From assembly GCA_003212345.1 (NCBI GenBank), contig QCPZ01000002.1:1-64000 (forward strand): 64,000 bases of DNA. Reading direction: 5' to 3'. The first letter of the stretch is position 1. Every line of letters begins with the position of its first letter. The translations under genes and the position numbers were made by a program. This document shows, one piece after another, positions 1 through 64,000 of this stretch. The notes beneath the pieces were generated by a model. It searched no databases, was not told the origin of the DNA, and saw only the letters and a list, made by a program, of their open reading frames with translations. This DNA comes from SAR116 cluster bacterium AG-447-A06. Its GTDB lineage: Bacteria > Pseudomonadota > Alphaproteobacteria > Puniceispirillales > Puniceispirillaceae.

Positions 1-2
1 GG

Positions 3-149
3 CTTGATACATCGCCGCTATTTATGTTGGTGATGTTTTTTATGGGGGCAATCGCTGGCATGTTGAATGTTTGGCGTGTATTTACTGGCCGAGGTTTGGC
101 CGCAGGTTATTTCGATGAGCATAAAAACTCATCATTAAAAGACGATTAA
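3..149 (+). CDS. atpI: AtpI-like F0 assembly protein, C-terminal fragment
   Basis: This is the last 48 codons of a gene that begins before the window, open from base 3 and ending in TAA at 147-149. The visible peptide is a hydrophobic helix (FMLVMFFMGAIAGMLNVWR) followed by a short polar tail, as at the C-terminus of AtpI, a small membrane protein that helps assemble the c-ring. It lies 14 bases upstream of atpB, the usual place for atpI in alphaproteobacterial F0 operons. The call rests on position and the last helix only. Confidence 0.75.
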   Translation, partial: LDTSPLFMLVMFFMGAIAGMLNVWRVFTGRGLAAGYFDEHKNSSLKDD

Positions 150-163
150 GGAGCTGACAGGAA

Positions 164-925
164 ATGAGCAATTCTGAAGGAATGCATTCCCCAGTCGAGC
201 AGTTTGAAATCAAGCCATTGGTTGAACTGTCACTTGGTGGCTATGATGTATCGTTCACCAACTCCAGCTTGTTTATGCTGCTTGCCATAGGCGTCAGTGC
301 CATTTTTCTGATCAGCGCGATGCGCCGGGCCGATATGGTTCCAGGCCGCATGCAGGGTATGGCAGAAATGATGTATGAATTTGTTGCCGAAATGGTGCGA
401 AGCAATGTTGGCAGCCAAGGCCGTCCCTATTTCCCATTCATCTTTACGCTTTTTGTGTTTTTGCTGTTTGGCAACATGCTTGGTCTTATTCCCTATTCTT
501 ATACCTTTACCTCGCAAATCATTGTGACATTTGCCATGGCCGCCTTTGTTTTTGTTGGCGTAACCGTGATTGCGCTGTTCAAACATGGTTTGCACTTCTT
601 CAGCTTCTTTGTGCCTGCTGGCGCTCCAAAAGTGCTAATACCTTTTCTAATTGTTATCGAAGTGATCTCTTACTTTGTGCGCCCGGTCAGTCTCTCCGTC
701 CGACTGTTTGCAAACATGCTGGCCGGACACACAATGCTCAAAGTTTTTGCAGGTCTTGCCGTGATGATTTCGGGTGCGGGTGGGCTGGCAATGGCCGGAT
801 CGCTGCTACCGTTCTTGGCGCTGATCGGGCTGACCGGCCTAGAGGTGCTTGTTGCAGCCTTGCAGGCCTACGTTTTCACTATTTTAACTTGTATGTATTT
901 GAATGACGCCCTGCATCTGCACTAG
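164..925 (+). CDS. atpB: F0F1 ATP synthase subunit a
   Basis: Subunit a forms the two proton half-channels next to the c-ring in the inner membrane. The 253-residue product has the family's hydrophobic pattern and carries SLSVRLFANMLAGH at about 176-189. Arg180 there matches the essential stator arginine (Arg210 in E. coli). ...GLEVLVAALQAYVFTILTCMY near the C-terminus is also typical. The start follows an AGGAGCTGACAGGAA ribosome-binding region. It is second in an F0 operon with atpI before and atpE after. Length is normal and nothing is missing. Confidence 0.97.
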   Translation: MSNSEGMHSPVEQFEIKPLVELSLGGYDVSFTNSSLFMLLAIGVSAIFLISAMRRADMVPGRMQGMAEMMYEFVAEMVRSNVGSQGRPYFPFIFTLFVFLLFGNMLGLIPYSYTFTSQIIVTFAMAAFVFVGVTVIALFKHGLHFFSFFVPAGAPKVLIPFLIVIEVISYFVRPVSLSVRLFANMLAGHTMLKVFAGLAVMISGAGGLAMAGSLLPFLALIGLTGLEVLVAALQAYVFTILTCMYLNDALHLH

Positions 926-1012
926 GCGCAGAGGCCTACCCGAATCCGCTGGAAAATGGCAGCGGTGTGAACTGAACTAAACAAAATAGAAACTCATGGA
1001 AGGACTATGATT

Positions 1013-1240
1013 ATGGAAGTTGAAGCTGCAAAAATGATCGGTGCCGGTTTGGCCGTTATCGCTCTTGCCGGTGTTGGTGTTGGTATTGGCAACATCTTTG
1101 CTGCACTTGTAACCTCTATCGCACGCAACCCTGCGGCTCGTGGTGAAGTTTTCGGTATTGGCATTCTTGGTTTTGCCCTGACCGAAGCGATTGCTTTGTT
1201 CGCACTGGTTGTTGCCCTGTTGCTTTTGTTTGCTCTGTAA
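1013..1240 (+). CDS. atpE: F0F1 ATP synthase subunit c
   Basis: This is the c-ring proteolipid, two membrane helices joined by a polar loop (ARNPAA). The ion-binding carboxylate is the Glu in [13 protein letters not shown] on helix 2. The first helix lacks the Gln found in sodium-type c subunits, so proton use is inferred. I chose ATG 1013 (75 residues) over an in-frame ATG at 1007: the AGGA at 1001-1004 is 8 bases from 1013 but only 2 from 1007, and 75 residues starting MEVEAAK is the usual alphaproteobacterial form. Confidence 0.96.
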
Positions 1241-1333
1241 AAAGACCCGAATTCGTAACAAATTCCATGACTTGCTTGCCGGCATTGCGGTTCGGTGTCG
1301 ATCCACAACCGGCAGGCGGGCAAGGGGATAAAA

Positions 1334-1939
1334 ATGACGGAAAATACAAGAAACCGGCTAACCGCAATTGCAGTCGCCCTTCCGGCTCTCATATTGGCAA
1401 AGGTTTTTGCTGCTAGCGCTAGCGAGCCGGGCCTGCCACAGCTTGATATCGCCACATGGCCATCGCAGCTGTTCTGGCTGGTCGTGCTATTTGGTGCAGG
1501 CTATCTGGTCATGGCCAAAATCGTAACGCCACGCATTGGTGCTGTTCTCGAAGAGCGTCGCCAAACTGTGGATGACGATCTTGAAAAAGCCCGCGCAGCA
1601 AGCGCTGATGCCGCGAAAATTCGGGCCGATTACGAGAGTGATCTCGAAAAGGCGCGTATTGAAGCTGCAGAATTTGCTAAGCAAGCCGCAATGGAAGCGA
1701 CCAAAAAAGCCGAAGCTGCTGATGCAAAAGTTGCGCAAAAGTTGTCCAATAAAGTTGCGAAAGCGGAGGCCAAACTGGCCGAAGCCCAAGCAAGTGCAAT
1801 GGCCAATCTGAATGATGTTGCTGCTGAAGCTGCCATGGCAGCGGTTGCCTCGCTTGCCGGTATTAAAGTCAGCGGCGCGCAAGCCCGCAAAACCGCTTCA
1901 TCAATCGCAACGAAACTTGCCAAGCGGGAGACAAACTGA
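1334..1939 (+). CDS. atpF2: F0F1 ATP synthase subunit b' (second b-type subunit)
   Basis: This is one of two b-type peripheral-stalk subunits; it pairs with b (next gene) to hold F1 still. A short leader is followed by a membrane helix (LFWLVVLFGAGYLVMAKIV) and a long charged, Ala-rich coiled coil (EERRQTVDDDLEKARAAS and onward). I start at ATG 1334 (201 residues), where GGGG lies 7 bases upstream; an in-frame ATG at 1295 lacks such a site. Its stop overlaps the next start by one base (TGATG). Having b' and b side by side is typical of Alphaproteobacteria and phototrophs. Confidence 0.93.
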   Translation: MTENTRNRLTAIAVALPALILAKVFAASASEPGLPQLDIATWPSQLFWLVVLFGAGYLVMAKIVTPRIGAVLEERRQTVDDDLEKARAASADAAKIRADYESDLEKARIEAAEFAKQAAMEATKKAEAADAKVAQKLSNKVAKAEAKLAEAQASAMANLNDVAAEAAMAAVASLAGIKVSGAQARKTASSIATKLAKRETN

Positions 1940-2427
1940 TGGGTCAGGGAATAGTTCTTGAATCGGTATGGGTTGCCGTTGGCTTTGTCGTTTTTGTTGC
2001 TCTCGTCTGGCGAAAAGTCGGAGCCGCACTGGGTGGCATGCTCGATGAGCGTTCGGAAAAAATTAGAAGTGAGCTGAAGGAAGCCGCTGCGCTTCGTGAT
2101 GAAGCTCTAGAAGAACTCCAAACCTATAAACGCCTTCACCGTGAGGCAGCAGAAGAAGCCAAAACCATTCTGCAATCTGCGGAAGCGACCGCGCAACGTA
2201 TTCGAGAAACAGCCGAAAAAAAAGCCATTGCCGCGGTTAAGCGCCGTGAGCAGCAGGCTGATGCCAAAATTAAGGCTGCCGAAGCAAGCATGGTTGCTGA
2301 ATTGCGAGAACGCGCAGCAGCGTTAGCCACCGCAACAGCATCCGATATCATCACTAGCAAACTTGATGAAAAAGCCAGCCTTGCTCTTGTCGATAGCGCG
2401 GCAGCCGAAATCGAAAAACTGAATTAA
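1939..2427 (+). CDS. atpF: F0F1 ATP synthase subunit b
   Basis: Peripheral stalk subunit b, 162 residues: an N-terminal membrane helix (VWVAVGFVVFVALVWRKVG) followed by a long charged coiled coil rich in Ala, Glu, Lys and Arg. The pattern LDERSEKIRSELKEAAALRDEA is typical of the family. It is the last gene of the F0 operon and is translationally coupled to b' by a one-base overlap. The F1 genes are not in the window, as expected for Alphaproteobacteria, where F0 and F1 are separate operons. Confidence 0.95.
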   Translation: MGQGIVLESVWVAVGFVVFVALVWRKVGAALGGMLDERSEKIRSELKEAAALRDEALEELQTYKRLHREAAEEAKTILQSAEATAQRIRETAEKKAIAAVKRREQQADAKIKAAEASMVAELRERAAALATATASDIITSKLDEKASLALVDSAAAEIEKLN

Positions 2428-2480
2428 ATCCTGGTACCATTCCGGATACGAAACAACCCACCAGGATTAGCCCGCTTTTT
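2427..2480 (+). terminator. Possible terminator of the F0 operon
   Basis: AATCCTGGT (2427-2435) and ACCAGGATT (2460-2468) form a perfect 9-bp inverted repeat just after atpF, followed by GCCCG and six T (2475-2480). The loop is long (24 bases) and the T run starts a few bases after the stem, so this is a plausible but not classical Rho-independent terminator. It sits between the convergent atpF and lipoprotein genes. Confidence 0.35.
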
Positions 2481-2506
2481 TGCTACACACCTGATAGATG
2501 ATGAGG

Positions 2507-2962
2507 CTAGTAAGAGGGTTTCAAACTAAGCACAAGACGGGCATTCTCCGGCACAATTTTTTCAAATTCGACTGTTGGATATTGCTGCTTTGCACCTTTT
2601 CCAAAGCCTACAGTATAGCCAAACACGCTGTTGGAAATAACGGTCTGCTGGTCATCTACTATCGCTGTCATCATAGGCACAGCGAGAACATCAGCGTCCG
2701 TTCCCTCTCCAAGATTGCGATCTAGCTTCAAGCCAACCGTCAACGCCACCGCCGTGCCGCCAGATTTATGCCGCACACATTCTGCAGTTACGCCATTTAA
2801 CCGCACATCAAACAATTGTCCTGCTGTGTCAGAACGCACAAAGGAACGCGTACCCTCTTCAGGGGCGCTAATCACGGGGCAGGAAACCAATTGATCATTA
2901 CTGGTACAACCAACAAAAAGAACTGAACAGCCAATTAAGGCCAAAAAAGATAATAGCTTCAT
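2507..2962 (-). CDS. Small lipoprotein of unknown function
   Basis: A 151-residue product with a lipoprotein signal peptide: MKLLSFLALIGCSVLFVGC, where LFVGC is a lipobox and the lipidated Cys would be residue 19. The mature part has no motif I can name; it contains three more Cys (SCPV..., AECV...) and looks beta-rich. It is probably anchored in the outer membrane facing the periplasm. It is divergent from ispH and convergent with the ATP synthase operon. Function unknown. Confidence 0.75.
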   Translation of the reverse strand: MKLLSFLALIGCSVLFVGCTSNDQLVSCPVISAPEEGTRSFVRSDTAGQLFDVRLNGVTAECVRHKSGGTAVALTVGLKLDRNLGEGTDADVLAVPMMTAIVDDQQTVISNSVFGYTVGFGKGAKQQYPTVEFEKIVPENARLVLSLKPSY

Positions 2963-3034
2963 TTCATCAACATAAAGCTTTTTTTCCCGAACAGCAATTG
3001 ACCTAAACTATGTAAATGGGCAAGAACAGTGATT

Positions 3035-3979
3035 ATGGAAAAAAATCGCAAAAAACTGACCATTGCCGCCCCGCGTGGTTTTTGTGCTGGTGTTGATCGC
3101 GCGGTCCGCATCGTCGAGGTAGCATTGGAGAAATATGGAGCGCCTGTTTTTGTGCGTCACGAGATTGTTCATAATAAAACCGTTGTCGACGGTCTAGCTG
3201 CCAAAGGAGCTGTTTTTGTTGAGGAGCTTGATGAAGTGCCGCCTAACGCGCCGGTAGTATTTTCTGCCCACGGGGTGGCCCGCGCAGTTGTAGATGAGGC
3301 TAAACGCCGTAACATGATTGCCGTTGATGCCACTTGCCCTCTAGTGACAAAAGTCCATATCGAAGCGCGACGTCACGCTGAAAACGATCGTCATATCTTA
3401 CTGATTGGGCATGCTGGCCATCCAGAAATCGAAGGCACGATGGGGCAGGTAAATGCGGATGCAGTGACGTTGGTTGAAACCGTTGAAGACGCGAGGACCG
3501 TGAACCCGCCCGAGGGAGCGGCACTAGCGTTTGCGACACAGACCACCCTTTCAATTGATGATACTGCAGAAATCATTTCGGTTCTACAATTTCGTTTTCC
3601 CGAAATATCTGGCCCGCGTGGCGAGGATATTTGCTATGCCACAACAAACCGTCAGAAGGCGGTTAAGGATATCGCAGCTGGGGTTGATTTGATGATAGTT
3701 ATTGGGGCAGAAAATTCATCAAATTCGAAACGCCTTGTCGAGGTTGCAAAACTTGCGGGTGCCCGCGCGTCCGTTTTAATTGCCGATAAGGATGCAATTG
3801 ACTGGAAACTTGTTGATGATGCCCAACATATTGGTCTTTCGGCAGGCGCATCCGCACCGGAGTCGTTGGTTGAAGGTGTTGTTGACGCATTGGGTGAACG
3901 CTATCAGATTGATGTCGGCGAAGAGGGCAAAGTTCGCGAGACGGTGAATTTCAAACTTCCGTCTATTTTGGTAAGCTAG
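3035..3979 (+). CDS. ispH: 4-hydroxy-3-methylbut-2-enyl diphosphate reductase
   Basis: IspH makes IPP and DMAPP from HMBPP in the last step of the MEP isoprenoid pathway, using a 4Fe-4S cluster. Three cluster cysteines are visible: [20 protein letters not shown] and [21 protein letters not shown] and [11 protein letters not shown] are also conserved, as is [11 protein letters not shown] 3035 gives 314 residues; an in-frame GTG at 3029 would add two and cannot be excluded. thrB follows 7 bases later, so the two are probably cotranscribed. Confidence 0.97.
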
Positions 3980-3986
3980 GATTTTT

Positions 3987-4949
3987 ATGGCGGTTTACAC
4001 AACAGTAGATGATTTGGCGTTGGCGAGATTTTTATCAGCCTATGACCTCGGTGATGTGCGCAGCTTTGCTGGTATTGCCGAAGGCGTTGAAAATTCGAAT
4101 TACCTGCTGCGCACAACCAAGGCCCATTATATTCTGACGTTGTATGAAAAGCGTGTCGATGCGCATGACCTGCCGTTTTTTATGGAAGTGATGACGCATC
4201 TTGCCAGCAAGGGGATGAGTTGTCCTTTGCCTGTGGCGGCGCGTGACGGCAGTATCCTAAGAGAATTAATGGACCGGCCTTGCGCTATATTTTCGTTTCT
4301 TGATGGCACATCATCGCGCTATCCAAACCGCAGCAAATGTAGAGCCCTTGGTCAAAGCCTTGCCGAATTGCACCTTAATGCAACGGATATTAATCGTAAC
4401 CGGCAAAATGCACTTGGGCCGGTATCATGGCAGCCACTTCTGGATAGTGTTGGCCAGCGCGCTAATGAAATTGCCCCAAAAATGCAAAATATGGCTCAAG
4501 ACCGGCTTAACTCAATTCTTAGCGCATGGCCGCAAGACTTACCACGCGGCATCATTCATGCCGATTTATTCCCAAACAATGTTTTGTTCATTGGCGATAA
4601 TTTGACCGGTGTGATTGATTTCTACTTTGCTTGTGAAGATATCTTAGCCTATGACGTCGGCATCTGCCTAAATTCATGGTGTTTTGAGGCAGATGGTAGC
4701 TTCAACCTCACAAAATCGCGCGCGCTTATTCGCGGTTATCAGGCTGTGCGCCCTTTAAGCGAAGCAGAAATTGCAGCTATCCCTGTTCTTGCAGCCGGGT
4801 CTGCTATGCGGTTTTTCCTCACCCGGCTTTATGACTGGCTTCATACGCCAAAAGATGCGCTGGTCAGCCCAAAAGATCCCATGGAATATTGGGCCATCCT
4901 AAGGTTTCACCAGTCAGTGTCCGGCGTTGGCGCCTATGGATTCGATTGA
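3987..4949 (+). CDS. thrB: Homoserine kinase (aminoglycoside phosphotransferase-like type)
   Basis: Phosphorylates homoserine on the way to threonine. The 320-residue protein belongs to the APH-like ThrB family, not the GHMP family of E. coli ThrB. It shows the N-terminal GIAEGVENSNYLL loop, the catalytic region GIIHADLFPNNVLF (H191, D193, N198) and the metal-binding GVIDFYFA (D211). Threonine synthase, the next enzyme, is encoded at 10.3-11.7 kb in this window. The ispH-thrB-rnhA order occurs in many Alphaproteobacteria. Confidence 0.95.
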   Translation: MAVYTTVDDLALARFLSAYDLGDVRSFAGIAEGVENSNYLLRTTKAHYILTLYEKRVDAHDLPFFMEVMTHLASKGMSCPLPVAARDGSILRELMDRPCAIFSFLDGTSSRYPNRSKCRALGQSLAELHLNATDINRNRQNALGPVSWQPLLDSVGQRANEIAPKMQNMAQDRLNSILSAWPQDLPRGIIHADLFPNNVLFIGDNLTGVIDFYFACEDILAYDVGICLNSWCFEADGSFNLTKSRALIRGYQAVRPLSEAEIAAIPVLAAGSAMRFFLTRLYDWLHTPKDALVSPKDPMEYWAILRFHQSVSGVGAYGFD

Positions 4950-5021
4950 ATAGCGCAATCCCCCTCCAAAATCGTAACAGATCATTATTATCTCATAACC
5001 TGCCCCCAAAGGATCGTTCAG

Positions 5022-5471
5022 ATGCCACAAGATGCCCCAGAGCCAGTTATTATCCATACTGATGGCTCTTGCCTGTCAAATCCCGGCCCCGGCGGCTGGG
5101 CAGCAATTTTGCGATGGCAGGACAACGAGCGAGAATTAAGTGGGTCTGAGCCCGACACAACCAATAACCGGATGGAATTGATGGCGGCAATTAAGGGGCT
5201 AGATGCCTTAACACGTCCCATGACAGTAGATCTTCACACTGATAGTCGATATGTCATGAATGGCGTGCAAGACTGGATGCCACGCTGGAAAGCCAATGGA
5301 TGGAAAACGGCATCCAAAAAGCCAGTGGCGAATCAAGATTTATGGCAGCAGCTTGACGCTGCTCTCGCCCACCATACTGTTCATTGGCATTGGGTCAAAG
5401 GCCATGCTGGCAACCCGTTGAACGAACGCTGCGATGTTTTGGCTCGGTCAGCAGCTGAAGCTATTGCTTAA
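5022..5471 (+). CDS. rnhA: Ribonuclease HI
   Basis: Cleaves the RNA strand of RNA-DNA hybrids. All four catalytic acids are visible in the 149-residue product: D14 ([15 protein letters not shown]), E52 (MELMAAI), D74 (HTDSRYV) and D138 (NERCDVLA), with the catalytic-loop His in KGHAGNP. Length is normal. AAAGGA lies 8 bases upstream of the start. It probably ends the ispH-thrB-rnhA operon and converges on the peroxiredoxin gene. Confidence 0.97.
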
Positions 5472-5489
5472 AGTATTAAAATAGACCTC

Positions 5490-5505
5490 ACCTATTGATA
5501 TAGGT
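5490..5505. repeat. Small inverted repeat between convergent genes
   Basis: ACCTAT-TGAT-ATAGGT is a perfect 6-bp stem with a 4-base loop in the 44-base gap between rnhA and the peroxiredoxin gene. TTTT follows within about 10 bases on the plus strand, and a T-rich stretch follows on the minus strand. It could be a weak two-way terminator; the stem is AT-rich, so confidence is low. Confidence 0.3.
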
Positions 5506-5515
5506 TAATCAGGTT

Positions 5516-6010
5516 TTAGATGTTCGCCAGCACATGCTCAGCACTGGACACCTCAAATGCTGCTGGCTCTTCCATGAACATCTTCGTTAAAACACCATTT
5601 TCAATGATCATCGCACAACGTGTTGACCTGCGGCCAAGAATTGGTCCCATGAATCGGGTAAGGCCCAACGCATCAGAAAATTCGGCAAATGGATCGGCAA
5701 CCATATCAATAACGCCGTCAGCGTCATTATCCAAACCCCAAGCACGCATCACATGCGCATCATTGACAGCAAGGCAGGCAATTTTATCAAAACCAGCGGC
5801 CTTAAACTTGCCGGCATTATTGACAAAGCCTGGTAAATGTTTGGCCGAACAGGTTCGCGTAAACGCTCCGGGAACCGCAATCATTACGACACGACAGTCC
5901 TTGAAATAATCAGCTGTTGCAATCGAGTCAACGCCCTCTTCCGATTTGATCTGGATAGAAGCATCTGGGATGGTTTGGCCAACGCCAATAGTGGGGGTCT
6001 CTTCAGTCAT
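5516..6010 (-). CDS. Peroxiredoxin (Prx5-like, AhpC/TSA fold)
   Basis: A thiol peroxidase that reduces hydrogen peroxide and organic peroxides. The 164-residue protein has the Prx5 signature AVPGAFTRTCSAKHLPGF, with peroxidatic Cys54. The usual second position in this motif is Pro (TPTC), here Arg. Later motifs (VNDAHVMRAWG, DPFAEFSDALGL) match the family. It probably takes electrons from glutathione/glutaredoxin; gshA is encoded at 20.6 kb. It is cytoplasmic, with no signal peptide. Confidence 0.92.
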   Translation of the reverse strand: MTEETPTIGVGQTIPDASIQIKSEEGVDSIATADYFKDCRVVMIAVPGAFTRTCSAKHLPGFVNNAGKFKAAGFDKIACLAVNDAHVMRAWGLDNDADGVIDMVADPFAEFSDALGLTRFMGPILGRRSTRCAMIIENGVLTKMFMEEPAAFEVSSAEHVLANI

Positions 6011-6114
6011 AAGATTGCCTTTTTTACACAGTTTTTAGAATAGAAATAAAAGCTTTGAGTGGTGTATACCTCCGCAATAGTTGATGCAAGCTATGACGCA
6101 AAGTAGGAAAAACA

Positions 6115-8346
6115 TCAGCGCTTCATACCAGCATCAATTAGGGCCTGTTCAATCATTTTGGCATTTAATAATTCGCCAAGAACAATCCCATTTGGAGCTG
6201 ATGGCCCATAGACCATGTTAAACGGAATGCCAAAGCGCTGATGGCCTGCCAGAAATGCCAAAATACGCGGATCAGGGCGTGTCCAATCAGCTTGCAGCAT
6301 AACCAAACTGTTATTATCCAGCAATTCTGCTAGCAGCCCAGCCACAGGCTCCCTTTCAAGTACAAATCGCTTGTTTGCCTTACAGGTGATACACCAATCA
6401 GCGGTAATATCTAGGAGTACGAGCTTGCCACCATCCTGTGCCGCTTTGCGAGCATTTTCTGACCATGCCTGCCAGACAAGCCCCGCTGCAGGTGAAGAGT
6501 TTAACACGGGATGGGGTGGCAAAGCCCACACAACAGCAAAGAGACTAGTAACGGCAAGTAGAATAGCAAATTTACGCCGCCACAAAATAGTTAGAAGGAC
6601 CAGACCAACAAGGCAAATGATTAGCATCGCAGCAATGCCCCCTTGCACAGCCACTAATAACCATCCTATCCAGACCATTGTTGCCATCAGTAATCCGGCA
6701 AGCCCACGTTTTAACCAGCCCATCCATGGTCCAGGTTTTGGCAGAAACCTGACAAGGTCAGGGAATACAGCTACAATCACCCACGGTGTCGCAAGCCCGG
6801 TACCCATCGCTACAAAAATACCAAACAGCTGCAGCGTGTCACCGCGAAGCGCCACCGTCACAGCACTGCCAACAAATGGCGCTGAACAGGGAGTTGCCAA
6901 CAGCGTTGCCAGCATGCCTGCTATAAAATCACCAGCCAGCAACCTACGGGACGTTTGGCTCACTGTTCCGCTTGGGCCTGACCGGTCTATAGGTTGCAGA
7001 GCTGATGACATTGCTAAAAACGATGGCACAGGCAAAAAAAACCGATCAAGCATATTTAGGGTAAATAATCCCAACACAAACATCATCATCGTCAGGAAAA
7101 GGGGGCTTTGAAACTGTATGCCCCACCCAATTTGCCCACCGGCAAACCGTATCACCGCTAGCGCAACCGCGCCCATGCCAAAGCTGGTAAGAATCCCCAC
7201 CGCGCCAGCAGCAAATCGCATGCGAACAAGGCCGCGACTTTGCCCAGAGGACTCAATGATCGCCGCGAGCTTGATCGCCAGAACCGGCAATACGCAAGGC
7301 ATCAAATTCAAAATTAAGCCACCCAAAAAAGCAAAGGCAGCAATCGTCCACATACGACTAAACTCAACAGCCAGACCAGTCACTGAATCAGATAAGCTAC
7401 CGGATACGGACCCCTCTTTTACTACGATATGGCGGCTAGTAACAAACATTTGACCCGCAACAATCGTGAGATCAAGCACCTGACCCGTCAACGGAGCATC
7501 CAGTTTACCCTCAAGGGAAATGCTAGCTAAACCACTGTTATATGTTGGTTTTTTGAAGGCAACACCAGGGGCACCTTCAACAAAAATTTCGTCAATAACG
7601 GGACCGTTTGCGGCGAATCGCACACGTAGCTTGTTTCCATCCTGCCAAATTGTCTCGACCTGAATGGGCGATGCACCGTTGCTGCGAGGTATTTTAGCTT
7701 TGTAACGTGCAATCTCCATCGCATGGCGTGATGCATTTGCAGGGCCATCGGCAATGGTTAACCCGATCTCGCCATTAATCGGCACGCAGATATCAGCACA
7801 AGCTAATGCTTCCATCTGGCCAATAATCTGGACAGCCGCTCCTTTCGGATGCTCCCTTAGCGTAACCGGCAGAATCACCTTATTTGCATAGCCAAAATTA
7901 TCAAAACCAAACGCATCAAACCGTTTTGGCACTGGCCAGTGGAGCTTGTTGGTGACGGCATGGCCGCTTGCGAGTTTCAATTCTAGCTTTGGTGGCAGCC
8001 CAGCTTCGCCGGGCGTGCGCCAATAAATTTTCCAGCCTGGCGCGAGTCGAAATTCAAGACCAAGCGGTAATTCCTGCAAATCCGCCGTTCCAGTAACAGC
8101 GCTGACAAGGCGCGCCTGGCCAATTGTGGGGTCACCAACCCAAGGGCCAGTTGCATCTTTCATTGCAAGATCAGCCCGTACTGGTATCTGTGCAAATGCC
8201 AACGCAAAGAAGATCAGTAAGAAAAACGCTAGGCTAGATAACCTGACAGGCGCTCTTTGCTCCCGATTGTAGCGGGCTGAAACTTGTTTCCGGCCTGCGA
8301 CCGTATCACTTGACAGTTGCTGATTTTTGTATAGCGACGATGGCAT
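6115..8346 (-). CDS. DsbD/ScsB-like protein-disulfide reductase
   Basis: A 743-residue membrane protein that would move electrons from cytoplasmic thioredoxin to periplasmic thiols. Parts in order: a membrane signal segment (about 37-55); a periplasmic N-terminal domain with CADIC; a multi-helix core with the buried cysteines of LMPCVLPVL and ATPCSAPFVG; and a C-terminal thioredoxin domain with TADWCITCK (C652, C655). This three-part order matches ScsB/DsbD. The start adds about 35 residues before the signal helix, so the true start may be later. Divergent from yqgE. Confidence 0.9.
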   Translation of the reverse strand: MPSSLYKNQQLSSDTVAGRKQVSARYNREQRAPVRLSSLAFFLLIFFALAFAQIPVRADLAMKDATGPWVGDPTIGQARLVSAVTGTADLQELPLGLEFRLAPGWKIYWRTPGEAGLPPKLELKLASGHAVTNKLHWPVPKRFDAFGFDNFGYANKVILPVTLREHPKGAAVQIIGQMEALACADICVPINGEIGLTIADGPANASRHAMEIARYKAKIPRSNGASPIQVETIWQDGNKLRVRFAANGPVIDEIFVEGAPGVAFKKPTYNSGLASISLEGKLDAPLTGQVLDLTIVAGQMFVTSRHIVVKEGSVSGSLSDSVTGLAVEFSRMWTIAAFAFLGGLILNLMPCVLPVLAIKLAAIIESSGQSRGLVRMRFAAGAVGILTSFGMGAVALAVIRFAGGQIGWGIQFQSPLFLTMMMFVLGLFTLNMLDRFFLPVPSFLAMSSALQPIDRSGPSGTVSQTSRRLLAGDFIAGMLATLLATPCSAPFVGSAVTVALRGDTLQLFGIFVAMGTGLATPWVIVAVFPDLVRFLPKPGPWMGWLKRGLAGLLMATMVWIGWLLVAVQGGIAAMLIICLVGLVLLTILWRRKFAILLAVTSLFAVVWALPPHPVLNSSPAAGLVWQAWSENARKAAQDGGKLVLLDITADWCITCKANKRFVLEREPVAGLLAELLDNNSLVMLQADWTRPDPRILAFLAGHQRFGIPFNMVYGPSAPNGIVLGELLNAKMIEQALIDAGMKR

Positions 8347-8431
8347 GATCTAGTCCAAGGGCGCCGTCATTGCGCCTATTTTTAAGACGGTTTTTCTTTA
8401 CCTGATGTGGCATTGATGCATAGTGTAGATA

Positions 8432-9052
8432 ATGGCAAAACAAAAAGATACAAGTCAGGCTGGCTCAACCACACACCACAACGTGAGATTGGTAGATACC
8501 GTGAGCCTTCAAGGGCAATTGCTGATCGCTAGCCCCCACATTGGTGACAGCAGGTTTCAGCGAAGCGTAATTATGATGTGTCAGCATGATCAAAGCTCCG
8601 CAATGGGAGTTGTCATCAACCACAGATCAGACGAACTTGATATCGCCCAATTGTGTGAAACGCTGGAAATTGGCACCCCAAGGTTTCATGGTGACCAGCC
8701 AATCCATATTGGTGGGCCGGTTGATGGTAGCCGGGGCTTTGTGCTTCATTCGCAAGATCATATGCAACCCGAAAGCGTTGCTGTAACGCATGAAATCGGC
8801 CTAACCTCGAGTGTTAATATCCTCCGCGATATCACCAATGGCATCGGGCCCGTTCACTCGATCATTTCGCTTGGCTATGCGGGATGGCATGCAGGCCAGC
8901 TGGAACAGGAACTATCAGCGAACATCTGGCTTAATTTACCTGCTAGCAGCGATCTATTATTTAAAGTTGAAGCCGAGGATCTCTGGGATGAGGCCTATGC
9001 AACGCTAGGCATTGATCCAGCCCATTACGCAAGCGCAGCAGGTAACGCCTAG
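8432..9052 (+). CDS. yqgE: YqgE/AlgH family protein (UPF0301)
   Basis: A 206-residue member of the UPF0301 family, whose biochemical role is unsettled. Conserved stretches seen are LIASPHIGDSRFQRSVIMMC, GVVINHRSD, IHIGGPVDGSRGFVLHS and SLGYAGWHAGQLEQEL. It has no signal peptide and no membrane segment. Its stop codon lies in the palindrome CTAG at 9049-9052, which is also the stop of the convergent M16 gene. Confidence 0.93.
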   Translation: MAKQKDTSQAGSTTHHNVRLVDTVSLQGQLLIASPHIGDSRFQRSVIMMCQHDQSSAMGVVINHRSDELDIAQLCETLEIGTPRFHGDQPIHIGGPVDGSRGFVLHSQDHMQPESVAVTHEIGLTSSVNILRDITNGIGPVHSIISLGYAGWHAGQLEQELSANIWLNLPASSDLLFKVEAEDLWDEAYATLGIDPAHYASAAGNA

Positions 9053-10314
9053 GCCACAAGAAACCGCGCGGCAAGTTCACTATTAGGCATGAGGTCCAAT
9101 GACGGGCCGACGCATGCCATAGATGGAGTGCTGCCCACGATTAAACCAGCGGCCATTCCAGCTATTTTTTTACCATCAATCCCATCAATCGCATCGAGAA
9201 GTTCCGCATCTGACTGGGGATGTCCAAATAGGATAATCTGACGAGCCAGCGCATCAGCACAAGAGGAAACAGACTCACGGCTCATTAGGAGATTAGCTCG
9301 TATCTGAGCCTTGGCGCGCGCTACCTCATCATCTTTAACTCCACTCGCCAACCCCGCTAGCTCGCCAGCACAAACAGATAGCATTTCGTCAACCTGACTT
9401 GCTGACGTACCAGCGTAAACGCCGAATGTTCCACCATCTGAATGCAAAGCTGCAAATGAAAAAATCGAATAGCAAAGCCCACGCTTTTCTCGCACCTGCT
9501 GAAATAATCGTGATGACATGCCACCCCCGTAAAGGGTTGACAAAGCAATCAGAGAAAACCGGTCTGCTACGCTCTCAACCGCCGTTGGCAAGCCAAAAAC
9601 AATATGTGATTGTTCTAGATCACGTTTTACCAGTTTCCGGCCCGCAGCCCACAACGCTGGTTGGCGCGTTACAAATGTGGCATCACTAATCATACCGAGC
9701 CGAGCATCTATCCGCCTTAACAGGTCGTCATGATCCAAGGCCCCGGCAGCACAAAAAAGCATCTGACCCGCCCCATAATAACGCCGCAAAAACGCCTCAA
9801 GATCCTGGCGGCTGAACGTCGAAACACTATCAACCGTTCCAAGTATGGGACGACCAAGAGTGTGGCCCTCATAACAGGCATCGGCAAATAAGTCGAAAAC
9901 CAGGTCATCTGGCGTATCAAGTGATTGTCCAATTTCTTGAATGATAACGCCACGTTCGCGCTCAATTTCATCATTGGGCAGAGTTGATTCGGTCAAAATA
10001 TCGGCCAGGATGTCCACGCCAAGATCAAGATGTTCTGGCAGTAACCGGAGATAATATGCAGTTTCCTCACGACTGGTATGCGCATTCATAAAGCCTCCAA
10101 CATTTTCAACCTCGGTGGCAATAGCCTGGGCATCACGGCGTTTTGTGCCTTTGAACGCCATATGTTCCAGCATGTGCGCAATGCCCTGTTCATTATCCTG
10201 TTCATCGCGCGCGCCGGCATTAACCCAAATGCCAATCGACACGGATGTGGCATGAGGCATCGACCGGGTGGCAATCTTTAAACCGTTGCCAAGCTTGCTA
10301 ACACTTATCGTCAT
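9049..10314 (-). CDS. M16 family zinc peptidase (processing-peptidase-like)
   Basis: A 421-residue M16 metallopeptidase like the mitochondrial processing peptidase beta subunit. The inverted zinc motif HMLEH (H47, E50, H51) is present with the distal Glu127 in VIIQEIGQ. The Gly-rich loop LYGGGMSSRLFQQVREKRGLCY is typical of active members. It is the last gene of the cox-surf1-thrC run and is coupled to thrC by an ATGA overlap (10311-10314), a conserved alphaproteobacterial neighbour pair. Substrate unknown. Confidence 0.95.
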   Translation of the reverse strand: MTISVSKLGNGLKIATRSMPHATSVSIGIWVNAGARDEQDNEQGIAHMLEHMAFKGTKRRDAQAIATEVENVGGFMNAHTSREETAYYLRLLPEHLDLGVDILADILTESTLPNDEIERERGVIIQEIGQSLDTPDDLVFDLFADACYEGHTLGRPILGTVDSVSTFSRQDLEAFLRRYYGAGQMLFCAAGALDHDDLLRRIDARLGMISDATFVTRQPALWAAGRKLVKRDLEQSHIVFGLPTAVESVADRFSLIALSTLYGGGMSSRLFQQVREKRGLCYSIFSFAALHSDGGTFGVYAGTSASQVDEMLSVCAGELAGLASGVKDDEVARAKAQIRANLLMSRESVSSCADALARQIILFGHPQSDAELLDAIDGIDGKKIAGMAAGLIVGSTPSMACVGPSLDLMPNSELAARFLVA

Positions 10315-11720
10315 TCGCTTCGCTTTTGAGCACGTACAAGCGCTTTTACGGCGTCAACGTCAGCGGCTAGGGTTTGCATCTGTTCGGGGCGAGTCATCAA
10401 ATCAGCCATATGCGGCGGTAGGGTTGCCGCACTGCCAGTGGCTAATTTAACCGCTGTCTCAAATTTTGCAGGATGGGCGCAAGCAAGGCTAACAATTGGT
10501 ACATCAGATGCAATTGTACCATCAGCTCGGGCGCGCCGCGCCGCGGACAAGCCCACCGCGCTGTGCGGATCCAACAACATGCCACTATTTTTCGCAGTCG
10601 ATGCGATTTCGGCAACCGTGCCAGAATCATTTAGCCGATACGCAGAAAACAGACTTTGCGCTCGTGTCATTGCCTTGACATCAAGGGTGAATTGACCACT
10701 TGTTGCAAACTCGTCCATAACCAACTTTGTCTTTGCGCCATCACGCTCCAGCAACTCGAACAGAAGCCGTTCAAAATTGCTCGACACTTGAATATCCATT
10801 GACGGGCTAAGCGATGGCACAACAGTCTCGCGGGCCATCCTACCGGCTTCAAAAAATCGCGGCAGAATATCATTCTGGTTCGATGCCACAATCAAACGCT
10901 CAATCGGCAATCCCATTTGCACAGCGGCATAACCGGCAAACACATTACCAAAGTTTCCCGTTGGCACCGAAAAGACCACTTTTCGATCCGGCGCCCCAAG
11001 GGCCAGCGCCGATGAAAAGTAATATACAATTTGTGGCATTAGCCGTGCCCAGTTGATTGAATTTACTGCCGAAAGATTTACCTCATCACGAAATTCAAGA
11101 TCATTGAACAATGCCTTTACCAGTGCCTGACAATCATCAAAGTCACCTTTGATCGCAACTGCATGAGCGCCGTCGGCAATAACAGATGTCATTTGACGCT
11201 GCTGGACCGGTGATACGCGCCCCTCGGGGAATAGAATAAATACATCAACCGCACCGCGCTTCTGAAACGCCTCGAGGGCTGCCGAACCAGTGTCGCCGCT
11301 AGTCGCCCCTAAAATAACCGCATGCTGTCTTTTTTTAGACAGAGCACGATCAAAGGCGCGGGCCAAAAACTGCATTGCATAATCTTTGAATGCGATTGTT
11401 GGACCATGAAACAATTCCAGAATATAAGTCGTATCATCAAGCTGAACCAACGGAGCAACTGCTGGATGATCAAATCCAGCATATGCCGCACCAGCCATCG
11501 CTGCCAGTTCAAACTCATCAATTTCGCCATTACAAAATGGTGCCATAACCCGGCCAGCAAGTTGGGCATAGGACAGGTCACGCATATCAGCAATTTCATC
11601 AGGGCTGAATGTTGGCCATTCAACTGGCAAATAAAGGCCGCCATCACGCGCCAGACCACTCAATAAAGTTTGTTCAAATCCCAGCGGGCCATCCTGTCCA
11701 CGAGTGCTGATATAGTCCAC
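10311..11720 (-). CDS. thrC: Threonine synthase
   Basis: PLP enzyme that converts O-phosphohomoserine to threonine, acting after ThrB. HGPTIAFKDYAMQF holds the PLP lysine (K112 from the chosen start), and GATSGDTGSAALEAF is the phosphate-binding region. I start at GTG 11720 (VDYISTRG, 469 residues): AAGGA lies 7 bases upstream, and homologues begin with a similar KYISTRG. An upstream in-frame start at 11816 would run into surf1. The gene begins two bases after the surf1 stop. Confidence 0.96.
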   Translation of the reverse strand: MDYISTRGQDGPLGFEQTLLSGLARDGGLYLPVEWPTFSPDEIADMRDLSYAQLAGRVMAPFCNGEIDEFELAAMAGAAYAGFDHPAVAPLVQLDDTTYILELFHGPTIAFKDYAMQFLARAFDRALSKKRQHAVILGATSGDTGSAALEAFQKRGAVDVFILFPEGRVSPVQQRQMTSVIADGAHAVAIKGDFDDCQALVKALFNDLEFRDEVNLSAVNSINWARLMPQIVYYFSSALALGAPDRKVVFSVPTGNFGNVFAGYAAVQMGLPIERLIVASNQNDILPRFFEAGRMARETVVPSLSPSMDIQVSSNFERLLFELLERDGAKTKLVMDEFATSGQFTLDVKAMTRAQSLFSAYRLNDSGTVAEIASTAKNSGMLLDPHSAVGLSAARRARADGTIASDVPIVSLACAHPAKFETAVKLATGSAATLPPHMADLMTRPEQMQTLAADVDAVKALVRAQKRSE

Positions 11721-11722
11721 GA

Positions 11723-12460
11723 TCAATCCTTTTGCCGGCGGCCAAACTGCAATCGGCCAGCCTGATAATGAAAGGCGAGGTAAACACCAATAAGCGCTAA
11801 GGCAATACCATACCATGTCATCGCGTAACTTAAATGCGCATTTCGCAAATTCAATTTGGTTTTGGCCGCGATTGGTAATGTCACAACATCAGAAGTGCGT
11901 AAGGCATCGGCATAAAACTGGTCAATAGCCGCATCACCTAAAGCCAGATGCTGATTAATTTGGCTTGGCACAAGGGTAAACCAAAAGCCATTTTCCGGCT
12001 CGTTCTCGGGCACAAAATAACCTTTTACTCCGGGCCGCCGTAAAATTCCTGTCACAGATGCTTTGCCATCTATCTGCGAAAAGGTCCTCTTTGCCGGATT
12101 TCGGTAATCTTCTGAAACCCAGCCCCGATTGATAAGAATAGTTCTACCATCGTCAAGCAACAACGGGGTTACCACATGAAATCCAGCATTGCCTTCATAG
12201 GTTCGGCCAGTTAGGAAGGTTTCCTTGTCATGCTGAAACACTCCGTTTAACGCAAGGCTTCTAAATTCTAGATCATCTAGTTCAGCATTTGATGCAGGGA
12301 TGGCAATAGCATCGGCCGCTGAGCGTGCCTCAAATCTGGAAATCAGATCATTCTTCCATTGTAGACGCTGAAGCTGCCATGACCCGAGACCAATCAACAC
12401 CAACAACGATGGAATGGTTACAATGGTCAACCAAAGGAACGGGCGAAACTTCATTTTCAT
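11723..12460 (-). CDS. SURF1 family cytochrome oxidase assembly protein
   Basis: SURF1 helps insert heme a into oxidase subunit I. The 245-residue protein has a membrane helix at each end (LWLTIVTIPSLLVLIGLGSWQL; LSYAMTWYGIALALIGVYLAF) around a periplasmic domain. The family marks GSWQLQRLQWK, LTGRTYEGNAGFHVVTPL and ILINRGWV are present. It sits downstream of coxC, as in many Alphaproteobacteria, though without the DUF983 gene often found between them. Confidence 0.94.
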   Translation of the reverse strand: MKMKFRPFLWLTIVTIPSLLVLIGLGSWQLQRLQWKNDLISRFEARSAADAIAIPASNAELDDLEFRSLALNGVFQHDKETFLTGRTYEGNAGFHVVTPLLLDDGRTILINRGWVSEDYRNPAKRTFSQIDGKASVTGILRRPGVKGYFVPENEPENGFWFTLVPSQINQHLALGDAAIDQFYADALRTSDVVTLPIAAKTKLNLRNAHLSYAMTWYGIALALIGVYLAFHYQAGRLQFGRRQKD

Positions 12461-12499
12461 ACCTCACGGCATAGCCCCGTTAAAAAAGACCATGTCTAA

Positions 12500-12548
12500 A
12501 GGGGAAACAACACTTAAATAAGAAGAGCGCCAGCACCCAACTTCCCCT
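12500..12548. repeat. Inverted repeat in the coxC-surf1 gap
   Basis: AGGGGAA (12500-12506) and TTCCCCT (12542-12548) form a perfect 7-bp stem around a 35-base loop in the 130-base gap between coxC and surf1. On the transcribed minus strand the second arm is followed by TTT. It may be a processing or partial-termination element that sets the ratio of oxidase subunits to downstream genes; this is inference. Confidence 0.3.
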
Positions 12549-12590
12549 CCAATAAAACTCGGGCTAACTACTTAAAGCATTACGTGACAA

Positions 12591-13376
12591 TCAACCACCC
12601 CACCAATAAACAGCAGCGAAAAGGAACAGCCATACAACGTCAACAAAATGCCAATACCATGCGGCGGCTTCAAAACCGAAATGCTGTTCAGCAGTGAAAT
12701 GACCAGCCCGACCACGAAACCAGCACACTGCCAGGAATAAAGTCCCAACAAGGACATGGAAGCCGTGAAAACCCGTCGCCATGTAAAAGACCGATGGATA
12801 AATACCGTCAGTAAAGCCGAAAGGTGCATGACTATATTCAAGCGCCTGCAAAGCAGTAAAAAGGGCCCCAAGAAGGATAGTTAGGCCAAGGCCCATCATA
12901 AAATCCTTGCGGTTATCATGTTGCATCGCATGGTGTGCCCAGGTCACCGTGCAACCCGACAAAAGCAGCACTAGCGTGTTAATTAGAGGCAGGTCAAATG
13001 GATCAAAGGTTGTTATGCCCTCTGGCGGCCACACCCCCTCATTCGGATAAAACGCACGATCAAAAAACGCCCAGAAAAAAGCCACAAAAAACATAACCTC
13101 AGAGGCAATAAACAACATCATGCCATAACGCATACCAATCTGCACAATCGGAGTGTGATGCCCTTGATATTCCGCCTCGCGGATAATGTCACGCCACCAC
13201 ATGAACATGGTCGCAAGAACCAGCATAAATCCAAGGCCAAGAACTGCCACGCCATATGCAACGTCATGCATATACATGACACCACCGACGGCTGCCGTAA
13301 ATGCGGCTGCGGACCCAACAGCGGGCCATGGACTTGCTTCTACTAGATGATAGGGGTGTTTATTTGCACCACTCAT
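12591..13376 (-). CDS. ctaE: Cytochrome c oxidase subunit III
   Basis: Core subunit III of the aa3-type oxidase, 261 residues and seven predicted membrane helices. Typical stretches are KHPYHLVEASPWP at the N-terminus, FIASEVMFFVAFFWAFF (with the conserved Glu), and GFHGFHVLVGTLFL and AAWYWHFVDVVWLFLF near the end. It is in the usual position downstream of ctaG. No defect seen. Confidence 0.97.
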   Translation of the reverse strand: MSGANKHPYHLVEASPWPAVGSAAAFTAAVGGVMYMHDVAYGVAVLGLGFMLVLATMFMWWRDIIREAEYQGHHTPIVQIGMRYGMMLFIASEVMFFVAFFWAFFDRAFYPNEGVWPPEGITTFDPFDLPLINTLVLLLSGCTVTWAHHAMQHDNRKDFMMGLGLTILLGALFTALQALEYSHAPFGFTDGIYPSVFYMATGFHGFHVLVGTLFLAVCWFRGRAGHFTAEQHFGFEAAAWYWHFVDVVWLFLFAAVYWWGG

Positions 13377-13435
13377 GTTTGTCTCCTCAAAATCTGGTTA
13401 GCCCTTCGATCAGCAGCCAAACCACCTCTCCACGA

Positions 13436-14014
13436 TTATTGCTGGCCACCCTGAGTAGGGTCGCCTCCAAGTGCCGGAAAAAATGTATAAGACAGGATTA
13501 TTTCTCCAATATCCTTGGCATTTTCATCCAACACAATTTCTGGATCGACAAAAAATCTGACCGGCATGTCGACCGATTGACCGGGTTGCAATGTCTGCTC
13601 GATGAAACAAAAACAATCCAGCTTCATAAAAAAGGGGCCAGCCTTTACCGGTGTCACATTGAATGTCGATGTACCAGTGCTTGGCAATGTGCCCAAGTTA
13701 GTTGCGCGGTAATTGACAACAATTTCCTCACCCGGATTAACCATTACCTTCGACTCCAGAGGTATGAATTTCCAATTCAGCGCTGGATTGATATTTGCAT
13801 CAAAACGTACAGCAACAGGATGGCCTGTAACAATCTGATTTGATTTGGCATCAGCCACCTGAGTTGTACCACCATAGCCGGTAACACGGCAAAATAGATC
13901 ATAAAGTGGCACTGATGCATAGGACAATCCAACCATCACCAATACAAGAGCGCCAAGACTAATCGCTACCCGACGATTGCTATTTTGCGAAGTCATGTTG
14001 CTTGCAACGATCAT
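13436..14014 (-). CDS. ctaG: Cytochrome c oxidase assembly protein CtaG/Cox11
   Basis: Cox11-type copper chaperone that delivers CuB to oxidase subunit I. The 192-residue protein has one N-terminal membrane anchor (VAISLGALVLVMVGLSYASV), then VPLYDLFCRVTGYGGT, and the copper-binding CFCF motif in KLDCFCFIEQTL. The start at 14014 overlaps the preceding small gene by ATGA; an internal ATG at 13996 is possible. It lies between the small cox gene and ctaE. Confidence 0.96.
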   Translation of the reverse strand: MIVASNMTSQNSNRRVAISLGALVLVMVGLSYASVPLYDLFCRVTGYGGTTQVADAKSNQIVTGHPVAVRFDANINPALNWKFIPLESKVMVNPGEEIVVNYRATNLGTLPSTGTSTFNVTPVKAGPFFMKLDCFCFIEQTLQPGQSVDMPVRFFVDPEIVLDENAKDIGEIILSYTFFPALGGDPTQGGQQ

Positions 14015-14154
14015 GATGTGCCGCCAACTTTGACCAGCGTCAGCACATAAAACAGCAGCACTAAGCCGGCAATTACTGCCAACAACGCCAGGTTACGCTT
14101 TTTACGCATCTGCTGCATTTCAACTGCCGTCTTTGGCTGGCGGCTACGTTCCAT
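14011..14154 (-). CDS. 47-residue membrane protein of the cox operon (CoxF-like)
   Basis: A short gene between ctaB and ctaG. The product is MERSRQPKTAVEMQQMRKKR followed by one hydrophobic helix (NLALLAVIAGLVLLFYVLTL) and VKVGGTS. It starts one base inside the ctaB stop (TAATG) and ends in an ATGA overlap with ctaG, so it is tightly coupled to both. A small, poorly conserved one-helix protein at this place is common in alphaproteobacterial cox operons. A positive-inside N-terminus facing the cytoplasm is inferred. Exact role unknown. Confidence 0.8.
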   Translation of the reverse strand: MERSRQPKTAVEMQQMRKKRNLALLAVIAGLVLLFYVLTLVKVGGTS

Positions 14155-15083
14155 TAAACTGCCCCTGTTAGGTAACTACCGAGAGCATGATCAATAACAA
14201 GGCCGAAAAACAACAAGAATAGATAAATAATCGAATATGCAAACAAACGCATCGCGTGCTTGTGATCCCCGGTTTTATATAGCTGCAAGCTCAGACCGAC
14301 AAACAGCGCGCCCCCAAGGGAGGCCAGAACTCCATAACCGATTGACGCCATACCTACAAATGATGGAACGATCGCGAGTGGTGCCAGCATGACGGCGTAA
14401 ATAACAATTTGTCGACGGGTCTCCAAGGCGCCGGCAACAACCGGCAACATTGGAATATTTGCCCGGGTATAATCGTCATTTTTGACTAGGGCCAGGGCCC
14501 AAAAATGTGGCGGCGTCCACATGAAGATAATAGAAAACAAAACCAATGGTTCAAACGACAAGCTACCCATAACCGAAGCCCAGCCAATTACCGGAGGCAA
14601 GGCACCAGCTGCCCCACCAATCACAATGTTCTGTGGTGTGATGCGCTTAAGCCAAATTGTATAAACCACAGCATAAAAGAAAATCGTAAATGCAAGCAAA
14701 CCGGCTGCGAGCCAGTTCGCGGCAAGTCCCAATAGCAGCACCGACATGGCCGAAACAACCAGCCCCATCGTCAGCGCTTCAGCGGGCGCCATGACACCAG
14801 CCGGAATTGGCCGCATCTTTGTACGTGTCATGACTGCGTCAATGTCACGGTCGTACCATTGATTAATCGCCCCGGACGCACCAGCTCCCCCGGCGATGGC
14901 AAATAGTGAAACTATAAAAACCAATGGATGGAGCGAGCCCGGAGCCAAGTACATACCAGCAAAGCCTGTAAAGATCACAAGGCTCATCACCCGGGGTTTT
15001 AACAGCGACCAAAAATCAGCCACCGATGGCTCAAAAACGGCGTCGGAGTTTTGCAAAAATTGCTGGTCTGATGAAATCGCCAT
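14154..15083 (-). CDS. ctaB: Protoheme IX farnesyltransferase (heme O synthase)
   Basis: Attaches a farnesyl group to heme b, making heme O, the precursor of heme A for the oxidase. It is a UbiA-superfamily protein with multiple helices; the prenyl diphosphate site is INQWYDRDIDAVMTRTKMR, with its spaced aspartates, and RITPQNIVIGGAAGALPP is also typical. I start at ATG 15083 (309 residues), with AAAGG 7 bases upstream; an in-frame TTG at 15098 is less likely. It lies between ctaD and the small cox protein. Confidence 0.96.
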   Translation of the reverse strand: MAISSDQQFLQNSDAVFEPSVADFWSLLKPRVMSLVIFTGFAGMYLAPGSLHPLVFIVSLFAIAGGAGASGAINQWYDRDIDAVMTRTKMRPIPAGVMAPAEALTMGLVVSAMSVLLLGLAANWLAAGLLAFTIFFYAVVYTIWLKRITPQNIVIGGAAGALPPVIGWASVMGSLSFEPLVLFSIIFMWTPPHFWALALVKNDDYTRANIPMLPVVAGALETRRQIVIYAVMLAPLAIVPSFVGMASIGYGVLASLGGALFVGLSLQLYKTGDHKHAMRLFAYSIIYLFLLFFGLVIDHALGSYLTGAV

Positions 15084-15120
15084 CAAAGTGCCTTTCAAAA
15101 AAATGGGCAGTTGTCCAGAC

Positions 15121-17618
<2,498 letters not shown>

Positions 17619-17943
17619 GGATCATTCTCCCAAAATTCATCCACTGTTGCGCATCACTACCCACGCCAAGTGAAACGGGCAACAAACCGCTTCACTAGAC
17701 CGGTTTACTTAGCCTGTTTGAGCTAAATAGAAAAGCCCCATGCGGCAGCCTGTCGCTATATATTTGCTTTTTTTTTCCTTTTTTTGCCCAAAAACCAAAT
17801 TTGTTGTCAATAATCAAAAAAATTAGCACACTTATCTTCCTTGAATTTTGCATTAGTTGTGCCCATCATAACATGTGTAATAATCGTAAATAGTTACAGT
17901 ATTCTTCCGAAGCACAGCGATTCTTTTTGATTAGGATGACGAC
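17619..17943. promoter_or_regulatory. Divergent control region between ctaC and tldD
   Basis: This 325-base AT-rich gap must hold promoters for the cox operon (leftward) and tldD (rightward). Near ctaC, GTGAA.CGG (17670-17678) can pair with CCG.TTCAC (17687-17695). AAACCG (17684-17689) can instead pair with CGGTTT (17701-17706), so two hairpins compete in the ctaC leader. A poly-T/poly-pyrimidine run lies at about 17768-17786. AGGA lies 7 bases before the tldD start. I could not assign a clear -35/-10 pair. Confidence 0.4.
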
Positions 17944-19383
17944 ATGGACCTTCTCCAACAAACCGACGAGCTGTTTTTCACTCGCACCAACCTAGATCTC
18001 GATCAGACAAAAAAAATTGTAAAGAACGCTCTCACTGGTGGCGATGACGGCGAATTGTTTCTGGAAATGCGCCACGCCGAGATGCTAGCCTTTGACGATG
18101 GTCGGTTGAAGACGGCAAGCTATGACCAGTCGAGTGGGTTTGGCCTTCGGGCAGTGGCTGGCGAGGCGCATGGCTACGCGCATGCTGGCGAACTTTCAGA
18201 GGCTGCATTGGCACGCGCCGCCAACAGCGTCTCAGCAGTTACGAAGGGGTACAGCGGCACAGCGGCACTTGCGCCTAGCGCCGGAGCAAACATCCCGCTT
18301 TATTCGGATCAGAACCCGTTAAACACCACTCCGTTCGAAACAAAGGTCAAGTTGCTGCAGGAAATGGATACCTATGCACGCGAATCGGATCCACGCGTCA
18401 AGCAAGTTAGCGCCAGCCTGACCGGTTCGTGGCAAGCTGTCCAGATCATCCGCGCCGATGGGCTGAGGGTAGCCGATATTCGGCCGTTGGTCCGCATCAA
18501 CATTTGGGTTGCAGTGGAACAGGATGGCCGAATGGAGTCGGGCGGCACCGGTGCTGGTGGGCGCGTGATGCTAGATCAGTGGCTAACCCCCGAAAGCTGG
18601 CAATCACAGGTGGATGAAGCATTACGCATTGCGCTTTTGAATTTGGACTCAGTGCCTACTCCTGCCGGGGAAATGGAGGTCGTTCTCGGGGCTGGTTGGC
18701 CAGGCGTTATGCTGCATGAAGCGGTTGGCCACGGACTTGAAGGGGATTTCAACCGCAAGGGCACATCAATTTTTAGTGGGTGCGTTGGCCAGCAAGTTGC
18801 CTCGAAAGGGGTTACGGTCATCGATGATGGCACGATTGCTGATCGCCGCGGATCAATTACCGTTGATGATGAGGGCACGCCGAGCCGCCGCAATATTTTG
18901 ATTGAAAACGGCATTTTGAAAGGCTACATGCAGGATCGTCAAAACGCCCGACTAATGGGCGTGGATCCTACTGGCAATGGACGACGCGAGTCATATGCTC
19001 ACGCACCGATGCCGCGCATGACCAACACCTACATGGAGAATGGCAAGGCCGACCCGCAGGAAATTGTAGCCTCAGTAAAGAAAGGCATCTACGCCGTTAA
19101 TTTTGGAGGTGGTCAGGTTGACATCACCTCTGGAAAATTTGTTTTTTCTGCCGCCGAAGCCTACCTTGTCGAGAACGGCAAAGTTGGCGCGCCTGTGAAG
19201 GGGGCAACACTAATTGGTAACGGACCGGATGCAATGTCGAAAATCAGCATGATCGGCAATGACACCCAGCTTGATAGCGGTATTGGTACCTGCGGGAAAG
19301 CTGGGCAAAGCGTGCCGGTTGGGGTTGGCCAGCCAACCGTGAAAATGGGCGGCGTTACGGTTGGCGGTACTGAGGCTGCATAG
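17944..19383 (+). CDS. tldD: Metalloprotease TldD
   Basis: TldD is the zinc-bearing half of the TldD/TldE protease, known to mature microcin B17 and to degrade CcdA. The HExxxH site is MLHEAVGHGLEGDF (H258, E259, H263). Other family stretches are GTLIGNGP-like GATLIGNGPDAM and GIGTCGKAGQSVPVGVGQP at the C-terminus. The 479-residue length is normal. Its partner TldE/PmbA is encoded at 25.8 kb. tldD divergent from coxB is a common alphaproteobacterial arrangement. Its 3' end overlaps the convergent MFS gene by 29 bases. Confidence 0.96.
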   Translation: MDLLQQTDELFFTRTNLDLDQTKKIVKNALTGGDDGELFLEMRHAEMLAFDDGRLKTASYDQSSGFGLRAVAGEAHGYAHAGELSEAALARAANSVSAVTKGYSGTAALAPSAGANIPLYSDQNPLNTTPFETKVKLLQEMDTYARESDPRVKQVSASLTGSWQAVQIIRADGLRVADIRPLVRINIWVAVEQDGRMESGGTGAGGRVMLDQWLTPESWQSQVDEALRIALLNLDSVPTPAGEMEVVLGAGWPGVMLHEAVGHGLEGDFNRKGTSIFSGCVGQQVASKGVTVIDDGTIADRRGSITVDDEGTPSRRNILIENGILKGYMQDRQNARLMGVDPTGNGRRESYAHAPMPRMTNTYMENGKADPQEIVASVKKGIYAVNFGGGQVDITSGKFVFSAAEAYLVENGKVGAPVKGATLIGNGPDAMSKISMIGNDTQLDSGIGTCGKAGQSVPVGVGQPTVKMGGVTVGGTEAA

Positions 19384-20560
19384 CAGGCCGACGCTTTAGC
19401 AAAATCATCACAACCAACAAAAGTAAAGTGATACACATGCCAAAACCAAATGGGAAATGCGCCCCACCGAGCTGGTAAAGGGGTCCAGCTAAAACAAGGC
19501 CACCAACTTGTCCAAGCGAAGCAAACCCCTGAACCGTTCCCAGCGCCCCACCCATTGTGTCTTTTCCCGCCGCATTACTGGCCGCAGCCGAGAGCGCAGG
19601 ATTACTGAACCCAAATCCGAAACAAACTGCGGTTGTGGTAGTGACTATCTGCACCAATGGATAGTTAGCACCCGCCATGAAGCCCATCGACATCAGCACC
19701 GTAAGCCCTTGGCCGATCGCCAACAAACTGGCGCCGAACGCAACCGTTCCCACCTCGCCAAAACGGCGCACTGCCACGTTGATTAGAACAGACTGCACCA
19801 ATATGATACAAAGGCCAATATAAGTGAAAAGCCAGCCCGTTTTAGTTGCGCCAAAACCCAGATAGTCACGAAGCAGCAAAACATAGCTGGCCTCAACCTG
19901 GGCGAAGGACAGATTCAGACAGAAGAACGCCAATGTGTAGAGTGCAAGTTCGCTGCGGAAAACAATCTTTATCCGGTCACGTAAGAGTGTCTTTGCCGCA
20001 ATGGACGCGGTGGCTTTTGTCGCCCTTTCATTCAGCCGCAATGACAGTAATAATGCAATCGTTCCAAACCCAGCTGCCAATAGAAACGGTGCCTGATGGA
20101 GCGGCCCTTCCCCTAGCCCACTAAACAATCCGCCAAGGGCTGGCCCAGCAACGAAACCAGTGCCAATTGCTGCACCAAAAAGCCCCATAAAACGGGCTCG
20201 TTCCCCTGGATTTACCCGATCGGCAATCATCGCTTGGATCACCCCGGTATTTCCTGCGGCAAGGCCGGCGAGTATTCTTGCTGCAAACATCTGCACAATA
20301 TCGGTTGATAACGCAAACCAAATATGCGCGAGCACATTTACCATCAGGCTAAAAATCAGAACCGGTCGCCGTCCAACATGATCGGACAAACGGCCAAGAA
20401 GGGGATTTGATAAAAACATCGCAAAGGCAAATGAGGCTAGCAGCAATGTCATAGTAGTCGCCGATAGTCCAAGCGTCTCAATCACCGTATAGGGCAACAC
20501 CGGTATCAGCGCGCCAATGCCAACAAAATTGACAAATACCACGAGCAGCAAAACAAGCAT
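19355..20560 (-). CDS. Major facilitator superfamily transporter (TetA-like)
   Basis: A 401-residue, 12-helix MFS protein. The motif A loop LLGRLSDHVGRRPVL lies between helices 2 and 3. RILAGLAAGNTGVIQAMIAD and GFVAGPALGGL resemble the drug:proton antiporter branch that includes TetA and MdtG. Substrate unknown; a drug or metabolite export role is inferred from family only. Its last 29 bases overlap the 3' end of tldD on the other strand. Confidence 0.88.
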   Translation of the reverse strand: MLVLLLVVFVNFVGIGALIPVLPYTVIETLGLSATTMTLLLASFAFAMFLSNPLLGRLSDHVGRRPVLIFSLMVNVLAHIWFALSTDIVQMFAARILAGLAAGNTGVIQAMIADRVNPGERARFMGLFGAAIGTGFVAGPALGGLFSGLGEGPLHQAPFLLAAGFGTIALLLSLRLNERATKATASIAAKTLLRDRIKIVFRSELALYTLAFFCLNLSFAQVEASYVLLLRDYLGFGATKTGWLFTYIGLCIILVQSVLINVAVRRFGEVGTVAFGASLLAIGQGLTVLMSMGFMAGANYPLVQIVTTTTAVCFGFGFSNPALSAAASNAAGKDTMGGALGTVQGFASLGQVGGLVLAGPLYQLGGAHFPFGFGMCITLLLLVVMILLKRRPAMQPQYRQP

Positions 20561-20615
20561 GATTAGTTGTCCTCAAACAGCAGGTCGCCCCGCGCGAGCT
20601 TGGGCACCAAGCGGA

Positions 20616-21980
20616 TCAATATTGGTTCGATGTAAAGACCTGATCAATATTTTTTGCCCAATCACCATGATAATGTTCAAGCATGATTTCGGCCGGGGTT
20701 TTTTTGCTAGAAATCACCGTGCGCAGCGGCTGTAAAAAGCCAGTTTCATCGTTACCGCTATCATCAAAAATGCAGCGTCGTCGCAAACCGCTGAAGGCGA
20801 GATCCAGCGTTTTGGCCGCAAGGTCATACACATCATACGGCCCAAGCTTGCCCCGAAGTCCGTCTTTTGCCACCGACAGCCGCCCAGCCATAACGTCTTT
20901 AGCACCAATATCACATACCAATGCTGCCGCCTCATGAAGCGCTTCCTCATCATATAAAAGCCCAACCCAATAGGCAGGAAGCGCACAGATATTAGCCCAA
21001 GAACCGCTGTCGGCGCCGCGCATTTCCAGATATTGTTTTAGCCTTACTTCAGGAAAGGCTGTGGTGATATGATCTTCAAAATCAGCCAAATTCGGCGGCT
21101 GACCCTCAAACCCCTCAAGCGTTCCCGCCAGATAGTTGCGAAAAGATTTTCCTGCAACATCAACATAATCTTCGCCGCGATGCAGAAAATACATTGGCAC
21201 ATCAAGGATATAATCAATCCATTGTTCATAACCAAACGCCGGATCAAAAACACAATCTGGCACACCACAACGCGCATTATCTGTATCTGTCCAGACATGT
21301 GCACGCGTTGATAACCAACCCGATGGCTTGCCATTCTTGAAAGGCGAATTCGCAAATAACGCCGTTGCCACCGGTTGCAAGGCCAGTGATGCACGGAATT
21401 TTTTGCGCATATCCTCTTCATCAGCATAATCAAGGTTCACCTGAACCGTGCAGGACCGGAGCATCATATCCAGCCCCATCGTGCCAACTTTTGGCATGTG
21501 GTTACGCATGATCTGATAACGGCCCTTTGGCATCCATGGAGTATCATCACGGTCCCATTTTGGTTGAAAGCCAATGCCAAGCATACCGACACCAAGGGCC
21601 GATGAAACCATCCTCATATGGCGCAGATGGCGCCCCGTTTCCGCGCAAGTTTCATGGAGATTAACCAAGGGTGCCCCGGATAATTCCAATTGCCCGCCCG
21701 GTTCCAGTGATACTGAACCTCCATCACCATCCTTGAGCCCAATAATCTTCCCATTTTCTGTAATCGGAGTAGCTTTATCGCCAATGGCTTTACACAGCGC
21801 ATGCAGCATCGCCTCAATACCCTGATCACCATCATAGGTAACAGGGCGAAGCCCATCACGGTGGAACAAAAATTTTTCATGTTCAGTGCCAATACGCCAT
21901 TCGCCAGAGGGCTTTGCACCGCTGGCAATCCACTCGACAAGCTGGTCCTTATCGGTGATCATAACGTTGATATGCCCCAT
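20616..21980 (-). CDS. gshA: Glutamate-cysteine ligase (plant/alphaproteobacterial type)
   Basis: First step of glutathione synthesis, joining Glu and Cys. The 454-residue protein is of the class shared by plants and Alphaproteobacteria, with RIGTEHEKFLF, VSLEPGGQLELSGAP, MRNHMPKVGTMGLDMM, TVQVNLDYADEEDM and RGADSGSWANICALPAYWVG. I start at ATG 21980 (MGHINVMITDKDQL), with AAGGG about 8 bases upstream; an in-frame ATG at 21998 is also possible. Single gene between MFS and rsmE on the same strand. Confidence 0.95.
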   Translation of the reverse strand: MGHINVMITDKDQLVEWIASGAKPSGEWRIGTEHEKFLFHRDGLRPVTYDGDQGIEAMLHALCKAIGDKATPITENGKIIGLKDGDGGSVSLEPGGQLELSGAPLVNLHETCAETGRHLRHMRMVSSALGVGMLGIGFQPKWDRDDTPWMPKGRYQIMRNHMPKVGTMGLDMMLRSCTVQVNLDYADEEDMRKKFRASLALQPVATALFANSPFKNGKPSGWLSTRAHVWTDTDNARCGVPDCVFDPAFGYEQWIDYILDVPMYFLHRGEDYVDVAGKSFRNYLAGTLEGFEGQPPNLADFEDHITTAFPEVRLKQYLEMRGADSGSWANICALPAYWVGLLYDEEALHEAAALVCDIGAKDVMAGRLSVAKDGLRGKLGPYDVYDLAAKTLDLAFSGLRRRCIFDDSGNDETGFLQPLRTVISSKKTPAEIMLEHYHGDWAKNIDQVFTSNQY

Positions 21981-22049
21981 AGACACGCCCTTTTGCATTC
22001 AGGCTTTTGTGACCATCATCACACCAGCCGGTTTTAGCCATTTTAAAAG

Positions 22050-22802
22050 CTAATTCTTCCAATCGCCACAAATCGACTGGTAACAGGAGAGTGCCGACAT
22101 GGCGGCGGTATCAGCCCGTAATATACGAGGTCCAAGAGAAACTTTTAAACAATTAGCTCGGGATTGCAAATGCGTTCTTTCAGAATCTGAAAAACCTCCT
22201 TCCGGCCCAATCAGTACAGCTGCCTTTTCATGCGGCGGAGCGGTGGTAAGAGCGGCACTGATATTTAACGCCGGATGACCGGCACTGGCCTCGTCGCACC
22301 AAATCAAAAGCCTGTCATTTTCAATATGCTGCAACGCGGTTAACAGGCTGGAGAAAGGCTTTATTTCAGCAATATCAAGCCGTTCTGTTTGTTCAGCCGC
22401 CTCAATTGCATTTGCCGTAAGCCGATCATCATTGACCCGGTTAATCTGACAAAAATCAGTTTTTACTGGCCAGATGACGCGTACTCCCAATTCGCTTGCT
22501 TTCTGGGCAATAAAATCCAGACGAGCTTTTTTAACCGGTGCAAAAAGCAACCACAAATCATGGCATTGGATTTGCGGCCTTAACCGCACCTTGATGCTGA
22601 TCGAACAGCGCTTTTTTAAAGCCTCAGTTATCGTCGCGAGATATTCACCATCAACGCCGTTAAAGACTGCAATCGGTGCACCAACGCCCAATCGCAAAAC
22701 ATGTAAAAGGTAATGCATTTGGTCGGATGCCAAGGTGATTATTTTCCCTTCGTTTAGGGGCATATTGATATAAAGGCGAGCTTTGGTATATGGCTTGATC
22801 AT
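22050..22802 (-). CDS. rsmE: 16S rRNA (uracil-1498-N3)-methyltransferase
   Basis: A SPOUT-fold methyltransferase that modifies U1498 of 16S rRNA. The SAM-binding knot carries VLIGPEGGFSDSERTHL and LGPRILRADTAAM. The N-terminal region has HYLLHVLRLGVGAPIAVFNG, typical of the PUA-like domain. Start is uncertain: ATG 22802 gives 250 residues; ATG 22823 and 22838 are in frame, but none has a clear ribosome-binding site. Divergent from ubiA. Confidence 0.93.
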   Translation of the reverse strand: MIKPYTKARLYINMPLNEGKIITLASDQMHYLLHVLRLGVGAPIAVFNGVDGEYLATITEALKKRCSISIKVRLRPQIQCHDLWLLFAPVKKARLDFIAQKASELGVRVIWPVKTDFCQINRVNDDRLTANAIEAAEQTERLDIAEIKPFSSLLTALQHIENDRLLIWCDEASAGHPALNISAALTTAPPHEKAAVLIGPEGGFSDSERTHLQSRANCLKVSLGPRILRADTAAMSALSCYQSICGDWKN

Positions 22803-22908
22803 GTTTTGATTTGTAATACCCATGCAGCGGCGTGACAAGCAATCTTGCGGTGATCTTTACATTGAGCCTACGGCAAATCAATTTTGCTTTTTTTCACTTT
22901 ATTCGCTA

Positions 22909-23862
22909 ATGACTACCTGTATGAACAGCAATACGCCCCCGCTTCACACCGATATCAAGGCGCATGGCTGGTGGCATTGGCTGCCGACTGCATGGCATCC
23001 TTTTATCTATCTTGCCCGGCTTGACCGGCCCATTGGCTGGTGGTTACTCCTGCTGCCAGGTTGGTGGTCCATTAGCCTTGGCGCGCCATCACTTGGCATA
23101 ATGCTACGGATGATGGTCCTGTTTCTTATCGGGGCAATTGTCACCCGTGCGGCGGGCTGTATCATAAATGATATGTGGGACCGGCGGCTGGATCAGCTAA
23201 TTGCCCGGACCAGTACGCGCCCGCTGGCCGCTGGCACAATTTCTATGTCACAAGCTGCTTGGTTTCTGTTGGCATTGGGCCTTATTGGCCTATTTGTTCT
23301 TATCCAACTGCCGCGGCTTGCAATTTATGTTGGCCTTGCCGCTACACCATTAGTGGTGCTTTACCCACTGGCCAAACGCGTCACATGGTTTCCCCAGTTC
23401 GTGCTGGGACTAACGTTTTCATGGGGGATTCTTTTGGGCTGGGCCGCGGTTGCCGAGACTTTGCCACCATCTTCTATCATATTCATCTATGTAGGCTCTG
23501 TGCTATGGGTATTTGGCTATGACACAATCTACGCCATTCAGGATATGGAGGATGATCGCACTGTCGGGATAAAATCATCCGCACTCGCATTTAACAACAG
23601 AATCAAACTTGGCACCGGCGCCGCTTATGCGATTGCCGTAAGCTTGATTGCAACAGGGCTGTTCATGCTTGAGCATGATGGGTTTACGCCAGTAATTATA
23701 GGTTGGGTTGGACTAGCCGGCATGGCTATTAATCTTGGCATGCAAATCTATAAAATCCGAATTGACAATGCTGAATTGGCACTAAATCTGTTCAAATCAA
23801 ACCGAAATGCGGGGCTATTTCTCTTCGCTGGATTGACTTTAGACCGCCTTTTTACAGGTTAG
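22909..23862 (+). CDS. ubiA: 4-hydroxybenzoate octaprenyltransferase
   Basis: Membrane prenyltransferase that joins 4-hydroxybenzoate to the polyprenyl tail in ubiquinone synthesis. Both Asp-rich motifs are present: INDMWDRRLDQLIARTSTRP and YDTIYAIQDMEDD. ARLDRPIGWWLLLLPGWW near the N-terminus is typical. The open frame extends to 22822, but I prefer ATG 22909 (or 22921), because the upstream part is not family-like and would overlap the rsmE start. Coq7, a later ubiquinone enzyme, is encoded at 48.5 kb. Confidence 0.94.
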   Translation: MTTCMNSNTPPLHTDIKAHGWWHWLPTAWHPFIYLARLDRPIGWWLLLLPGWWSISLGAPSLGIMLRMMVLFLIGAIVTRAAGCIINDMWDRRLDQLIARTSTRPLAAGTISMSQAAWFLLALGLIGLFVLIQLPRLAIYVGLAATPLVVLYPLAKRVTWFPQFVLGLTFSWGILLGWAAVAETLPPSSIIFIYVGSVLWVFGYDTIYAIQDMEDDRTVGIKSSALAFNNRIKLGTGAAYAIAVSLIATGLFMLEHDGFTPVIIGWVGLAGMAINLGMQIYKIRIDNAELALNLFKSNRNAGLFLFAGLTLDRLFTG

Positions 23863-23897
23863 AATAGCCACCAGCAACTACAGCAAAAAGCACCCCA

Positions 23898-24728
23898 TTA
23901 AAGATAGGCATCAGCTCCATCAATATTGACGGCCTGTACTTGCCATGGTGGTTTATACGCCTGAATCGCATGCGGACGCAACCGCTCAATAATCGCGTCA
24001 CGCGCAGATTTATCAGCCTGCATTTCGGTAATAAATTGTATCATTGAACGATCATCATCAACCTTGGCAAGCTCACGTAATTTGGCATTTGCGTCAGCCT
24101 GGGTCAGCGTTTTAAATATACGCCCATGTGATTGAATTGCGGAAAGCCCAGCTGGTTCACCATCGCCGCAATCAAGAACACCAGCGCGCGCCGCATAGCC
24201 AAAAACAGGGCCAGCCCGCACGGCAAATTGATGTTCAACTGTTTCCATAACAACAAAATCGTAGGCAACATTAATGCCTTCAGTGCGGTGCATTTGTGCA
24301 AGTTGATAATCATCCAACCACACCACATTCAAATCAACAATTGTACCAGGTGATGGAAAGGCCGTGCATGGAACAGCAGCATAATAACCAAGGATAGCGG
24401 CATGGGTAATATCGCAATCATGCAGCCGCGCCGGTGTTACTGGCAAAAACGAATCTGGCCCAAATTTACGAAGCAATTGTACTGGGGCGCGATTTGAACC
24501 AACTGATAAAACGGGAGTTCGTTCAGCCAAGACTCCGCGATGCGGGTCTTCATCCATCTGATCCAGTTGTGCCTGTTCCAGATTTAATAACCGCCCACTT
24601 GCCAGAACAAAACCGCCCTCTGGAGCGTCATAGGGATATTTGCACGCCCGATCAACCTCGCTGATCGGGGCAAGATAGCTGGCCGCATCACTCATTTCAC
24701 GAAGTTGTATTCCACAGATTGAAAACAT
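23898..24728 (-). CDS. Unassigned protein, possibly gamma-glutamylcyclotransferase-like fold
   Basis: A 276-residue soluble protein I cannot name. VLSVGSNRAPVQLLRKFG resembles the YGSN entry loop of gamma-glutamylcyclotransferases. The later stretch VWLDDYQLAQMHRTEGINVAYDFV resembles their acidic 'D..E.L..LD..EG..Y' region. The first Tyr of the loop is Val here, so catalysis is not assured. GAGG lies 4 bases before the chosen start; ATG 24695 is an alternative. gshA lies 2 kb away, but a glutathione link is speculation. Confidence 0.6.
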   Translation of the reverse strand: MFSICGIQLREMSDAASYLAPISEVDRACKYPYDAPEGGFVLASGRLLNLEQAQLDQMDEDPHRGVLAERTPVLSVGSNRAPVQLLRKFGPDSFLPVTPARLHDCDITHAAILGYYAAVPCTAFPSPGTIVDLNVVWLDDYQLAQMHRTEGINVAYDFVVMETVEHQFAVRAGPVFGYAARAGVLDCGDGEPAGLSAIQSHGRIFKTLTQADANAKLRELAKVDDDRSMIQFITEMQADKSARDAIIERLRPHAIQAYKPPWQVQAVNIDGADAYL

Positions 24729-24801
24729 CGAACCTCAACTTGCCTTCTACCTTCTAAAGCTTTGACAGACTATGCCGCGGGTATCATTGGGCTGCGTCAA
24801 T

Positions 24802-25740
24802 TTAAAGACCAAGGGTTTCAGTGAGGCCAAGAGCGATATTTACATTCTGGACAGCCGCCCCAGATGCCCCTTTGCCAAGATTATCCAGCCGTGCAGTGAT
24901 CCAAAACCGCTTTTCAACCGTATCACTGAAAACGAACAGTTCCATATCATTACGCCCAGCCAGACCATCAGCAGCTAACAGAGGCGGCACGTCACTATGA
25001 TTCGCAGCAGCCGCTCCCATATGCACAACGTTAGAGCCGTGGTACCAATCAGCAAGACAATCATACACCATTGCCGCCGTTACTGGCGATTCAAATTGAT
25101 CAGCATGAAGCGGGATATGGACCAGCATTCCTGCATAGAAATCAGCGACCATTGGCATGAAAATTGGCGGTGTTTGCAGGCCGGAATATTTTGTCATTTC
25201 GCTCAGATGCTTATGCTGTAAATTGGTGCCATAGCTAAAGGCAGGGCCAAGATCGCCAGCATCATGACGTTCAATCAACGATTTACCACCGCCGCTGTAG
25301 CCGCTAACTGCAGGAATCGACAGCAATGACTGATCAGACAATAGCCCACTTGCAATCAAAGGACGTGCCAACGCCAAAAACCCAGTTGGATAACAGCCTG
25401 GATTTGTAATCAACGCAGCCCCTGCAATCGCGTCACGCTGTCCCGGCTGTAATTCAGCAAACCCATAAACCCATTCGGAATGGGTCCGGTGCGCCGATGA
25501 CGCATCGATCAATCGGGTTTTTGATTCTGCAGCCAGCCTTGCCGCGTCTATTGCCGCTGCATCAGGAAGGCACAGAATGGTAATGTCGCTTGCTGCCATC
25601 ATGTCAGCACGCGCCGACTCGTCCTTGCGGTGCGCCGCATCAATTCTCAGAATTGAGGCATGCGGATGGGTTTTCAAGCGTTCTGCCACCTTCAAACCCG
25701 TGGTGCCTGCCTCACCATCGATAAATATCTTGAATTTCAT
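24802..25740 (-). CDS. argC: N-acetyl-gamma-glutamyl-phosphate reductase (short type)
   Basis: Reduces N-acetylglutamyl phosphate to the semialdehyde in arginine synthesis. The 312-residue product is of the shorter ArgC type common in Alphaproteobacteria. It starts FKIFIDGEAGTTGLKVAERL (nucleotide-binding loop), has the catalytic Cys in LITNPGCYPTGFLAL, and SGYSGGGKSLIE is also conserved. It stands alone, divergent from tldE. Confidence 0.95.
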   Translation of the reverse strand: MKFKIFIDGEAGTTGLKVAERLKTHPHASILRIDAAHRKDESARADMMAASDITILCLPDAAAIDAARLAAESKTRLIDASSAHRTHSEWVYGFAELQPGQRDAIAGAALITNPGCYPTGFLALARPLIASGLLSDQSLLSIPAVSGYSGGGKSLIERHDAGDLGPAFSYGTNLQHKHLSEMTKYSGLQTPPIFMPMVADFYAGMLVHIPLHADQFESPVTAAMVYDCLADWYHGSNVVHMGAAAANHSDVPPLLAADGLAGRNDMELFVFSDTVEKRFWITARLDNLGKGASGAAVQNVNIALGLTETLGL

Positions 25741-25815
25741 GGCGCGAACATAAACATAATCAAGTTAAACGACAAGCGGTTGAATTATTTGATCACGAAG
25801 GCTATCTGAATAGGT

Positions 25816-27153
25816 ATGGAAACTAATCATCAAACACTCATCGCCCAATTGTTAGACGCCGCCAAAGTTGCTGGAGCCGATGGCGCCGATGCGATGCTGG
25901 CAAGGGGGCACAGCACCAATATCAGTTTGCGACTAGGCAATGTTGAAGCCAGCGAGAGATCGGAAGATTTTGATATAGGCTTGCGCGTCTTTGTTGGACA
26001 ACGTACCGCGTCAATATCAACAAGTCAGTTGGATGATGAAAACATAACCAATCTGGCAGAACGAGCCGTTGCGATGGCTAAGCTTGCACCCGAAGACCCG
26101 TTTGTGCGGCTTGCCACTGATGCCGAGTTAGCCAAATCCATACCCGATCTGGATATGTTTGACGAAACTATTTCAGACGCCGATAGCCTGAGAGATCGTG
26201 CCGCCGCCGCTGAAGAAGCCGCGCTATCATTCAATGGCATCAAAACATCGGATGGAGCTGATGCCGGTCACGGCATTGTTGATGTGCTGATTGGCACAAG
26301 CAATGGTTTCCTTGCCGGCTACAAACGGTCATCGCATGGTGTTTCAACCGTGGTTATCGCGGAAAAAGACGGCCATATGGAACGCGACTATGATTATAGT
26401 TCGGCGGTTTATGAAAGCGATTTGCAACCGGCCGAAGAGGTTGGCAAAAGCGCTGCCAACCGCACGTTGGCCCGTCTTGGCGCCCGGAAGCCTCAGACTG
26501 GACAATTCCCTGTTATTTATGATCGCCGTGTTGCTGCTTCGCTCGTTGGCACCATGGCATCAGCGATCAATGGGGCTAACATTACGCGCGGCACAAGTTT
26601 CTTGAAAGACAGCCTTGGCAAACAAGTCGCGAGTAAGAGCTTGAATTTTATTGATAATCCGTTACGCCCACGTGGGCTTGGCTCGCGCCTTTTTGACGGC
26701 GAAGGATTGGCTGTCAGCAAACGCGTAATGATTGAAGATGGCGTTTTGACCGGATGGTTTCTAGACCTTGCTTCAGCCACAAAACTCTGCATGCCACCAA
26801 CCGGAAATGCCCGACGCGGACTCGGTAGCGCCCCATCACCGGGTGCCAGCAATTTCTACATAGAAAATTCGACCATCAGCCGTGATGATTTAATGGCCGA
26901 TATTGACGAGGGATTTTTAATCACAGAAATGATTGGCAGTTCAGTTGATATGATCACTGGCGACTATAGTCGCGGTGCTGGGGGGTTCTGGATTTCAAAA
27001 GGCAAAATAGCTCAGCCCATTACCGAAGCAACAATTGCGGGAAATCTAAAAGATATGTTCATGCAAATTACCGCGGCAAACGACATTGACTTGCGAGACA
27101 GCATTGCATCACCATCGCTTTACCTTGATTGCATGACGATTGCCGGCTCATGA
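25816..27153 (+). CDS. pmbA: TldE/PmbA, partner of TldD
   Basis: A 445-residue member of the TldD/PmbA family. It lacks HExxxH, as expected for TldE, which forms the active protease with TldD (17.9 kb). Family stretches include LGNVEASERSEDFDIGLRVF, FPVIYDRRVAASLVGTMASA and the C-terminal NDIDLRDSIASPSLYLDCMTIAG. The 3' end overlaps the next gene by ATGA. Having both halves within 8 kb, but not adjacent, is notable; no peptide substrate gene is visible between them. Confidence 0.95.
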   Translation: METNHQTLIAQLLDAAKVAGADGADAMLARGHSTNISLRLGNVEASERSEDFDIGLRVFVGQRTASISTSQLDDENITNLAERAVAMAKLAPEDPFVRLATDAELAKSIPDLDMFDETISDADSLRDRAAAAEEAALSFNGIKTSDGADAGHGIVDVLIGTSNGFLAGYKRSSHGVSTVVIAEKDGHMERDYDYSSAVYESDLQPAEEVGKSAANRTLARLGARKPQTGQFPVIYDRRVAASLVGTMASAINGANITRGTSFLKDSLGKQVASKSLNFIDNPLRPRGLGSRLFDGEGLAVSKRVMIEDGVLTGWFLDLASATKLCMPPTGNARRGLGSAPSPGASNFYIENSTISRDDLMADIDEGFLITEMIGSSVDMITGDYSRGAGGFWISKGKIAQPITEATIAGNLKDMFMQITAANDIDLRDSIASPSLYLDCMTIAGS

Positions 27154-27809
27154 AATGGACCGCTCCGCCTGGCAACCGGCGCGGTGGTGCCGACTGGCTA
27201 GACTTGATTTTGAAGGATCATGGCTTCCTTCGCTTTTACTGGCATAATCAGCATCTTGTTGCAGATGGGCTGTGGCGAAGCAACCAACCAGGGCCAATGC
27301 GCATTGCCGCACTGGCAAAAACCGGCATTAAAACCATCGTTAATTTGCGAGGCCCACGCGCAGACGGTAGCTGGCAGCTTGAAGCGGAAGCCTGTGCCAA
27401 GGCTGGTATCACCCTTCTTGATTTCACCGCACGGTCGCGCGCAGCACCCTCAAAAGAGATGCTGTACGACGCCCGCGATCTTTTTGCCGCCCTTGAGACA
27501 CCAACTTTGATACATTGCAAATCGGGGGCCGATCGCGCGGGGTTAATGTCGGCACTTTATCTGATTATAGCTAAAGAACGACCTGCCCGTGAAGCAATGG
27601 GCCAGCTTGCCTGGAAATATGGCCATGTCAAAGCCGCTAAAACTGGCCTCATTGACGCTTTTTTTTCATCCTATCTCCCTTACGAAGATCAGGGCATGGC
27701 ATTTTTTGACTGGGTGGAAACGATTTACGATCCGCAGGATCTCGCTGCCAGTTTCAAGGCTAGAAGCTGGGCCGTGCGTCTGACCGATACAATTTTGCGA
27801 CGCGAATAA
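27150..27809 (+). CDS. Cysteine-based phosphatase-like protein
   Basis: A 219-residue soluble protein with a protein-tyrosine/dual-specificity phosphatase P-loop: TLIHCKSGADRAGLMSALYL, where C123 is the nucleophile and R129 the phosphate-binding Arg. The upstream GIKTIVNLRGPRADGSW segment is typical of bacterial DSP-like phosphatases; a general-acid Asp may lie in LLDFTARSRAAPS. ATG 27150 overlaps the tldE stop (ATGA), so the two are coupled. A role near TldE or in the neighbouring lipid A cluster is only a guess. Confidence 0.85.
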   Translation: MKWTAPPGNRRGGADWLDLILKDHGFLRFYWHNQHLVADGLWRSNQPGPMRIAALAKTGIKTIVNLRGPRADGSWQLEAEACAKAGITLLDFTARSRAAPSKEMLYDARDLFAALETPTLIHCKSGADRAGLMSALYLIIAKERPAREAMGQLAWKYGHVKAAKTGLIDAFFSSYLPYEDQGMAFFDWVETIYDPQDLAASFKARSWAVRLTDTILRRE

Positions 27810-27846
27810 ATAGACATGAGTTAATGGTTTCAAGCGTATCGGATCT

Positions 27847-29652
27847 TCATTTTTCTGCTTCGTCATTGAAAAGTTGTAGTTCGCATAGCCTTGCATAAAG
27901 GCCACTTTTTGCCAGCAAGGCATTATGCGTTCCCTGTTCGGTGATACGCCCATCTTCAAGAACCAGAATTAGGTCAGCATTACGAACAGTTGCAAGATGG
28001 TGCGCAACTACAAGGGTTGTTCGCCCAGCTTGCAGTTTTTGAAGGGCAGATCGCACCTGCTGTTCCGATTTGGCGTCAAGCGCAGCAGTTGCCTCATCAA
28101 GCAGCAAAATGGGTGCATCTTTTAACATTGCTCTTGCAATTGCAATGCGCTGGCGCTGGCCGCCAGAGAGGCGGTTCCCCATTGCCCCGACATATGTGTC
28201 ATAACCATCAGGCAAGGCCTGAATAAATTCATCCGCCGCCGCATCACGCGCCGCCACTTCAATATCCGCGCGGCCGGCTCCATCACGGCCAAACCCGATA
28301 TTGGCTGCGATCGTATCGTCGAACAGCACCGATTCCTGACTAACAAGTGAAACAGCCTTCCGAAGACTACTAATTTTAACGCCATCAATGGGCTGGCCAT
28401 CAATGGCAATAGTTCCACTGGTTGCTTCAAAAAACCGAGGCAAAAGATTAATCAATGTAGATTTACCAGCACCACTCGGGCCAACAAGCGCAATTGTTTG
28501 CCCGGCGCCTGCGGTAAAGCTTATACCATCAAGCGCAGCAATTGCATCCTTGTCATAGGCAAACCCAACATTGTCATAATCCACCTGTCCGTGTTTTACC
28601 ACCAAAGCGGTGGCACCGGGCCGGTCAACGATGTTACGCGGCGTATCCAAGAGAGTGAGGATTCGTTCGCACGCGGCAAGTCCTTCTTGGGTGATAGCAT
28701 TCAACGTGCCGATTGCTCTCACTGGTTGGACTAATAAAATCAGGGTTGTTATGAACGCAATTACATCGCCAACTTGCATGTCACCATTAGCCACACGCCA
28801 GCTTGCCAGCGCCACGACGCCGCCAACAGCAATACCACCAACCACTTCGAGAATTGGGTCAATTTTAGCCCGTCCGGTGAGCAACCCAACTAACCGGTCA
28901 TATAAACCATCAAATCCAAGCCGTATTCGGGCTATCTCCGCATCCTCACGCTGATAAGCCTTTACCATTCTGGCGCCATTCAATGTTTCAGCAAGAAGTG
29001 AGGTAACGCTTTCCATATGCACTTGCAAATTGCCTGATGCTTTGCGTTGTCGATTACCAATGCTGATAATTGGCCCCATTGCCAATGGATATACCCCGAT
29101 AACAACGAGCGCCATGACCCAGTCGAGCCAGATCATCGCCCCAATCAGAACAACAATCGTTAAGCTATCACGCACAAGATTATTTGCCAGCCGTACCAGA
29201 GCTTCCCGCACCAGATTCAAATCATTCATTATGCGCGACATGAACACGCCCGCTGGTTCACCACTAATGGTTTGGAGATCCGCCTCGATCAACGTTCTGG
29301 CCATGTCTTTCTGCAAGTCAGTGCTAACCCGCAAGGACAGAGCATTCACCATTACTGTTTGTGCAAAAAGGGCAATGCCTTTTACCAGCGCAAACAAAAT
29401 AATGATCGGCGGGGCCATCCAGATAATATCAGCAGCACGGCCATCAGCTAGCCCATTGAAAATGTATTTGGTTAACAGAGGATAGACCGATGCGCTTGCC
29501 GCAACAAGAACCATTAGCAAAAGCGCGCCAATCAAACGCGGCAAATAACGAGCAATCCAGCCCTGCCACATCCGCCGCATGATGTCACGATTGACCTGTT
29601 TATGACGCTTTATTTCGGTCAAGCCGGTAATCCTATCCAAAATTGACGCCAA
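27847..29652 (-). CDS. ABC exporter, fused permease-ATPase (MsbA-like)
   Basis: A 601-residue half-transporter: six membrane helices (about 30-330) followed by an ATPase domain. Walker A is GPSGAGKSTLINLLPR, the signature LSGGQRQRIAIARAML, Walker B APILLLDEATAALD, and the H-loop VVAHHLATV. The AYQREDAEIAR region is MsbA-like, and the gene lies beside lipid A/Kdo genes, so lipid A-core flipping is likely. It is transcribed away from them, so other lipid or drug export is possible. Confidence 0.92.
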   Translation of the reverse strand: MASILDRITGLTEIKRHKQVNRDIMRRMWQGWIARYLPRLIGALLLMVLVAASASVYPLLTKYIFNGLADGRAADIIWMAPPIIILFALVKGIALFAQTVMVNALSLRVSTDLQKDMARTLIEADLQTISGEPAGVFMSRIMNDLNLVREALVRLANNLVRDSLTIVVLIGAMIWLDWVMALVVIGVYPLAMGPIISIGNRQRKASGNLQVHMESVTSLLAETLNGARMVKAYQREDAEIARIRLGFDGLYDRLVGLLTGRAKIDPILEVVGGIAVGGVVALASWRVANGDMQVGDVIAFITTLILLVQPVRAIGTLNAITQEGLAACERILTLLDTPRNIVDRPGATALVVKHGQVDYDNVGFAYDKDAIAALDGISFTAGAGQTIALVGPSGAGKSTLINLLPRFFEATSGTIAIDGQPIDGVKISSLRKAVSLVSQESVLFDDTIAANIGFGRDGAGRADIEVAARDAAADEFIQALPDGYDTYVGAMGNRLSGGQRQRIAIARAMLKDAPILLLDEATAALDAKSEQQVRSALQKLQAGRTTLVVAHHLATVRNADLILVLEDGRITEQGTHNALLAKSGLYARLCELQLFNDEAEK

Positions 29653-29938
29653 TGATTTACGTATAGCTGCTGTATGTATACCGAGTTATTGTGCATTTAC
29701 AAAAACCGACAACGATTGCGTCTTAACCAAGCCACCAATAGTGTCATGTTAGCAATTTGCCATCCAATCCTAAAGCATTCATCATATTTTTTTTCGGGTT
29801 ATTTGGAAAAAATACAGCAAATTCGCAATTGATCAGGTATTTTTGCCCCACCCCATTCCGAAACCACATGCTTACATGCTAGACTTTTGGGATTGGCGTT
29901 TGCCGAAATTCACACAACCCTGAAGCAGTTTTGACCGC

Positions 29939-30613
29939 ATGATTAAAAAATTGATACGATCGCCTTTTGGTAATGCCCTTGTTGGTTTGACCATTGGCAG
30001 CATCATTGCGCTTTTGATGATCACCATCCGGTGGCGCATTGTTGATAAGAATAAATCTGATCAATTTATGGCCAAACAGGCGGGCATTGTAATGGTGTTC
30101 TGGCATGAAAGGCTAATCGCGATGCCTTGGCTTTGGCCATCCGCCTATCCACTTCACGCCCTGCAATCACCTCACCCAGATGGCCGAATGATGTCATATG
30201 CCATTGGCTGTTTTGGGGTAAAAACAGTGTGGGGAAGTTCCAACCGGAACCCGTTATCGGGCTTGCGCGGACTAAAACGCGTTCTAGACAACCGCGGTTC
30301 AGTTGCAATTACACCAGATGGTCCACGCGGCCCAGCGAGACAATGCGCCTTAGGGCCGGTCGCAATCGCAAAAATAGCTGACAAACCCATTGTGCCTATG
30401 TGCTGGGCGGTTGACCGCTATTGGCGGGCCACCGGGTGGGATCAGTTGATTATTCCAAAACCATTTGCACGTGGCCACTTCATTATTGGTGATCCAATTT
30501 ATCTTGATGATTATAACAAAGACCAGCTTGAGACAGCCCGCCAGCAACTTGAAGAGGCATTGAACTCACAAGCGGACGCCATGGACCAATTGATGCGTGA
30601 GGATCCATCATGA
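29939..30613 (+). CDS. DUF374 lysophospholipid acyltransferase-like protein
   Basis: A 224-residue membrane-bound protein of the DUF374 family, found next to waaA in many Alphaproteobacteria. It has an N-terminal membrane segment (NALVGLTIGSIIALLMITI), then MVFWHERLIAMPWLWP, SGLRGLKRVLDNRG, AITPDGPRGPARQC and KIADKPIVPMCWAVDRYW. These are the acyltransferase-like blocks of the family. Its acceptor is not established; a lipid A or envelope acylation step is inferred from context. It overlaps waaA by ATGA (30610-30613). Confidence 0.88.
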   Translation: MIKKLIRSPFGNALVGLTIGSIIALLMITIRWRIVDKNKSDQFMAKQAGIVMVFWHERLIAMPWLWPSAYPLHALQSPHPDGRMMSYAIGCFGVKTVWGSSNRNPLSGLRGLKRVLDNRGSVAITPDGPRGPARQCALGPVAIAKIADKPIVPMCWAVDRYWRATGWDQLIIPKPFARGHFIIGDPIYLDDYNKDQLETARQQLEEALNSQADAMDQLMREDPS

Positions 30614-31902
30614 CGCTTGGCATTTACAATATCATCTGGTGGGTACTTCGTCCGATTTTGCCACTTGTTCTTGGGTGGCGTCAACAAAGGGGCAAAGAAC
30701 AAGCTGGCCGCCGTCAAGACCGGTATGGGCAGCCCTATTTTGACTCACGGTTGTCTGGTGTTATCTGGCTTCATTCAGTCAGTATTGGCGAGACCATCGC
30801 AGCCATAAGCCTTGCCAAAGCGTTAGCGCAAACGCAACCAGAAGCCCAATTCCTTATCACCACAAATACGGTTAGCGCGGCGGAATTGGTCCACCGCGAA
30901 ACCGCCACCGGCTTACCTCTATTCCACGCCTTTCAGCCGCTGGATCATCCCCTATTTGTGGACCGCTTTCTGGCTAAGATTAAACCCCGCATCGCCATTT
31001 TTATGGAATCTGATTTCTGGCCAAATCTGGTATCGCGGACCGCCGCAAAATCGGTCCCTGTGATTTTTGCATCATCACAATTATCCACGGTAGCATTTCA
31101 ACGTTGGATCAGAAATCCATCATTGGCAAAGTCTGTTTTTGCCGCACCACAACTTGTGCTTGCCGTTGACACGACACAAGCACGCCAATTTCATCAACTA
31201 GGCACACCCGCCGACTGCATCACTGTTCTTGGATCACTGAAGCTTGGCAATCTTTTGAAGATTGACAAAGCCTTTTGCCAACAGTTTAAAACCGCTGTCG
31301 CTGGTCGGAAAATTTTGCTGGCTGCCTCCACTCATGAAGGTGAAGACGCTTGCGTTATCAACGCGGCCAACGCCCTTGGTGAAGGCTGGTTAACGCTCAT
31401 TGCTCCCCGTCACCCCCACCGTGGGTCAGATATTGCCGCCATCTGCAACATGGCTCCCCAACGCAGCCTTGGTCAGTGGCCGTCAGCAGATCGCAACCTC
31501 TACATTATGGATAGTTTTGGCGAAATGGGCAGTCTATTCAACCTGGCAGATTTAACCATACTTGGAGGGTCTTTTGTCCCAAAAGGCGGACACAACCCGC
31601 TTGAGCCCGCTGCTTTTGGCTTGCCCATTATCACCGGGCCGCATATTTTCAAAAATGCCGAAGAATTTGCTGGACTTCGCGACAGCGGTGTTGTTTTTGA
31701 CATTGCTGGTGATGGGGCTGATCCAGTCAAAGCTGGGCAAGCGCTTGCCAATGTGGCTATTGCCATTATGAAAGACAAAGCGCAATACCGGCACATTGCA
31801 TCAGCGGCAAAAAAATATGCCGTAAGTGCCCGCAAGCGCAGTGATGATGCGGCTAAAATGATTGCAGCAATCGCGCCAGCACCGCAGACTGTTAGTGAAT
31901 AA
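30610..31902 (+). CDS. waaA: 3-deoxy-D-manno-octulosonic acid transferase
   Basis: Adds Kdo from CMP-Kdo to lipid IVA at the inner membrane. The 430-residue GT30 glycosyltransferase shows IWLHSVSIGETIAAISLAKA, the acid/base region IFMESDFWPNLV, LLAASTHEGED, APRHPHRG, and GGSFVPKGGHNPLEPAAFGLP (sugar-nucleotide site). Coupled to the DUF374 gene upstream and followed by lpxK. Confidence 0.96.
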   Translation: MTLGIYNIIWWVLRPILPLVLGWRQQRGKEQAGRRQDRYGQPYFDSRLSGVIWLHSVSIGETIAAISLAKALAQTQPEAQFLITTNTVSAAELVHRETATGLPLFHAFQPLDHPLFVDRFLAKIKPRIAIFMESDFWPNLVSRTAAKSVPVIFASSQLSTVAFQRWIRNPSLAKSVFAAPQLVLAVDTTQARQFHQLGTPADCITVLGSLKLGNLLKIDKAFCQQFKTAVAGRKILLAASTHEGEDACVINAANALGEGWLTLIAPRHPHRGSDIAAICNMAPQRSLGQWPSADRNLYIMDSFGEMGSLFNLADLTILGGSFVPKGGHNPLEPAAFGLPIITGPHIFKNAEEFAGLRDSGVVFDIAGDGADPVKAGQALANVAIAIMKDKAQYRHIASAAKKYAVSARKRSDDAAKMIAAIAPAPQTVSE

Positions 31903-31939
31903 AACTTAAAAAAATGAAACAAAGCGTCAAAACTAGGTA

Positions 31940-32956
31940 ATGATAACAACACCAGATTTTTGGACAACCCGTGGACCAATTGGTGCTTCGCTGTTGCCAG
32001 CGGCTTGCCTCTGGGCGGGGGCAACCATGATCCGCAACCTACTGGCCCGAGAAACTCACGCCGCCCTACCGGTGATCTGTGTTGGCAATTTCAGCGTAGG
32101 TGGGACCGGCAAAACCCCTGTATCAGCGCTGCTTTACGACCAATTAACAGCTCGCGGCCATAAACCCGCAATTCTGATCCGCGGTTATGGTGGTTCGGCT
32201 CGGCAACCATTGTGGGTTGACCACAGCCTTCATGATGCAAAAGAGGCTGGAGATGAAGCGCTAATGCTTGCTGAAAGTCGCGATGTCCTCGTAGCTCGTG
32301 ACCGGATTGCTGGTGCCGTTACGATCGCTGCAACTGGCAAGTATGATGTGATCCTGATGGATGACGGTTTGCAGCATCCCTACATCGCCAAGGATTTTTC
32401 AATTGGAGTATTTGATGGAAATGTTGGCATTGGAAATGGTTGGCTCCTACCCGCAGGCCCGCTCCGCGTTGGTTTTAAGAGCGGCGTGAAAACAATTGAC
32501 GCTGCAATTATTAATGGCGCCGATGACACCAACATTGCGGCCCGCTTACCTCCCGTAATGCCGCGATATCATGGCGATCTATCAGCTGATCAAAGCCTAA
32601 TTGACGGTTTAAATGGTCATCCAGTGCTGGCCTTTGCCGGTATCGGACGGCCAAACCGATTTTTCACCACCCTCCGAAACGCCGGGGCCAATCTCGTGCA
32701 TCAGCTTGCCTTTGCCGATCATCACCTCTATAGCGAGGTAGACCTCGCACGGTTACAAGAAGATGCCTCCCGCTTGGGTGCCACTTTGATGACAACAAAA
32801 AAGGACTGGGTACGTTTGCCCGGTGAGTGGCGGGAACGCATTAATTTTTTACCGGTGACGCTTAATCTTGATCACGAAGATGAACTGCTTGATAAGATTG
32901 TTGCAACCATTGTTGAAAAAAGGGGGTCTGATCTTCATGAAAAACCTGGCCAGTAA
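31940..32956 (+). CDS. lpxK: Tetraacyldisaccharide 4'-kinase
   Basis: Phosphorylates the 4' position of the lipid A disaccharide. The 338-residue protein carries the P-loop GNFSVGGTGKTPVSALLYD, then LIRGYGGSAR, GDEALMLAE, DVILMDDGLQHP and AFAGIGRPNRFF. The last four blocks are strongly family-specific. It lies 37 bases after waaA and overlaps the acyltransferase that follows by 20 bases, forming one lipid A operon. Confidence 0.96.
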   Translation: MITTPDFWTTRGPIGASLLPAACLWAGATMIRNLLARETHAALPVICVGNFSVGGTGKTPVSALLYDQLTARGHKPAILIRGYGGSARQPLWVDHSLHDAKEAGDEALMLAESRDVLVARDRIAGAVTIAATGKYDVILMDDGLQHPYIAKDFSIGVFDGNVGIGNGWLLPAGPLRVGFKSGVKTIDAAIINGADDTNIAARLPPVMPRYHGDLSADQSLIDGLNGHPVLAFAGIGRPNRFFTTLRNAGANLVHQLAFADHHLYSEVDLARLQEDASRLGATLMTTKKDWVRLPGEWRERINFLPVTLNLDHEDELLDKIVATIVEKRGSDLHEKPGQ

Positions 32957-33833
32957 ACTTCTGCGGCGGCGCCTTCGGCAGGTTTTTCTTTGGCCTATTG
33001 AAGCCTTATTCGGTTTTGGTCTTTTCTATTTTGCCCGTCTTTTGCCAACGACTTTTGCCAGTGCCGCAATGGCTGCGTTCCTTGGCATTTTTGCCCCATT
33101 AACTCCATGGCACAGCCGGGCACGCCGAAATCTCACCTTTGCGATGCCCACCCTTGATAACTCCGAAATTGAACGCATTTTACGCGCGATGTGGCGAAAT
33201 CTTGGCCGTGTCATTGGGGAGTATCCACATATCAATGCCATTGTGAAAAGGGGTTGGGTGGAATTTGTTGGGCTTGAGCATATCCAAAATCTTGGTGAGG
33301 GCGGATTTCTAATTGGCGCCCACGTCGGAAATTGGGAGCTTGGCCCATTCGCCGCCTTAAAAACAGGCAAAAAGGTTGCTGCCATATACCGGCCTTTAAA
33401 TAATCCACTTTTATCCAGTTTGTTGCATCGCCGTCAGGAAACCTATGGCGGTAACATTTACCGAAAAGGCCGTGAAGCAGCGCTTGGCATGGTGACGGCC
33501 CTTCGCAAAGGGCAGATGATGTGTCTTCTAGTTGACCAGCAGCTTCGTGAGGGCATGGCTGTACCGTTTTTTGGTCATCCCGCGCGCACATCAATAAGTC
33601 ATATAAAAATTGCGATCAAGAAACAGGCACCGCTGTTTTATATGCGAACCGAACGGCTTGGTGGGTGCCGGTTTAGGGTGACTATCTCACCGCCCTTGGC
33701 ACTTCCTAAAACGGCAGATAATGCGGCGATTTTACAAGTAGCCACCATGATCAATGCCGAAATTGAGGGCTGGATACGTCAAACGCCTGAACAATGGTTC
33801 TGGCCACATCGCCGCTGGGGCAAAAACATCTAG
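32937..33833 (+). CDS. Lipid A late acyltransferase (LpxL/HtrB family)
   Basis: Transfers a secondary acyl chain to Kdo-lipid A. The catalytic motif HxxxxE is GAHVGNWELGPF; the other blocks are KKVAAIYRPLNNPLL, FYRKGR-like IYRKGREAALGM, LLVDQQLREGMAVPFFGHPA and EWIRQTPEQWFWPHRRW-like EGWIRQTPEQWFWPHRRW. I start at ATG 32937 (298 residues), with GGGGG about 11 bases upstream; an earlier in-frame start at 32868 would overlap lpxK by 89 bases. It completes the waaA-lpxK-lpxL run. Confidence 0.94.
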   Translation: MKNLASKLLRRRLRQVFLWPIEALFGFGLFYFARLLPTTFASAAMAAFLGIFAPLTPWHSRARRNLTFAMPTLDNSEIERILRAMWRNLGRVIGEYPHINAIVKRGWVEFVGLEHIQNLGEGGFLIGAHVGNWELGPFAALKTGKKVAAIYRPLNNPLLSSLLHRRQETYGGNIYRKGREAALGMVTALRKGQMMCLLVDQQLREGMAVPFFGHPARTSISHIKIAIKKQAPLFYMRTERLGGCRFRVTISPPLALPKTADNAAILQVATMINAEIEGWIRQTPEQWFWPHRRWGKNI

Positions 33834-35285
33834 TTAAAACAATTGATCCTGATCATCATCAAAAATCTTTTTGGGCGACTTTTTCGCGCGAGGTTTGAGC
33901 GTTTCAGTTGAGGTCAAATTTGCAGCATGGGGGGGGGCAAGAACGGCGCCACGCTCGCCATCGACAAATCGTATGGTCACAGCCGCGTTTGACGGTGCAG
34001 CGGCAGCCCGTTTGATCGGCACACCATGATAATTGGTAATGAGAGCAAATCCACGATCAAGTACCCGTTCAAAGGAATTTGCATCAAGCAGTTTTACCAG
34101 ATTATCTAATTTTTGCTGACGTTCGGTAAGGCCGGTGACAAGCTGTTGGTCAAAGCGCTGGTCAAGCTGCAACAGGCGACCTTGGGCTTTGGCAATTTTG
34201 GTTTCCGGCGGATTAAGGCGCCCTGCAAGGCGTGAAAGCCGCACCGTGCGCACCGATAGCCATTGATCAAGTCCCCGAAACAACCCACCAAGAGCATAAT
34301 CGAGCGTTTGGGCATGCCGCTGTATCATATCATCTGGATCAGCCAGCCCGCGTACCGCAATGGCGATCCTCTGGCCAGCGCTTTCCAGCTTCTGGGAACA
34401 AGAGCGCAAGAGCCTTGCATTGATCTCGCCGAGATATGCCGTAAGATCAGTCTTCACCGGCACCGCCAATTCGGCAGCAGCAGTGGGTGTTGGGGCACGC
34501 AAATCAGCAACATGATCGATCAGCGTTGTATCTGTTTCATGCCCAATGGCCGAAATGACCGGAATGCGGCATTCAGCCACCGCCCTGACCACTATTTCCT
34601 CATTAAATGCCCACAAATCCTCAAGCGCCCCGCCGCCTCTTGCCACGATCAACACGTCTGGGCGCGGCAAAGATCCTTCATCAGGAATCGCATCAAATCC
34701 ACGAATTGCGGCGGTAATCTGGGCCGCAGCATCACGCCCTTGAACAAGGGTTCCCCATACTAGGACATGAACACCGAACCGGTCATGCAAACGATGTAAA
34801 ATATCCCGGATTACTGCACCTGTTGGGCTAGTCACAACGCCAATCACTGCTGGCATTTTTGGGATTTTTTTCTTCCGGTCTGCATCAAACAGCCCTTCAC
34901 CGGCGAGCATTCGGCGGCGGTCTTCCAACTGTTTTAGCAATGCCCCTTCACCAGCCACTTCCATCTGGCTAACAACAATCTGATATTTTGACTGGCCCGC
35001 AAAGGTTGTTAGACGGCCGGTGACAATCACCTCAAGCCCTTCTTCAGGCTGTATCGCGAGATTTGCCCTCATCGTTTTCCAGCATACCGCCGCAAGTGTA
35101 GAGCGGTCATCCTTCAAAGTGAAATACAGATGGCCTGACGGGGCTTTGTTCGGGCGGGAAACTTCAGCGCGCACGCGAACAAAGTCAAACGCGGTCTCAA
35201 CGGCTGTTTTAACGGCGCGTGAAAGCTCACTAATTGTCAAATAGGGCGCATTATCGCCATTGTTTTGCTGTTCGCCCTCTTCCAT
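33834..35285 (-). CDS. xseA: Exodeoxyribonuclease VII large subunit
   Basis: Catalytic subunit of ExoVII, which degrades single-stranded DNA. An N-terminal OB-fold (FDFVRVRAEVSRPNKAPSGH, YFTLKDD) is followed by the nuclease domain with GVVTSPTGAVIRDILHRL, DVLIVARGGGALEDLWAFNE and ISAIGHETDTTLIDHVADLR. A coiled-coil region leads to a Lys/Arg-rich tail with an acidic end. 483 residues. The small subunit xseB is not in the window. It abuts lpxL with no spare base and is divergent from purD. Confidence 0.96.
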   Translation of the reverse strand: MEEGEQQNNGDNAPYLTISELSRAVKTAVETAFDFVRVRAEVSRPNKAPSGHLYFTLKDDRSTLAAVCWKTMRANLAIQPEEGLEVIVTGRLTTFAGQSKYQIVVSQMEVAGEGALLKQLEDRRRMLAGEGLFDADRKKKIPKMPAVIGVVTSPTGAVIRDILHRLHDRFGVHVLVWGTLVQGRDAAAQITAAIRGFDAIPDEGSLPRPDVLIVARGGGALEDLWAFNEEIVVRAVAECRIPVISAIGHETDTTLIDHVADLRAPTPTAAAELAVPVKTDLTAYLGEINARLLRSCSQKLESAGQRIAIAVRGLADPDDMIQRHAQTLDYALGGLFRGLDQWLSVRTVRLSRLAGRLNPPETKIAKAQGRLLQLDQRFDQQLVTGLTERQQKLDNLVKLLDANSFERVLDRGFALITNYHGVPIKRAAAAPSNAAVTIRFVDGERGAVLAPPHAANLTSTETLKPRAKKSPKKIFDDDQDQLF

Positions 35286-35339
35286 GATGGATCCATATTA
35301 TGCCATATTGCCCGTGCCGCAACACCAAAGGATCTTTTG

Positions 35340-36599
35340 ATGAATATTTTACTGATTGGCAGCGGGGGACGCGAACATGCGCTTGCCTGGTCACTTGCAG
35401 ACTCGCCTCTTACCAGCCGCCTTGTGATTGCACCAGGCAATCCAGGCATGGAAGCCTTTGGCGAAATGTTTCCTATTGCTGTTGATGATCTTGATGGTTT
35501 GTGCACCCTTGCTGGTGATATGACAGCCGACCTGGTCGTTATCGGCCCTGAGGTGCCGCTTGTTGCAGGGTTAGCAGACCGGCTTGCCAGACTTGACATT
35601 GCCGTATTTGGCCCAAGTGCCGCCGCCGCTATGTTGGAGGGGTCTAAGGCATTTGCTCGTGCCTTTTGCGCGCGTCACAATATACCGCAACCAGCCTTTT
35701 ATCCGGTGAGTGATTATAAGTCCGCTTGCAAGTTTATTGAACAGCTTGGTGGCTATTGCGTCATCAAAGCAGATGGGCTAGCCGCTGGTAAAGGCGTTGT
35801 TGTTGCCGACGATGCCGCCGCCGCAAAAGTAGCAGCAAAATCCATGCTCAGTGGCCAGTTTGGAAGTGCGGGAAAGCGCCTCATTATAGAGGAGCGCATC
35901 TCCGGGCCAGAGGCGTCGCTATTCGCTTTGCTTGATGGTGAGAACGCTATTTTGATGGCGACTGCACAAGATCACAAACGCGCCAATGATAATGATCAGG
36001 GGCCAAATACCGGTGGTATGGGTGCGATTTCTCCATCGCCACGCCTAGATAAAGCCCTTGAAGATCAGGTGATGGCAGAGATTGTTGACCCCGTTGTGCA
36101 CGGCATGGCCGCGGAGAACACCCCTTATCACGGGGTTCTATATGTCGGATTGATGCTGACCGAGAAAGGCCCGCAGGTTATTGAATTTAATTGCCGCTTT
36201 GGTGATCCCGAGGCACAGGCGATTTTGCCCCGTCTAAGAACCGACATTGTTAGCGCAATGATGGCCACCACCACGGCCAGCTTGCATCATTTTGACATGC
36301 GCTGGGATCAGCGATCCGCCGTAACGGTTGTTATGGCCAATAAAGGCTATCCCGGCAACTATGAAAAAGGCGACGTTATTCGAAACCTTGAAGTGGCCGA
36401 ACGGACGGATGATTGCTATGTCTTCCATGCCGGGACAGCGCGCGACAACAACGGTGATTTAATTGCTGTTGGCGGCCGGGTTCTGGCTGTGACGGCCCTT
36501 GGCGACGATACGGCAAGCGCGCGAAAGAATGCCTATGAGGTAGTTAACGAGATTGCTTGGGATACCGGCTTTTACCGAAGTGATATTGGCAAAGTTTAA
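35340..36599 (+). CDS. purD: Phosphoribosylamine-glycine ligase
   Basis: ATP-grasp enzyme of purine synthesis that makes GAR. From ATG 35340 (419 residues) the protein begins MNILLIGSGGREHALAW; AAAGGA lies 7 bases upstream. GYCVIKADGLAAGKGVVVA, DHKRANDNDQGPNTGGMGA and VIEFNCRFGDPEAQAILPRL are the ATP and metal-binding blocks. A longer open frame back to 35265 overlaps xseA and is rejected. Its stop shares the palindrome TTAA with the tadA stop. Confidence 0.97.
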   Translation: MNILLIGSGGREHALAWSLADSPLTSRLVIAPGNPGMEAFGEMFPIAVDDLDGLCTLAGDMTADLVVIGPEVPLVAGLADRLARLDIAVFGPSAAAAMLEGSKAFARAFCARHNIPQPAFYPVSDYKSACKFIEQLGGYCVIKADGLAAGKGVVVADDAAAAKVAAKSMLSGQFGSAGKRLIIEERISGPEASLFALLDGENAILMATAQDHKRANDNDQGPNTGGMGAISPSPRLDKALEDQVMAEIVDPVVHGMAAENTPYHGVLYVGLMLTEKGPQVIEFNCRFGDPEAQAILPRLRTDIVSAMMATTTASLHHFDMRWDQRSAVTVVMANKGYPGNYEKGDVIRNLEVAERTDDCYVFHAGTARDNNGDLIAVGGRVLAVTALGDDTASARKNAYEVVNEIAWDTGFYRSDIGKV

Positions 36600-37045
36600 C
36601 GCTTTAGAGCAAAAAACTCTTTCATCAAGGCTGCTGCCTTGCTTGAACCAATACCGCCATAAATCTCAGGTGAGTGATGGCAAGATGGACTATCAAAAAA
36701 CCGAACACCCGATTCGACCGCACCGGCCTTTTCATCATGCGCAGCAAAATAAAGCCGCTTTATCCGAGCGTGTGAAATAGCACCGGCACACATCGTACAT
36801 GGCTCAAGCGTGACCCACAAATCATATTCATCAAGACGTGATTGGCCAGTTTCCGCCATCGCCGCCTGAATGGCAAGCATTTCAGCATGATGCAGTGCAT
36901 TGCCATCGCGTTTCATCCGATTTTCAGCAAGCGCAATAATCTGCCCATCCAAATTAACAATGGCGGCAGCCACCGGCACTTCACCTGCATCAGCCGCTGC
37001 CGCTGCTGCGACCAGCAATTTATCCATATGTCCGCGCGTTTTCAT
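36596..37045 (-). CDS. tadA: tRNA-specific adenosine deaminase
   Basis: Converts A34 to inosine in tRNA-Arg(ACG). The zinc deaminase motifs are HAEMLAIQAA (His and catalytic Glu) and TLEPCTMCAGAISHARIKRL (two Cys). From ATG 37045 the product is 149 residues, a normal length; earlier in-frame ATGs (37081, 37075) add residues that do not look family-like. The stop is in TTAA at 36596-36599, shared with purD on the other strand. Confidence 0.95.
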   Translation of the reverse strand: MKTRGHMDKLLVAAAAAADAGEVPVAAAIVNLDGQIIALAENRMKRDGNALHHAEMLAIQAAMAETGQSRLDEYDLWVTLEPCTMCAGAISHARIKRLYFAAHDEKAGAVESGVRFFDSPSCHHSPEIYGGIGSSKAAALMKEFFALKR

Positions 37046-37219
37046 AGGTTTCTTGGTGGCACAAATATCTGGCATTACCAAGCAGAAACAGCATCCCTAC
37101 CCTCGTCGGTGTACACACGGTCCGCTAACATCAAACACCATTCAACGCATAACCAATTCCAATATGCCCTCAAAGATTGGTATTTGCCATGAACGGCATT
37201 TCCAGCTAAATCCAAACAG

Positions 37220-38107
37220 ATGACAAAACAAAGTTTTACACTTGACAAGACAGCCGACACCGAGCGCATCGCCAAACGCATTGCGCGGGCAGGCATTTGC
37301 TCTCGTCGCGAGGCCGAATCTCGGATTCTTGATGGCCGCGTGAAGGTTAATGGCAAGATGATTACCAGCCCCGCCCTTAACGTAAACCGTAACGACAAAA
37401 TTACCATTGACGGCAAACTCCTTCCGGCACGAGAACCAGCACGGTTATGGCGGTATTACAAGTCGCGCGGCCTTGTAGTTAGTGACCGCGATGAACAAAA
37501 TCGTGAAACTATTTTTGATCGTTTACCGCAAAACTTGCCGCGCCTCATCACCGTTGGGCGGCTTGATCTTGACTCCGAAGGCTTGTTGCTGATGACAAAT
37601 GATGGTGACCTTGCCCGCTATCTCGAATTGCCATCGACCGGATGGAGCCGCAAATATCGGGTTCGTGCACAAGGCCAAATTGATCAGGCAAAGCTTGCTG
37701 CCCTTGCCAATGGCGTGACCATTGAAGGCATTCGCTACGGGCAAGTAATAGCAAAACTTGATCGGCAAATGGCAAGCAATGCATGGCTAACCATTGTGAT
37801 TCGAGAGGGAAAAAACCGTGAAATCAGGCGTATTATGGATTACCTAGGACACAAGGTCAGCCGTCTAATTCGCATTTCGTATGGCCCTTTCCAGATTGGC
37901 AATCTTAAGGATGGCGATATCAAAGCGGTTAACGCCCGCGTTCTTGCAGATCAGCTAGGCATTGGCGATAGCACAGCAGATGCCATCGATAAACCCACCC
38001 TTCCCATCAACAAACCGGCCCATAATTCTGCTGGCAAAAGAGGTAGACATGCGAATCATAGCCGGAAGCCGTCGCGGAGCCGCTCTAACAAAAACGGACG
38101 CCGCTAA
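37220..38107 (+). CDS. RsuA/RluB-type pseudouridine synthase
   Basis: Isomerises uridine in rRNA. An S4 RNA-binding domain (RIAKRIARAGICSRREAESR, VKVNGK) is followed by the catalytic domain with TVGRLDLDSEGLLLMTNDGD, where the first Asp is the nucleophile; SRKYRVRAQG and GKNREIRRIMDYLGHKVSRLIR also match. The 295-residue protein ends in a basic, Ser/Arg-rich tail of about 40 residues whose codons overlap rsmD by 59 bases. Whether it is RluB (23S) or RsuA (16S) cannot be settled from sequence alone; RluB-like is more likely. Confidence 0.92.
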   Translation: MTKQSFTLDKTADTERIAKRIARAGICSRREAESRILDGRVKVNGKMITSPALNVNRNDKITIDGKLLPAREPARLWRYYKSRGLVVSDRDEQNRETIFDRLPQNLPRLITVGRLDLDSEGLLLMTNDGDLARYLELPSTGWSRKYRVRAQGQIDQAKLAALANGVTIEGIRYGQVIAKLDRQMASNAWLTIVIREGKNREIRRIMDYLGHKVSRLIRISYGPFQIGNLKDGDIKAVNARVLADQLGIGDSTADAIDKPTLPINKPAHNSAGKRGRHANHSRKPSRSRSNKNGRR

Positions 38108-38618
38108 TACACGGCCGACCGCCGACCGGGTCCGCGAATCACTGTTCAATATTTTGCAAGGCGGTCGCTTCGGCCAGCTATTAAAAGATTGTCATGTCAT
38201 TGATCTTTTTGCTGGCACTGGTGCGCTTGGTCTTGAGGCTGTTTCCCGAGGGGCAGCCTTTGCCAGTTTTGTTGAAAATGATAGCGATGCACTGGCTGTA
38301 TTGCGGGCCAATATTGCAAAGCTAAGGTTCCAGTCATCAACTGCTGTTATGGCTGTTGATGCCTTATCACTGTCGCACTGGTTGGGCGCACCGGCGCAAT
38401 TGGTTTTTGCTGATGCCCCCTATCAAAGCGGAGATGGCGTAATTGCCGTAAACGCCCTTGCTAACATTGGCGCATTGGCCGATGGGGCGATAATTGTGGT
38501 GGAAACTGGAAAGGCCGAAATACTGAATATCGCTAGTGGTGGCACATCCCCCTACACCATGATTGAGGCACGCAGCTATGGAAAAGCGATGCTGCATATT
38601 CTTACCTATCAGGGCTAG
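38049..38618 (+). CDS. rsmD: 16S rRNA (guanine-966-N2)-methyltransferase
   Basis: SAM-dependent rRNA methyltransferase. From ATG 38049 (MRIIAGSRRGA, 189 residues) the SAM site is VIDLFAGTGALGLEAVSRGA and the catalytic motif is FADAPYQSG; the usual form is DPPY, here DAPY. AGAGG lies 5-6 bases upstream. Its first 59 bases overlap the end of the pseudouridine synthase gene in another frame. The stop shares CTAG with mutL. Confidence 0.94.
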   Translation: MRIIAGSRRGAALTKTDAANTRPTADRVRESLFNILQGGRFGQLLKDCHVIDLFAGTGALGLEAVSRGAAFASFVENDSDALAVLRANIAKLRFQSSTAVMAVDALSLSHWLGAPAQLVFADAPYQSGDGVIAVNALANIGALADGAIIVVETGKAEILNIASGGTSPYTMIEARSYGKAMLHILTYQG

Positions 38619-40537
38619 CTGCGGCCAAATAGCCGCTCAATATCGGCCAATGATAGTGCTACCCATGTAGGGCGACCATGATTGCATTGTCCAGATCGCG
38701 GAGTAGCTTCCATATCCCGCAAAAGCGCGTTCATTTCTGCGCCATTCAGGGACCGGCCTGCGCGCACTGATCCATGGCATGACACGGTTGCCAGAACATG
38801 ATTAATTCGGTCCTCAAGGCTAGTGCTACCTCCAAGCTCAACCAGCTCTTCAGCAATATCGGTCACAAGCTGTTTAACATCGGGCGTGCCGAGCAACGCC
38901 GGGATGGCCCGCACAACGACCGCACCCGTCCCAAAAGTTTCGACGGTAAGTCCCATTGATTCCAGCATTTCGGTTGCATCAACAAGCGCCGCAGCATAAT
39001 GATCGGCCAGCGAAACAACCTCGGGCAGAAGCAATGTTTGTGAGGCAACCTCCTTTTCGGCAAGGGCAATTTTCATGCGTTCCATCACAAGCCGTTCATG
39101 GGCCGCATGCTGATCAATAATGGTCAACCCATCTTCAGTCTCAGCAACAATGTAGGTTTTATGGAGCTGGGCACGAGCGGCACCGAGTAAATGCTTGCGG
39201 TGCACTCTATCAGATTCATTATGCCGTGCATCAAACGCTGGCCGCGCCGCCGGAACCGCGTCATCGCCCAATAAAGCGGTATTCGGTGTGCTTGCAGGCT
39301 GGGCGTTATCTGGCTGATAGAATGATTTTGCCGATTCTCGCGCAGACGAAAGCTGACCGGAAGATGGTTGAGTTAAAAAGGGACGTCGCCGCTCATTTGA
39401 TAGCACTGCATTGCCTAACCTGTCCATTTCGCCTGATCCACTGGTTTCACCTGCGCCGGTTACCCTATCTGGTTCGCAAAGTAGGGCATTCGAAAATTTG
39501 CCTATTGCCGCCTGACCACCACCACCCGTTGCCTGAATACTGCCATCACGCAGCCTTGCCCTGAGGCCTCCAACAAGCAAGCTGCGAACCGCAGCGGCGT
39601 CTTTGAACCGCACTTCAGCTTTCGCCGGATGTACATTTACATCAACCGATGACGCTGGCATTTGAAGAAACAATATGGCCATTGGGTGACGCCCACGCGG
39701 CAAAGTATCGCCATAACCAGACCTGATCGCCCCCAACAGTGCCTTATCGCGAATGGGGCGTCCATTTACAAACAAAAAAATATTCGCCGTCGTTGGCCGA
39801 TTCAATGTGGGTAGCCCGGCAAATCCTCTCAGGCTGATATCATCACGAACCGCTCCAAGCTCCATGGCTTCGCTGGCGAAAGTCTGCCCCATTATGGTAC
39901 CAATGCGGGCTTGTAAACCCCCTTGTCCGGGCAGACATGCTGGCAAATCTAGCAGTACGCGATCATCCGCGTTGAGATGGAATCCAACCGATGGCCAGGC
40001 AAGGGCAAGCCGCCGCACAATATCCAGACATTGCCCCAGCTCGGTGCGTTCAGTTTTTAAAAACTTCAACCGTGCCGGCACAGCCTTAAAAAGTTGTGTC
40101 ACAGAAATCATCGACCCTTTGGCCAAAGCAGCTGGTTTTGGATTGGACATGCGCCCCCCGTCCACAACAATCCGCCAAGCATGGGCAGAATCTGTTGTGA
40201 TCGAAGTAAGCGATAAGCATGAGACCGCCCCAATTGAGGGCAAGGCTTCGCCACGAAATCCCAGTGAATTGATGTGATCCAGCGAATCATCTGGCAGTTT
40301 TGAGGTGGCATGACGTTGTACAGCAAGCATCATATCATCAGCGCTCATTCCGCAGCCATCGTCAACTACGGTGATCTCATCAACACCGCCTCGCCGTAAT
40401 GTGATATTGATCTGCTGTGCCTCCGCATCAAGCGCATTTTCAACCAGTTCTTTAAGCGCGCTAGCAGGCCTCTCAACAACTTCACCCGCTGCAATTTGGT
40501 TGATCAGCCGGTCAGGAAGCTGGCGAAGGGTGGCCAT
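38615..40537 (-). CDS. mutL: DNA mismatch repair protein MutL
   Basis: Couples MutS mismatch recognition to strand incision. GHKL ATPase motifs are visible: ELVENALDAEAQQI, VDDGCGMS and GFRGEALPSIG. The C-terminal domain contains DQHAAHERLVME, matching DQHA(x)2E(x)4E, the latent endonuclease motif of MutL proteins in bacteria without MutH. A low-complexity linker (about 335-440) joins the two parts. 640 residues, normal. Confidence 0.97.
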   Translation of the reverse strand: MATLRQLPDRLINQIAAGEVVERPASALKELVENALDAEAQQINITLRRGGVDEITVVDDGCGMSADDMMLAVQRHATSKLPDDSLDHINSLGFRGEALPSIGAVSCLSLTSITTDSAHAWRIVVDGGRMSNPKPAALAKGSMISVTQLFKAVPARLKFLKTERTELGQCLDIVRRLALAWPSVGFHLNADDRVLLDLPACLPGQGGLQARIGTIMGQTFASEAMELGAVRDDISLRGFAGLPTLNRPTTANIFLFVNGRPIRDKALLGAIRSGYGDTLPRGRHPMAILFLQMPASSVDVNVHPAKAEVRFKDAAAVRSLLVGGLRARLRDGSIQATGGGGQAAIGKFSNALLCEPDRVTGAGETSGSGEMDRLGNAVLSNERRRPFLTQPSSGQLSSARESAKSFYQPDNAQPASTPNTALLGDDAVPAARPAFDARHNESDRVHRKHLLGAARAQLHKTYIVAETEDGLTIIDQHAAHERLVMERMKIALAEKEVASQTLLLPEVVSLADHYAAALVDATEMLESMGLTVETFGTGAVVVRAIPALLGTPDVKQLVTDIAEELVELGGSTSLEDRINHVLATVSCHGSVRAGRSLNGAEMNALLRDMEATPRSGQCNHGRPTWVALSLADIERLFGRS

Positions 40538-40546
40538 GACTGCAAT

Positions 40547-41065
40547 CTAGTTTATGCTCAGCGGTTGATCGCTTGTTGGATCAATGGCTTTTGTACCGCC
40601 TTCTGTTGGTGCCAGCCCCTCAAAGCGGTTTTTGCGAAGCCTTGAGTCCTCTGCCATCTTATCAAGAACAGGTCCAATATCAGGCAAACCACCAAACAAT
40701 AGTTGCAATGGCAAGCGTTTTTCTAGTTGAACCCCATAGGTTTCTTCATCAACTTTGGTACGGATATCATCCGGTACAGATGAAAAATCAAATAACCCAG
40801 AAAAGCTGGAGTTCTCAACACTATTTATGTCAAGCAATTTAGCAGTCTGAGATTGTGCATCACCCTCGCTGGTTTTGCTCTTTTCAATTATGTTCTCAGC
40901 GGTGTCGGAAAATCCAGGAGGTAAAGATAATGGCGGGCGCACCACAACCTGAAATTCGTCAGGCTTCGATTTTTCTTTCCCGATTGAGCGGCGGAAATCT
41001 GAACAAGCCGAAAGCACAACTGCTATCATGACGGCCATGGCTGTAATTATTGATTGTCTGATCAT
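40547..41065 (-). CDS. DUF3035 lipoprotein (BamF-like)
   Basis: A 172-residue outer-membrane lipoprotein. The signal peptide is MIRQSIITAMAVMIAVVLSAC, with the lipobox Cys at residue 21. It is followed by DFRRSIGKEKSKPDEFQVVV and RPPLSLPPGF, the Pro-rich core of the DUF3035 family, described as BamF, an alphaproteobacterial subunit of the outer-membrane protein assembly complex. ATG 41065 overlaps the lspA stop (ATGA), confirming this start over 41107. Sitting directly after the lipoprotein signal peptidase gene fits. Confidence 0.85.
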   Translation of the reverse strand: MIRQSIITAMAVMIAVVLSACSDFRRSIGKEKSKPDEFQVVVRPPLSLPPGFSDTAENIIEKSKTSEGDAQSQTAKLLDINSVENSSFSGLFDFSSVPDDIRTKVDEETYGVQLEKRLPLQLLFGGLPDIGPVLDKMAEDSRLRKNRFEGLAPTEGGTKAIDPTSDQPLSIN

Positions 41066-41562
41066 GTCGCATCTGTCTCCTGTCCAAACAAAATGCTGTA
41101 GGCCCAAAGTCCGGCCCCAATGGTAATCGCGGCATCGGCAACGTTAAAAGCCGGCCAATGCCAAGCGCCAATGTGAAAGTCTATAAAATCAACAACGCGG
41201 CCAAAACGCAACCGATCAATTGCATTTCCAATCGCGCCGCCAGCAATTATTGCTCCAGCAAAGCGCTGACGTTGGTCAAGCTGTGGTAAAGCCCAGACAA
41301 ACCAGGCACTTACTAAAAAGGCAAGTGCGGTGAGCCCAATACGAACCCAAAGTCCTCCATCAGACAGTAAGCCAAAACTCATACCGCTGTTCCAAACTGG
41401 AACAAGGTTTAAGTTCAAGCTAACCTCGATATAACGCGGCGGATCAAACAACAAATCCAGCATAATCTGTTTGCTGACCTGATCAGCAGACAGAACGATC
41501 AAAAAGACAAGAACAAACGTAGGTAAGTGCAGACCTTTAGATTTCAGGGATGCTGCCATCAT
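41062..41562 (-). CDS. lspA: Lipoprotein signal peptidase (signal peptidase II)
   Basis: Removes signal peptides from prolipoproteins in the inner membrane. Four membrane helices; the catalytic Asp pair is in GGAIGNAIDRLRFGRVVDFI and PAFNVADAAITIG. From ATG 41562 the protein has 166 residues; this start overlaps the ileS stop by ATGA, and the downstream lipoprotein gene overlaps by ATGA too, so ileS-lspA-bamF are translationally coupled. Confidence 0.96.
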   Translation of the reverse strand: MMAASLKSKGLHLPTFVLVFLIVLSADQVSKQIMLDLLFDPPRYIEVSLNLNLVPVWNSGMSFGLLSDGGLWVRIGLTALAFLVSAWFVWALPQLDQRQRFAGAIIAGGAIGNAIDRLRFGRVVDFIDFHIGAWHWPAFNVADAAITIGAGLWAYSILFGQETDAT

Positions 41563-44354
41563 GCTAACTTCGTTACCACGTTGTAACAACGGTCACAAAC
41601 ATCACGCGAAACACTGACTTCAGAGCTTACTTTCCAACACCGGGCGCATTTCTCACCCTCAGCCAAAGAAAAACCAACCGCAATATCATTGATCGACTCA
41701 AGCCGAAATGCATCAGCCGGTGCTGTATCGGCGGTCAAAATTGCCGACGAGGTAATAAAAAGGCTGGCAGCATCCTGGCCTGCAAAGGCCGACAACATAT
41801 CTTCCGGAACATAAACCGTTGGCGCAGCCTGCAATGAGGCACCAATCTTTCCATCATTACGGGCCGATTCCAATGCGCTCATTACTACTTGGCGTATTCT
41901 CCGGATCTGCGCCCATCTTTGCGCAACATCATTGTCATGCCATTCAGGCGCAATTGGATCATAGCTTCGCAAATGAACTGAATTTTCAATATCCGAATGG
42001 CGTGATTGCCATGCCTCCTCAGCAGTAAAACACAAAATTGGTGCCAACCAAGCGGTTAGGCGATTAAACACCTCATCCATCACCGTACGACAAGAACGCC
42101 GAGCCGTTGAGCGCTTGTCATCGCAATATAATGTATCTTTCCGAATCTCAAAGTAAAATGCAGATAGATCGCTGTTGCAGAATTGGTGAAGTTCAGAAAA
42201 AATGCCGTGGAAATCGTATACCTCGGTCAGTTTTCGAATGGTATCATCGATTGTCGCTAGCCGGTGGAGCACCCATTTTTCCAAATCAGGCATAGCCGAA
42301 TAATTGATTGCCTCACCCATACTGTAGCCATCCAACGCCCCAAGCAAATAGCGTAAAGTATTGCGGAATCGTCGATAGTTATCCGTAGTACGTTTGATAA
42401 TTTCTGGGCCAATGCGCAAATCATTGTAATAGTCAGAGCTAACAACCCAGAGACGTAAAATATCGGCACCATTCTGGTCCATGACTTTTTGTGGGGTCAC
42501 CACATTACCAAGCGATTTCGACATTTTTCGTCCCTGTTCATCCAACACAAAGCCGTGCGTTAGAACCGCTTTGTAGGGGGCGCGGCTTCGTGTTGCGCAA
42601 GATTGCAATAATGACGAATGGAACCAGCCACGGTGTTGATCTGATCCTTCGAGGTATAAATCAGCCGGGCTGGATAGATCATCACGATCTTCTAACACAA
42701 AAGCATGGGTAGAGCCTGAGTCAAACCAAACATCCAAAATATCAGTGATTTTTTCAAAGTCATTTGGATCATAATCTGGCCCAAGGAAGCGCGACGGATG
42801 AGATGCAAACCAGCAGTCGGCGCCTTCGATCTTAATTGCGTCAACAACCCGAGCATGAACAGCAGGATCCCGTAATGGTTCGCCTGTTTCCTTATTGACA
42901 AAAATGGTCAACGGTACACCCCAAGCTCGCTGGCGGCTAAGACACCAATCGGGCCGCTGATCAATCATCGATGTTAAACGCTTTTGTCCAGCTGCCGGGT
43001 AAAAAGTTGTTTTTGCCAATTCGTTAAGCGCCGTATCACGCAAGCCATGGGATTCCATTGAAACAAACCATTGCGCGGTATTACGATAAATTACTGGTGC
43101 CTTTGACCGCCATGAATGGGGATAGGAGTGCACTAGCTTACCAATCCCAATGACCCCCTTGTGTGAAGCCATAAGATCGGCGATTTTTGCATTATCACGA
43201 AGCACATGCATGCCAGCAAATATCGGTAGATGCTCCATGATTTGGCCATTTTCACTGACCGTGTCAGGAACCGCAATGCCGTGCTCTAGATGGGCGAGCT
43301 CAAAATCTTCAACCCCATGACCCGGGGCAATGTGAACAAAGCCCGTTCCCTGTTCAGTGGTCACATGACTTCCCGCCAATAATGGCACATCGTAATCATA
43401 GCCATGACCAGCCATCGGATGCGCAGTGACTGTTCCGGACATTTCGTAACCCATCAGACTTGCCCGAAGTACCGTTTCACCCACACCGATGGCCTCGATC
43501 ACATCACCGGCCAAATCATCAGCAATAACTAGAACATCACCCTTTTCGCATAGGCTTCCTTCATTCGGTTCAACCACTTCGACGACTTGATAGCTTATAT
43601 CATCACCGTAAGCCACGGCACGGTTACCCGGCATAGTCCATGGTGTTGTGGTCCAAATAATGATTGAAGCGCCTTCGAGGGCTGGATGCGACGCCTTTTT
43701 CACTGGAAAACGCGCATAAATCGTGACCGATGTATGATCTTCATATTCAATTTCAGCTTCTGCAAGGGCTGTTTTTTCAACAGGTGACCACATCACCGGT
43801 TTGGCACCACGATAAAGGCTACCATCCATAAGAATTTTCCCTAATTCTTCAGCAATCTTTGCCTCTGCCGAATAGGCCATGGTGGTATAGGGTTCATTCC
43901 AGTCACCAAGTACGCCAAGTCTTTGGAATTCATTCGATTGCACATCCAGCCAATGCGCTGCAAAATCTCGGCATTCCTGACGAAATTCGGCCACTGGAAT
44001 TGCATCTTTATCTTTACCCTTTTTGCGATATTGTTCTTCAATTTTCCATTCGATCGGCAAACCGTGACAATCCCAACCCGGCACATAATTAGCATTCTTC
44101 CCGAGCATTGATTGTGACCGATTTATAACATCTTTTAGAATTTTATTCAGCGCATGCCCAATATGCAGTTGGCCATTGGCATAAGGTGGACCATCATGAA
44201 GAACAAATTTAGGTGCACCTTTTCGCACATCACGTAGCTTTGCATAAATATCTATATCCTGCCAATTTTTTAAAATTTGCGGTTCTTTTGTTGGTAAACT
44301 ACCCCGCATTGGAAAATCTGTTCGTGGCAGAAAAACTGTATCTTTATAACTCAT
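41559..44354 (-). CDS. ileS: Isoleucyl-tRNA synthetase
   Basis: Class I synthetase, 931 residues. The HIGH signature is PPYANGQLHIGHALNKILKD, KMSKS is QGRKMSKSLGNVVTPQKVM, and the editing domain shows IWTTTPWTMPGNRAVAYG. The C-terminal zinc ribbon EKCARCWKVSSEV and DVCDRCYNV is intact, so this is the bacterial-type enzyme. No riboswitch or T-box is evident upstream. Part of ribF-ileS-lspA-bamF on the minus strand. Confidence 0.98.
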   Translation of the reverse strand: MSYKDTVFLPRTDFPMRGSLPTKEPQILKNWQDIDIYAKLRDVRKGAPKFVLHDGPPYANGQLHIGHALNKILKDVINRSQSMLGKNANYVPGWDCHGLPIEWKIEEQYRKKGKDKDAIPVAEFRQECRDFAAHWLDVQSNEFQRLGVLGDWNEPYTTMAYSAEAKIAEELGKILMDGSLYRGAKPVMWSPVEKTALAEAEIEYEDHTSVTIYARFPVKKASHPALEGASIIIWTTTPWTMPGNRAVAYGDDISYQVVEVVEPNEGSLCEKGDVLVIADDLAGDVIEAIGVGETVLRASLMGYEMSGTVTAHPMAGHGYDYDVPLLAGSHVTTEQGTGFVHIAPGHGVEDFELAHLEHGIAVPDTVSENGQIMEHLPIFAGMHVLRDNAKIADLMASHKGVIGIGKLVHSYPHSWRSKAPVIYRNTAQWFVSMESHGLRDTALNELAKTTFYPAAGQKRLTSMIDQRPDWCLSRQRAWGVPLTIFVNKETGEPLRDPAVHARVVDAIKIEGADCWFASHPSRFLGPDYDPNDFEKITDILDVWFDSGSTHAFVLEDRDDLSSPADLYLEGSDQHRGWFHSSLLQSCATRSRAPYKAVLTHGFVLDEQGRKMSKSLGNVVTPQKVMDQNGADILRLWVVSSDYYNDLRIGPEIIKRTTDNYRRFRNTLRYLLGALDGYSMGEAINYSAMPDLEKWVLHRLATIDDTIRKLTEVYDFHGIFSELHQFCNSDLSAFYFEIRKDTLYCDDKRSTARRSCRTVMDEVFNRLTAWLAPILCFTAEEAWQSRHSDIENSVHLRSYDPIAPEWHDNDVAQRWAQIRRIRQVVMSALESARNDGKIGASLQAAPTVYVPEDMLSAFAGQDAASLFITSSAILTADTAPADAFRLESINDIAVGFSLAEGEKCARCWKVSSEVSVSRDVCDRCYNVVTKLA

Positions 44355-44413
44355 GATAGGTTCAATCTATTATCTCAGTTAAGAAAGCTTAATGAAAGGA
44401 GGCTCGGTCTCGG

Positions 44414-45421
44414 CTAGCTAAAAGAGAATGGAGGCAAAAGCTGCCGTGCTTTTTCTGCATCCAAACCAATTTGATGGGTTAATTCTTTAATACCAGAAAA
44501 TTTCTGTTCAGGCCGCAAAAACGTCTTTAACCGCACCAATAAACGCTTATCATAAAGGTCAACATCGCGATCAAATAAGTGTGTCTCGCATAAAACACCT
44601 CTATTTTGCACGGTTGGCCTGATACCAATATTCGCAACACCATTGCCAATTTTCCGAATTCGACCATTATCTTCTTCCAGATCAATCTCTACCGCATAAA
44701 CACCGAATGCTGGAAACTGCAATGATCCAAGCGCAATGTTTGCGGTGGGAAAACCAATGCTGCGCCCGCGCGCGTCACCCTTGATTACCTTGCCGGTGAC
44801 TGCCCAATCACGACCAAGCATCACTGCCGCCGACTCAGGATCACCAGCTTGTAACGCCGCCCGGACTCGGCTGGATGAAATGACCGCAGTATTGTCATCA
44901 ACAAGTAGCGGAATAGCGGTTGCCTCCATACCAACATCCTTGCCAATCTTATTAATTGTCTCAAAATCGCCCCCACGCTCCTTACCAAAGGCAAAATTGA
45001 TCCCTGCAAACAGATGCCGAACTCCTAAGCTAACCAAAACATGGCTGATAAAATGGCGAGCATCAGTTTTGCGCAACGCGTCATCAAAGCGCAAATGGAT
45101 AATCTTTGCCGGTGCACTCTGGTCAAGCAAATCAGATAGCAGCCGATCTTTTTCTCGCCGATCCGCAAGGTGAAACGGGGCGTCGTCCCGGCGAAAAAAT
45201 TCGCGTGGATGTGGGTCAAAGGTAATCACCGCAGAGGTAAGATTATTGCGCTGCGCTGCTTCAGTTGCCGCGGCAACGACCTTTTGATGACCGCGATGCA
45301 CACCATCAAAATTGCCGATTGCCGCAGCTAGTCCCGCTTCACTGGAACAGCCTTGTGCCAGCGGCGCATCGTTGATTGCCCAATTAATCACATCAACCAT
45401 ATTTGCCTGTTGGTTTTTCAT
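44414..45421 (-). CDS. ribF: Bifunctional riboflavin kinase / FAD synthetase
   Basis: Makes FMN and then FAD. The N-terminal nucleotidyltransferase has AAIGNFDGVHRGHQKVV and VITFDPHPREFF; the C-terminal kinase domain has VIKGDARGRSIGFPTANIAL and NIGIRPT. The 335-residue length is a little above average because of a short N-terminal addition. It lies 59 bases upstream of ileS in the same direction, a common neighbour. Divergent from the MscS channel gene. Confidence 0.96.
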   Translation of the reverse strand: MKNQQANMVDVINWAINDAPLAQGCSSEAGLAAAIGNFDGVHRGHQKVVAAATEAAQRNNLTSAVITFDPHPREFFRRDDAPFHLADRREKDRLLSDLLDQSAPAKIIHLRFDDALRKTDARHFISHVLVSLGVRHLFAGINFAFGKERGGDFETINKIGKDVGMEATAIPLLVDDNTAVISSSRVRAALQAGDPESAAVMLGRDWAVTGKVIKGDARGRSIGFPTANIALGSLQFPAFGVYAVEIDLEEDNGRIRKIGNGVANIGIRPTVQNRGVLCETHLFDRDVDLYDKRLLVRLKTFLRPEQKFSGIKELTHQIGLDAEKARQLLPPFSFS

Positions 45422-45639
45422 AGCGCGGCACTATATCGCCGAACCCGCCGTAATATCAATCTTTGATCTTGAAAACATGCTATCATTAGGCCTTATTTAA
45501 TACTAATAAACGCATCACAACATTCATAAAACCATATCCACCTGTCCAAATGAATATTTTTACATCAACTCACGAATTTGTTAGAGTACCTCACCGTGCT
45601 TAAGAAAGCTTTGATAGGAATGGTGGACGGTTGATAAAG

Positions 45640-46557
45640 ATGCCCCTCAGCGGCAAACTCTTACAGGCAAATGAACGTGACGGGCACCCCATGGAAACAA
45701 TCACAAAAAACCTGTTTTCTTTTGATCTAATGAGTCAATATGGCGCTGATTTCGTGCTGGGCCTTAGCATGCAAGTGATAGCTGGCATTCTAACCATTTT
45801 CATTGGTTTCTGGCTATCCGGACGTGCGAGCCGTCTTGTGATAAAGGCCTTTAGCAAAATTGATCAGATTGATAAAACCATCATACCAATGATTGGTGCA
45901 TTGGTCCGTTATGCTGGCATGACGCTGACCCTTGTGGTTGCACTTGGTAAATTTGGTGTTGAGACAACATCGATCATTGCTGTTCTTGGTGCGGCGGGCC
46001 TTGCTATTGGCCTTGCACTGCAAGGAACTCTATCAAACGTTGCGGCTGGACTGATGTTGATTTTCTTGCGACCATTCAAGATTGGCGATTGGGTTGAAGC
46101 GGCTGGCATGTCCGGCACAGTGCGAGAAATTGGTTTATTCACAACAGTCATAGACACATTCGATCGTGTTTTCATCAGTGTGCCCAATTCATCAATCTGG
46201 TCATCAAATATTATCAACCATTCGCGGTATGGTGAACGCCGACTGGATCTTGATATCGGAATTGCTTATGAAAGTAACCTAGATGATGCCGAAACGGCCC
46301 TTTTGAAATTGGCAAACGATAGTCGAGTTCTCGCCACCCCACCACCTCGCTTCCTTGTTGTAACTTATGCTGACTCGGCCATCATTGTGCGGTTGCGCGT
46401 TTATGCAAATTACGCTGACTTTTTTGACCTTCAATATGATTTGCATCGCAAGTTAAAAGAGGTGCTGGCAAAGCATAATGTCTCAATTCCCTACCCGCAT
46501 CGTGTTGTGCATCATGTTGGCGACGCATCAATCGAACGTCCTTCTGACAGAGTATGA
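45640..46557 (+). CDS. Small-conductance mechanosensitive channel (MscS family)
   Basis: Opens under membrane tension to release solutes during osmotic downshock. Three membrane helices are followed by the pore helix region VLGAAGLAIGLALQGTLSNVAAG and a cytoplasmic domain with FKIGDWVEAAGMSGTVREIGLFTT, SVPNSSIWSSNIINHS and YPHRVVHH. ATG 45640 is used (305 residues); TTG 45631 and ATG 45691 are alternatives. It overlaps the next gene by ATGA. Confidence 0.93.
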   Translation: MPLSGKLLQANERDGHPMETITKNLFSFDLMSQYGADFVLGLSMQVIAGILTIFIGFWLSGRASRLVIKAFSKIDQIDKTIIPMIGALVRYAGMTLTLVVALGKFGVETTSIIAVLGAAGLAIGLALQGTLSNVAAGLMLIFLRPFKIGDWVEAAGMSGTVREIGLFTTVIDTFDRVFISVPNSSIWSSNIINHSRYGERRLDLDIGIAYESNLDDAETALLKLANDSRVLATPPPRFLVVTYADSAIIVRLRVYANYADFFDLQYDLHRKLKEVLAKHNVSIPYPHRVVHHVGDASIERPSDRV

Positions 46558-47246
46558 ACAGAAAACTAGCACCCACACCTATCACCCGCGAGACATTAGA
46601 GGACTGGTCTGTCGCAGCCATGGCACGCGAGCGTGATGGCCCAGAAGCAACCATCGCAAGTGAAGATCAATTATTGCAATCACGACGGAACATGGTTCCT
46701 GATGAGTCCGATTGCCAGGACCTATGGGTCTTCGGCTACGGCAGTCTGATCTCCAACCCCGTTATTGCCCATAACCACTGCTTAACCGCCCAAATCCATG
46801 GTTACCATCGGCGGTTTTGTCTTTGGACAAAGATCGGTCGCGGCACGCCAGAATTTCCAGGCCTTGTGCTATCGCTTGATTATGGTGGGTCTTGTGTCGG
46901 AGTAGCTTACCGACTTGAACCAGACACGGCAATTGCTGAGCTGGACTTATTATGGCGGCGTGAAATGCTCACCCTGGCCTACAATGCGCGCTGGTTGCAT
47001 CTGCACACGCCCGAGGGGATCAAACGCGGGCTTGCCTTTGTTGTCAAACGTGAAAGCCCAGCCTATGCCCCGCCCATGCGGTTCGAAGATACCGTAAAAA
47101 CGGTGGCAACGGCTATTGGCTTTAATGGGCGTTGTTATGATTACTTGTTTGATACACTCGCCGGAATAAAAGAACACGGCATTCATGACGCAATGATGGA
47201 GAAACTGGCAAACGCGGTGTCACAGAGGCTTGCATCAACCGAATAA
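46554..47246 (+). CDS. Gamma-glutamylcyclotransferase, ChaC family
   Basis: ChaC-type enzymes cleave the gamma-glutamyl part of glutathione to 5-oxoproline. The 230-residue protein has DLWVFGYGSLISNPV (substrate loop), VHGYHRRF-like IHGYHRRFCLWTKIGRGTPEFPGLVLSLD and GVAYRL, all ChaC marks. It has an N-terminal extension of about 55 residues. Coupled to the MscS gene by ATGA; tRNA-Leu begins 32 bases after it. With gshA at 20.6 kb, glutathione turnover is plausible. Confidence 0.9.
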   Translation: MNRKLAPTPITRETLEDWSVAAMARERDGPEATIASEDQLLQSRRNMVPDESDCQDLWVFGYGSLISNPVIAHNHCLTAQIHGYHRRFCLWTKIGRGTPEFPGLVLSLDYGGSCVGVAYRLEPDTAIAELDLLWRREMLTLAYNARWLHLHTPEGIKRGLAFVVKRESPAYAPPMRFEDTVKTVATAIGFNGRCYDYLFDTLAGIKEHGIHDAMMEKLANAVSQRLASTE

Positions 47247-47278
47247 TTTGGGTAGGAACGTTGCTACTGTTGGGCGCT

Positions 47279-47364
47279 GCGGCTGTGGCGGAATGGTAGA
47301 CGCGGCGGATTCAAAATCCGCTTCTGGTGACAGAGTGGGGGTTCAAGTCCCTTCAGCCGTACCA
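47279..47364 (+). tRNA. tRNA-Leu, anticodon CAA
   Basis: An 86-base type II tRNA with an encoded CCA end. The acceptor stem is GCGGCTG/CAGCCGT (one G-T pair), D stem GCG/CGC, anticodon stem-loop GCGGA-TTCAAAA-TCCGC with anticodon CAA (reads UUG), a long variable arm (TTCTGGTGACAGAGT), and T arm GGGGG-TTCAAGT-CCCTT with two G-T pairs. The identity follows from the anticodon and the long variable arm. No T-rich terminator is seen just after it, and no integrase gene or target duplication is nearby. Confidence 0.96.
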
Positions 47365-47441
47365 ACTGGAGCCCGATGAAAGGGGCCTCTAACCCCATTG
47401 CAATGCGGTGCAAATCCGTACGGTTTGATCTGTGGTGACCG

Positions 47442-48020
47442 ATGCTACTTTGGCGTCTCATAAAACAACAATATGATTTCATTATCCGCGTTGCTGCAAC
47501 AAAGCTTGCGGTCTCAGGGCTCTATATCTTTGCCGCACTCGAGTCGATCATCATTCCCATTCCGGCAGATCCTTTGCTTGTTGCCACCGTGCTTGCTCGG
47601 CCCAGAAGGTGGCGCCAGCTTGCCTTGGGATGTACCATAGCATCTGTTATTGGCGGTGTCGGTGGTTGGGCTCTCGGTGCATTTTTTAGTCCTTATCTAT
47701 ACGAATGGCTGGCCATGTTACCTGAAAGGCTAGCCGCCCCCACAGCCTTTACGGCAGTCGAGGCCGGATTCGCGAAGTTTGGTATTTTTTTGGTGTTTCT
47801 TGGAGCTTTTTCGCCACTGCCTTACAAGGTTATTGCAGTTAGCGCGGGTATTGGCGGATTTGGCCTTTTACCATTTATTGTGACCTCAATCATAGGTCGT
47901 GGACTCCGGTTTGCAATTGTTGCAGGCATTGCAAAAAACAATGGAAACCCTAAGGTAGTTGTTTTACTTGTCACCATTCTTGTCTGTTTGTTCGCGGGAG
48001 CTCTATGGCTTATCAAATGA
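47442..48020 (+). CDS. YqaA family membrane protein (DedA/VTT-like)
   Basis: A 192-residue membrane protein with the SNARE-associated/VTT-type fold: YIFAALESIIIPIPADPLLV, GGVGGWALGAFF, and the conserved GAFSPLPYKVIAVSAG segment, followed by RGLRFAIVAG. The family takes part in membrane lipid transport; the precise role of YqaA members is unknown. It overlaps dsbB by 16 bases (or by ATGA if dsbB starts at 48017). Confidence 0.88.
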   Translation: MLLWRLIKQQYDFIIRVAATKLAVSGLYIFAALESIIIPIPADPLLVATVLARPRRWRQLALGCTIASVIGGVGGWALGAFFSPYLYEWLAMLPERLAAPTAFTAVEAGFAKFGIFLVFLGAFSPLPYKVIAVSAGIGGFGLLPFIVTSIIGRGLRFAIVAGIAKNNGNPKVVVLLVTILVCLFAGALWLIK

Positions 48021-48502
48021 AACCAACTTTCATTCCACCCATCGGCCACCGCCTCGGCCTAAGCATTGCTGGCGGCATTTCCACCATATTGCTTGGTGGT
48101 GCTTTACTTTTTCAATATGTTGGCGGACTAGTACCTTGCAGTTTGTGTGTTTGGCAACGATGGCCGCATCTCGCAGTAATAATTGTGGCGTTTATTGGGT
48201 TGCGCGGCGTTATGCCGCGCGGCATGCTTTGGCTGACTGTTATCGCCGGCAGTATCAGCGTAAGCCTCGGCAGTTATCATGCTGGTATTGAATACGGGTT
48301 TTGGGCTGGACCAAGCGGTTGCTCGGCCAATCTGCTGCCTGATGGCGACATCAAAGCTCTGACCCAGCAACTGCTTATCACGCCGCTCGTACGTTGTGAT
48401 GAGGTAACATGGTCGTTATTTGGCCTATCGATGGCAGGCTGGAACGCACTGATTAGCCTTGACATTGTCGCTGCGTCTCTTATTTCGTTGAGGCGCAGTT
48501 AA
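48005..48502 (+). CDS. dsbB: Disulfide bond formation protein DsbB
   Basis: Inner-membrane protein that reoxidises DsbA and passes electrons to ubiquinone. Four membrane helices; the first Cys pair is PCSLCVWQRWPH, and the second pair is GCSAN and VRCDEV in the second periplasmic loop. The 165-residue form starts at ATG 48005 with CGGGAG 4 bases before it; ATG 48017 would give an ATGA overlap with the YqaA gene. No dsbA is in the window. Confidence 0.92.
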   Translation: MAYQMKPTFIPPIGHRLGLSIAGGISTILLGGALLFQYVGGLVPCSLCVWQRWPHLAVIIVAFIGLRGVMPRGMLWLTVIAGSISVSLGSYHAGIEYGFWAGPSGCSANLLPDGDIKALTQQLLITPLVRCDEVTWSLFGLSMAGWNALISLDIVAASLISLRRS

Positions 48503-48539
48503 GTCGCCCCGTTTCTCCTAGACAGCCAAAGGTATTCAC

Positions 48540-49073
48540 ATGACCGACAACAAAGACACCACAGAACGATCCAACCTTGAGAGATACATTCGTGTTGATC
48601 ATGCTGGTGAACGCGCTGCCCAGCAAATCTATCGAGGCCAGCTTGTCGTACTTGGTAATCATGAAATGGGTGATGAGATTCGTCATATGATGGAACAAGA
48701 GGTCGAACATCTCGAAACTTTTGACAGGCTTATCAATGAACGCAAGGTTCGACCATCCTTTTTAGACCCAGTATGGGGAGCTGCCGGGTTTGCCCTTGGC
48801 ATGGTGACAGCGGCAATGGGGCCGAAGGCGGCCATGGCATGCACAATCGCCGTCGAAGAGGTGATTGGCGAACATTATCAGAAACAGGCAGAAAATCTCG
48901 GTTCTGATGAAGCAAGCCTGAAAAAGACCATTGAGCGGTTCCGCGATGAGGAACTCGAGCATCGGGATATTGCAGTCGATTACAAGGGGCGCGAGGCGCG
49001 GCATTACAAAATGCTACATGATGTTATCCAAAAGGGTTGCAGGACTGCGATTAAAATCGCCGAAAAAATTTAG
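48540..49073 (+). CDS. Demethoxyubiquinone hydroxylase, Coq7 family
   Basis: Di-iron enzyme that adds the C6 hydroxyl in ubiquinone synthesis. The six ligands are visible as E in RVDHAGERAAQQIYRGQ, the ExxH of QEVEHLETFD, E in AVEEVIGEHYQKQ and the ExxH of RDEELEHRDIAVD. 177 residues, usual length. It continues the tRNA-yqaA-dsbB-coq7 series; DsbB uses ubiquinone, so the neighbourhood is consistent. AAAGG lies upstream of the start. Confidence 0.95.
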   Translation: MTDNKDTTERSNLERYIRVDHAGERAAQQIYRGQLVVLGNHEMGDEIRHMMEQEVEHLETFDRLINERKVRPSFLDPVWGAAGFALGMVTAAMGPKAAMACTIAVEEVIGEHYQKQAENLGSDEASLKKTIERFRDEELEHRDIAVDYKGREARHYKMLHDVIQKGCRTAIKIAEKI

Positions 49074-49077
49074 CCAC

Positions 49078-49089
49078 GTCTGATCAGAC
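49078..49089. repeat. 12-bp palindrome between convergent genes
   Basis: GTCTGATCAGAC is a perfect palindrome in the 29-base gap between coq7 and the HNH gene. As RNA it would form only a 4-bp stem with a GATC loop. It could also be a protein-binding site. No further support. Confidence 0.3.
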
Positions 49090-49102
49090 CTCTCGGTTTA
49101 GC

Positions 49103-49666
49103 CTACTCATCAGCCTGTAATTCGCTATCCCAATATAAGTAATCACGCCAGGACTCATGCAGATAATTGGGCGGAAAAGCACGCCCATTTTCTTGCAGTT
49201 GCCATACGTTTGGGGCCATGGGTTTGGCCAAAGGCTGCATATTACATTGCCCCGGGAGTTTGTTACCTTTACGGAGGTTACAAGGGCTACATGCGGCTAC
49301 AACATTGCTCCAATTCGTGCGACCGCCCCTGGACCGCGGCACGACATGGTCAAAGGTCAGCTCCGAAGCTGAGAAACCATTACCACAATACTGACAGGAA
49401 AACCGGTCACGTAGGAATACGTTAAAGCGGGTAAAGGCCGGATTGCGTTTTTGAGGTACATATTCTTTTAGCGCAATCACCGATGGAAGACTGATTTTAG
49501 TGCTTGGGGATGAAATTGACTCCTGATATTCGGAAATTATGATCACGCGATCCAAACAGACAGCCTTTATTGTATCCTGCCATGACCATAGTGACAGGGG
49601 AAAATAATTTAGCGGCCGAAAATCTGCATTCAAAACCAGGGCTGGTGAAAAGCTACCTGCGTTCAT
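49103..49666 (-). CDS. HNH endonuclease family protein
   Basis: A 187-residue protein with a C-terminal HNH domain: zinc pair FSCQYCGNGF, the metal-binding ELTFDHVVPRSRGGRTNWSN, and the second pair AACSPCNLRKGNK. The N-terminal segment (ALVLNADFRPLNYFPLSLWS) is typical of a conserved single-copy HNH family in Alphaproteobacteria. ATG 49666 is chosen over 49717 because homologues start near NADFRPLNY. Not linked to any methylase or toxin gene here; its target is unknown. Confidence 0.9.
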   Translation of the reverse strand: MNAGSFSPALVLNADFRPLNYFPLSLWSWQDTIKAVCLDRVIIISEYQESISSPSTKISLPSVIALKEYVPQKRNPAFTRFNVFLRDRFSCQYCGNGFSASELTFDHVVPRSRGGRTNWSNVVAACSPCNLRKGNKLPGQCNMQPLAKPMAPNVWQLQENGRAFPPNYLHESWRDYLYWDSELQADE

Positions 49667-49870
49667 GGATGTCCTTTCATGTGGCCATTTACCAACTATG
49701 AGAGCAAAACATGACATCCGAACAAAAACAACCCTTGGTTTTCAGCATAAGTAAAGAAAATTAACGATACCCGATAAATATAGCATGTGAATCTGGCTAA
49801 TGATTTTATGACCATTTCAGGGCACAATTAAGCAATCCTTCTTAACTGCCATAATTTGGTCAAAGAAGAT

Positions 49871-50530
49871 CTAGGTTGGAAGATATTTTGCCAAAAACTC
49901 AATTGCTGCCGACAACCCATCAGGGTCAATCCCGTGCCCAAGGCCGATACAGTCCACGGTTTCGACCTCAATTGATCGGGCTTGTAAAATGTCGCGAGAT
50001 GCTGCTTGAAAATGGAACGGCACCACTTCATCCTTTGTTCCATGGACCAGTAGCACAGGTGAATATTGAGCACTTGTGCTATTTTCAGCGAGATCTTCAT
50101 GAAGCAATAGGCTGCCAGAAAAACTGATAATTGCTGCTGGCGCTGGAGTCTGGCGCAATCCACAATGAAGGCTCATCATCCCACCTTGTGAAAAACCAGC
50201 CAGCGCTAGTGCAGATGCTGATAAGTTCAATATATTTAACGCATCTGCGAGCGCATTATCAATAAAGGGTGCCGCAATGATTGGGCCGTTTACCCGGTCA
50301 TCAATATCAAACCACTCCCGGCCTTCAGGATTCATTTTACATGGAGATGGTCCGTTTGGCACGAAAAACGCTGCACCCGGAAAACGCAGCGAAATGGGAT
50401 GGGCAAGATTGGCAAGGTCATCACCGTCGGCACCCCAGCCATGCAGAAGTATAATTAGACTGCTGGCAATCCCACCGCGTGCCGGCTTGATGAACGGACC
50501 AGAAAGATCACCAAAACGTCGCATTTCCAT
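49871..50530 (-). CDS. Phospholipase/carboxylesterase family hydrolase
   Basis: An alpha/beta hydrolase of the acyl-protein-thioesterase-like family, 219 residues. LIILLHGWGADGDDLANLA forms the oxyanion region; the nucleophile Ser is in ALAGFSQGGMMSLHCGL; the acid and His are in LVHGTKDEVVPFHFQAA and GLGHGIDPDGL. ATG 50530 is chosen, with AGGAGA 6 bases upstream; an ATG at 50548 is in frame. Substrate unknown, probably a small ester. Divergent from gluQ. Confidence 0.92.
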   Translation of the reverse strand: MEMRRFGDLSGPFIKPARGGIASSLIILLHGWGADGDDLANLAHPISLRFPGAAFFVPNGPSPCKMNPEGREWFDIDDRVNGPIIAAPFIDNALADALNILNLSASALALAGFSQGGMMSLHCGLRQTPAPAAIISFSGSLLLHEDLAENSTSAQYSPVLLVHGTKDEVVPFHFQAASRDILQARSIEVETVDCIGLGHGIDPDGLSAAIEFLAKYLPT

Positions 50531-50680
50531 AATTATTCTCCTATCCATTTGGCTGATGTTTCCATTGCGGCCATCTAACTACAAGAGGGATCCTAGCATC
50601 ATATCTTACTTCCGTCCCTGATTGACGATATAATCATTTCACGATAGGTCTGAAACAAGAAAAACAGCTGGATAGCCGCC

Positions 50681-51622
50681 ATGAGCCACCCTTTTGTCAC
50701 CCGCTTTGCTCCAAGCCCAACAGGTGCCTTGCACCTTGGCCACGCATATGCGGCGAAAGTGGCACATGACTTTGCTGCCAGATCAGGCGGCAAAATGATT
50801 TTACGTATTGATGATATTGACCATACACGCTGTCGGGATGAATTTATCCTGCCAATTCTCAGGAATCTTGCTTGGTTGGGCTTAAATTGGTACGGCGTGA
50901 AACCTGATGATGTCACTAACTCTCACATCACGAATCCGAGTATATCTAGACAATCACATCGCAAGGCGCAATATCAATCTGCCCTAAAAATCTTAGATAA
51001 TTTAGGTCTCATATATCCTTGTTACCTGAGCCGGCGTGAGTTGAACGAGGTATTAAGCGCACCACATGCGTTGCCATCAACACAGGTGAAAACAGATCAG
51101 CGTTCCCATAGAATGACGATCAATACGGATCAGCTTTTAAGCTCTAGCGAGCAGGAGCTGCGTCGAGCTGCTGGGAGAGCGCCCGCTTGGCGGTTACGTA
51201 TGAATGCGGCGCTGAAAAAGGCTCAACAAATGAGTCCCAACCCGCTATCTTGGTTTGATTATGCCACAGGCCATCAATTAGCTAAGCCTGAGGAGTTTGG
51301 CGATGTTGTCATCGCTAGAGCCGACATTGCCGTCTCTTACCATTTGTCAGTCGTTGTTGATGATGCATTGGATGGGATTAATCTTGTGACGCGCGGCAAG
51401 GATCTTGCCCAATTCACCCATCTGCATCGTTTATTGCAGGCGTTGTTGGGCTTACCTGTGCCAGAATATTGCCATCATGCTCTTGTTCGCGATGCGACTG
51501 GCAAACGGCTTGCTAAGCGAGATTCCACTCATGAACTAGACGGCATGAGAGAACTTAATAATGATCCGGCAAACATTTTTGCAAGAATGCCGCCCCTTCC
51601 TGAATTAAGGCCAACATTATGA
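50681..51622 (+). CDS. gluQ: Glutamyl-Q tRNA(Asp) synthetase
   Basis: Attaches Glu to queuosine in tRNA-Asp. It is a truncated GluRS: the HIGH region is RFAPSPTGALHLGHAYAAK and the KMSKS-like motif is GKRLAKRDSTHELDGM; the protein ends soon after, without an anticodon-binding domain (313 residues). The zinc site of the E. coli protein is not intact: only one Cys is seen in LIYPCYLSRREL. Such zinc-less members occur, so activity is still likely. Confidence 0.93.
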   Translation: MSHPFVTRFAPSPTGALHLGHAYAAKVAHDFAARSGGKMILRIDDIDHTRCRDEFILPILRNLAWLGLNWYGVKPDDVTNSHITNPSISRQSHRKAQYQSALKILDNLGLIYPCYLSRRELNEVLSAPHALPSTQVKTDQRSHRMTINTDQLLSSSEQELRRAAGRAPAWRLRMNAALKKAQQMSPNPLSWFDYATGHQLAKPEEFGDVVIARADIAVSYHLSVVVDDALDGINLVTRGKDLAQFTHLHRLLQALLGLPVPEYCHHALVRDATGKRLAKRDSTHELDGMRELNNDPANIFARMPPLPELRPTL

Positions 51623-51672
51623 ACTTTTACTGGATCATTACGGTGCCTTTGTTATAGCCCCACACAACTTTT

Positions 51673-51730
51673 AAAAGATTATATTAAACTCCGAACAAAT
51701 AGTTTGAGTAGATCCAGGGTAATCTTTTTT
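51673..51730 (+). terminator. AT-rich hairpin with T tract after gluQ
   Basis: AAAAGATTA (51673-51681) pairs with TAATCTTTT (51720-51728), enclosing an inner AAACT/AGTTT stem (51686-51690 and 51701-51705); the T run continues to 51730. It could end the gluQ transcript. The stems are AT-rich and the overall loop is long, so this is tentative. Confidence 0.3.
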
Positions 51731-51753
51731 TGATGATAAAATGGTCAGTGGGG

Positions 51754-51784
51754 TTGACTTAAAATGCAATTACTTCCATATATT
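51754..51784 (+). promoter_or_regulatory. Candidate promoter of the small RNA
   Basis: TTGACT (51754-51759) and TATATT (51779-51784) match the -35 and -10 consensus at five of six positions each. The spacer is 19 bases, longer than the usual 17, so strength would be modest or depend on an activator. A start near 51790 would place the transcript directly at the first hairpin. Confidence 0.5.
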
Positions 51785-51790
51785 AACGTG

Positions 51791-51862
51791 CACGAAACTA
51801 TTGTTTGCGTGTTTCCTCCCTGAACTCGGTCGTGAGTATGCTCACGGCCTCTTTTTCCTTTT
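51791..51862 (+). ncRNA. Candidate small regulatory RNA, about 70 nt
   Basis: A non-coding block with clear RNA layout. The 5' hairpin is CACG-AAAC-TATT-GTTT-(G)-CGTG (51791-51811, one bulged G). Then comes a short single-stranded stretch with CCTCCC (51815-51820), complementary to Shine-Dalgarno sequences. A strong Rho-independent terminator follows (51828-51862). A promoter-like pair lies just upstream. No credible reading frame covers it. CCUCC-type motifs are known in several alphaproteobacterial sRNA families, but I do not recognise this one. Predicted trans-acting repressor of translation, by inference. Confidence 0.6.
51828..51862 (+). terminator. Rho-independent terminator of the small RNA
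   Basis: A 9-bp stem GGTCGTGAG (51828-51836) / CTCACGGCC (51841-51849), with one T-G pair and a TATG loop, is followed directly by TCTTTTTCCTTTT. This is the clearest terminator in the window. No protein gene ends just upstream on this strand (gluQ ends at 51622), which supports a separate short transcript. Confidence 0.8.
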
Positions 51863-51947
51863 GTTAACATAAAAAGGTTATCTGAAGATTTATTATTTCC
51901 ATTACGTGGATAATAAAACGGTGAAATTAGCACTGCTTCATTGCGGC

Positions 51948-52027
51948 ATCAGTTTTCGAGATAATATAAAGCGTGGCGGTACGAGAAGCTTCTCACAGCT
52001 ATCAAAACTGATAAATCACGCCACGCT
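51948..52027. other. Interleaved inverted repeats (pseudoknot-type element)
   Basis: Two perfect 9-bp inverted repeats interleave: A, ATCAGTTTT 51948-51956 with AAAACTGAT 52004-52012; and B, AGCGTGGCG 51970-51978 with CGCCACGCT 52019-52027. The order A-B-A'-B' is that of an H-type pseudoknot. Between them GAGAAGCTTCTC (51983-51994) is a 12-bp palindrome, and ATCA-AAAC-TGAT (52001-52012) is a local hairpin that competes with A. The strand is unknown: it lies after the small RNA on the plus strand and in the 3' flank of the MFS gene on the minus strand. Confidence 0.5.
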
Positions 52028-52078
52028 AGTGTATTTCTCAAGCCTATGTGCCCAAACACGTGTGAACCACGTTAAATA

Positions 52079-53257
52079 TTATGCTTGAGTGGGGCGCGAT
52101 ATCGCCAGCCACAAAATTGACGCCGCAATAATCATCACCGGTCCCAATGCAGATAAGACCATCACTTCCCAACCAAACTGGCTGTGCAACACTCCTGCCG
52201 TCAGCGATGCAACCGCAACCGTTGCAGTGGTCACCAGATCAGCAGTGCCCTGAACGCGGCCGCGCTCTTCCGGCTGGGCGACGCTGACAACAAGAAAGCT
52301 TCCCCCAATAAACAAAAAATTCCAGCCAAGCCCCATCATCGCCAATGAAGTAAAATACCACCAAAACGTGTCACCAGCTAATGCGCAGCCGATCGCCAAA
52401 AAATAAGTTAAGATGCCAGAAATTAAAATAACCTGTGCGCCAAAGCGTGCAATCAAATTTCCAGTAAAAAAAGCCGGGGCAAACATCGCAACAACATGCC
52501 ACTGAATGACTGTAGCATTTGCCGACGTACCCAGCTTGGCTATATTCACAATTTGTAATGGGGTCGCTGTCATCATATAGCTCATTAGCGCATACCCAAT
52601 TGCAGCACTAATTGTCCCAACAACAAAGATTGGCATTTTAAAAAACACGTTGATAGGCCGCCCTCCAGCTTTGGTGCGATTGGGTTTTGGAATATCTATC
52701 CCACTAAGAGTTATGAGTGAAAAGACCTGAATCAATGCTATGCTGAAGAAACATCCTGCATATAAATGACCGGGCACGAGCCCAACCGCATTGCGTGCAA
52801 TTTCAGGACCCAGAAAGGCCGCCAGCAAACCTCCAGCAAGCACATAAGATATCGCTCGCGGTTTTTGTGAGTTTTCAGCACTGTCTGCCGCTGCATAGCG
52901 GTAAAAGCCAGCGCAGCCTTGCGCAATGCCAAGACACATCGATGCCACACAAAATAGCGTAAAATTCATAAGTAAAATGGCAATGCCTTGGGTAAATGTT
53001 GCCCCCGCCGCAATCAAAACCCCGGCAATAAATATTGGCCTTCGGCCAAACTTAACCATCAGAAGTGACGCTGGCAATGTTGTTAGCATTGAGGCCACAA
53101 ACTGCAATGACAGGCCTAGCGTTGCAAGCCATGGCACTGGCGACAACAAACTACCCACAAGCGCTGTGTTGATTATGTTCACATTCATTGTTGTCATCGA
53201 CAATGCCTGTGCCAAAGACAGCCTCAACACATTGCCGGTATTACTTTTCATTTTCAT
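52079..53257 (-). CDS. Major facilitator superfamily transporter
   Basis: A 392-residue, 12-helix MFS protein. The loop after helix 2 is LLMVKFGRRPIFIAG (motif A-like), and helix 4-5 carries MCLGIAQGCAGFYRYAAADSAE, with PEERGRVQGTADLVTTAT in the later repeat. It differs clearly from the TetA-like MFS at 19.4 kb. Substrate unknown. Its 3' flank holds the structured elements at 51.8-52.0 kb. Confidence 0.88.
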   Translation of the reverse strand: MKMKSNTGNVLRLSLAQALSMTTMNVNIINTALVGSLLSPVPWLATLGLSLQFVASMLTTLPASLLMVKFGRRPIFIAGVLIAAGATFTQGIAILLMNFTLFCVASMCLGIAQGCAGFYRYAAADSAENSQKPRAISYVLAGGLLAAFLGPEIARNAVGLVPGHLYAGCFFSIALIQVFSLITLSGIDIPKPNRTKAGGRPINVFFKMPIFVVGTISAAIGYALMSYMMTATPLQIVNIAKLGTSANATVIQWHVVAMFAPAFFTGNLIARFGAQVILISGILTYFLAIGCALAGDTFWWYFTSLAMMGLGWNFLFIGGSFLVVSVAQPEERGRVQGTADLVTTATVAVASLTAGVLHSQFGWEVMVLSALGPVMIIAASILWLAISRPTQA

Positions 53258-53376
53258 AACAACACCATTAATATTCGTAACCTTTTAAGCGCCTTAAAAA
53301 AGATTGTGAATGCCGCTTATCACGATATTTACCTAACAATAGTATTTTCACAGCTCATTGATCGAGCGGGGACTTT

Positions 53377-54411
53377 ATGCCGGATAAGAGCAGCAATCCA
53401 GCGTTAAGCGTGATTGTCCACGACCTGGTGTCACCGTTGCGGAATTCGGTTGACCTCGGTCTAGATTGCGGGAACTGTTTGGGCATGATAAAACTCAACA
53501 CTTACGGTCCTCCCGCATCTGGTCCCAAATCGACCACCGGCATTCTCCAACTTTGCGCGGCTATGCTTTTGATTCCGGTTCTTGATGTCTTTGCCAAACT
53601 TCTCGGACAAACACTTGATCCGGTTGAAGTGACATTTATGCGATTTTTTGTGCAGACCATGCTGATGGCCCCTTTGGTTATGTGGACTCGTCAATGGCAA
53701 GTGCCCAAGGGCACTCTGGGCATGCAATTTGCTCGCGGCGTGTTACTGGCCATCGCAACAGTTTGTTTTTTTGCTGCCCTTCAGCATTTGCCAATGGCCG
53801 AAGCAATCTCAATTTACTTTATCCAACCACTAATCCTAACAGCTTTGTCCGCAGTGTTCCTTGGCGAACAAATTCGCCGACGTCGCATTATTGCCATTAT
53901 TATTGGCTTGCTTGGTGTTGCTATCATTTTACAGCCTAGCCTAGTGATCTTTGGGCTTCCTGCCCTTTTTCCATTAGGCTCCGCATTTGCAATGGCCGGA
54001 TATGTAACGATTACCCGACAACTAGCAGGAAAGGCGCACCCGTATCAAATGCAGTTCATCGTTGGATTTACGGCGACGCTATTTCTGGGAGCTATCATGC
54101 TTGTTGGACAGATTTTTGAAGTTGCCGGCACCAGTTTCGTCATGCCAAACGTCCAACAAGTTGAATGGATTATCTACATGGGGCTCGTGGCCACCATCGG
54201 ACACCTCTTGATTGTTTGGGCTGCAACCAACGCGCCAGCAAGCGTTTTAGCACCTTTCCAATATACCGAAATCGTTTCATCGGTTATTCTGGGCTATTTG
54301 GTATTTAATGATTTACCCGCGAATAGCACAGTTCTTGGTGTTAGCATCATTGTCGTTTGCGGGGTTTATCTATTTCACCGTGAACGTATCGCCGACCAAC
54401 GTTACCACTAG
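53377..54411 (+). CDS. EamA/DMT family transporter
   Basis: A 344-residue protein with ten predicted helices in two EamA repeats; the first repeat has the helix run LQHLPMAEAISIYFIQPLILTA and FLGEQIRRRRIIAIIIGLLGVAII, and the second ends with EIVSSVILGYLVFNDLP. Export of amino acids or other metabolites is usual for the family. GGGGA lies 5-6 bases before ATG 53377, which gives an unusual 36-residue polar N-terminus with two Cys; ATG 53485 would give the standard length. Confidence 0.9.
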   Translation: MPDKSSNPALSVIVHDLVSPLRNSVDLGLDCGNCLGMIKLNTYGPPASGPKSTTGILQLCAAMLLIPVLDVFAKLLGQTLDPVEVTFMRFFVQTMLMAPLVMWTRQWQVPKGTLGMQFARGVLLAIATVCFFAALQHLPMAEAISIYFIQPLILTALSAVFLGEQIRRRRIIAIIIGLLGVAIILQPSLVIFGLPALFPLGSAFAMAGYVTITRQLAGKAHPYQMQFIVGFTATLFLGAIMLVGQIFEVAGTSFVMPNVQQVEWIIYMGLVATIGHLLIVWAATNAPASVLAPFQYTEIVSSVILGYLVFNDLPANSTVLGVSIIVVCGVYLFHRERIADQRYH

Positions 54412-54419
54412 TCTTCAGT

Positions 54420-54447
54420 AAAAAAAGTTTATCTAACTGTAAGTTAG
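54420..54447 (-). terminator. Terminator of the psd-pssA operon, overlapping the stop codon
   Basis: On the minus strand CTAACT-TAC-AGTTAG (54447-54433) forms a 6-bp hairpin that includes the pssA TAA stop. After ATAAAC come seven T (54426-54420). The stem is short and not GC-rich, so termination would be partial. The convergent EamA gene ends at 54411. Confidence 0.45.
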
Positions 54448-55211
54448 CCGATGTCTTTCTCGTGATGCCGGCGTTGTCGGATAAACTGCAATGTTGAAAG
54501 GGGTAAGCTGAGAGCATAGGTCAAAACGACCGCCATGTAAGTGAGCCATGGCTCGGTGACGACCGCTGCTCCCAACAGGCCAATAGTTGCCAGAACCGGT
54601 AACACTGACGACACCGGTAATTTCATTCGTTTGCCAGCAAATGTAGGTAGAGAACTGACTGCCCCTGCACCAACCAGTACTAACCACGCCGATACCCATC
54701 TTGCCTCCTGCACAATCTCGAGATTAAATTGCAAATCAATCACGATAGGCAAGAGCACAAGAAATCCGGATGCTGGCGCAGGGATGCCAGTAAAATAATT
54801 CTTCGCATATTCTGGTGGATCAGTAAGCTCAGAGTCAAAGCGGGCAAGTCTTAGGGCAATTGAAACCGCATAAAACAACGTTGCCCACCAGGTAATTGTC
54901 CCAGCACCCTGCAACGCCCAGATATAAAGGCATAGCGCGGGCACCACCCCAAAAACCACCATATCAGACAGACTGTCCAAGGCCGCTCCAAAAGCACTAG
55001 AGGTTTGAAGCCTTCGCGCTGTGCGACCATCAAGGGCATCAAATACCGCCGCAACACTAATGAGCACAATCACCCCAGCCCATCGTTCATCCATCGCAAA
55101 ACGCAAAGCTGTTAGACCAGAGACGAACCCCGAAATAGTTAAAATGTTTGGTAACAACCAATATATCGATACCGACCGAAAGTTGCGTTTCTTACGTGGG
55201 CGCTCAATCAT
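54444..55211 (-). CDS. pssA: CDP-diacylglycerol-serine O-phosphatidyltransferase
   Basis: Makes phosphatidylserine from CDP-diacylglycerol and serine. The CDP-alcohol phosphotransferase motif is DALDGRTARRLQTSSAFGAA followed by LDSLSDMV (the spaced Asp set). The protein has several membrane helices and 255 residues from ATG 55211, which overlaps the psd stop by one base (TAATG). psd and pssA thus form a coupled phosphatidylethanolamine operon. Confidence 0.96.
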   Translation of the reverse strand: MIERPRKKRNFRSVSIYWLLPNILTISGFVSGLTALRFAMDERWAGVIVLISVAAVFDALDGRTARRLQTSSAFGAALDSLSDMVVFGVVPALCLYIWALQGAGTITWWATLFYAVSIALRLARFDSELTDPPEYAKNYFTGIPAPASGFLVLLPIVIDLQFNLEIVQEARWVSAWLVLVGAGAVSSLPTFAGKRMKLPVSSVLPVLATIGLLGAAVVTEPWLTYMAVVLTYALSLPLSTLQFIRQRRHHEKDIG

Positions 55212-55918
55212 TAACGGCAAATTCCATCTGTAATTTCTTCCATTTTGCCCGACAAATCAGCAAGGATGCTCTCACCAGCAATAGCAGTCTGACCAACCAA
55301 AACATTTACAGGTGTCGTCGCGGGTAACCAAACATCAACACGGCTACCAAACCGGATGATGCCATATTGTTGACCAACATTTAGATGATCACCAACTGCT
55401 GATTCTAACAAAATTCGACGAGCAACAAGCCCAGCAATTTGGACAACACCAACTTTCTGGCCAGATGCCATTTCAACAACCATATTCTGCCGTTCATTTT
55501 GTTCAGAAGCTTTATCAAGGCTCGCATTAAAAAACGTCCCCTTATGATACGCAGTGGCAACTACTTTCCCCGCAACTGGGGATCGGTTTACGTGGACGTC
55601 AAAAACATTCATGAAAATTGAAATTCGTCTCCATTCACCAGTAGGCAAATCAAGATCCTCAGGCACCGGTGCAACACCCGTTGAGAGAATGCGGCCATCA
55701 GCCGGCGAAACTACCAAATAATCAGAGATTGGCGTTGTGCGTTTTGGGTTACGAAAAAAATAAACGCACCAAAGGGACAAAATGATGCCAGGGAGAACAA
55801 ATACTATCCAGAAATAGCTTATCGCGGCGGACACCAAAATAAACAAGAAAATAAAAGGCCAACCAGCCGGATGAATAGGGACAAATACTTCATCCTTGAA
55901 GCTTTTTAATATATTCAT
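55211..55918 (-). CDS. psd: Phosphatidylserine decarboxylase
   Basis: Converts phosphatidylserine to phosphatidylethanolamine. The 235-residue proenzyme is the short type: two N-terminal membrane segments, SPADGRILST, FMNVFDVHVNRSPVAGKV, and the self-cleavage site GIIRFGSRVDVWLP, where Ser192 becomes the pyruvoyl group. It is the first gene of the psd-pssA operon, with a 500-base non-coding gap upstream. Confidence 0.96.
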   Translation of the reverse strand: MNILKSFKDEVFVPIHPAGWPFIFLFILVSAAISYFWIVFVLPGIILSLWCVYFFRNPKRTTPISDYLVVSPADGRILSTGVAPVPEDLDLPTGEWRRISIFMNVFDVHVNRSPVAGKVVATAYHKGTFFNASLDKASEQNERQNMVVEMASGQKVGVVQIAGLVARRILLESAVGDHLNVGQQYGIIRFGSRVDVWLPATTPVNVLVGQTAIAGESILADLSGKMEEITDGICR

Positions 55919-56418
55919 TAATTCAACCCTGTATTTTGTGTCTAAAGCATCTGATCATAATTACTTTTTGTATTGTAAGCTATATTGATCTGAGGCGCGA
56001 GGTCGCTACACTATCCATTTACAGTGTAATAATCATCAAATAATTCACTGACACCTTTGTCAAAAATTACTAATCACAGATTTAAAGGATCTACTACCAA
56101 AATCGACAGCAAAAAATATTTGCCTCCTCTAACAGTGATATCAACCTTGTTCAGGCTTGTTACCACTGATAAAAAATGTAAAAAATCAAGCGATTAAAAC
56201 AGTCAAAACCCAAAAACTTTATTGGCAGTTTTTAAAACTTGTCGATGGGATCATTCGGTAAACTCTCGTAAATTCCAAACCATGTTTTTGGACCAGATGA
56301 CTATTGACTGACCACCCATCCGTCCGCAGACTTGAAATATTGCAACTTTTGATACAATAAACCTTGAATTTAAAGATCAGTCATTTGGCACTGTTAAACG
56401 ATAGAGAATGGAAATCCA
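55919..56418. promoter_or_regulatory. Long AT-rich gap between psd and the CMD gene
   Basis: No coding frame with a ribosome-binding site was found in these 500 bases. They must hold the divergent promoters of psd and the CMD-family gene. TACAAT (56353-56358) is a possible -10 for the latter, with TTGAAA 15 bases upstream. TACACT/AGTGTA at about 56007-56027 and AGTTTT-T-AAAACT at 56227-56239 are small dyads. None is strong enough to name. Confidence 0.3.
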
Positions 56419-56793
56419 ATGGATAAAGAATTGTTTGAAACTGGCCTTGAAAAGCGCAAAGCAACTCTGGGTGCAGACTATGTTCAAAAATCACTTGATG
56501 GCGCAGATGATTTTTCCCGTCCATTTCAAGAAGCCATGACAGCATGGTGCTGGGGCTTTGGCTGGGGAGACGAGGCGATTGACGCAAAAACCAGGTCGAT
56601 GATGAATTTGAGTATGATTGGTGCGCTTGGCAAAATGACAGAATGGGAACTACATTGTCGGGGTGCTATCAAAAATGGTGTCACTCGCGAGGAACTCCGC
56701 GCAATCATCCACGTGATTGGCATTTACTGCGGAGTACCGCAGGCCCTTGAGTGCATGCGCGCCGCGAGAAACATAATTGATGAAGAGAAATAG
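56419..56793 (+). CDS. Carboxymuconolactone decarboxylase family protein
   Basis: A 124-residue all-alpha protein of the CMD family, closest in look to 4-carboxymuconolactone decarboxylase (PcaC-like): RSMMNLSMIGALGKMTEWELH, HCRGAIKNGVTREELRAIIH and GVPQALECMRAA. It lacks the CxxC of AhpD-type peroxidase partners. The gene stands alone, with no protocatechuate genes nearby, so a true catabolic role is not supported; many members act on unknown substrates. Confidence 0.88.
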   Translation: MDKELFETGLEKRKATLGADYVQKSLDGADDFSRPFQEAMTAWCWGFGWGDEAIDAKTRSMMNLSMIGALGKMTEWELHCRGAIKNGVTREELRAIIHVIGIYCGVPQALECMRAARNIIDEEK

Positions 56794-57255
56794 AGGACAC
56801 GACCGGTTAAAGAAACAAAACACCAACAACAAAAGCCTTACTCATAAATTTAAATCGGCTGCATAGTACCTCTCGTGATTTTCAATTTTACTCTTTTTCG
56901 ATTTATTTAAAAGCAACCAAGCCCTGATTATTTTTTAAGATAAAGCCCTTACATCGAGTGAAATGAGAGCAAACTTTTGTATCATTATTGTCCTGGTATT
57001 TTTTTATTCCAAAGGCGAACGAAAATTGTAAACCACTCCGTAAAATAGGAGACCTTATTCAACATAGAAAATATTGCGCTAATATAACTTTTTTGCTTTT
57101 TTCGCTTTCCTCGCGAGAAAAATAGAGACACACTAATAATTGTATGAAGAGAGCAATGTCACAACCAATTGTCAATTTAGGGCGTAATCAACGCCCAAAC
57201 CTAAGCTTTACCTTGATGCAATCCCAAAACATCCCTTCCCTGACGGAGATTTGTC
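56794..57255. other. AT-rich gap upstream of the small unassigned gene
   Basis: These 462 bases hold no convincing gene. A 43-codon frame (57144-57275) lacks a ribosome-binding site and runs into the next gene. GGGCGT-AATCA-ACGCCC (57180-57196) is a perfect 6-bp inverted repeat without a T tract, placed about 60 bases before the next start, a position suited to an operator or leader hairpin. CTCGCGAG (57110-57117) is a short palindrome. Confidence 0.35.
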
Positions 57256-57549
57256 ATGCGAATGCCCGATCATGACCCACGGCAGGATTGCCGTATTATT
57301 CCTTTTGTAAGACCTACAGCTAGTGAGGATGCCATCCTAACAAGCAGTATTGCTACTGTTATTGCGGTTACGATTTTGCATCGTGAGGGCGAATCACCTG
57401 AAGAACGTTTACTTGACATTATTGACGCCTCCGGTGAGGCAGAAGTTCTTGATATTGCGGATGTGATGGAAGACCATGAAATTCACAGCAGCTCACCGAG
57501 ACCTTACTTACAATCGGATAACGACAATGATATAGTTAAGCTGTCATAG
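57256..57549 (+). CDS. Small acidic protein of unknown function
   Basis: A 97-residue, acidic, soluble product with no signal peptide or membrane helix and no motif I recognise. GGAG lies 8 bases before ATG 57256 and there is no better competing frame, so it is probably real. The middle (TSSIATVIAVTILHREGESP, EERLLDIIDASGEAEVLDIA) looks helical. It stands alone between a long AT-rich gap and the convergent bioY gene, with a dyad (57180-57196) in its upstream region. Confidence 0.55.
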   Translation: MRMPDHDPRQDCRIIPFVRPTASEDAILTSSIATVIAVTILHREGESPEERLLDIIDASGEAEVLDIADVMEDHEIHSSSPRPYLQSDNDNDIVKLS

Positions 57550-57572
57550 CAAAAATGGTCCAGTTTAAGATG

Positions 57573-57610
57573 TGCCACACGAACGGTTATAGGTCAGCAC
57601 TTGTGTGGCA
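57573..57610. repeat. Inverted repeat between the unassigned gene and bioY
   Basis: TGCCACAC (57573-57580) and GTGTGGCA (57603-57610) form a perfect 8-bp stem (9 with a G-T pair) around a 22-base loop. It lies between convergent genes and may be a two-way terminator, although neither side has an immediate T run. Confidence 0.4.
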
Positions 57611-57623
57611 TGGACAACCGGCA

Positions 57624-58244
57624 CTATTTTTGAAGCTTTTTGACAAGGCACCAAGCTACCGGCATCAAACCTGCTGCAACCGCAAGCTTAAGAATATCAC
57701 CATAAAGAAACGGAAGCACACCAGCCGTCAATGCCTTTTCAGCGCCAATGAAAGTCGCGAGCCAGCTTGCCCCGACAACATAAATAACAGCGTTTCCAAT
57801 CATCATCGCAATAATCGTGCTCATAATGTCGCGGCCCATACCACGCTCCGCAAGAACACCCATGACAACAGCTGCTACAAGAAATCCCCCCAAATAACCA
57901 CCGGTTGGGCCCAGCAAAGTCAAAATGCCAAACGCCCCACCAGCGAATACCGGTAAACCAATAACCCCCTGCAGCAAATAAGCAGCTATTGTCACTCCGC
58001 CAAGCCGAGGTCCATAGACCATACCTATCAACAATACTACTAACGTTTGTCCAGTGACAGGGACCGGATACAAGGGAATTTTGAATTGCGCTGACGTCGC
58101 CAATAAGAGGCTGCCAATGACTACGAGGAACGCCTTTACAGTTGGAGTCCACATAGAGCTTGATGATAGCGGACCAGCAATAAGTGCTTCGGTTAAAACT
58201 GGAAAGCGGACTTTTGCCGCATGTGAATTATTAGCTTCGAGCAT
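57624..58244 (-). CDS. bioY: Biotin transporter BioY
   Basis: Substrate-binding S component of the ECF-type biotin transporter, or a stand-alone biotin carrier. Six helices; PLYPVPVTGQTLVVLLIGMVYGPRLG and YLLQGVIGLPVFAGG and GPTGGYLGGFL are BioY signatures. I use ATG 58244 (206 residues) because the longer frame from 58331 would overlap the next gene upstream. No bioM/bioN or biotin synthesis gene is in the window, and no clear BioR site was seen. Confidence 0.94.
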   Translation of the reverse strand: MLEANNSHAAKVRFPVLTEALIAGPLSSSSMWTPTVKAFLVVIGSLLLATSAQFKIPLYPVPVTGQTLVVLLIGMVYGPRLGGVTIAAYLLQGVIGLPVFAGGAFGILTLLGPTGGYLGGFLVAAVVMGVLAERGMGRDIMSTIIAMMIGNAVIYVVGASWLATFIGAEKALTAGVLPFLYGDILKLAVAAGLMPVAWCLVKKLQK

Positions 58245-58317
58245 TACTGACCTCAAAAAGATAGCATCGACGTTTTGAATTATAGAACCAGTGTAACGCG
58301 GAAGTAAAGTGGAGCAC

Positions 58318-58995
58318 TTAAAGAACCGCATTCAGAACTTTATCAAACGCCGCTAATGGAACAATCACCACATAGCCATCCCCCTTGCCGGCAATAATTG
58401 ATATTGTTTTGGCATTTGTGCGGTTCGATGTGCCAGTGCGATGGCCCATCTGCATAGTTAGATCATCTAATGGCCAATCCAAACCCTCAGACCGGATAAA
58501 ATGCTGACATCCAAGTGGCCAAATTGAAATCCGGCTTCCCTGATCGAGCAAAAGCTTTATGTTACCTCGAAGCCGCAGAACAATATCGTGGGAACCGGCC
58601 AGCAAAACTGGCCGATCATGCTCCAAACGCGCCATCGCATCGAATGTAGCAAGCGAATGATCTAGTCGCCCATCCAGAAATCCAATACCAACAATAAGCG
58701 GGGCGTTTATCAACCGAAGGCACTTTTCAAAGTCTGTATCATCTTGACCAGAGAGTCTGATTTGCCGAACCGAAACTGGCAGCTGATCCAAATCCGTCAC
58801 AGAGTCCATATCGCCTATTACTATTTGTGGCACCAGGCCAGCATTTATGGCGGCGTTCACTCCTCCATCTGCTGCGAGCACTGGCCAACTCTCAAATTTT
58901 TGCGTAACCTTAAGCACCGAGCGTCCAATAGGCGATGCGCCAAACAACACCGTTGGCAAATCAAATTTTAAGCGGTCATTTTGCTGGATGTCCAT
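58318..58995 (-). CDS. Thiamine pyrophosphokinase
   Basis: Makes thiamine diphosphate from thiamine and ATP. The 225-residue protein shows PVLAADGGVNAAINAGLVPQ, IVIGDMDSV and GQDDTDFEKCLR (the Asp-rich metal and ATP site), then GFLDGRLDHSLATFDAM. ATG 58995 has GAGGG 7 bases upstream; an in-frame TTG at 59022 is less likely. It lies upstream of bioY on the same strand, so both may serve cofactor supply. No TPP riboswitch was found before it. Confidence 0.93.
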   Translation of the reverse strand: MDIQQNDRLKFDLPTVLFGASPIGRSVLKVTQKFESWPVLAADGGVNAAINAGLVPQIVIGDMDSVTDLDQLPVSVRQIRLSGQDDTDFEKCLRLINAPLIVGIGFLDGRLDHSLATFDAMARLEHDRPVLLAGSHDIVLRLRGNIKLLLDQGSRISIWPLGCQHFIRSEGLDWPLDDLTMQMGHRTGTSNRTNAKTISIIAGKGDGYVVIVPLAAFDKVLNAVL

Positions 58996-59302
58996 GCTCG
59001 GCCCTCTGCAATCAGCAGTCAAATTCTATAGGCTCCTAACATCGCACCAAATACTATTTTGTGACAAGGCTCGCTAATATTAGGTTTTCATTTCTAGCTC
59101 TCACCAGACAGAGTTTCTTAAATTTTGGCATTGGGCGCAAAACGTAAACACTCGCATTCTGATTTTCTTCCCAAATATTGACAGGCAAGAACTTCTGTAT
59201 TTTACAGGTCGCCACCCATACTATTAAAACTTTAATTTTACTTTTCTTTTGTATTCTCTCATTGCTACCTTTCACACAAGGCAACAAAGGCATCTATAGC
59301 CC
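58996..59302. promoter_or_regulatory. Divergent region between thiamine pyrophosphokinase and trmL
   Basis: About 307 AT-rich bases with no credible gene. A perfect -35 hexamer TTGACA (59178-59183) points rightward toward trmL, but the best -10 at normal spacing (TTTACA, 59201-59206) is weak. No thiamine-box elements (such as CTGAGA and ACCTGA) are visible for the leftward gene. Confidence 0.3.
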
Positions 59303-59776
59303 ATGTTTGAAATTATTTTATTTGCCCCACAAATTCCGCCGAACACCGGCAATATTATCCGACTTTCTGCAAACAGCGGCAATCGGCTGCATTTGATTAA
59401 GCCGCTTGGCTTCAAACTGGATCAGAAATCTTGCCGACGTGCTGGGCTAGACTATCATGCACTGAGTGAAGTTCAAATTCATGAAGATTTGGCGTCATGC
59501 CTTAGCTGGCTTAATCAGCCACGGCTATTTGCCTTAACCACAAGGGGTCAGAGTTCGGTTTTTGACATAAAATTCCAACCTGGCGATGCTCTATTATTTG
59601 GGTCAGAAACATCAGGCTTACCGCCAGCCGTACACCGTAAAATTGACGAACAAAACAAATTACGCTTGCCAATGGTAGCAGGAAACCGATCACTAAACCT
59701 TGCTAATGCTGTATCGATCGTGATTTATGAAGCTTGGCGACAGCTTGATTTTGCGAATAGCGAGGCGGCCAGATAA
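59303..59776 (+). CDS. trmL: tRNA (cytidine/uridine-34-2'-O)-methyltransferase
   Basis: SPOUT methyltransferase that modifies the wobble base of tRNA-Leu(CAA) and tRNA-Leu(UAA) isoacceptors. The 157-residue protein has the compact TrmL form: IILFAPQIPPNTGNIIRLSA, LHLIKPLGFKLD, ALLFGSETSGLPP and LPMVAGNRSLNLANAVSIV. One of its known substrates, tRNA-Leu(CAA), is encoded at 47.3 kb in this same window. Confidence 0.95.
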   Translation: MFEIILFAPQIPPNTGNIIRLSANSGNRLHLIKPLGFKLDQKSCRRAGLDYHALSEVQIHEDLASCLSWLNQPRLFALTTRGQSSVFDIKFQPGDALLFGSETSGLPPAVHRKIDEQNKLRLPMVAGNRSLNLANAVSIVIYEAWRQLDFANSEAAR

Positions 59777-59846
59777 TTTAATTAAAAGATAGCCCTCCCA
59801 TCTAAAAAAGAAGACCGCTCCATCCTTTCTGAGAGAGATTATACAA

Positions 59847-60884
59847 ATGCCCAACAAAAACGGATCTGACATGAGTCCATTGTCAATAAACCCGCCCGAA
59901 GCCGGAAGTTTGGTGGCGCTTGCTGATGATTTGTATTGGATGCGTTTTACTCTGCCATTCCGCTTAAACCACATTAATTTATATGCATTTGACACAAAAG
60001 ACGGCTGGTTGCTTTTGGATTGTGGCATCAATAGTGAAGCAATTGCAAACCAGTGGGCGATGATGCTCAAAGGGCCTCTGGCGGGACGGCCTATTTGCGG
60101 CATTATCGTATCTCATTATCACGCCGACCACGTTGGTTATGCGGGCAACCTCGCAAAAATAACCAGTGCACCAGTTTATATGGGAGCGGTCGAACATGAG
60201 CAGGCAAGTTGGGGTCTTGCCCAATCAGACGAATATGCTGGCGGATTGTTAGCCAAAACCTATGCCCGGTTTGGGTTGAGTGATGAGGTGGTAAACCGCG
60301 TCCGGCAAGAGGGCAATTATTATCGCAAATTAGCTGGCGATTTGCCCGATGTGAAAATCATCGAAGCCAGTCAACAATTTGAAACAAAGTCTGGTTCCTG
60401 GCTAACACGTTTTGATACTGGCCACTCACCGGGCCATATGAGCCTGTCTGATTTCGATCGCAAATTACATATCTGTGTTGATTTTCTATTGCCACGCATC
60501 TCGCCCAATATTTCGGTCAGCCTGCGCTCTATTGAATTGGATATGCTAGGACACTACTACGAATACCTCAGCCAGATGCTCAGTCTTGACAATGAATGGC
60601 TTATCATTCCCGGCCATGATTGGCCCTATTTCGGGGGCGGTATCCGCGCCGCTGAATTAATTGAACATCACAATTCAAGGCTTCAGCTACTGCGAGATGC
60701 AGCGAGCAACGCCGGACCTTTATCAACCGCTGACGCGATGAGAGTATTATTTGCATTCGATCTGACTGACCATGAGTTATACTTCGCAAGTTGCGAAGCC
60801 CGTGCCCATCTAAACCACTTGGTTGCTCGCGGTGAAATGCGAATTGAACAGGTGGCTGGCATCGATTATTTTCATAATAATTAA
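59847..60884 (+). CDS. MBL-fold metallo-hydrolase with C-terminal helical domain
   Basis: A 345-residue metallo-beta-lactamase-fold protein. The metal site HxHxDH is IVSHYHADHVGYAG (H90, H92, D94, H95); other ligands lie in TRFDTGHSPGHMSL, HICVDFLL and IIPGHDWPYFGG. The C-terminal part (about 260-345) looks like the winged-helix tail of LACTB2-like members. Substrate unknown: thioester or other hydrolysis is typical. It may be cotranscribed with trmL; metY-like follows after 173 bases. Confidence 0.9.
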   Translation: MPNKNGSDMSPLSINPPEAGSLVALADDLYWMRFTLPFRLNHINLYAFDTKDGWLLLDCGINSEAIANQWAMMLKGPLAGRPICGIIVSHYHADHVGYAGNLAKITSAPVYMGAVEHEQASWGLAQSDEYAGGLLAKTYARFGLSDEVVNRVRQEGNYYRKLAGDLPDVKIIEASQQFETKSGSWLTRFDTGHSPGHMSLSDFDRKLHICVDFLLPRISPNISVSLRSIELDMLGHYYEYLSQMLSLDNEWLIIPGHDWPYFGGGIRAAELIEHHNSRLQLLRDAASNAGPLSTADAMRVLFAFDLTDHELYFASCEARAHLNHLVARGEMRIEQVAGIDYFHNN

Positions 60885-61057
60885 TTTCAAACGCGACGGG
60901 TAATTCAATCCCCAAATTAATGAGTGCCGCCATGCACATTCCCCACACCAACAAACGGAGTTGCGATTTGTACATAATCCGACGCCGCGATTATTGACTT
61001 GGGTTAACGAAGAAGGCAGAAAGAACCAACTAAATCACCAGTGAAGGGTAGCTTTCA

Positions 61058-62362
61058 ATGAGCGGTGACTACAAATTTGACACTCTGAGCCTGCATGCTG
61101 GCCATGTGCCGGACGAACGCCACGGTTCGCGTGCAGTTCCGATCCATCAAACTACATCCTATGTGTTCAAAGATACCGAACATGCCGCAGCACTCTATAA
61201 TCAGGAACTTGGTGGCCACCTTTACACTCGGATTTCAAACCCAACAATCGCTGTTTTAGAACAGCGAATTGCTGCTTTGGAAGGTGCTGTTGCGGCCACA
61301 GCTACAGCCTCTGGTATGGCTGCGTTAGCAACCGCATTATTGGTGTTATGTTCTCAAGGAGATCATATTGTTGCATCATCTCGGATGTATGGAGCCAACA
61401 TTAATTTGTTGGAGAACACGCTTCCCCGCTTTGGCATTACCACTAGTTTCATCGACCCAAACGATTTAGCCGGTATAGAAAATGCAATCCAGCCAAATAC
61501 TAAAGTTATTTTTGGCGAGGTTATTGGTAATCCAGGGCTAGATATTATGGATGTAGAAGCTATTGCCAAAATAGCCGCTTCTGCTGGCATTCCATTGATG
61601 CTTGATTGCACATTTAATACACCATGGCTGCTAAAACCTCTGGAGCTTGGTGCTAATTTGATCATTCACTCCCTAACAAAATGGATTGGCGGGCACGGCG
61701 TCGCGATTGGCGGCGTTGTAGTTGATGGCGGAAATTTTGATTGGGGGCAGAATGATAAATTCTCCAATATCGCTGGGCCGCATTATGCGATGGATGGCAT
61801 CAATTTCTATGAAGAATTCGGGCCCGCCGCCTTTACCGCAAAATTCCGTGCAGAAGGCATGTATAATTTTGGGCCATCATTATCACCAACAAATGCATTT
61901 CATATTTTACAGGGTATGGAGACATTGTCCCTTCGCATGCAATGCCATATGGATAATACAGCAAAGATGTTAGAATTTCTTGTTGGCCATGATGCGGTGG
62001 CATGGGTTCGCCATCCAAGTCTGCCTGATCATCCTGGACATGAATTGGCAAAACGAATGATGCCGCGCGGTGCCGGGTCAATTATTGTTTTCGGACTTAA
62101 GGGTGGGCGTGATGCTGGCCGCGCCTTCATCGAGTCGGTGGAACTTGCATCCCACCTTGCCAATGTCGGGGATGCAAAAACATTAGTGATCCATCCCGCA
62201 AGCACAACACATTCTCACATTTCAGCCGAGGCAATGGTTGAAGGCGGGCTGTCTGATGATATGATCAGAATTTCAGTGGGGCTCGAAGATTTTACAGATA
62301 TTAAAGCTGATTTTGAGCTTGGATTCCTGGCCGCAGCCAAAAAACTCAAATTGAAAGAATGA
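61058..62362 (+). CDS. O-acetylhomoserine sulfhydrylase-like PLP enzyme
   Basis: A 434-residue Cys/Met metabolism PLP enzyme. The PLP lysine is K208 in LIIHSLTKWIGGHGVAIGG; TRISNPTIAVLEQRIAALEG and TATASGMAALATALL are the cofactor and substrate blocks, and SVGLEDFTDIKADFELGF closes the fold. The long inserted middle segment points to the MetY (sulfhydrylase) type rather than MetB or MetC. It would make homocysteine from O-acetylhomoserine and sulfide. Start has AAGGG 9 bases upstream. Confidence 0.92.
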   Translation: MSGDYKFDTLSLHAGHVPDERHGSRAVPIHQTTSYVFKDTEHAAALYNQELGGHLYTRISNPTIAVLEQRIAALEGAVAATATASGMAALATALLVLCSQGDHIVASSRMYGANINLLENTLPRFGITTSFIDPNDLAGIENAIQPNTKVIFGEVIGNPGLDIMDVEAIAKIAASAGIPLMLDCTFNTPWLLKPLELGANLIIHSLTKWIGGHGVAIGGVVVDGGNFDWGQNDKFSNIAGPHYAMDGINFYEEFGPAAFTAKFRAEGMYNFGPSLSPTNAFHILQGMETLSLRMQCHMDNTAKMLEFLVGHDAVAWVRHPSLPDHPGHELAKRMMPRGAGSIIVFGLKGGRDAGRAFIESVELASHLANVGDAKTLVIHPASTTHSHISAEAMVEGGLSDDMIRISVGLEDFTDIKADFELGFLAAAKKLKLKE

Positions 62363-62390
62363 TTGCCCCGTCAGCGAGGAAGTCCAAACG

Positions 62391-63197
62391 ATGAAGCACC
62401 AGCTTTTCGACACTAATGTTCATATTGCCACCGGTGGACGCACTTTTAATAATGATGGTGAAGTATTGGTATTTATCCATGGTAGTGGACAAAGCCATTT
62501 AACTTGGATTTTGCAAAGTCGTTATTTTGCCTACCGCGGCTATCAGGTTTTAGCTCCTGATTTTCCAGGGCACGGTTTATCAGGTGGCACGCCCCTGGAC
62601 TCAATCGAAGCTATGGCCGATTGGATAATTGCACTTCTTGACAGTCTGGACGTCAACGCCGCTTGTCTTGTTGGACATTCGCAAGGTTGTCTTGTCACAA
62701 TTGATGCAGCTGCCCGCTATCCTGACCGCGTTGCGCGGGTTGGGCTCATTGCCGGTGCTCTAGCCATCCCGGTAAATGACCACTTACTGTCATTATCCGA
62801 TAAAGCTCTCAGCAAAGCTATACAAGCCATGATAAGCTGGGGGCATGGCCCAATGGGCCACATGCATGATAACACGCAGCCGGGCCACTCATTTTTGGGA
62901 TTTGGCAATCAATTGATGGCGGCTAACAACCAAAATGCGTTAAAAAATGATCTAATTGCCTGTAACAAATATAAAAATGGTGAAGATTCGGCATCAAAAA
63001 TTCAGCAACCAGCGCTTTGCATTCTTGCTGAAAAAGACAAGATGACTCCCTTAAAATTTGGGCAGCAAATGGCTAACACTCTAATTCGAGGGCAAGTTAC
63101 TGTAATAGAGTCCGCTGGACATATGCTGCCAGCAGAATTCCCCAATGAGGTTAATACAGCGTTACGCAATTTCCTGAATGAAACCGATAAGAGTTAG
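62391..63197 (+). CDS. Alpha/beta hydrolase
   Basis: A 268-residue alpha/beta hydrolase. VFIHGSGQSHLTW is the oxyanion loop, CLVGHSQGCLVTIDAAARYP holds the nucleophile Ser97, and LAEKDKMTPLKF and ESAGHMLPAEFP supply the acid and His. No signal peptide. It lies 28 bases after the metY-like gene and 4 bases before the dehydrogenase gene, so the three are likely one operon. Substrate unknown. Confidence 0.9.
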   Translation: MKHQLFDTNVHIATGGRTFNNDGEVLVFIHGSGQSHLTWILQSRYFAYRGYQVLAPDFPGHGLSGGTPLDSIEAMADWIIALLDSLDVNAACLVGHSQGCLVTIDAAARYPDRVARVGLIAGALAIPVNDHLLSLSDKALSKAIQAMISWGHGPMGHMHDNTQPGHSFLGFGNQLMAANNQNALKNDLIACNKYKNGEDSASKIQQPALCILAEKDKMTPLKFGQQMANTLIRGQVTVIESAGHMLPAEFPNEVNTALRNFLNETDKS

Positions 63198-63201
63198 AAG
63201 A

Positions 63202-64000
63202 ATGACTAATACTGTTTTTAATAATATTGCCGTTATTGGGGCTGGCACAATGGGAAGTGGCATCGCAGCGCAAATTGCCAATGCGGGCTGTGATGTTTTG
63301 CTTCTTGACCTCGGATCAAAGGACCAAAATACTAAAACGCCGGCAGCAGCAGCCCTCGATAGGTTGTTGGCTTCGGACCCGCCTCAATTGATGCATAAAC
63401 GTAATGTAGAACGAATTACTACCGGCACAATCGATACCGATTTTAACAAACTTTCTGAATGTGATTGGATCATTGAGGCTGTTGTAGAGCGCCTCGATGT
63501 AAAAAAAGCTCTGTATAAACGTCTCGATAACGTAATAAGTGCAGATTGTATCGTTAGTTCCAATACCTCAACCATTCCAATTAAACTGCTAGTTGAAGAT
63601 ATGCCAACATCATTCAGGGAGAGGTTTGCAATCACGCATTATTTTAACCCAGTGCGTTATATGCGCCTTTTGGAATTAGTTCGCGGTAAAGATACAAGCA
63701 GTCGGGTCATAAGCAAATTAGCAGATTTCAATGATCGTTCTCTTGGTAAGGGTGTTGTGCGCTGTGCAGATACGCCCGGGTTCTTGGGCAATCGCGTTGG
63801 CGTATTTGCTTTGCAAGTGGGTATCGACGAGGCCATTAGCTGCGGACTTTCAGTCGAAGATGCTGACGCCTTGATGGGTCGACCAATGGGCATTCCAAAG
63901 ACTGGTGTGTTTGGTTTATACGATCTGATTGGCATAGATTTGATGGTGGATGTTGTAAAGTCACTAAATAATATTCTACCCGCTGGTGACGCCTTCCACG
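63202..64000 (+). CDS. 3-hydroxyacyl-CoA dehydrogenase, N-terminal part
   Basis: The frame is open from ATG 63202 to the window end (266 codons). It begins with a Rossmann loop IAVIGAGTMGSGIAAQIAN, then DWIIEAVVERLDVKK, SSNTSTIPI, the catalytic His in ITHYFNPVRYMRLLELV, ADTPGFLGNRVGVF and MGRPMGIPKTGVFGLYDLIG. These match the large dehydrogenase family often fused to enoyl-CoA hydratase at the C-terminus; whether the fusion is present lies outside the window. AGAAG precedes the start. Confidence 0.93.
   Translation, partial: MTNTVFNNIAVIGAGTMGSGIAAQIANAGCDVLLLDLGSKDQNTKTPAAAALDRLLASDPPQLMHKRNVERITTGTIDTDFNKLSECDWIIEAVVERLDVKKALYKRLDNVISADCIVSSNTSTIPIKLLVEDMPTSFRERFAITHYFNPVRYMRLLELVRGKDTSSRVISKLADFNDRSLGKGVVRCADTPGFLGNRVGVFALQVGIDEAISCGLSVEDADALMGRPMGIPKTGVFGLYDLIGIDLMVDVVKSLNNILPAGDAFH

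Follow-up and report, generated by a model that had tools for sequence, protein, structure and literature searches.

A divergent alphaR8 (MmgR/SisA) small RNA gene at a conserved gluQ locus of the SAR116 clade

Between gluQ and a convergent MFS transporter gene, the analyzed window (the whole 64,000-nucleotide stretch of DNA from SAR116 cluster bacterium AG-447-A06) carries a compact element which, judged from its sequence, is a divergent SAR116 member of alphaR8, a known and widespread alphaproteobacterial sRNA family that includes MmgR of Sinorhizobium and SisA of Caulobacter. We put at roughly 93% the probability that it gives rise to an independently transcribed, trans-acting alphaR8 sRNA of about 68 nt, driven by its own promoter between the two genes and most likely pairing with ribosome-binding sites together with Hfq. 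The gene structure, its conservation and covariation, orthology and family membership are shown here from the genomes of the order. The features referred to throughout are as follows.

50681 to 51622, forward strand: gluQ, tRNA glutamyl-Q(34) synthetase, the conserved upstream neighbor (NCBIfam NF004315 over cut-off; synteny).
51754 to 51759, forward strand: -35 element TTGACT of the sRNA promoter; TTGAC is kept in 47 of 48 syntenic orthologues.
51777 to 51783, forward strand: -10 element CATATAT, separated from the -35 element by 17 nt; CAT[A/T] occurs at the exact spacing in 41 of 48 orthologues.
51789 to 51857, forward strand: alphaR8/MmgR/suhB (RF00519) sRNA gene with a predicted transcript of about 67-69 nt (Rfam match, synteny, covariance model).
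51789 to 51812, forward strand: weak 5' hairpin with arms CACGAAAC and GTTTGCGTG, one bulge and the loop TATT (fold; compensatory pairs in orthologues).
51812 to 51821, forward strand: unpaired core TTTCCTCCCT, the alphaR8 10-mer seed with the anti-Shine-Dalgarno motif CCUCCC.
51828 to 51857, forward strand: intrinsic terminator, a 9-bp stem (GGTCGTGAG/CTCACGGCC) with a U-tract, the strongest of the window.
52079 to 53257, reverse strand: MFS transporter gene, the conserved convergent neighbor (weak MFS family match).

A sequence-only reading of this DNA had described promoter-like hexamers, a 5' hairpin, an unpaired CCTCCC and the best terminator of the window, packed into a short piece of non-coding DNA. 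All of these were recovered. TTGACT, CATATAT, hairpin, core and terminator follow each other in this order on the forward strand at 51754-51857, in a non-coding region delimited by the end of gluQ at 51622 and the end of the convergent MFS gene at 52079. Transcription probably starts at about 51789-51791, as suggested by the position of the -10 element. The predicted fold combines the 5' hairpin, the open core and the terminator hairpin at -23.7 kcal/mol, with z = -4.3 against dinucleotide shuffles; in this fold the core is fully unpaired, and it matches exactly the 10-mer UUUCCUCCCU reported for alphaR8 (PMC12559287). The terminator is composed of stem arms at 51828-51836 and 51841-51849, followed by TCTTTTTC at 51850-51857. 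When all stem plus T-tail sites on either strand of the 64 kb are ranked by fold energy, it holds the first place (-14.0, versus -12.0 for the runner-up), and it is also the top site of a local terminator scan.

The comparative evidence derives from an alignment of 48 syntenic orthologues, the window copy among them. The UUUCCUCC core is essentially invariant across the orthologues, and TTTCCTCC together with the ACT spacer is invariant or nearly so in the 48-orthologue alignment. Compensatory changes occur in six of the nine pairs of the terminator stem. Due to its varying loop length, hairpin 1 is misaligned by MAFFT and was analyzed by position relative to the core; its 45 distinct sequences reveal two to five standard pair types at each position of the 3' arm, and their mean energy is -7.3 kcal/mol, compared to -3.4 for shuffled sequences and -4.2 for controls that combine the 5' arm of one orthologue with the 3' arm of another. 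The core is open in nearly all individual orthologue folds, the clearest exception being locus L047. Thus, the two hairpins and the CCTCCC, whose lack of conservation in relatives had been named beforehand as the case against an sRNA, are kept in the 48 syntenic orthologues, and this lends strong support to an sRNA that exposes an anti-Shine-Dalgarno motif. The promoter deserves a separate remark. A consensus promoter scan alone does not list it among the 11 sites found (12.4 expected), and hence its support derives from its conservation in relatives.

A covariance model built from gluQ-adjacent homologues, as the sequence-only reading had suggested, is termed R1 here. It assigns 71.1 bits (E = 1e-17) to the window copy, a score that is partly circular because this copy belongs to the 48 sequences on which the model was trained. 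Across the order, R1 finds matches in 71 of 136 genomes, many of them with additional copies. In the genome of AG-447-A06 itself no further copies were detected with R1, and the next matches are noise.

About 48 genomes of the order have the sRNA block at this locus, with gluQ, sRNA and MFS gene arranged alike. In about 50 fetched loci gluQ adjoins the match to RF00519, including loci with matches above the cut-off of that family, and in most of the loci the MFS gene lies opposite. In many of the syntenic loci, comparison with the proteins of the window also reveals esterase, HNH and COQ7 genes on the upstream side.

This position could suggest a simpler reading, in which the element only terminates gluQ transcription, or is a piece of the gluQ 3'-UTR, and CCTCCC occurs by chance. 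The RNA does follow the gluQ stop on the same strand, at a distance of about 170 bases, and it has a strong terminator. Yet between gluQ and the RNA there is a conserved promoter whose 17-nt spacing is fixed, the conserved 10-mer and hairpin 1 would be needless for a mere terminator, and further RNAs of the family sit away from gluQ in genomes of the order. Moreover, directly after gluQ a separate weak stem with a run of seven T (51673-51731, z = -1.0), upstream of the sRNA promoter, possibly serves as the gluQ terminator. We therefore consider the terminator or 3'-UTR reading very unlikely and keep to an independently transcribed sRNA.

While its nature as an sRNA stood, the suggestion in the sequence-only reading that it might belong to an unnamed family did not: the match to RF00519 and the diagnostic 10-mer identify a named one. 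At the Rfam gathering threshold the window yields only a tRNA, the gene at 47279-47361, and nothing at the sRNA. The Rfam search proposed beforehand, when run permissively on the local region, returns RF00519 (suhB/MmgR) as the best match, with 30.9 bits, E = 1.4e-4 and the full model covered. A plain search is empty at the sRNA because this score stays below the default cut-off of 41 bits, the gathering score of RF00519, which is a reporting threshold and no biological feature. When the whole genome is searched, the single match of RF00519 is the window sRNA (E = 1.5e-4). Since the R1 score is partly circular, this match serves as the independent test that the element goes well beyond chance.

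Across the order, RF00519 matches 65 of 136 genomes. In 30 of these the match exceeds 41 bits, with a top score of 50.4, and the syntenic orthologues of the window sRNA reach 40-50 bits, including that best one. As the window gene shares the gluQ-sRNA-MFS locus with members above the cut-off, it is orthologous to accepted RF00519 members, and the same shared locus indicates common ancestry with accepted alphaR8 RNAs. Members of alphaR8 are defined by a terminator and by UUUCCUCCCU, which lies single-stranded inside the RNA, after a weak hairpin (PMC12559287). The window sRNA displays these traits, namely a single-stranded 10-mer, a weak hairpin upstream and a rho-independent terminator directly downstream. 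In most species, alphaR8 genes also neighbor a gene for N-formylglutamate amidohydrolase, as sisA does (PMC12559287), but here gluQ and the MFS gene take its place. This neighbor is usual but not defining for alphaR8, because Caulobacter SisB-D also lie elsewhere.

The unusual neighborhood, along with the gathering score that is not reached, could be taken to indicate that a new sRNA family arrived at the CCUCCC motif by convergence. Such convergence appears even less probable than the gluQ terminator reading: syntenic orthologues within the same order pass the RF00519 cut-off, and the identity in the RF00519 alignment covers the exact 10-mer and the ACU spacer ahead of the terminator. Least probable of all is membership in another family with CCUCC-type motifs, which are shared by AbcR (alphar15), SorY (RF02651) and anti-hemB (RF02837). 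Weak local matches to two of them exist, 18.2 bits for SorY and 23.1 bits for anti-hemB, but the respective gathering scores are 111 and 49.5, both matches score below RF00519, and both need broken pairs. AbcR RNAs, in turn, comprise 114-120 nt, three stem loops and two motifs (PMC7143759), as opposed to about 68 nt, two stems and one motif here. Assignment to alphaR8 is thus retained. Two aspects of it seem to be new: a divergent SAR116 clade below the cut-off, although an earlier alphaR8 phylogeny to which PMC12559287 refers may already list SAR116 members, and a fixed gluQ/MFS locus that replaces the N-formylglutamate amidohydrolase locus.

Comparison with characterized systems places the SAR116 RNA closest to MmgR and the Sis RNAs. 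MmgR of Sinorhizobium meliloti (RF00519), which keeps polyhydroxybutyrate accumulation in check and is itself under the control of NtrC and AniA (PMC7143759), resembles it in length (about 70-77 nt), the open 10-mer, the terminator and a sigma-70-like promoter; the SAR116 copy differs in scoring below the Rfam cut-off and in lying beside gluQ and the MFS gene. SisA-D of Caulobacter crescentus carry the same 10-mer seed after a weak hairpin and before the terminator, and paralogues exist here as well, in other genomes of the order. However, Caulobacter has four copies and the sponge CrfA, which antagonises SisA (PMC12559287), whereas a single copy was found in the AG-447-A06 assembly. AbcR1/AbcR2 (alphar15) share the anti-Shine-Dalgarno pairing on transporter mRNAs, but are longer, with three stems, two motifs and tandem genes (PMC7143759).

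Caulobacter SisA represses many mRNAs, including those of TonB-dependent receptors, by pairing of the 10-mer with Hfq (PMC12559287). By analogy with SisA and with Sinorhizobium MmgR, the SAR116 RNA would be expressed, depend on Hfq and repress its targets, and by homology it would do so in trans. The 5' hairpin and the terminator would stabilise the RNA and leave UUUCCUCCCU single-stranded. Most likely, this seed would pair, together with Hfq, with purine-rich, AGGGAGG-like ribosome-binding regions and thereby repress translation of mRNAs that serve transport and central or energy metabolism.

A scan for AGGGAGG-N3-11-ATG gave 19 sites, versus 6 for the reversed pattern. Six of the sites precede open frames of at least 120 aa, for which protein matches name AprA, SdhD, a periplasmic binding protein, FDH3 beta, L-threonate dehydrogenase and a GhrA-like reductase. 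These are candidates only, compatible with a metabolic regulon but no evidence for one, as a strong Shine-Dalgarno sequence gives the same sites without any sRNA. A CrfA-like sponge was sought in the 80%-complete assembly by perfect complementarity, and the sole other place with the complement AGGGAGGAAA lies inside a dnaJ-like coding sequence.

Of the 136 genomes of the order, 66 encode Hfq; among the 16 listed from the same genus, 12 do. In the assembly of AG-447-A06 itself (2.0 Mb, 80% complete) hfq was not found. We rejected loss of the gene: an assembly gap is likelier, because trkA and the whole 3-kb neighborhood that surrounds hfq in a close relative are missing too and the assembly is 80% complete. 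These empty searches were run without a dedicated positive control.

At the level of families, the distribution shows a joint absence in one sister family within the order, termed f3. Neither Hfq nor a match to RF00519 was found in any of its 58 genomes, 6 of which reach 90% completeness or more with little contamination, and R1 gave one marginal match of 23.8 bits. gluQ is seemingly absent from f3 as well, because most frames recovered by the GluQ query measure about 450 aa, a length typical of glutamyl-tRNA synthetases. Unlike f3, the families f1, f2 and f4 have both Hfq and alphaR8. On balance, we favor a joint loss of alphaR8 and Hfq, together with gluQ as the neighbor of the sRNA, in the whole f3 family, with retention in the other three. 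Absence of alphaR8 jointly with Hfq in a family also seems to be new. If true, Hfq-dependent riboregulation was dismantled in one marine alphaproteobacterial lineage, and the statement that alphaR8 occurs in all Alphaproteobacteria except Rickettsiales would be contradicted. A family without sRNA and Hfq would provide a natural experiment, and it is the most interesting by-product of this analysis.

With the gene described here, an alphaR8 anti-Shine-Dalgarno sRNA reaches the abundant, little-studied marine SAR116 clade, at a fixed new locus and often under the cut-off. Only 30 of the 65 matching genomes pass the Rfam cut-off, so annotation at this threshold overlooks roughly half of them. R1 and the 48-orthologue alignment can be used for annotating SAR116 members.

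Two further observations concern the promoter and the paralogues. A GGTCA/AGTCA box (51743-51758), located some 11 bases ahead of the -35 element, is kept in 21 of 48 orthologues. It forms the dyad GTCA-N7-TGAC overlapping the -35 element and is possibly a regulator site; genome-wide the pattern GGTCA-N6-TTGAC is not specific, with 8 sites versus 7 for a control pattern. Several genera of the order carry extra alphaR8 copies at non-gluQ loci (L037, L038, L041, L044, L046, L053, L062, L068, L071 and L077). Among eight such loci inspected, no obvious neighbor is shared across genera. The gluQ-type promoter is not obvious in these paralogues, and they possess different terminators, such as GGCCAGCC...GGCTGGCC.
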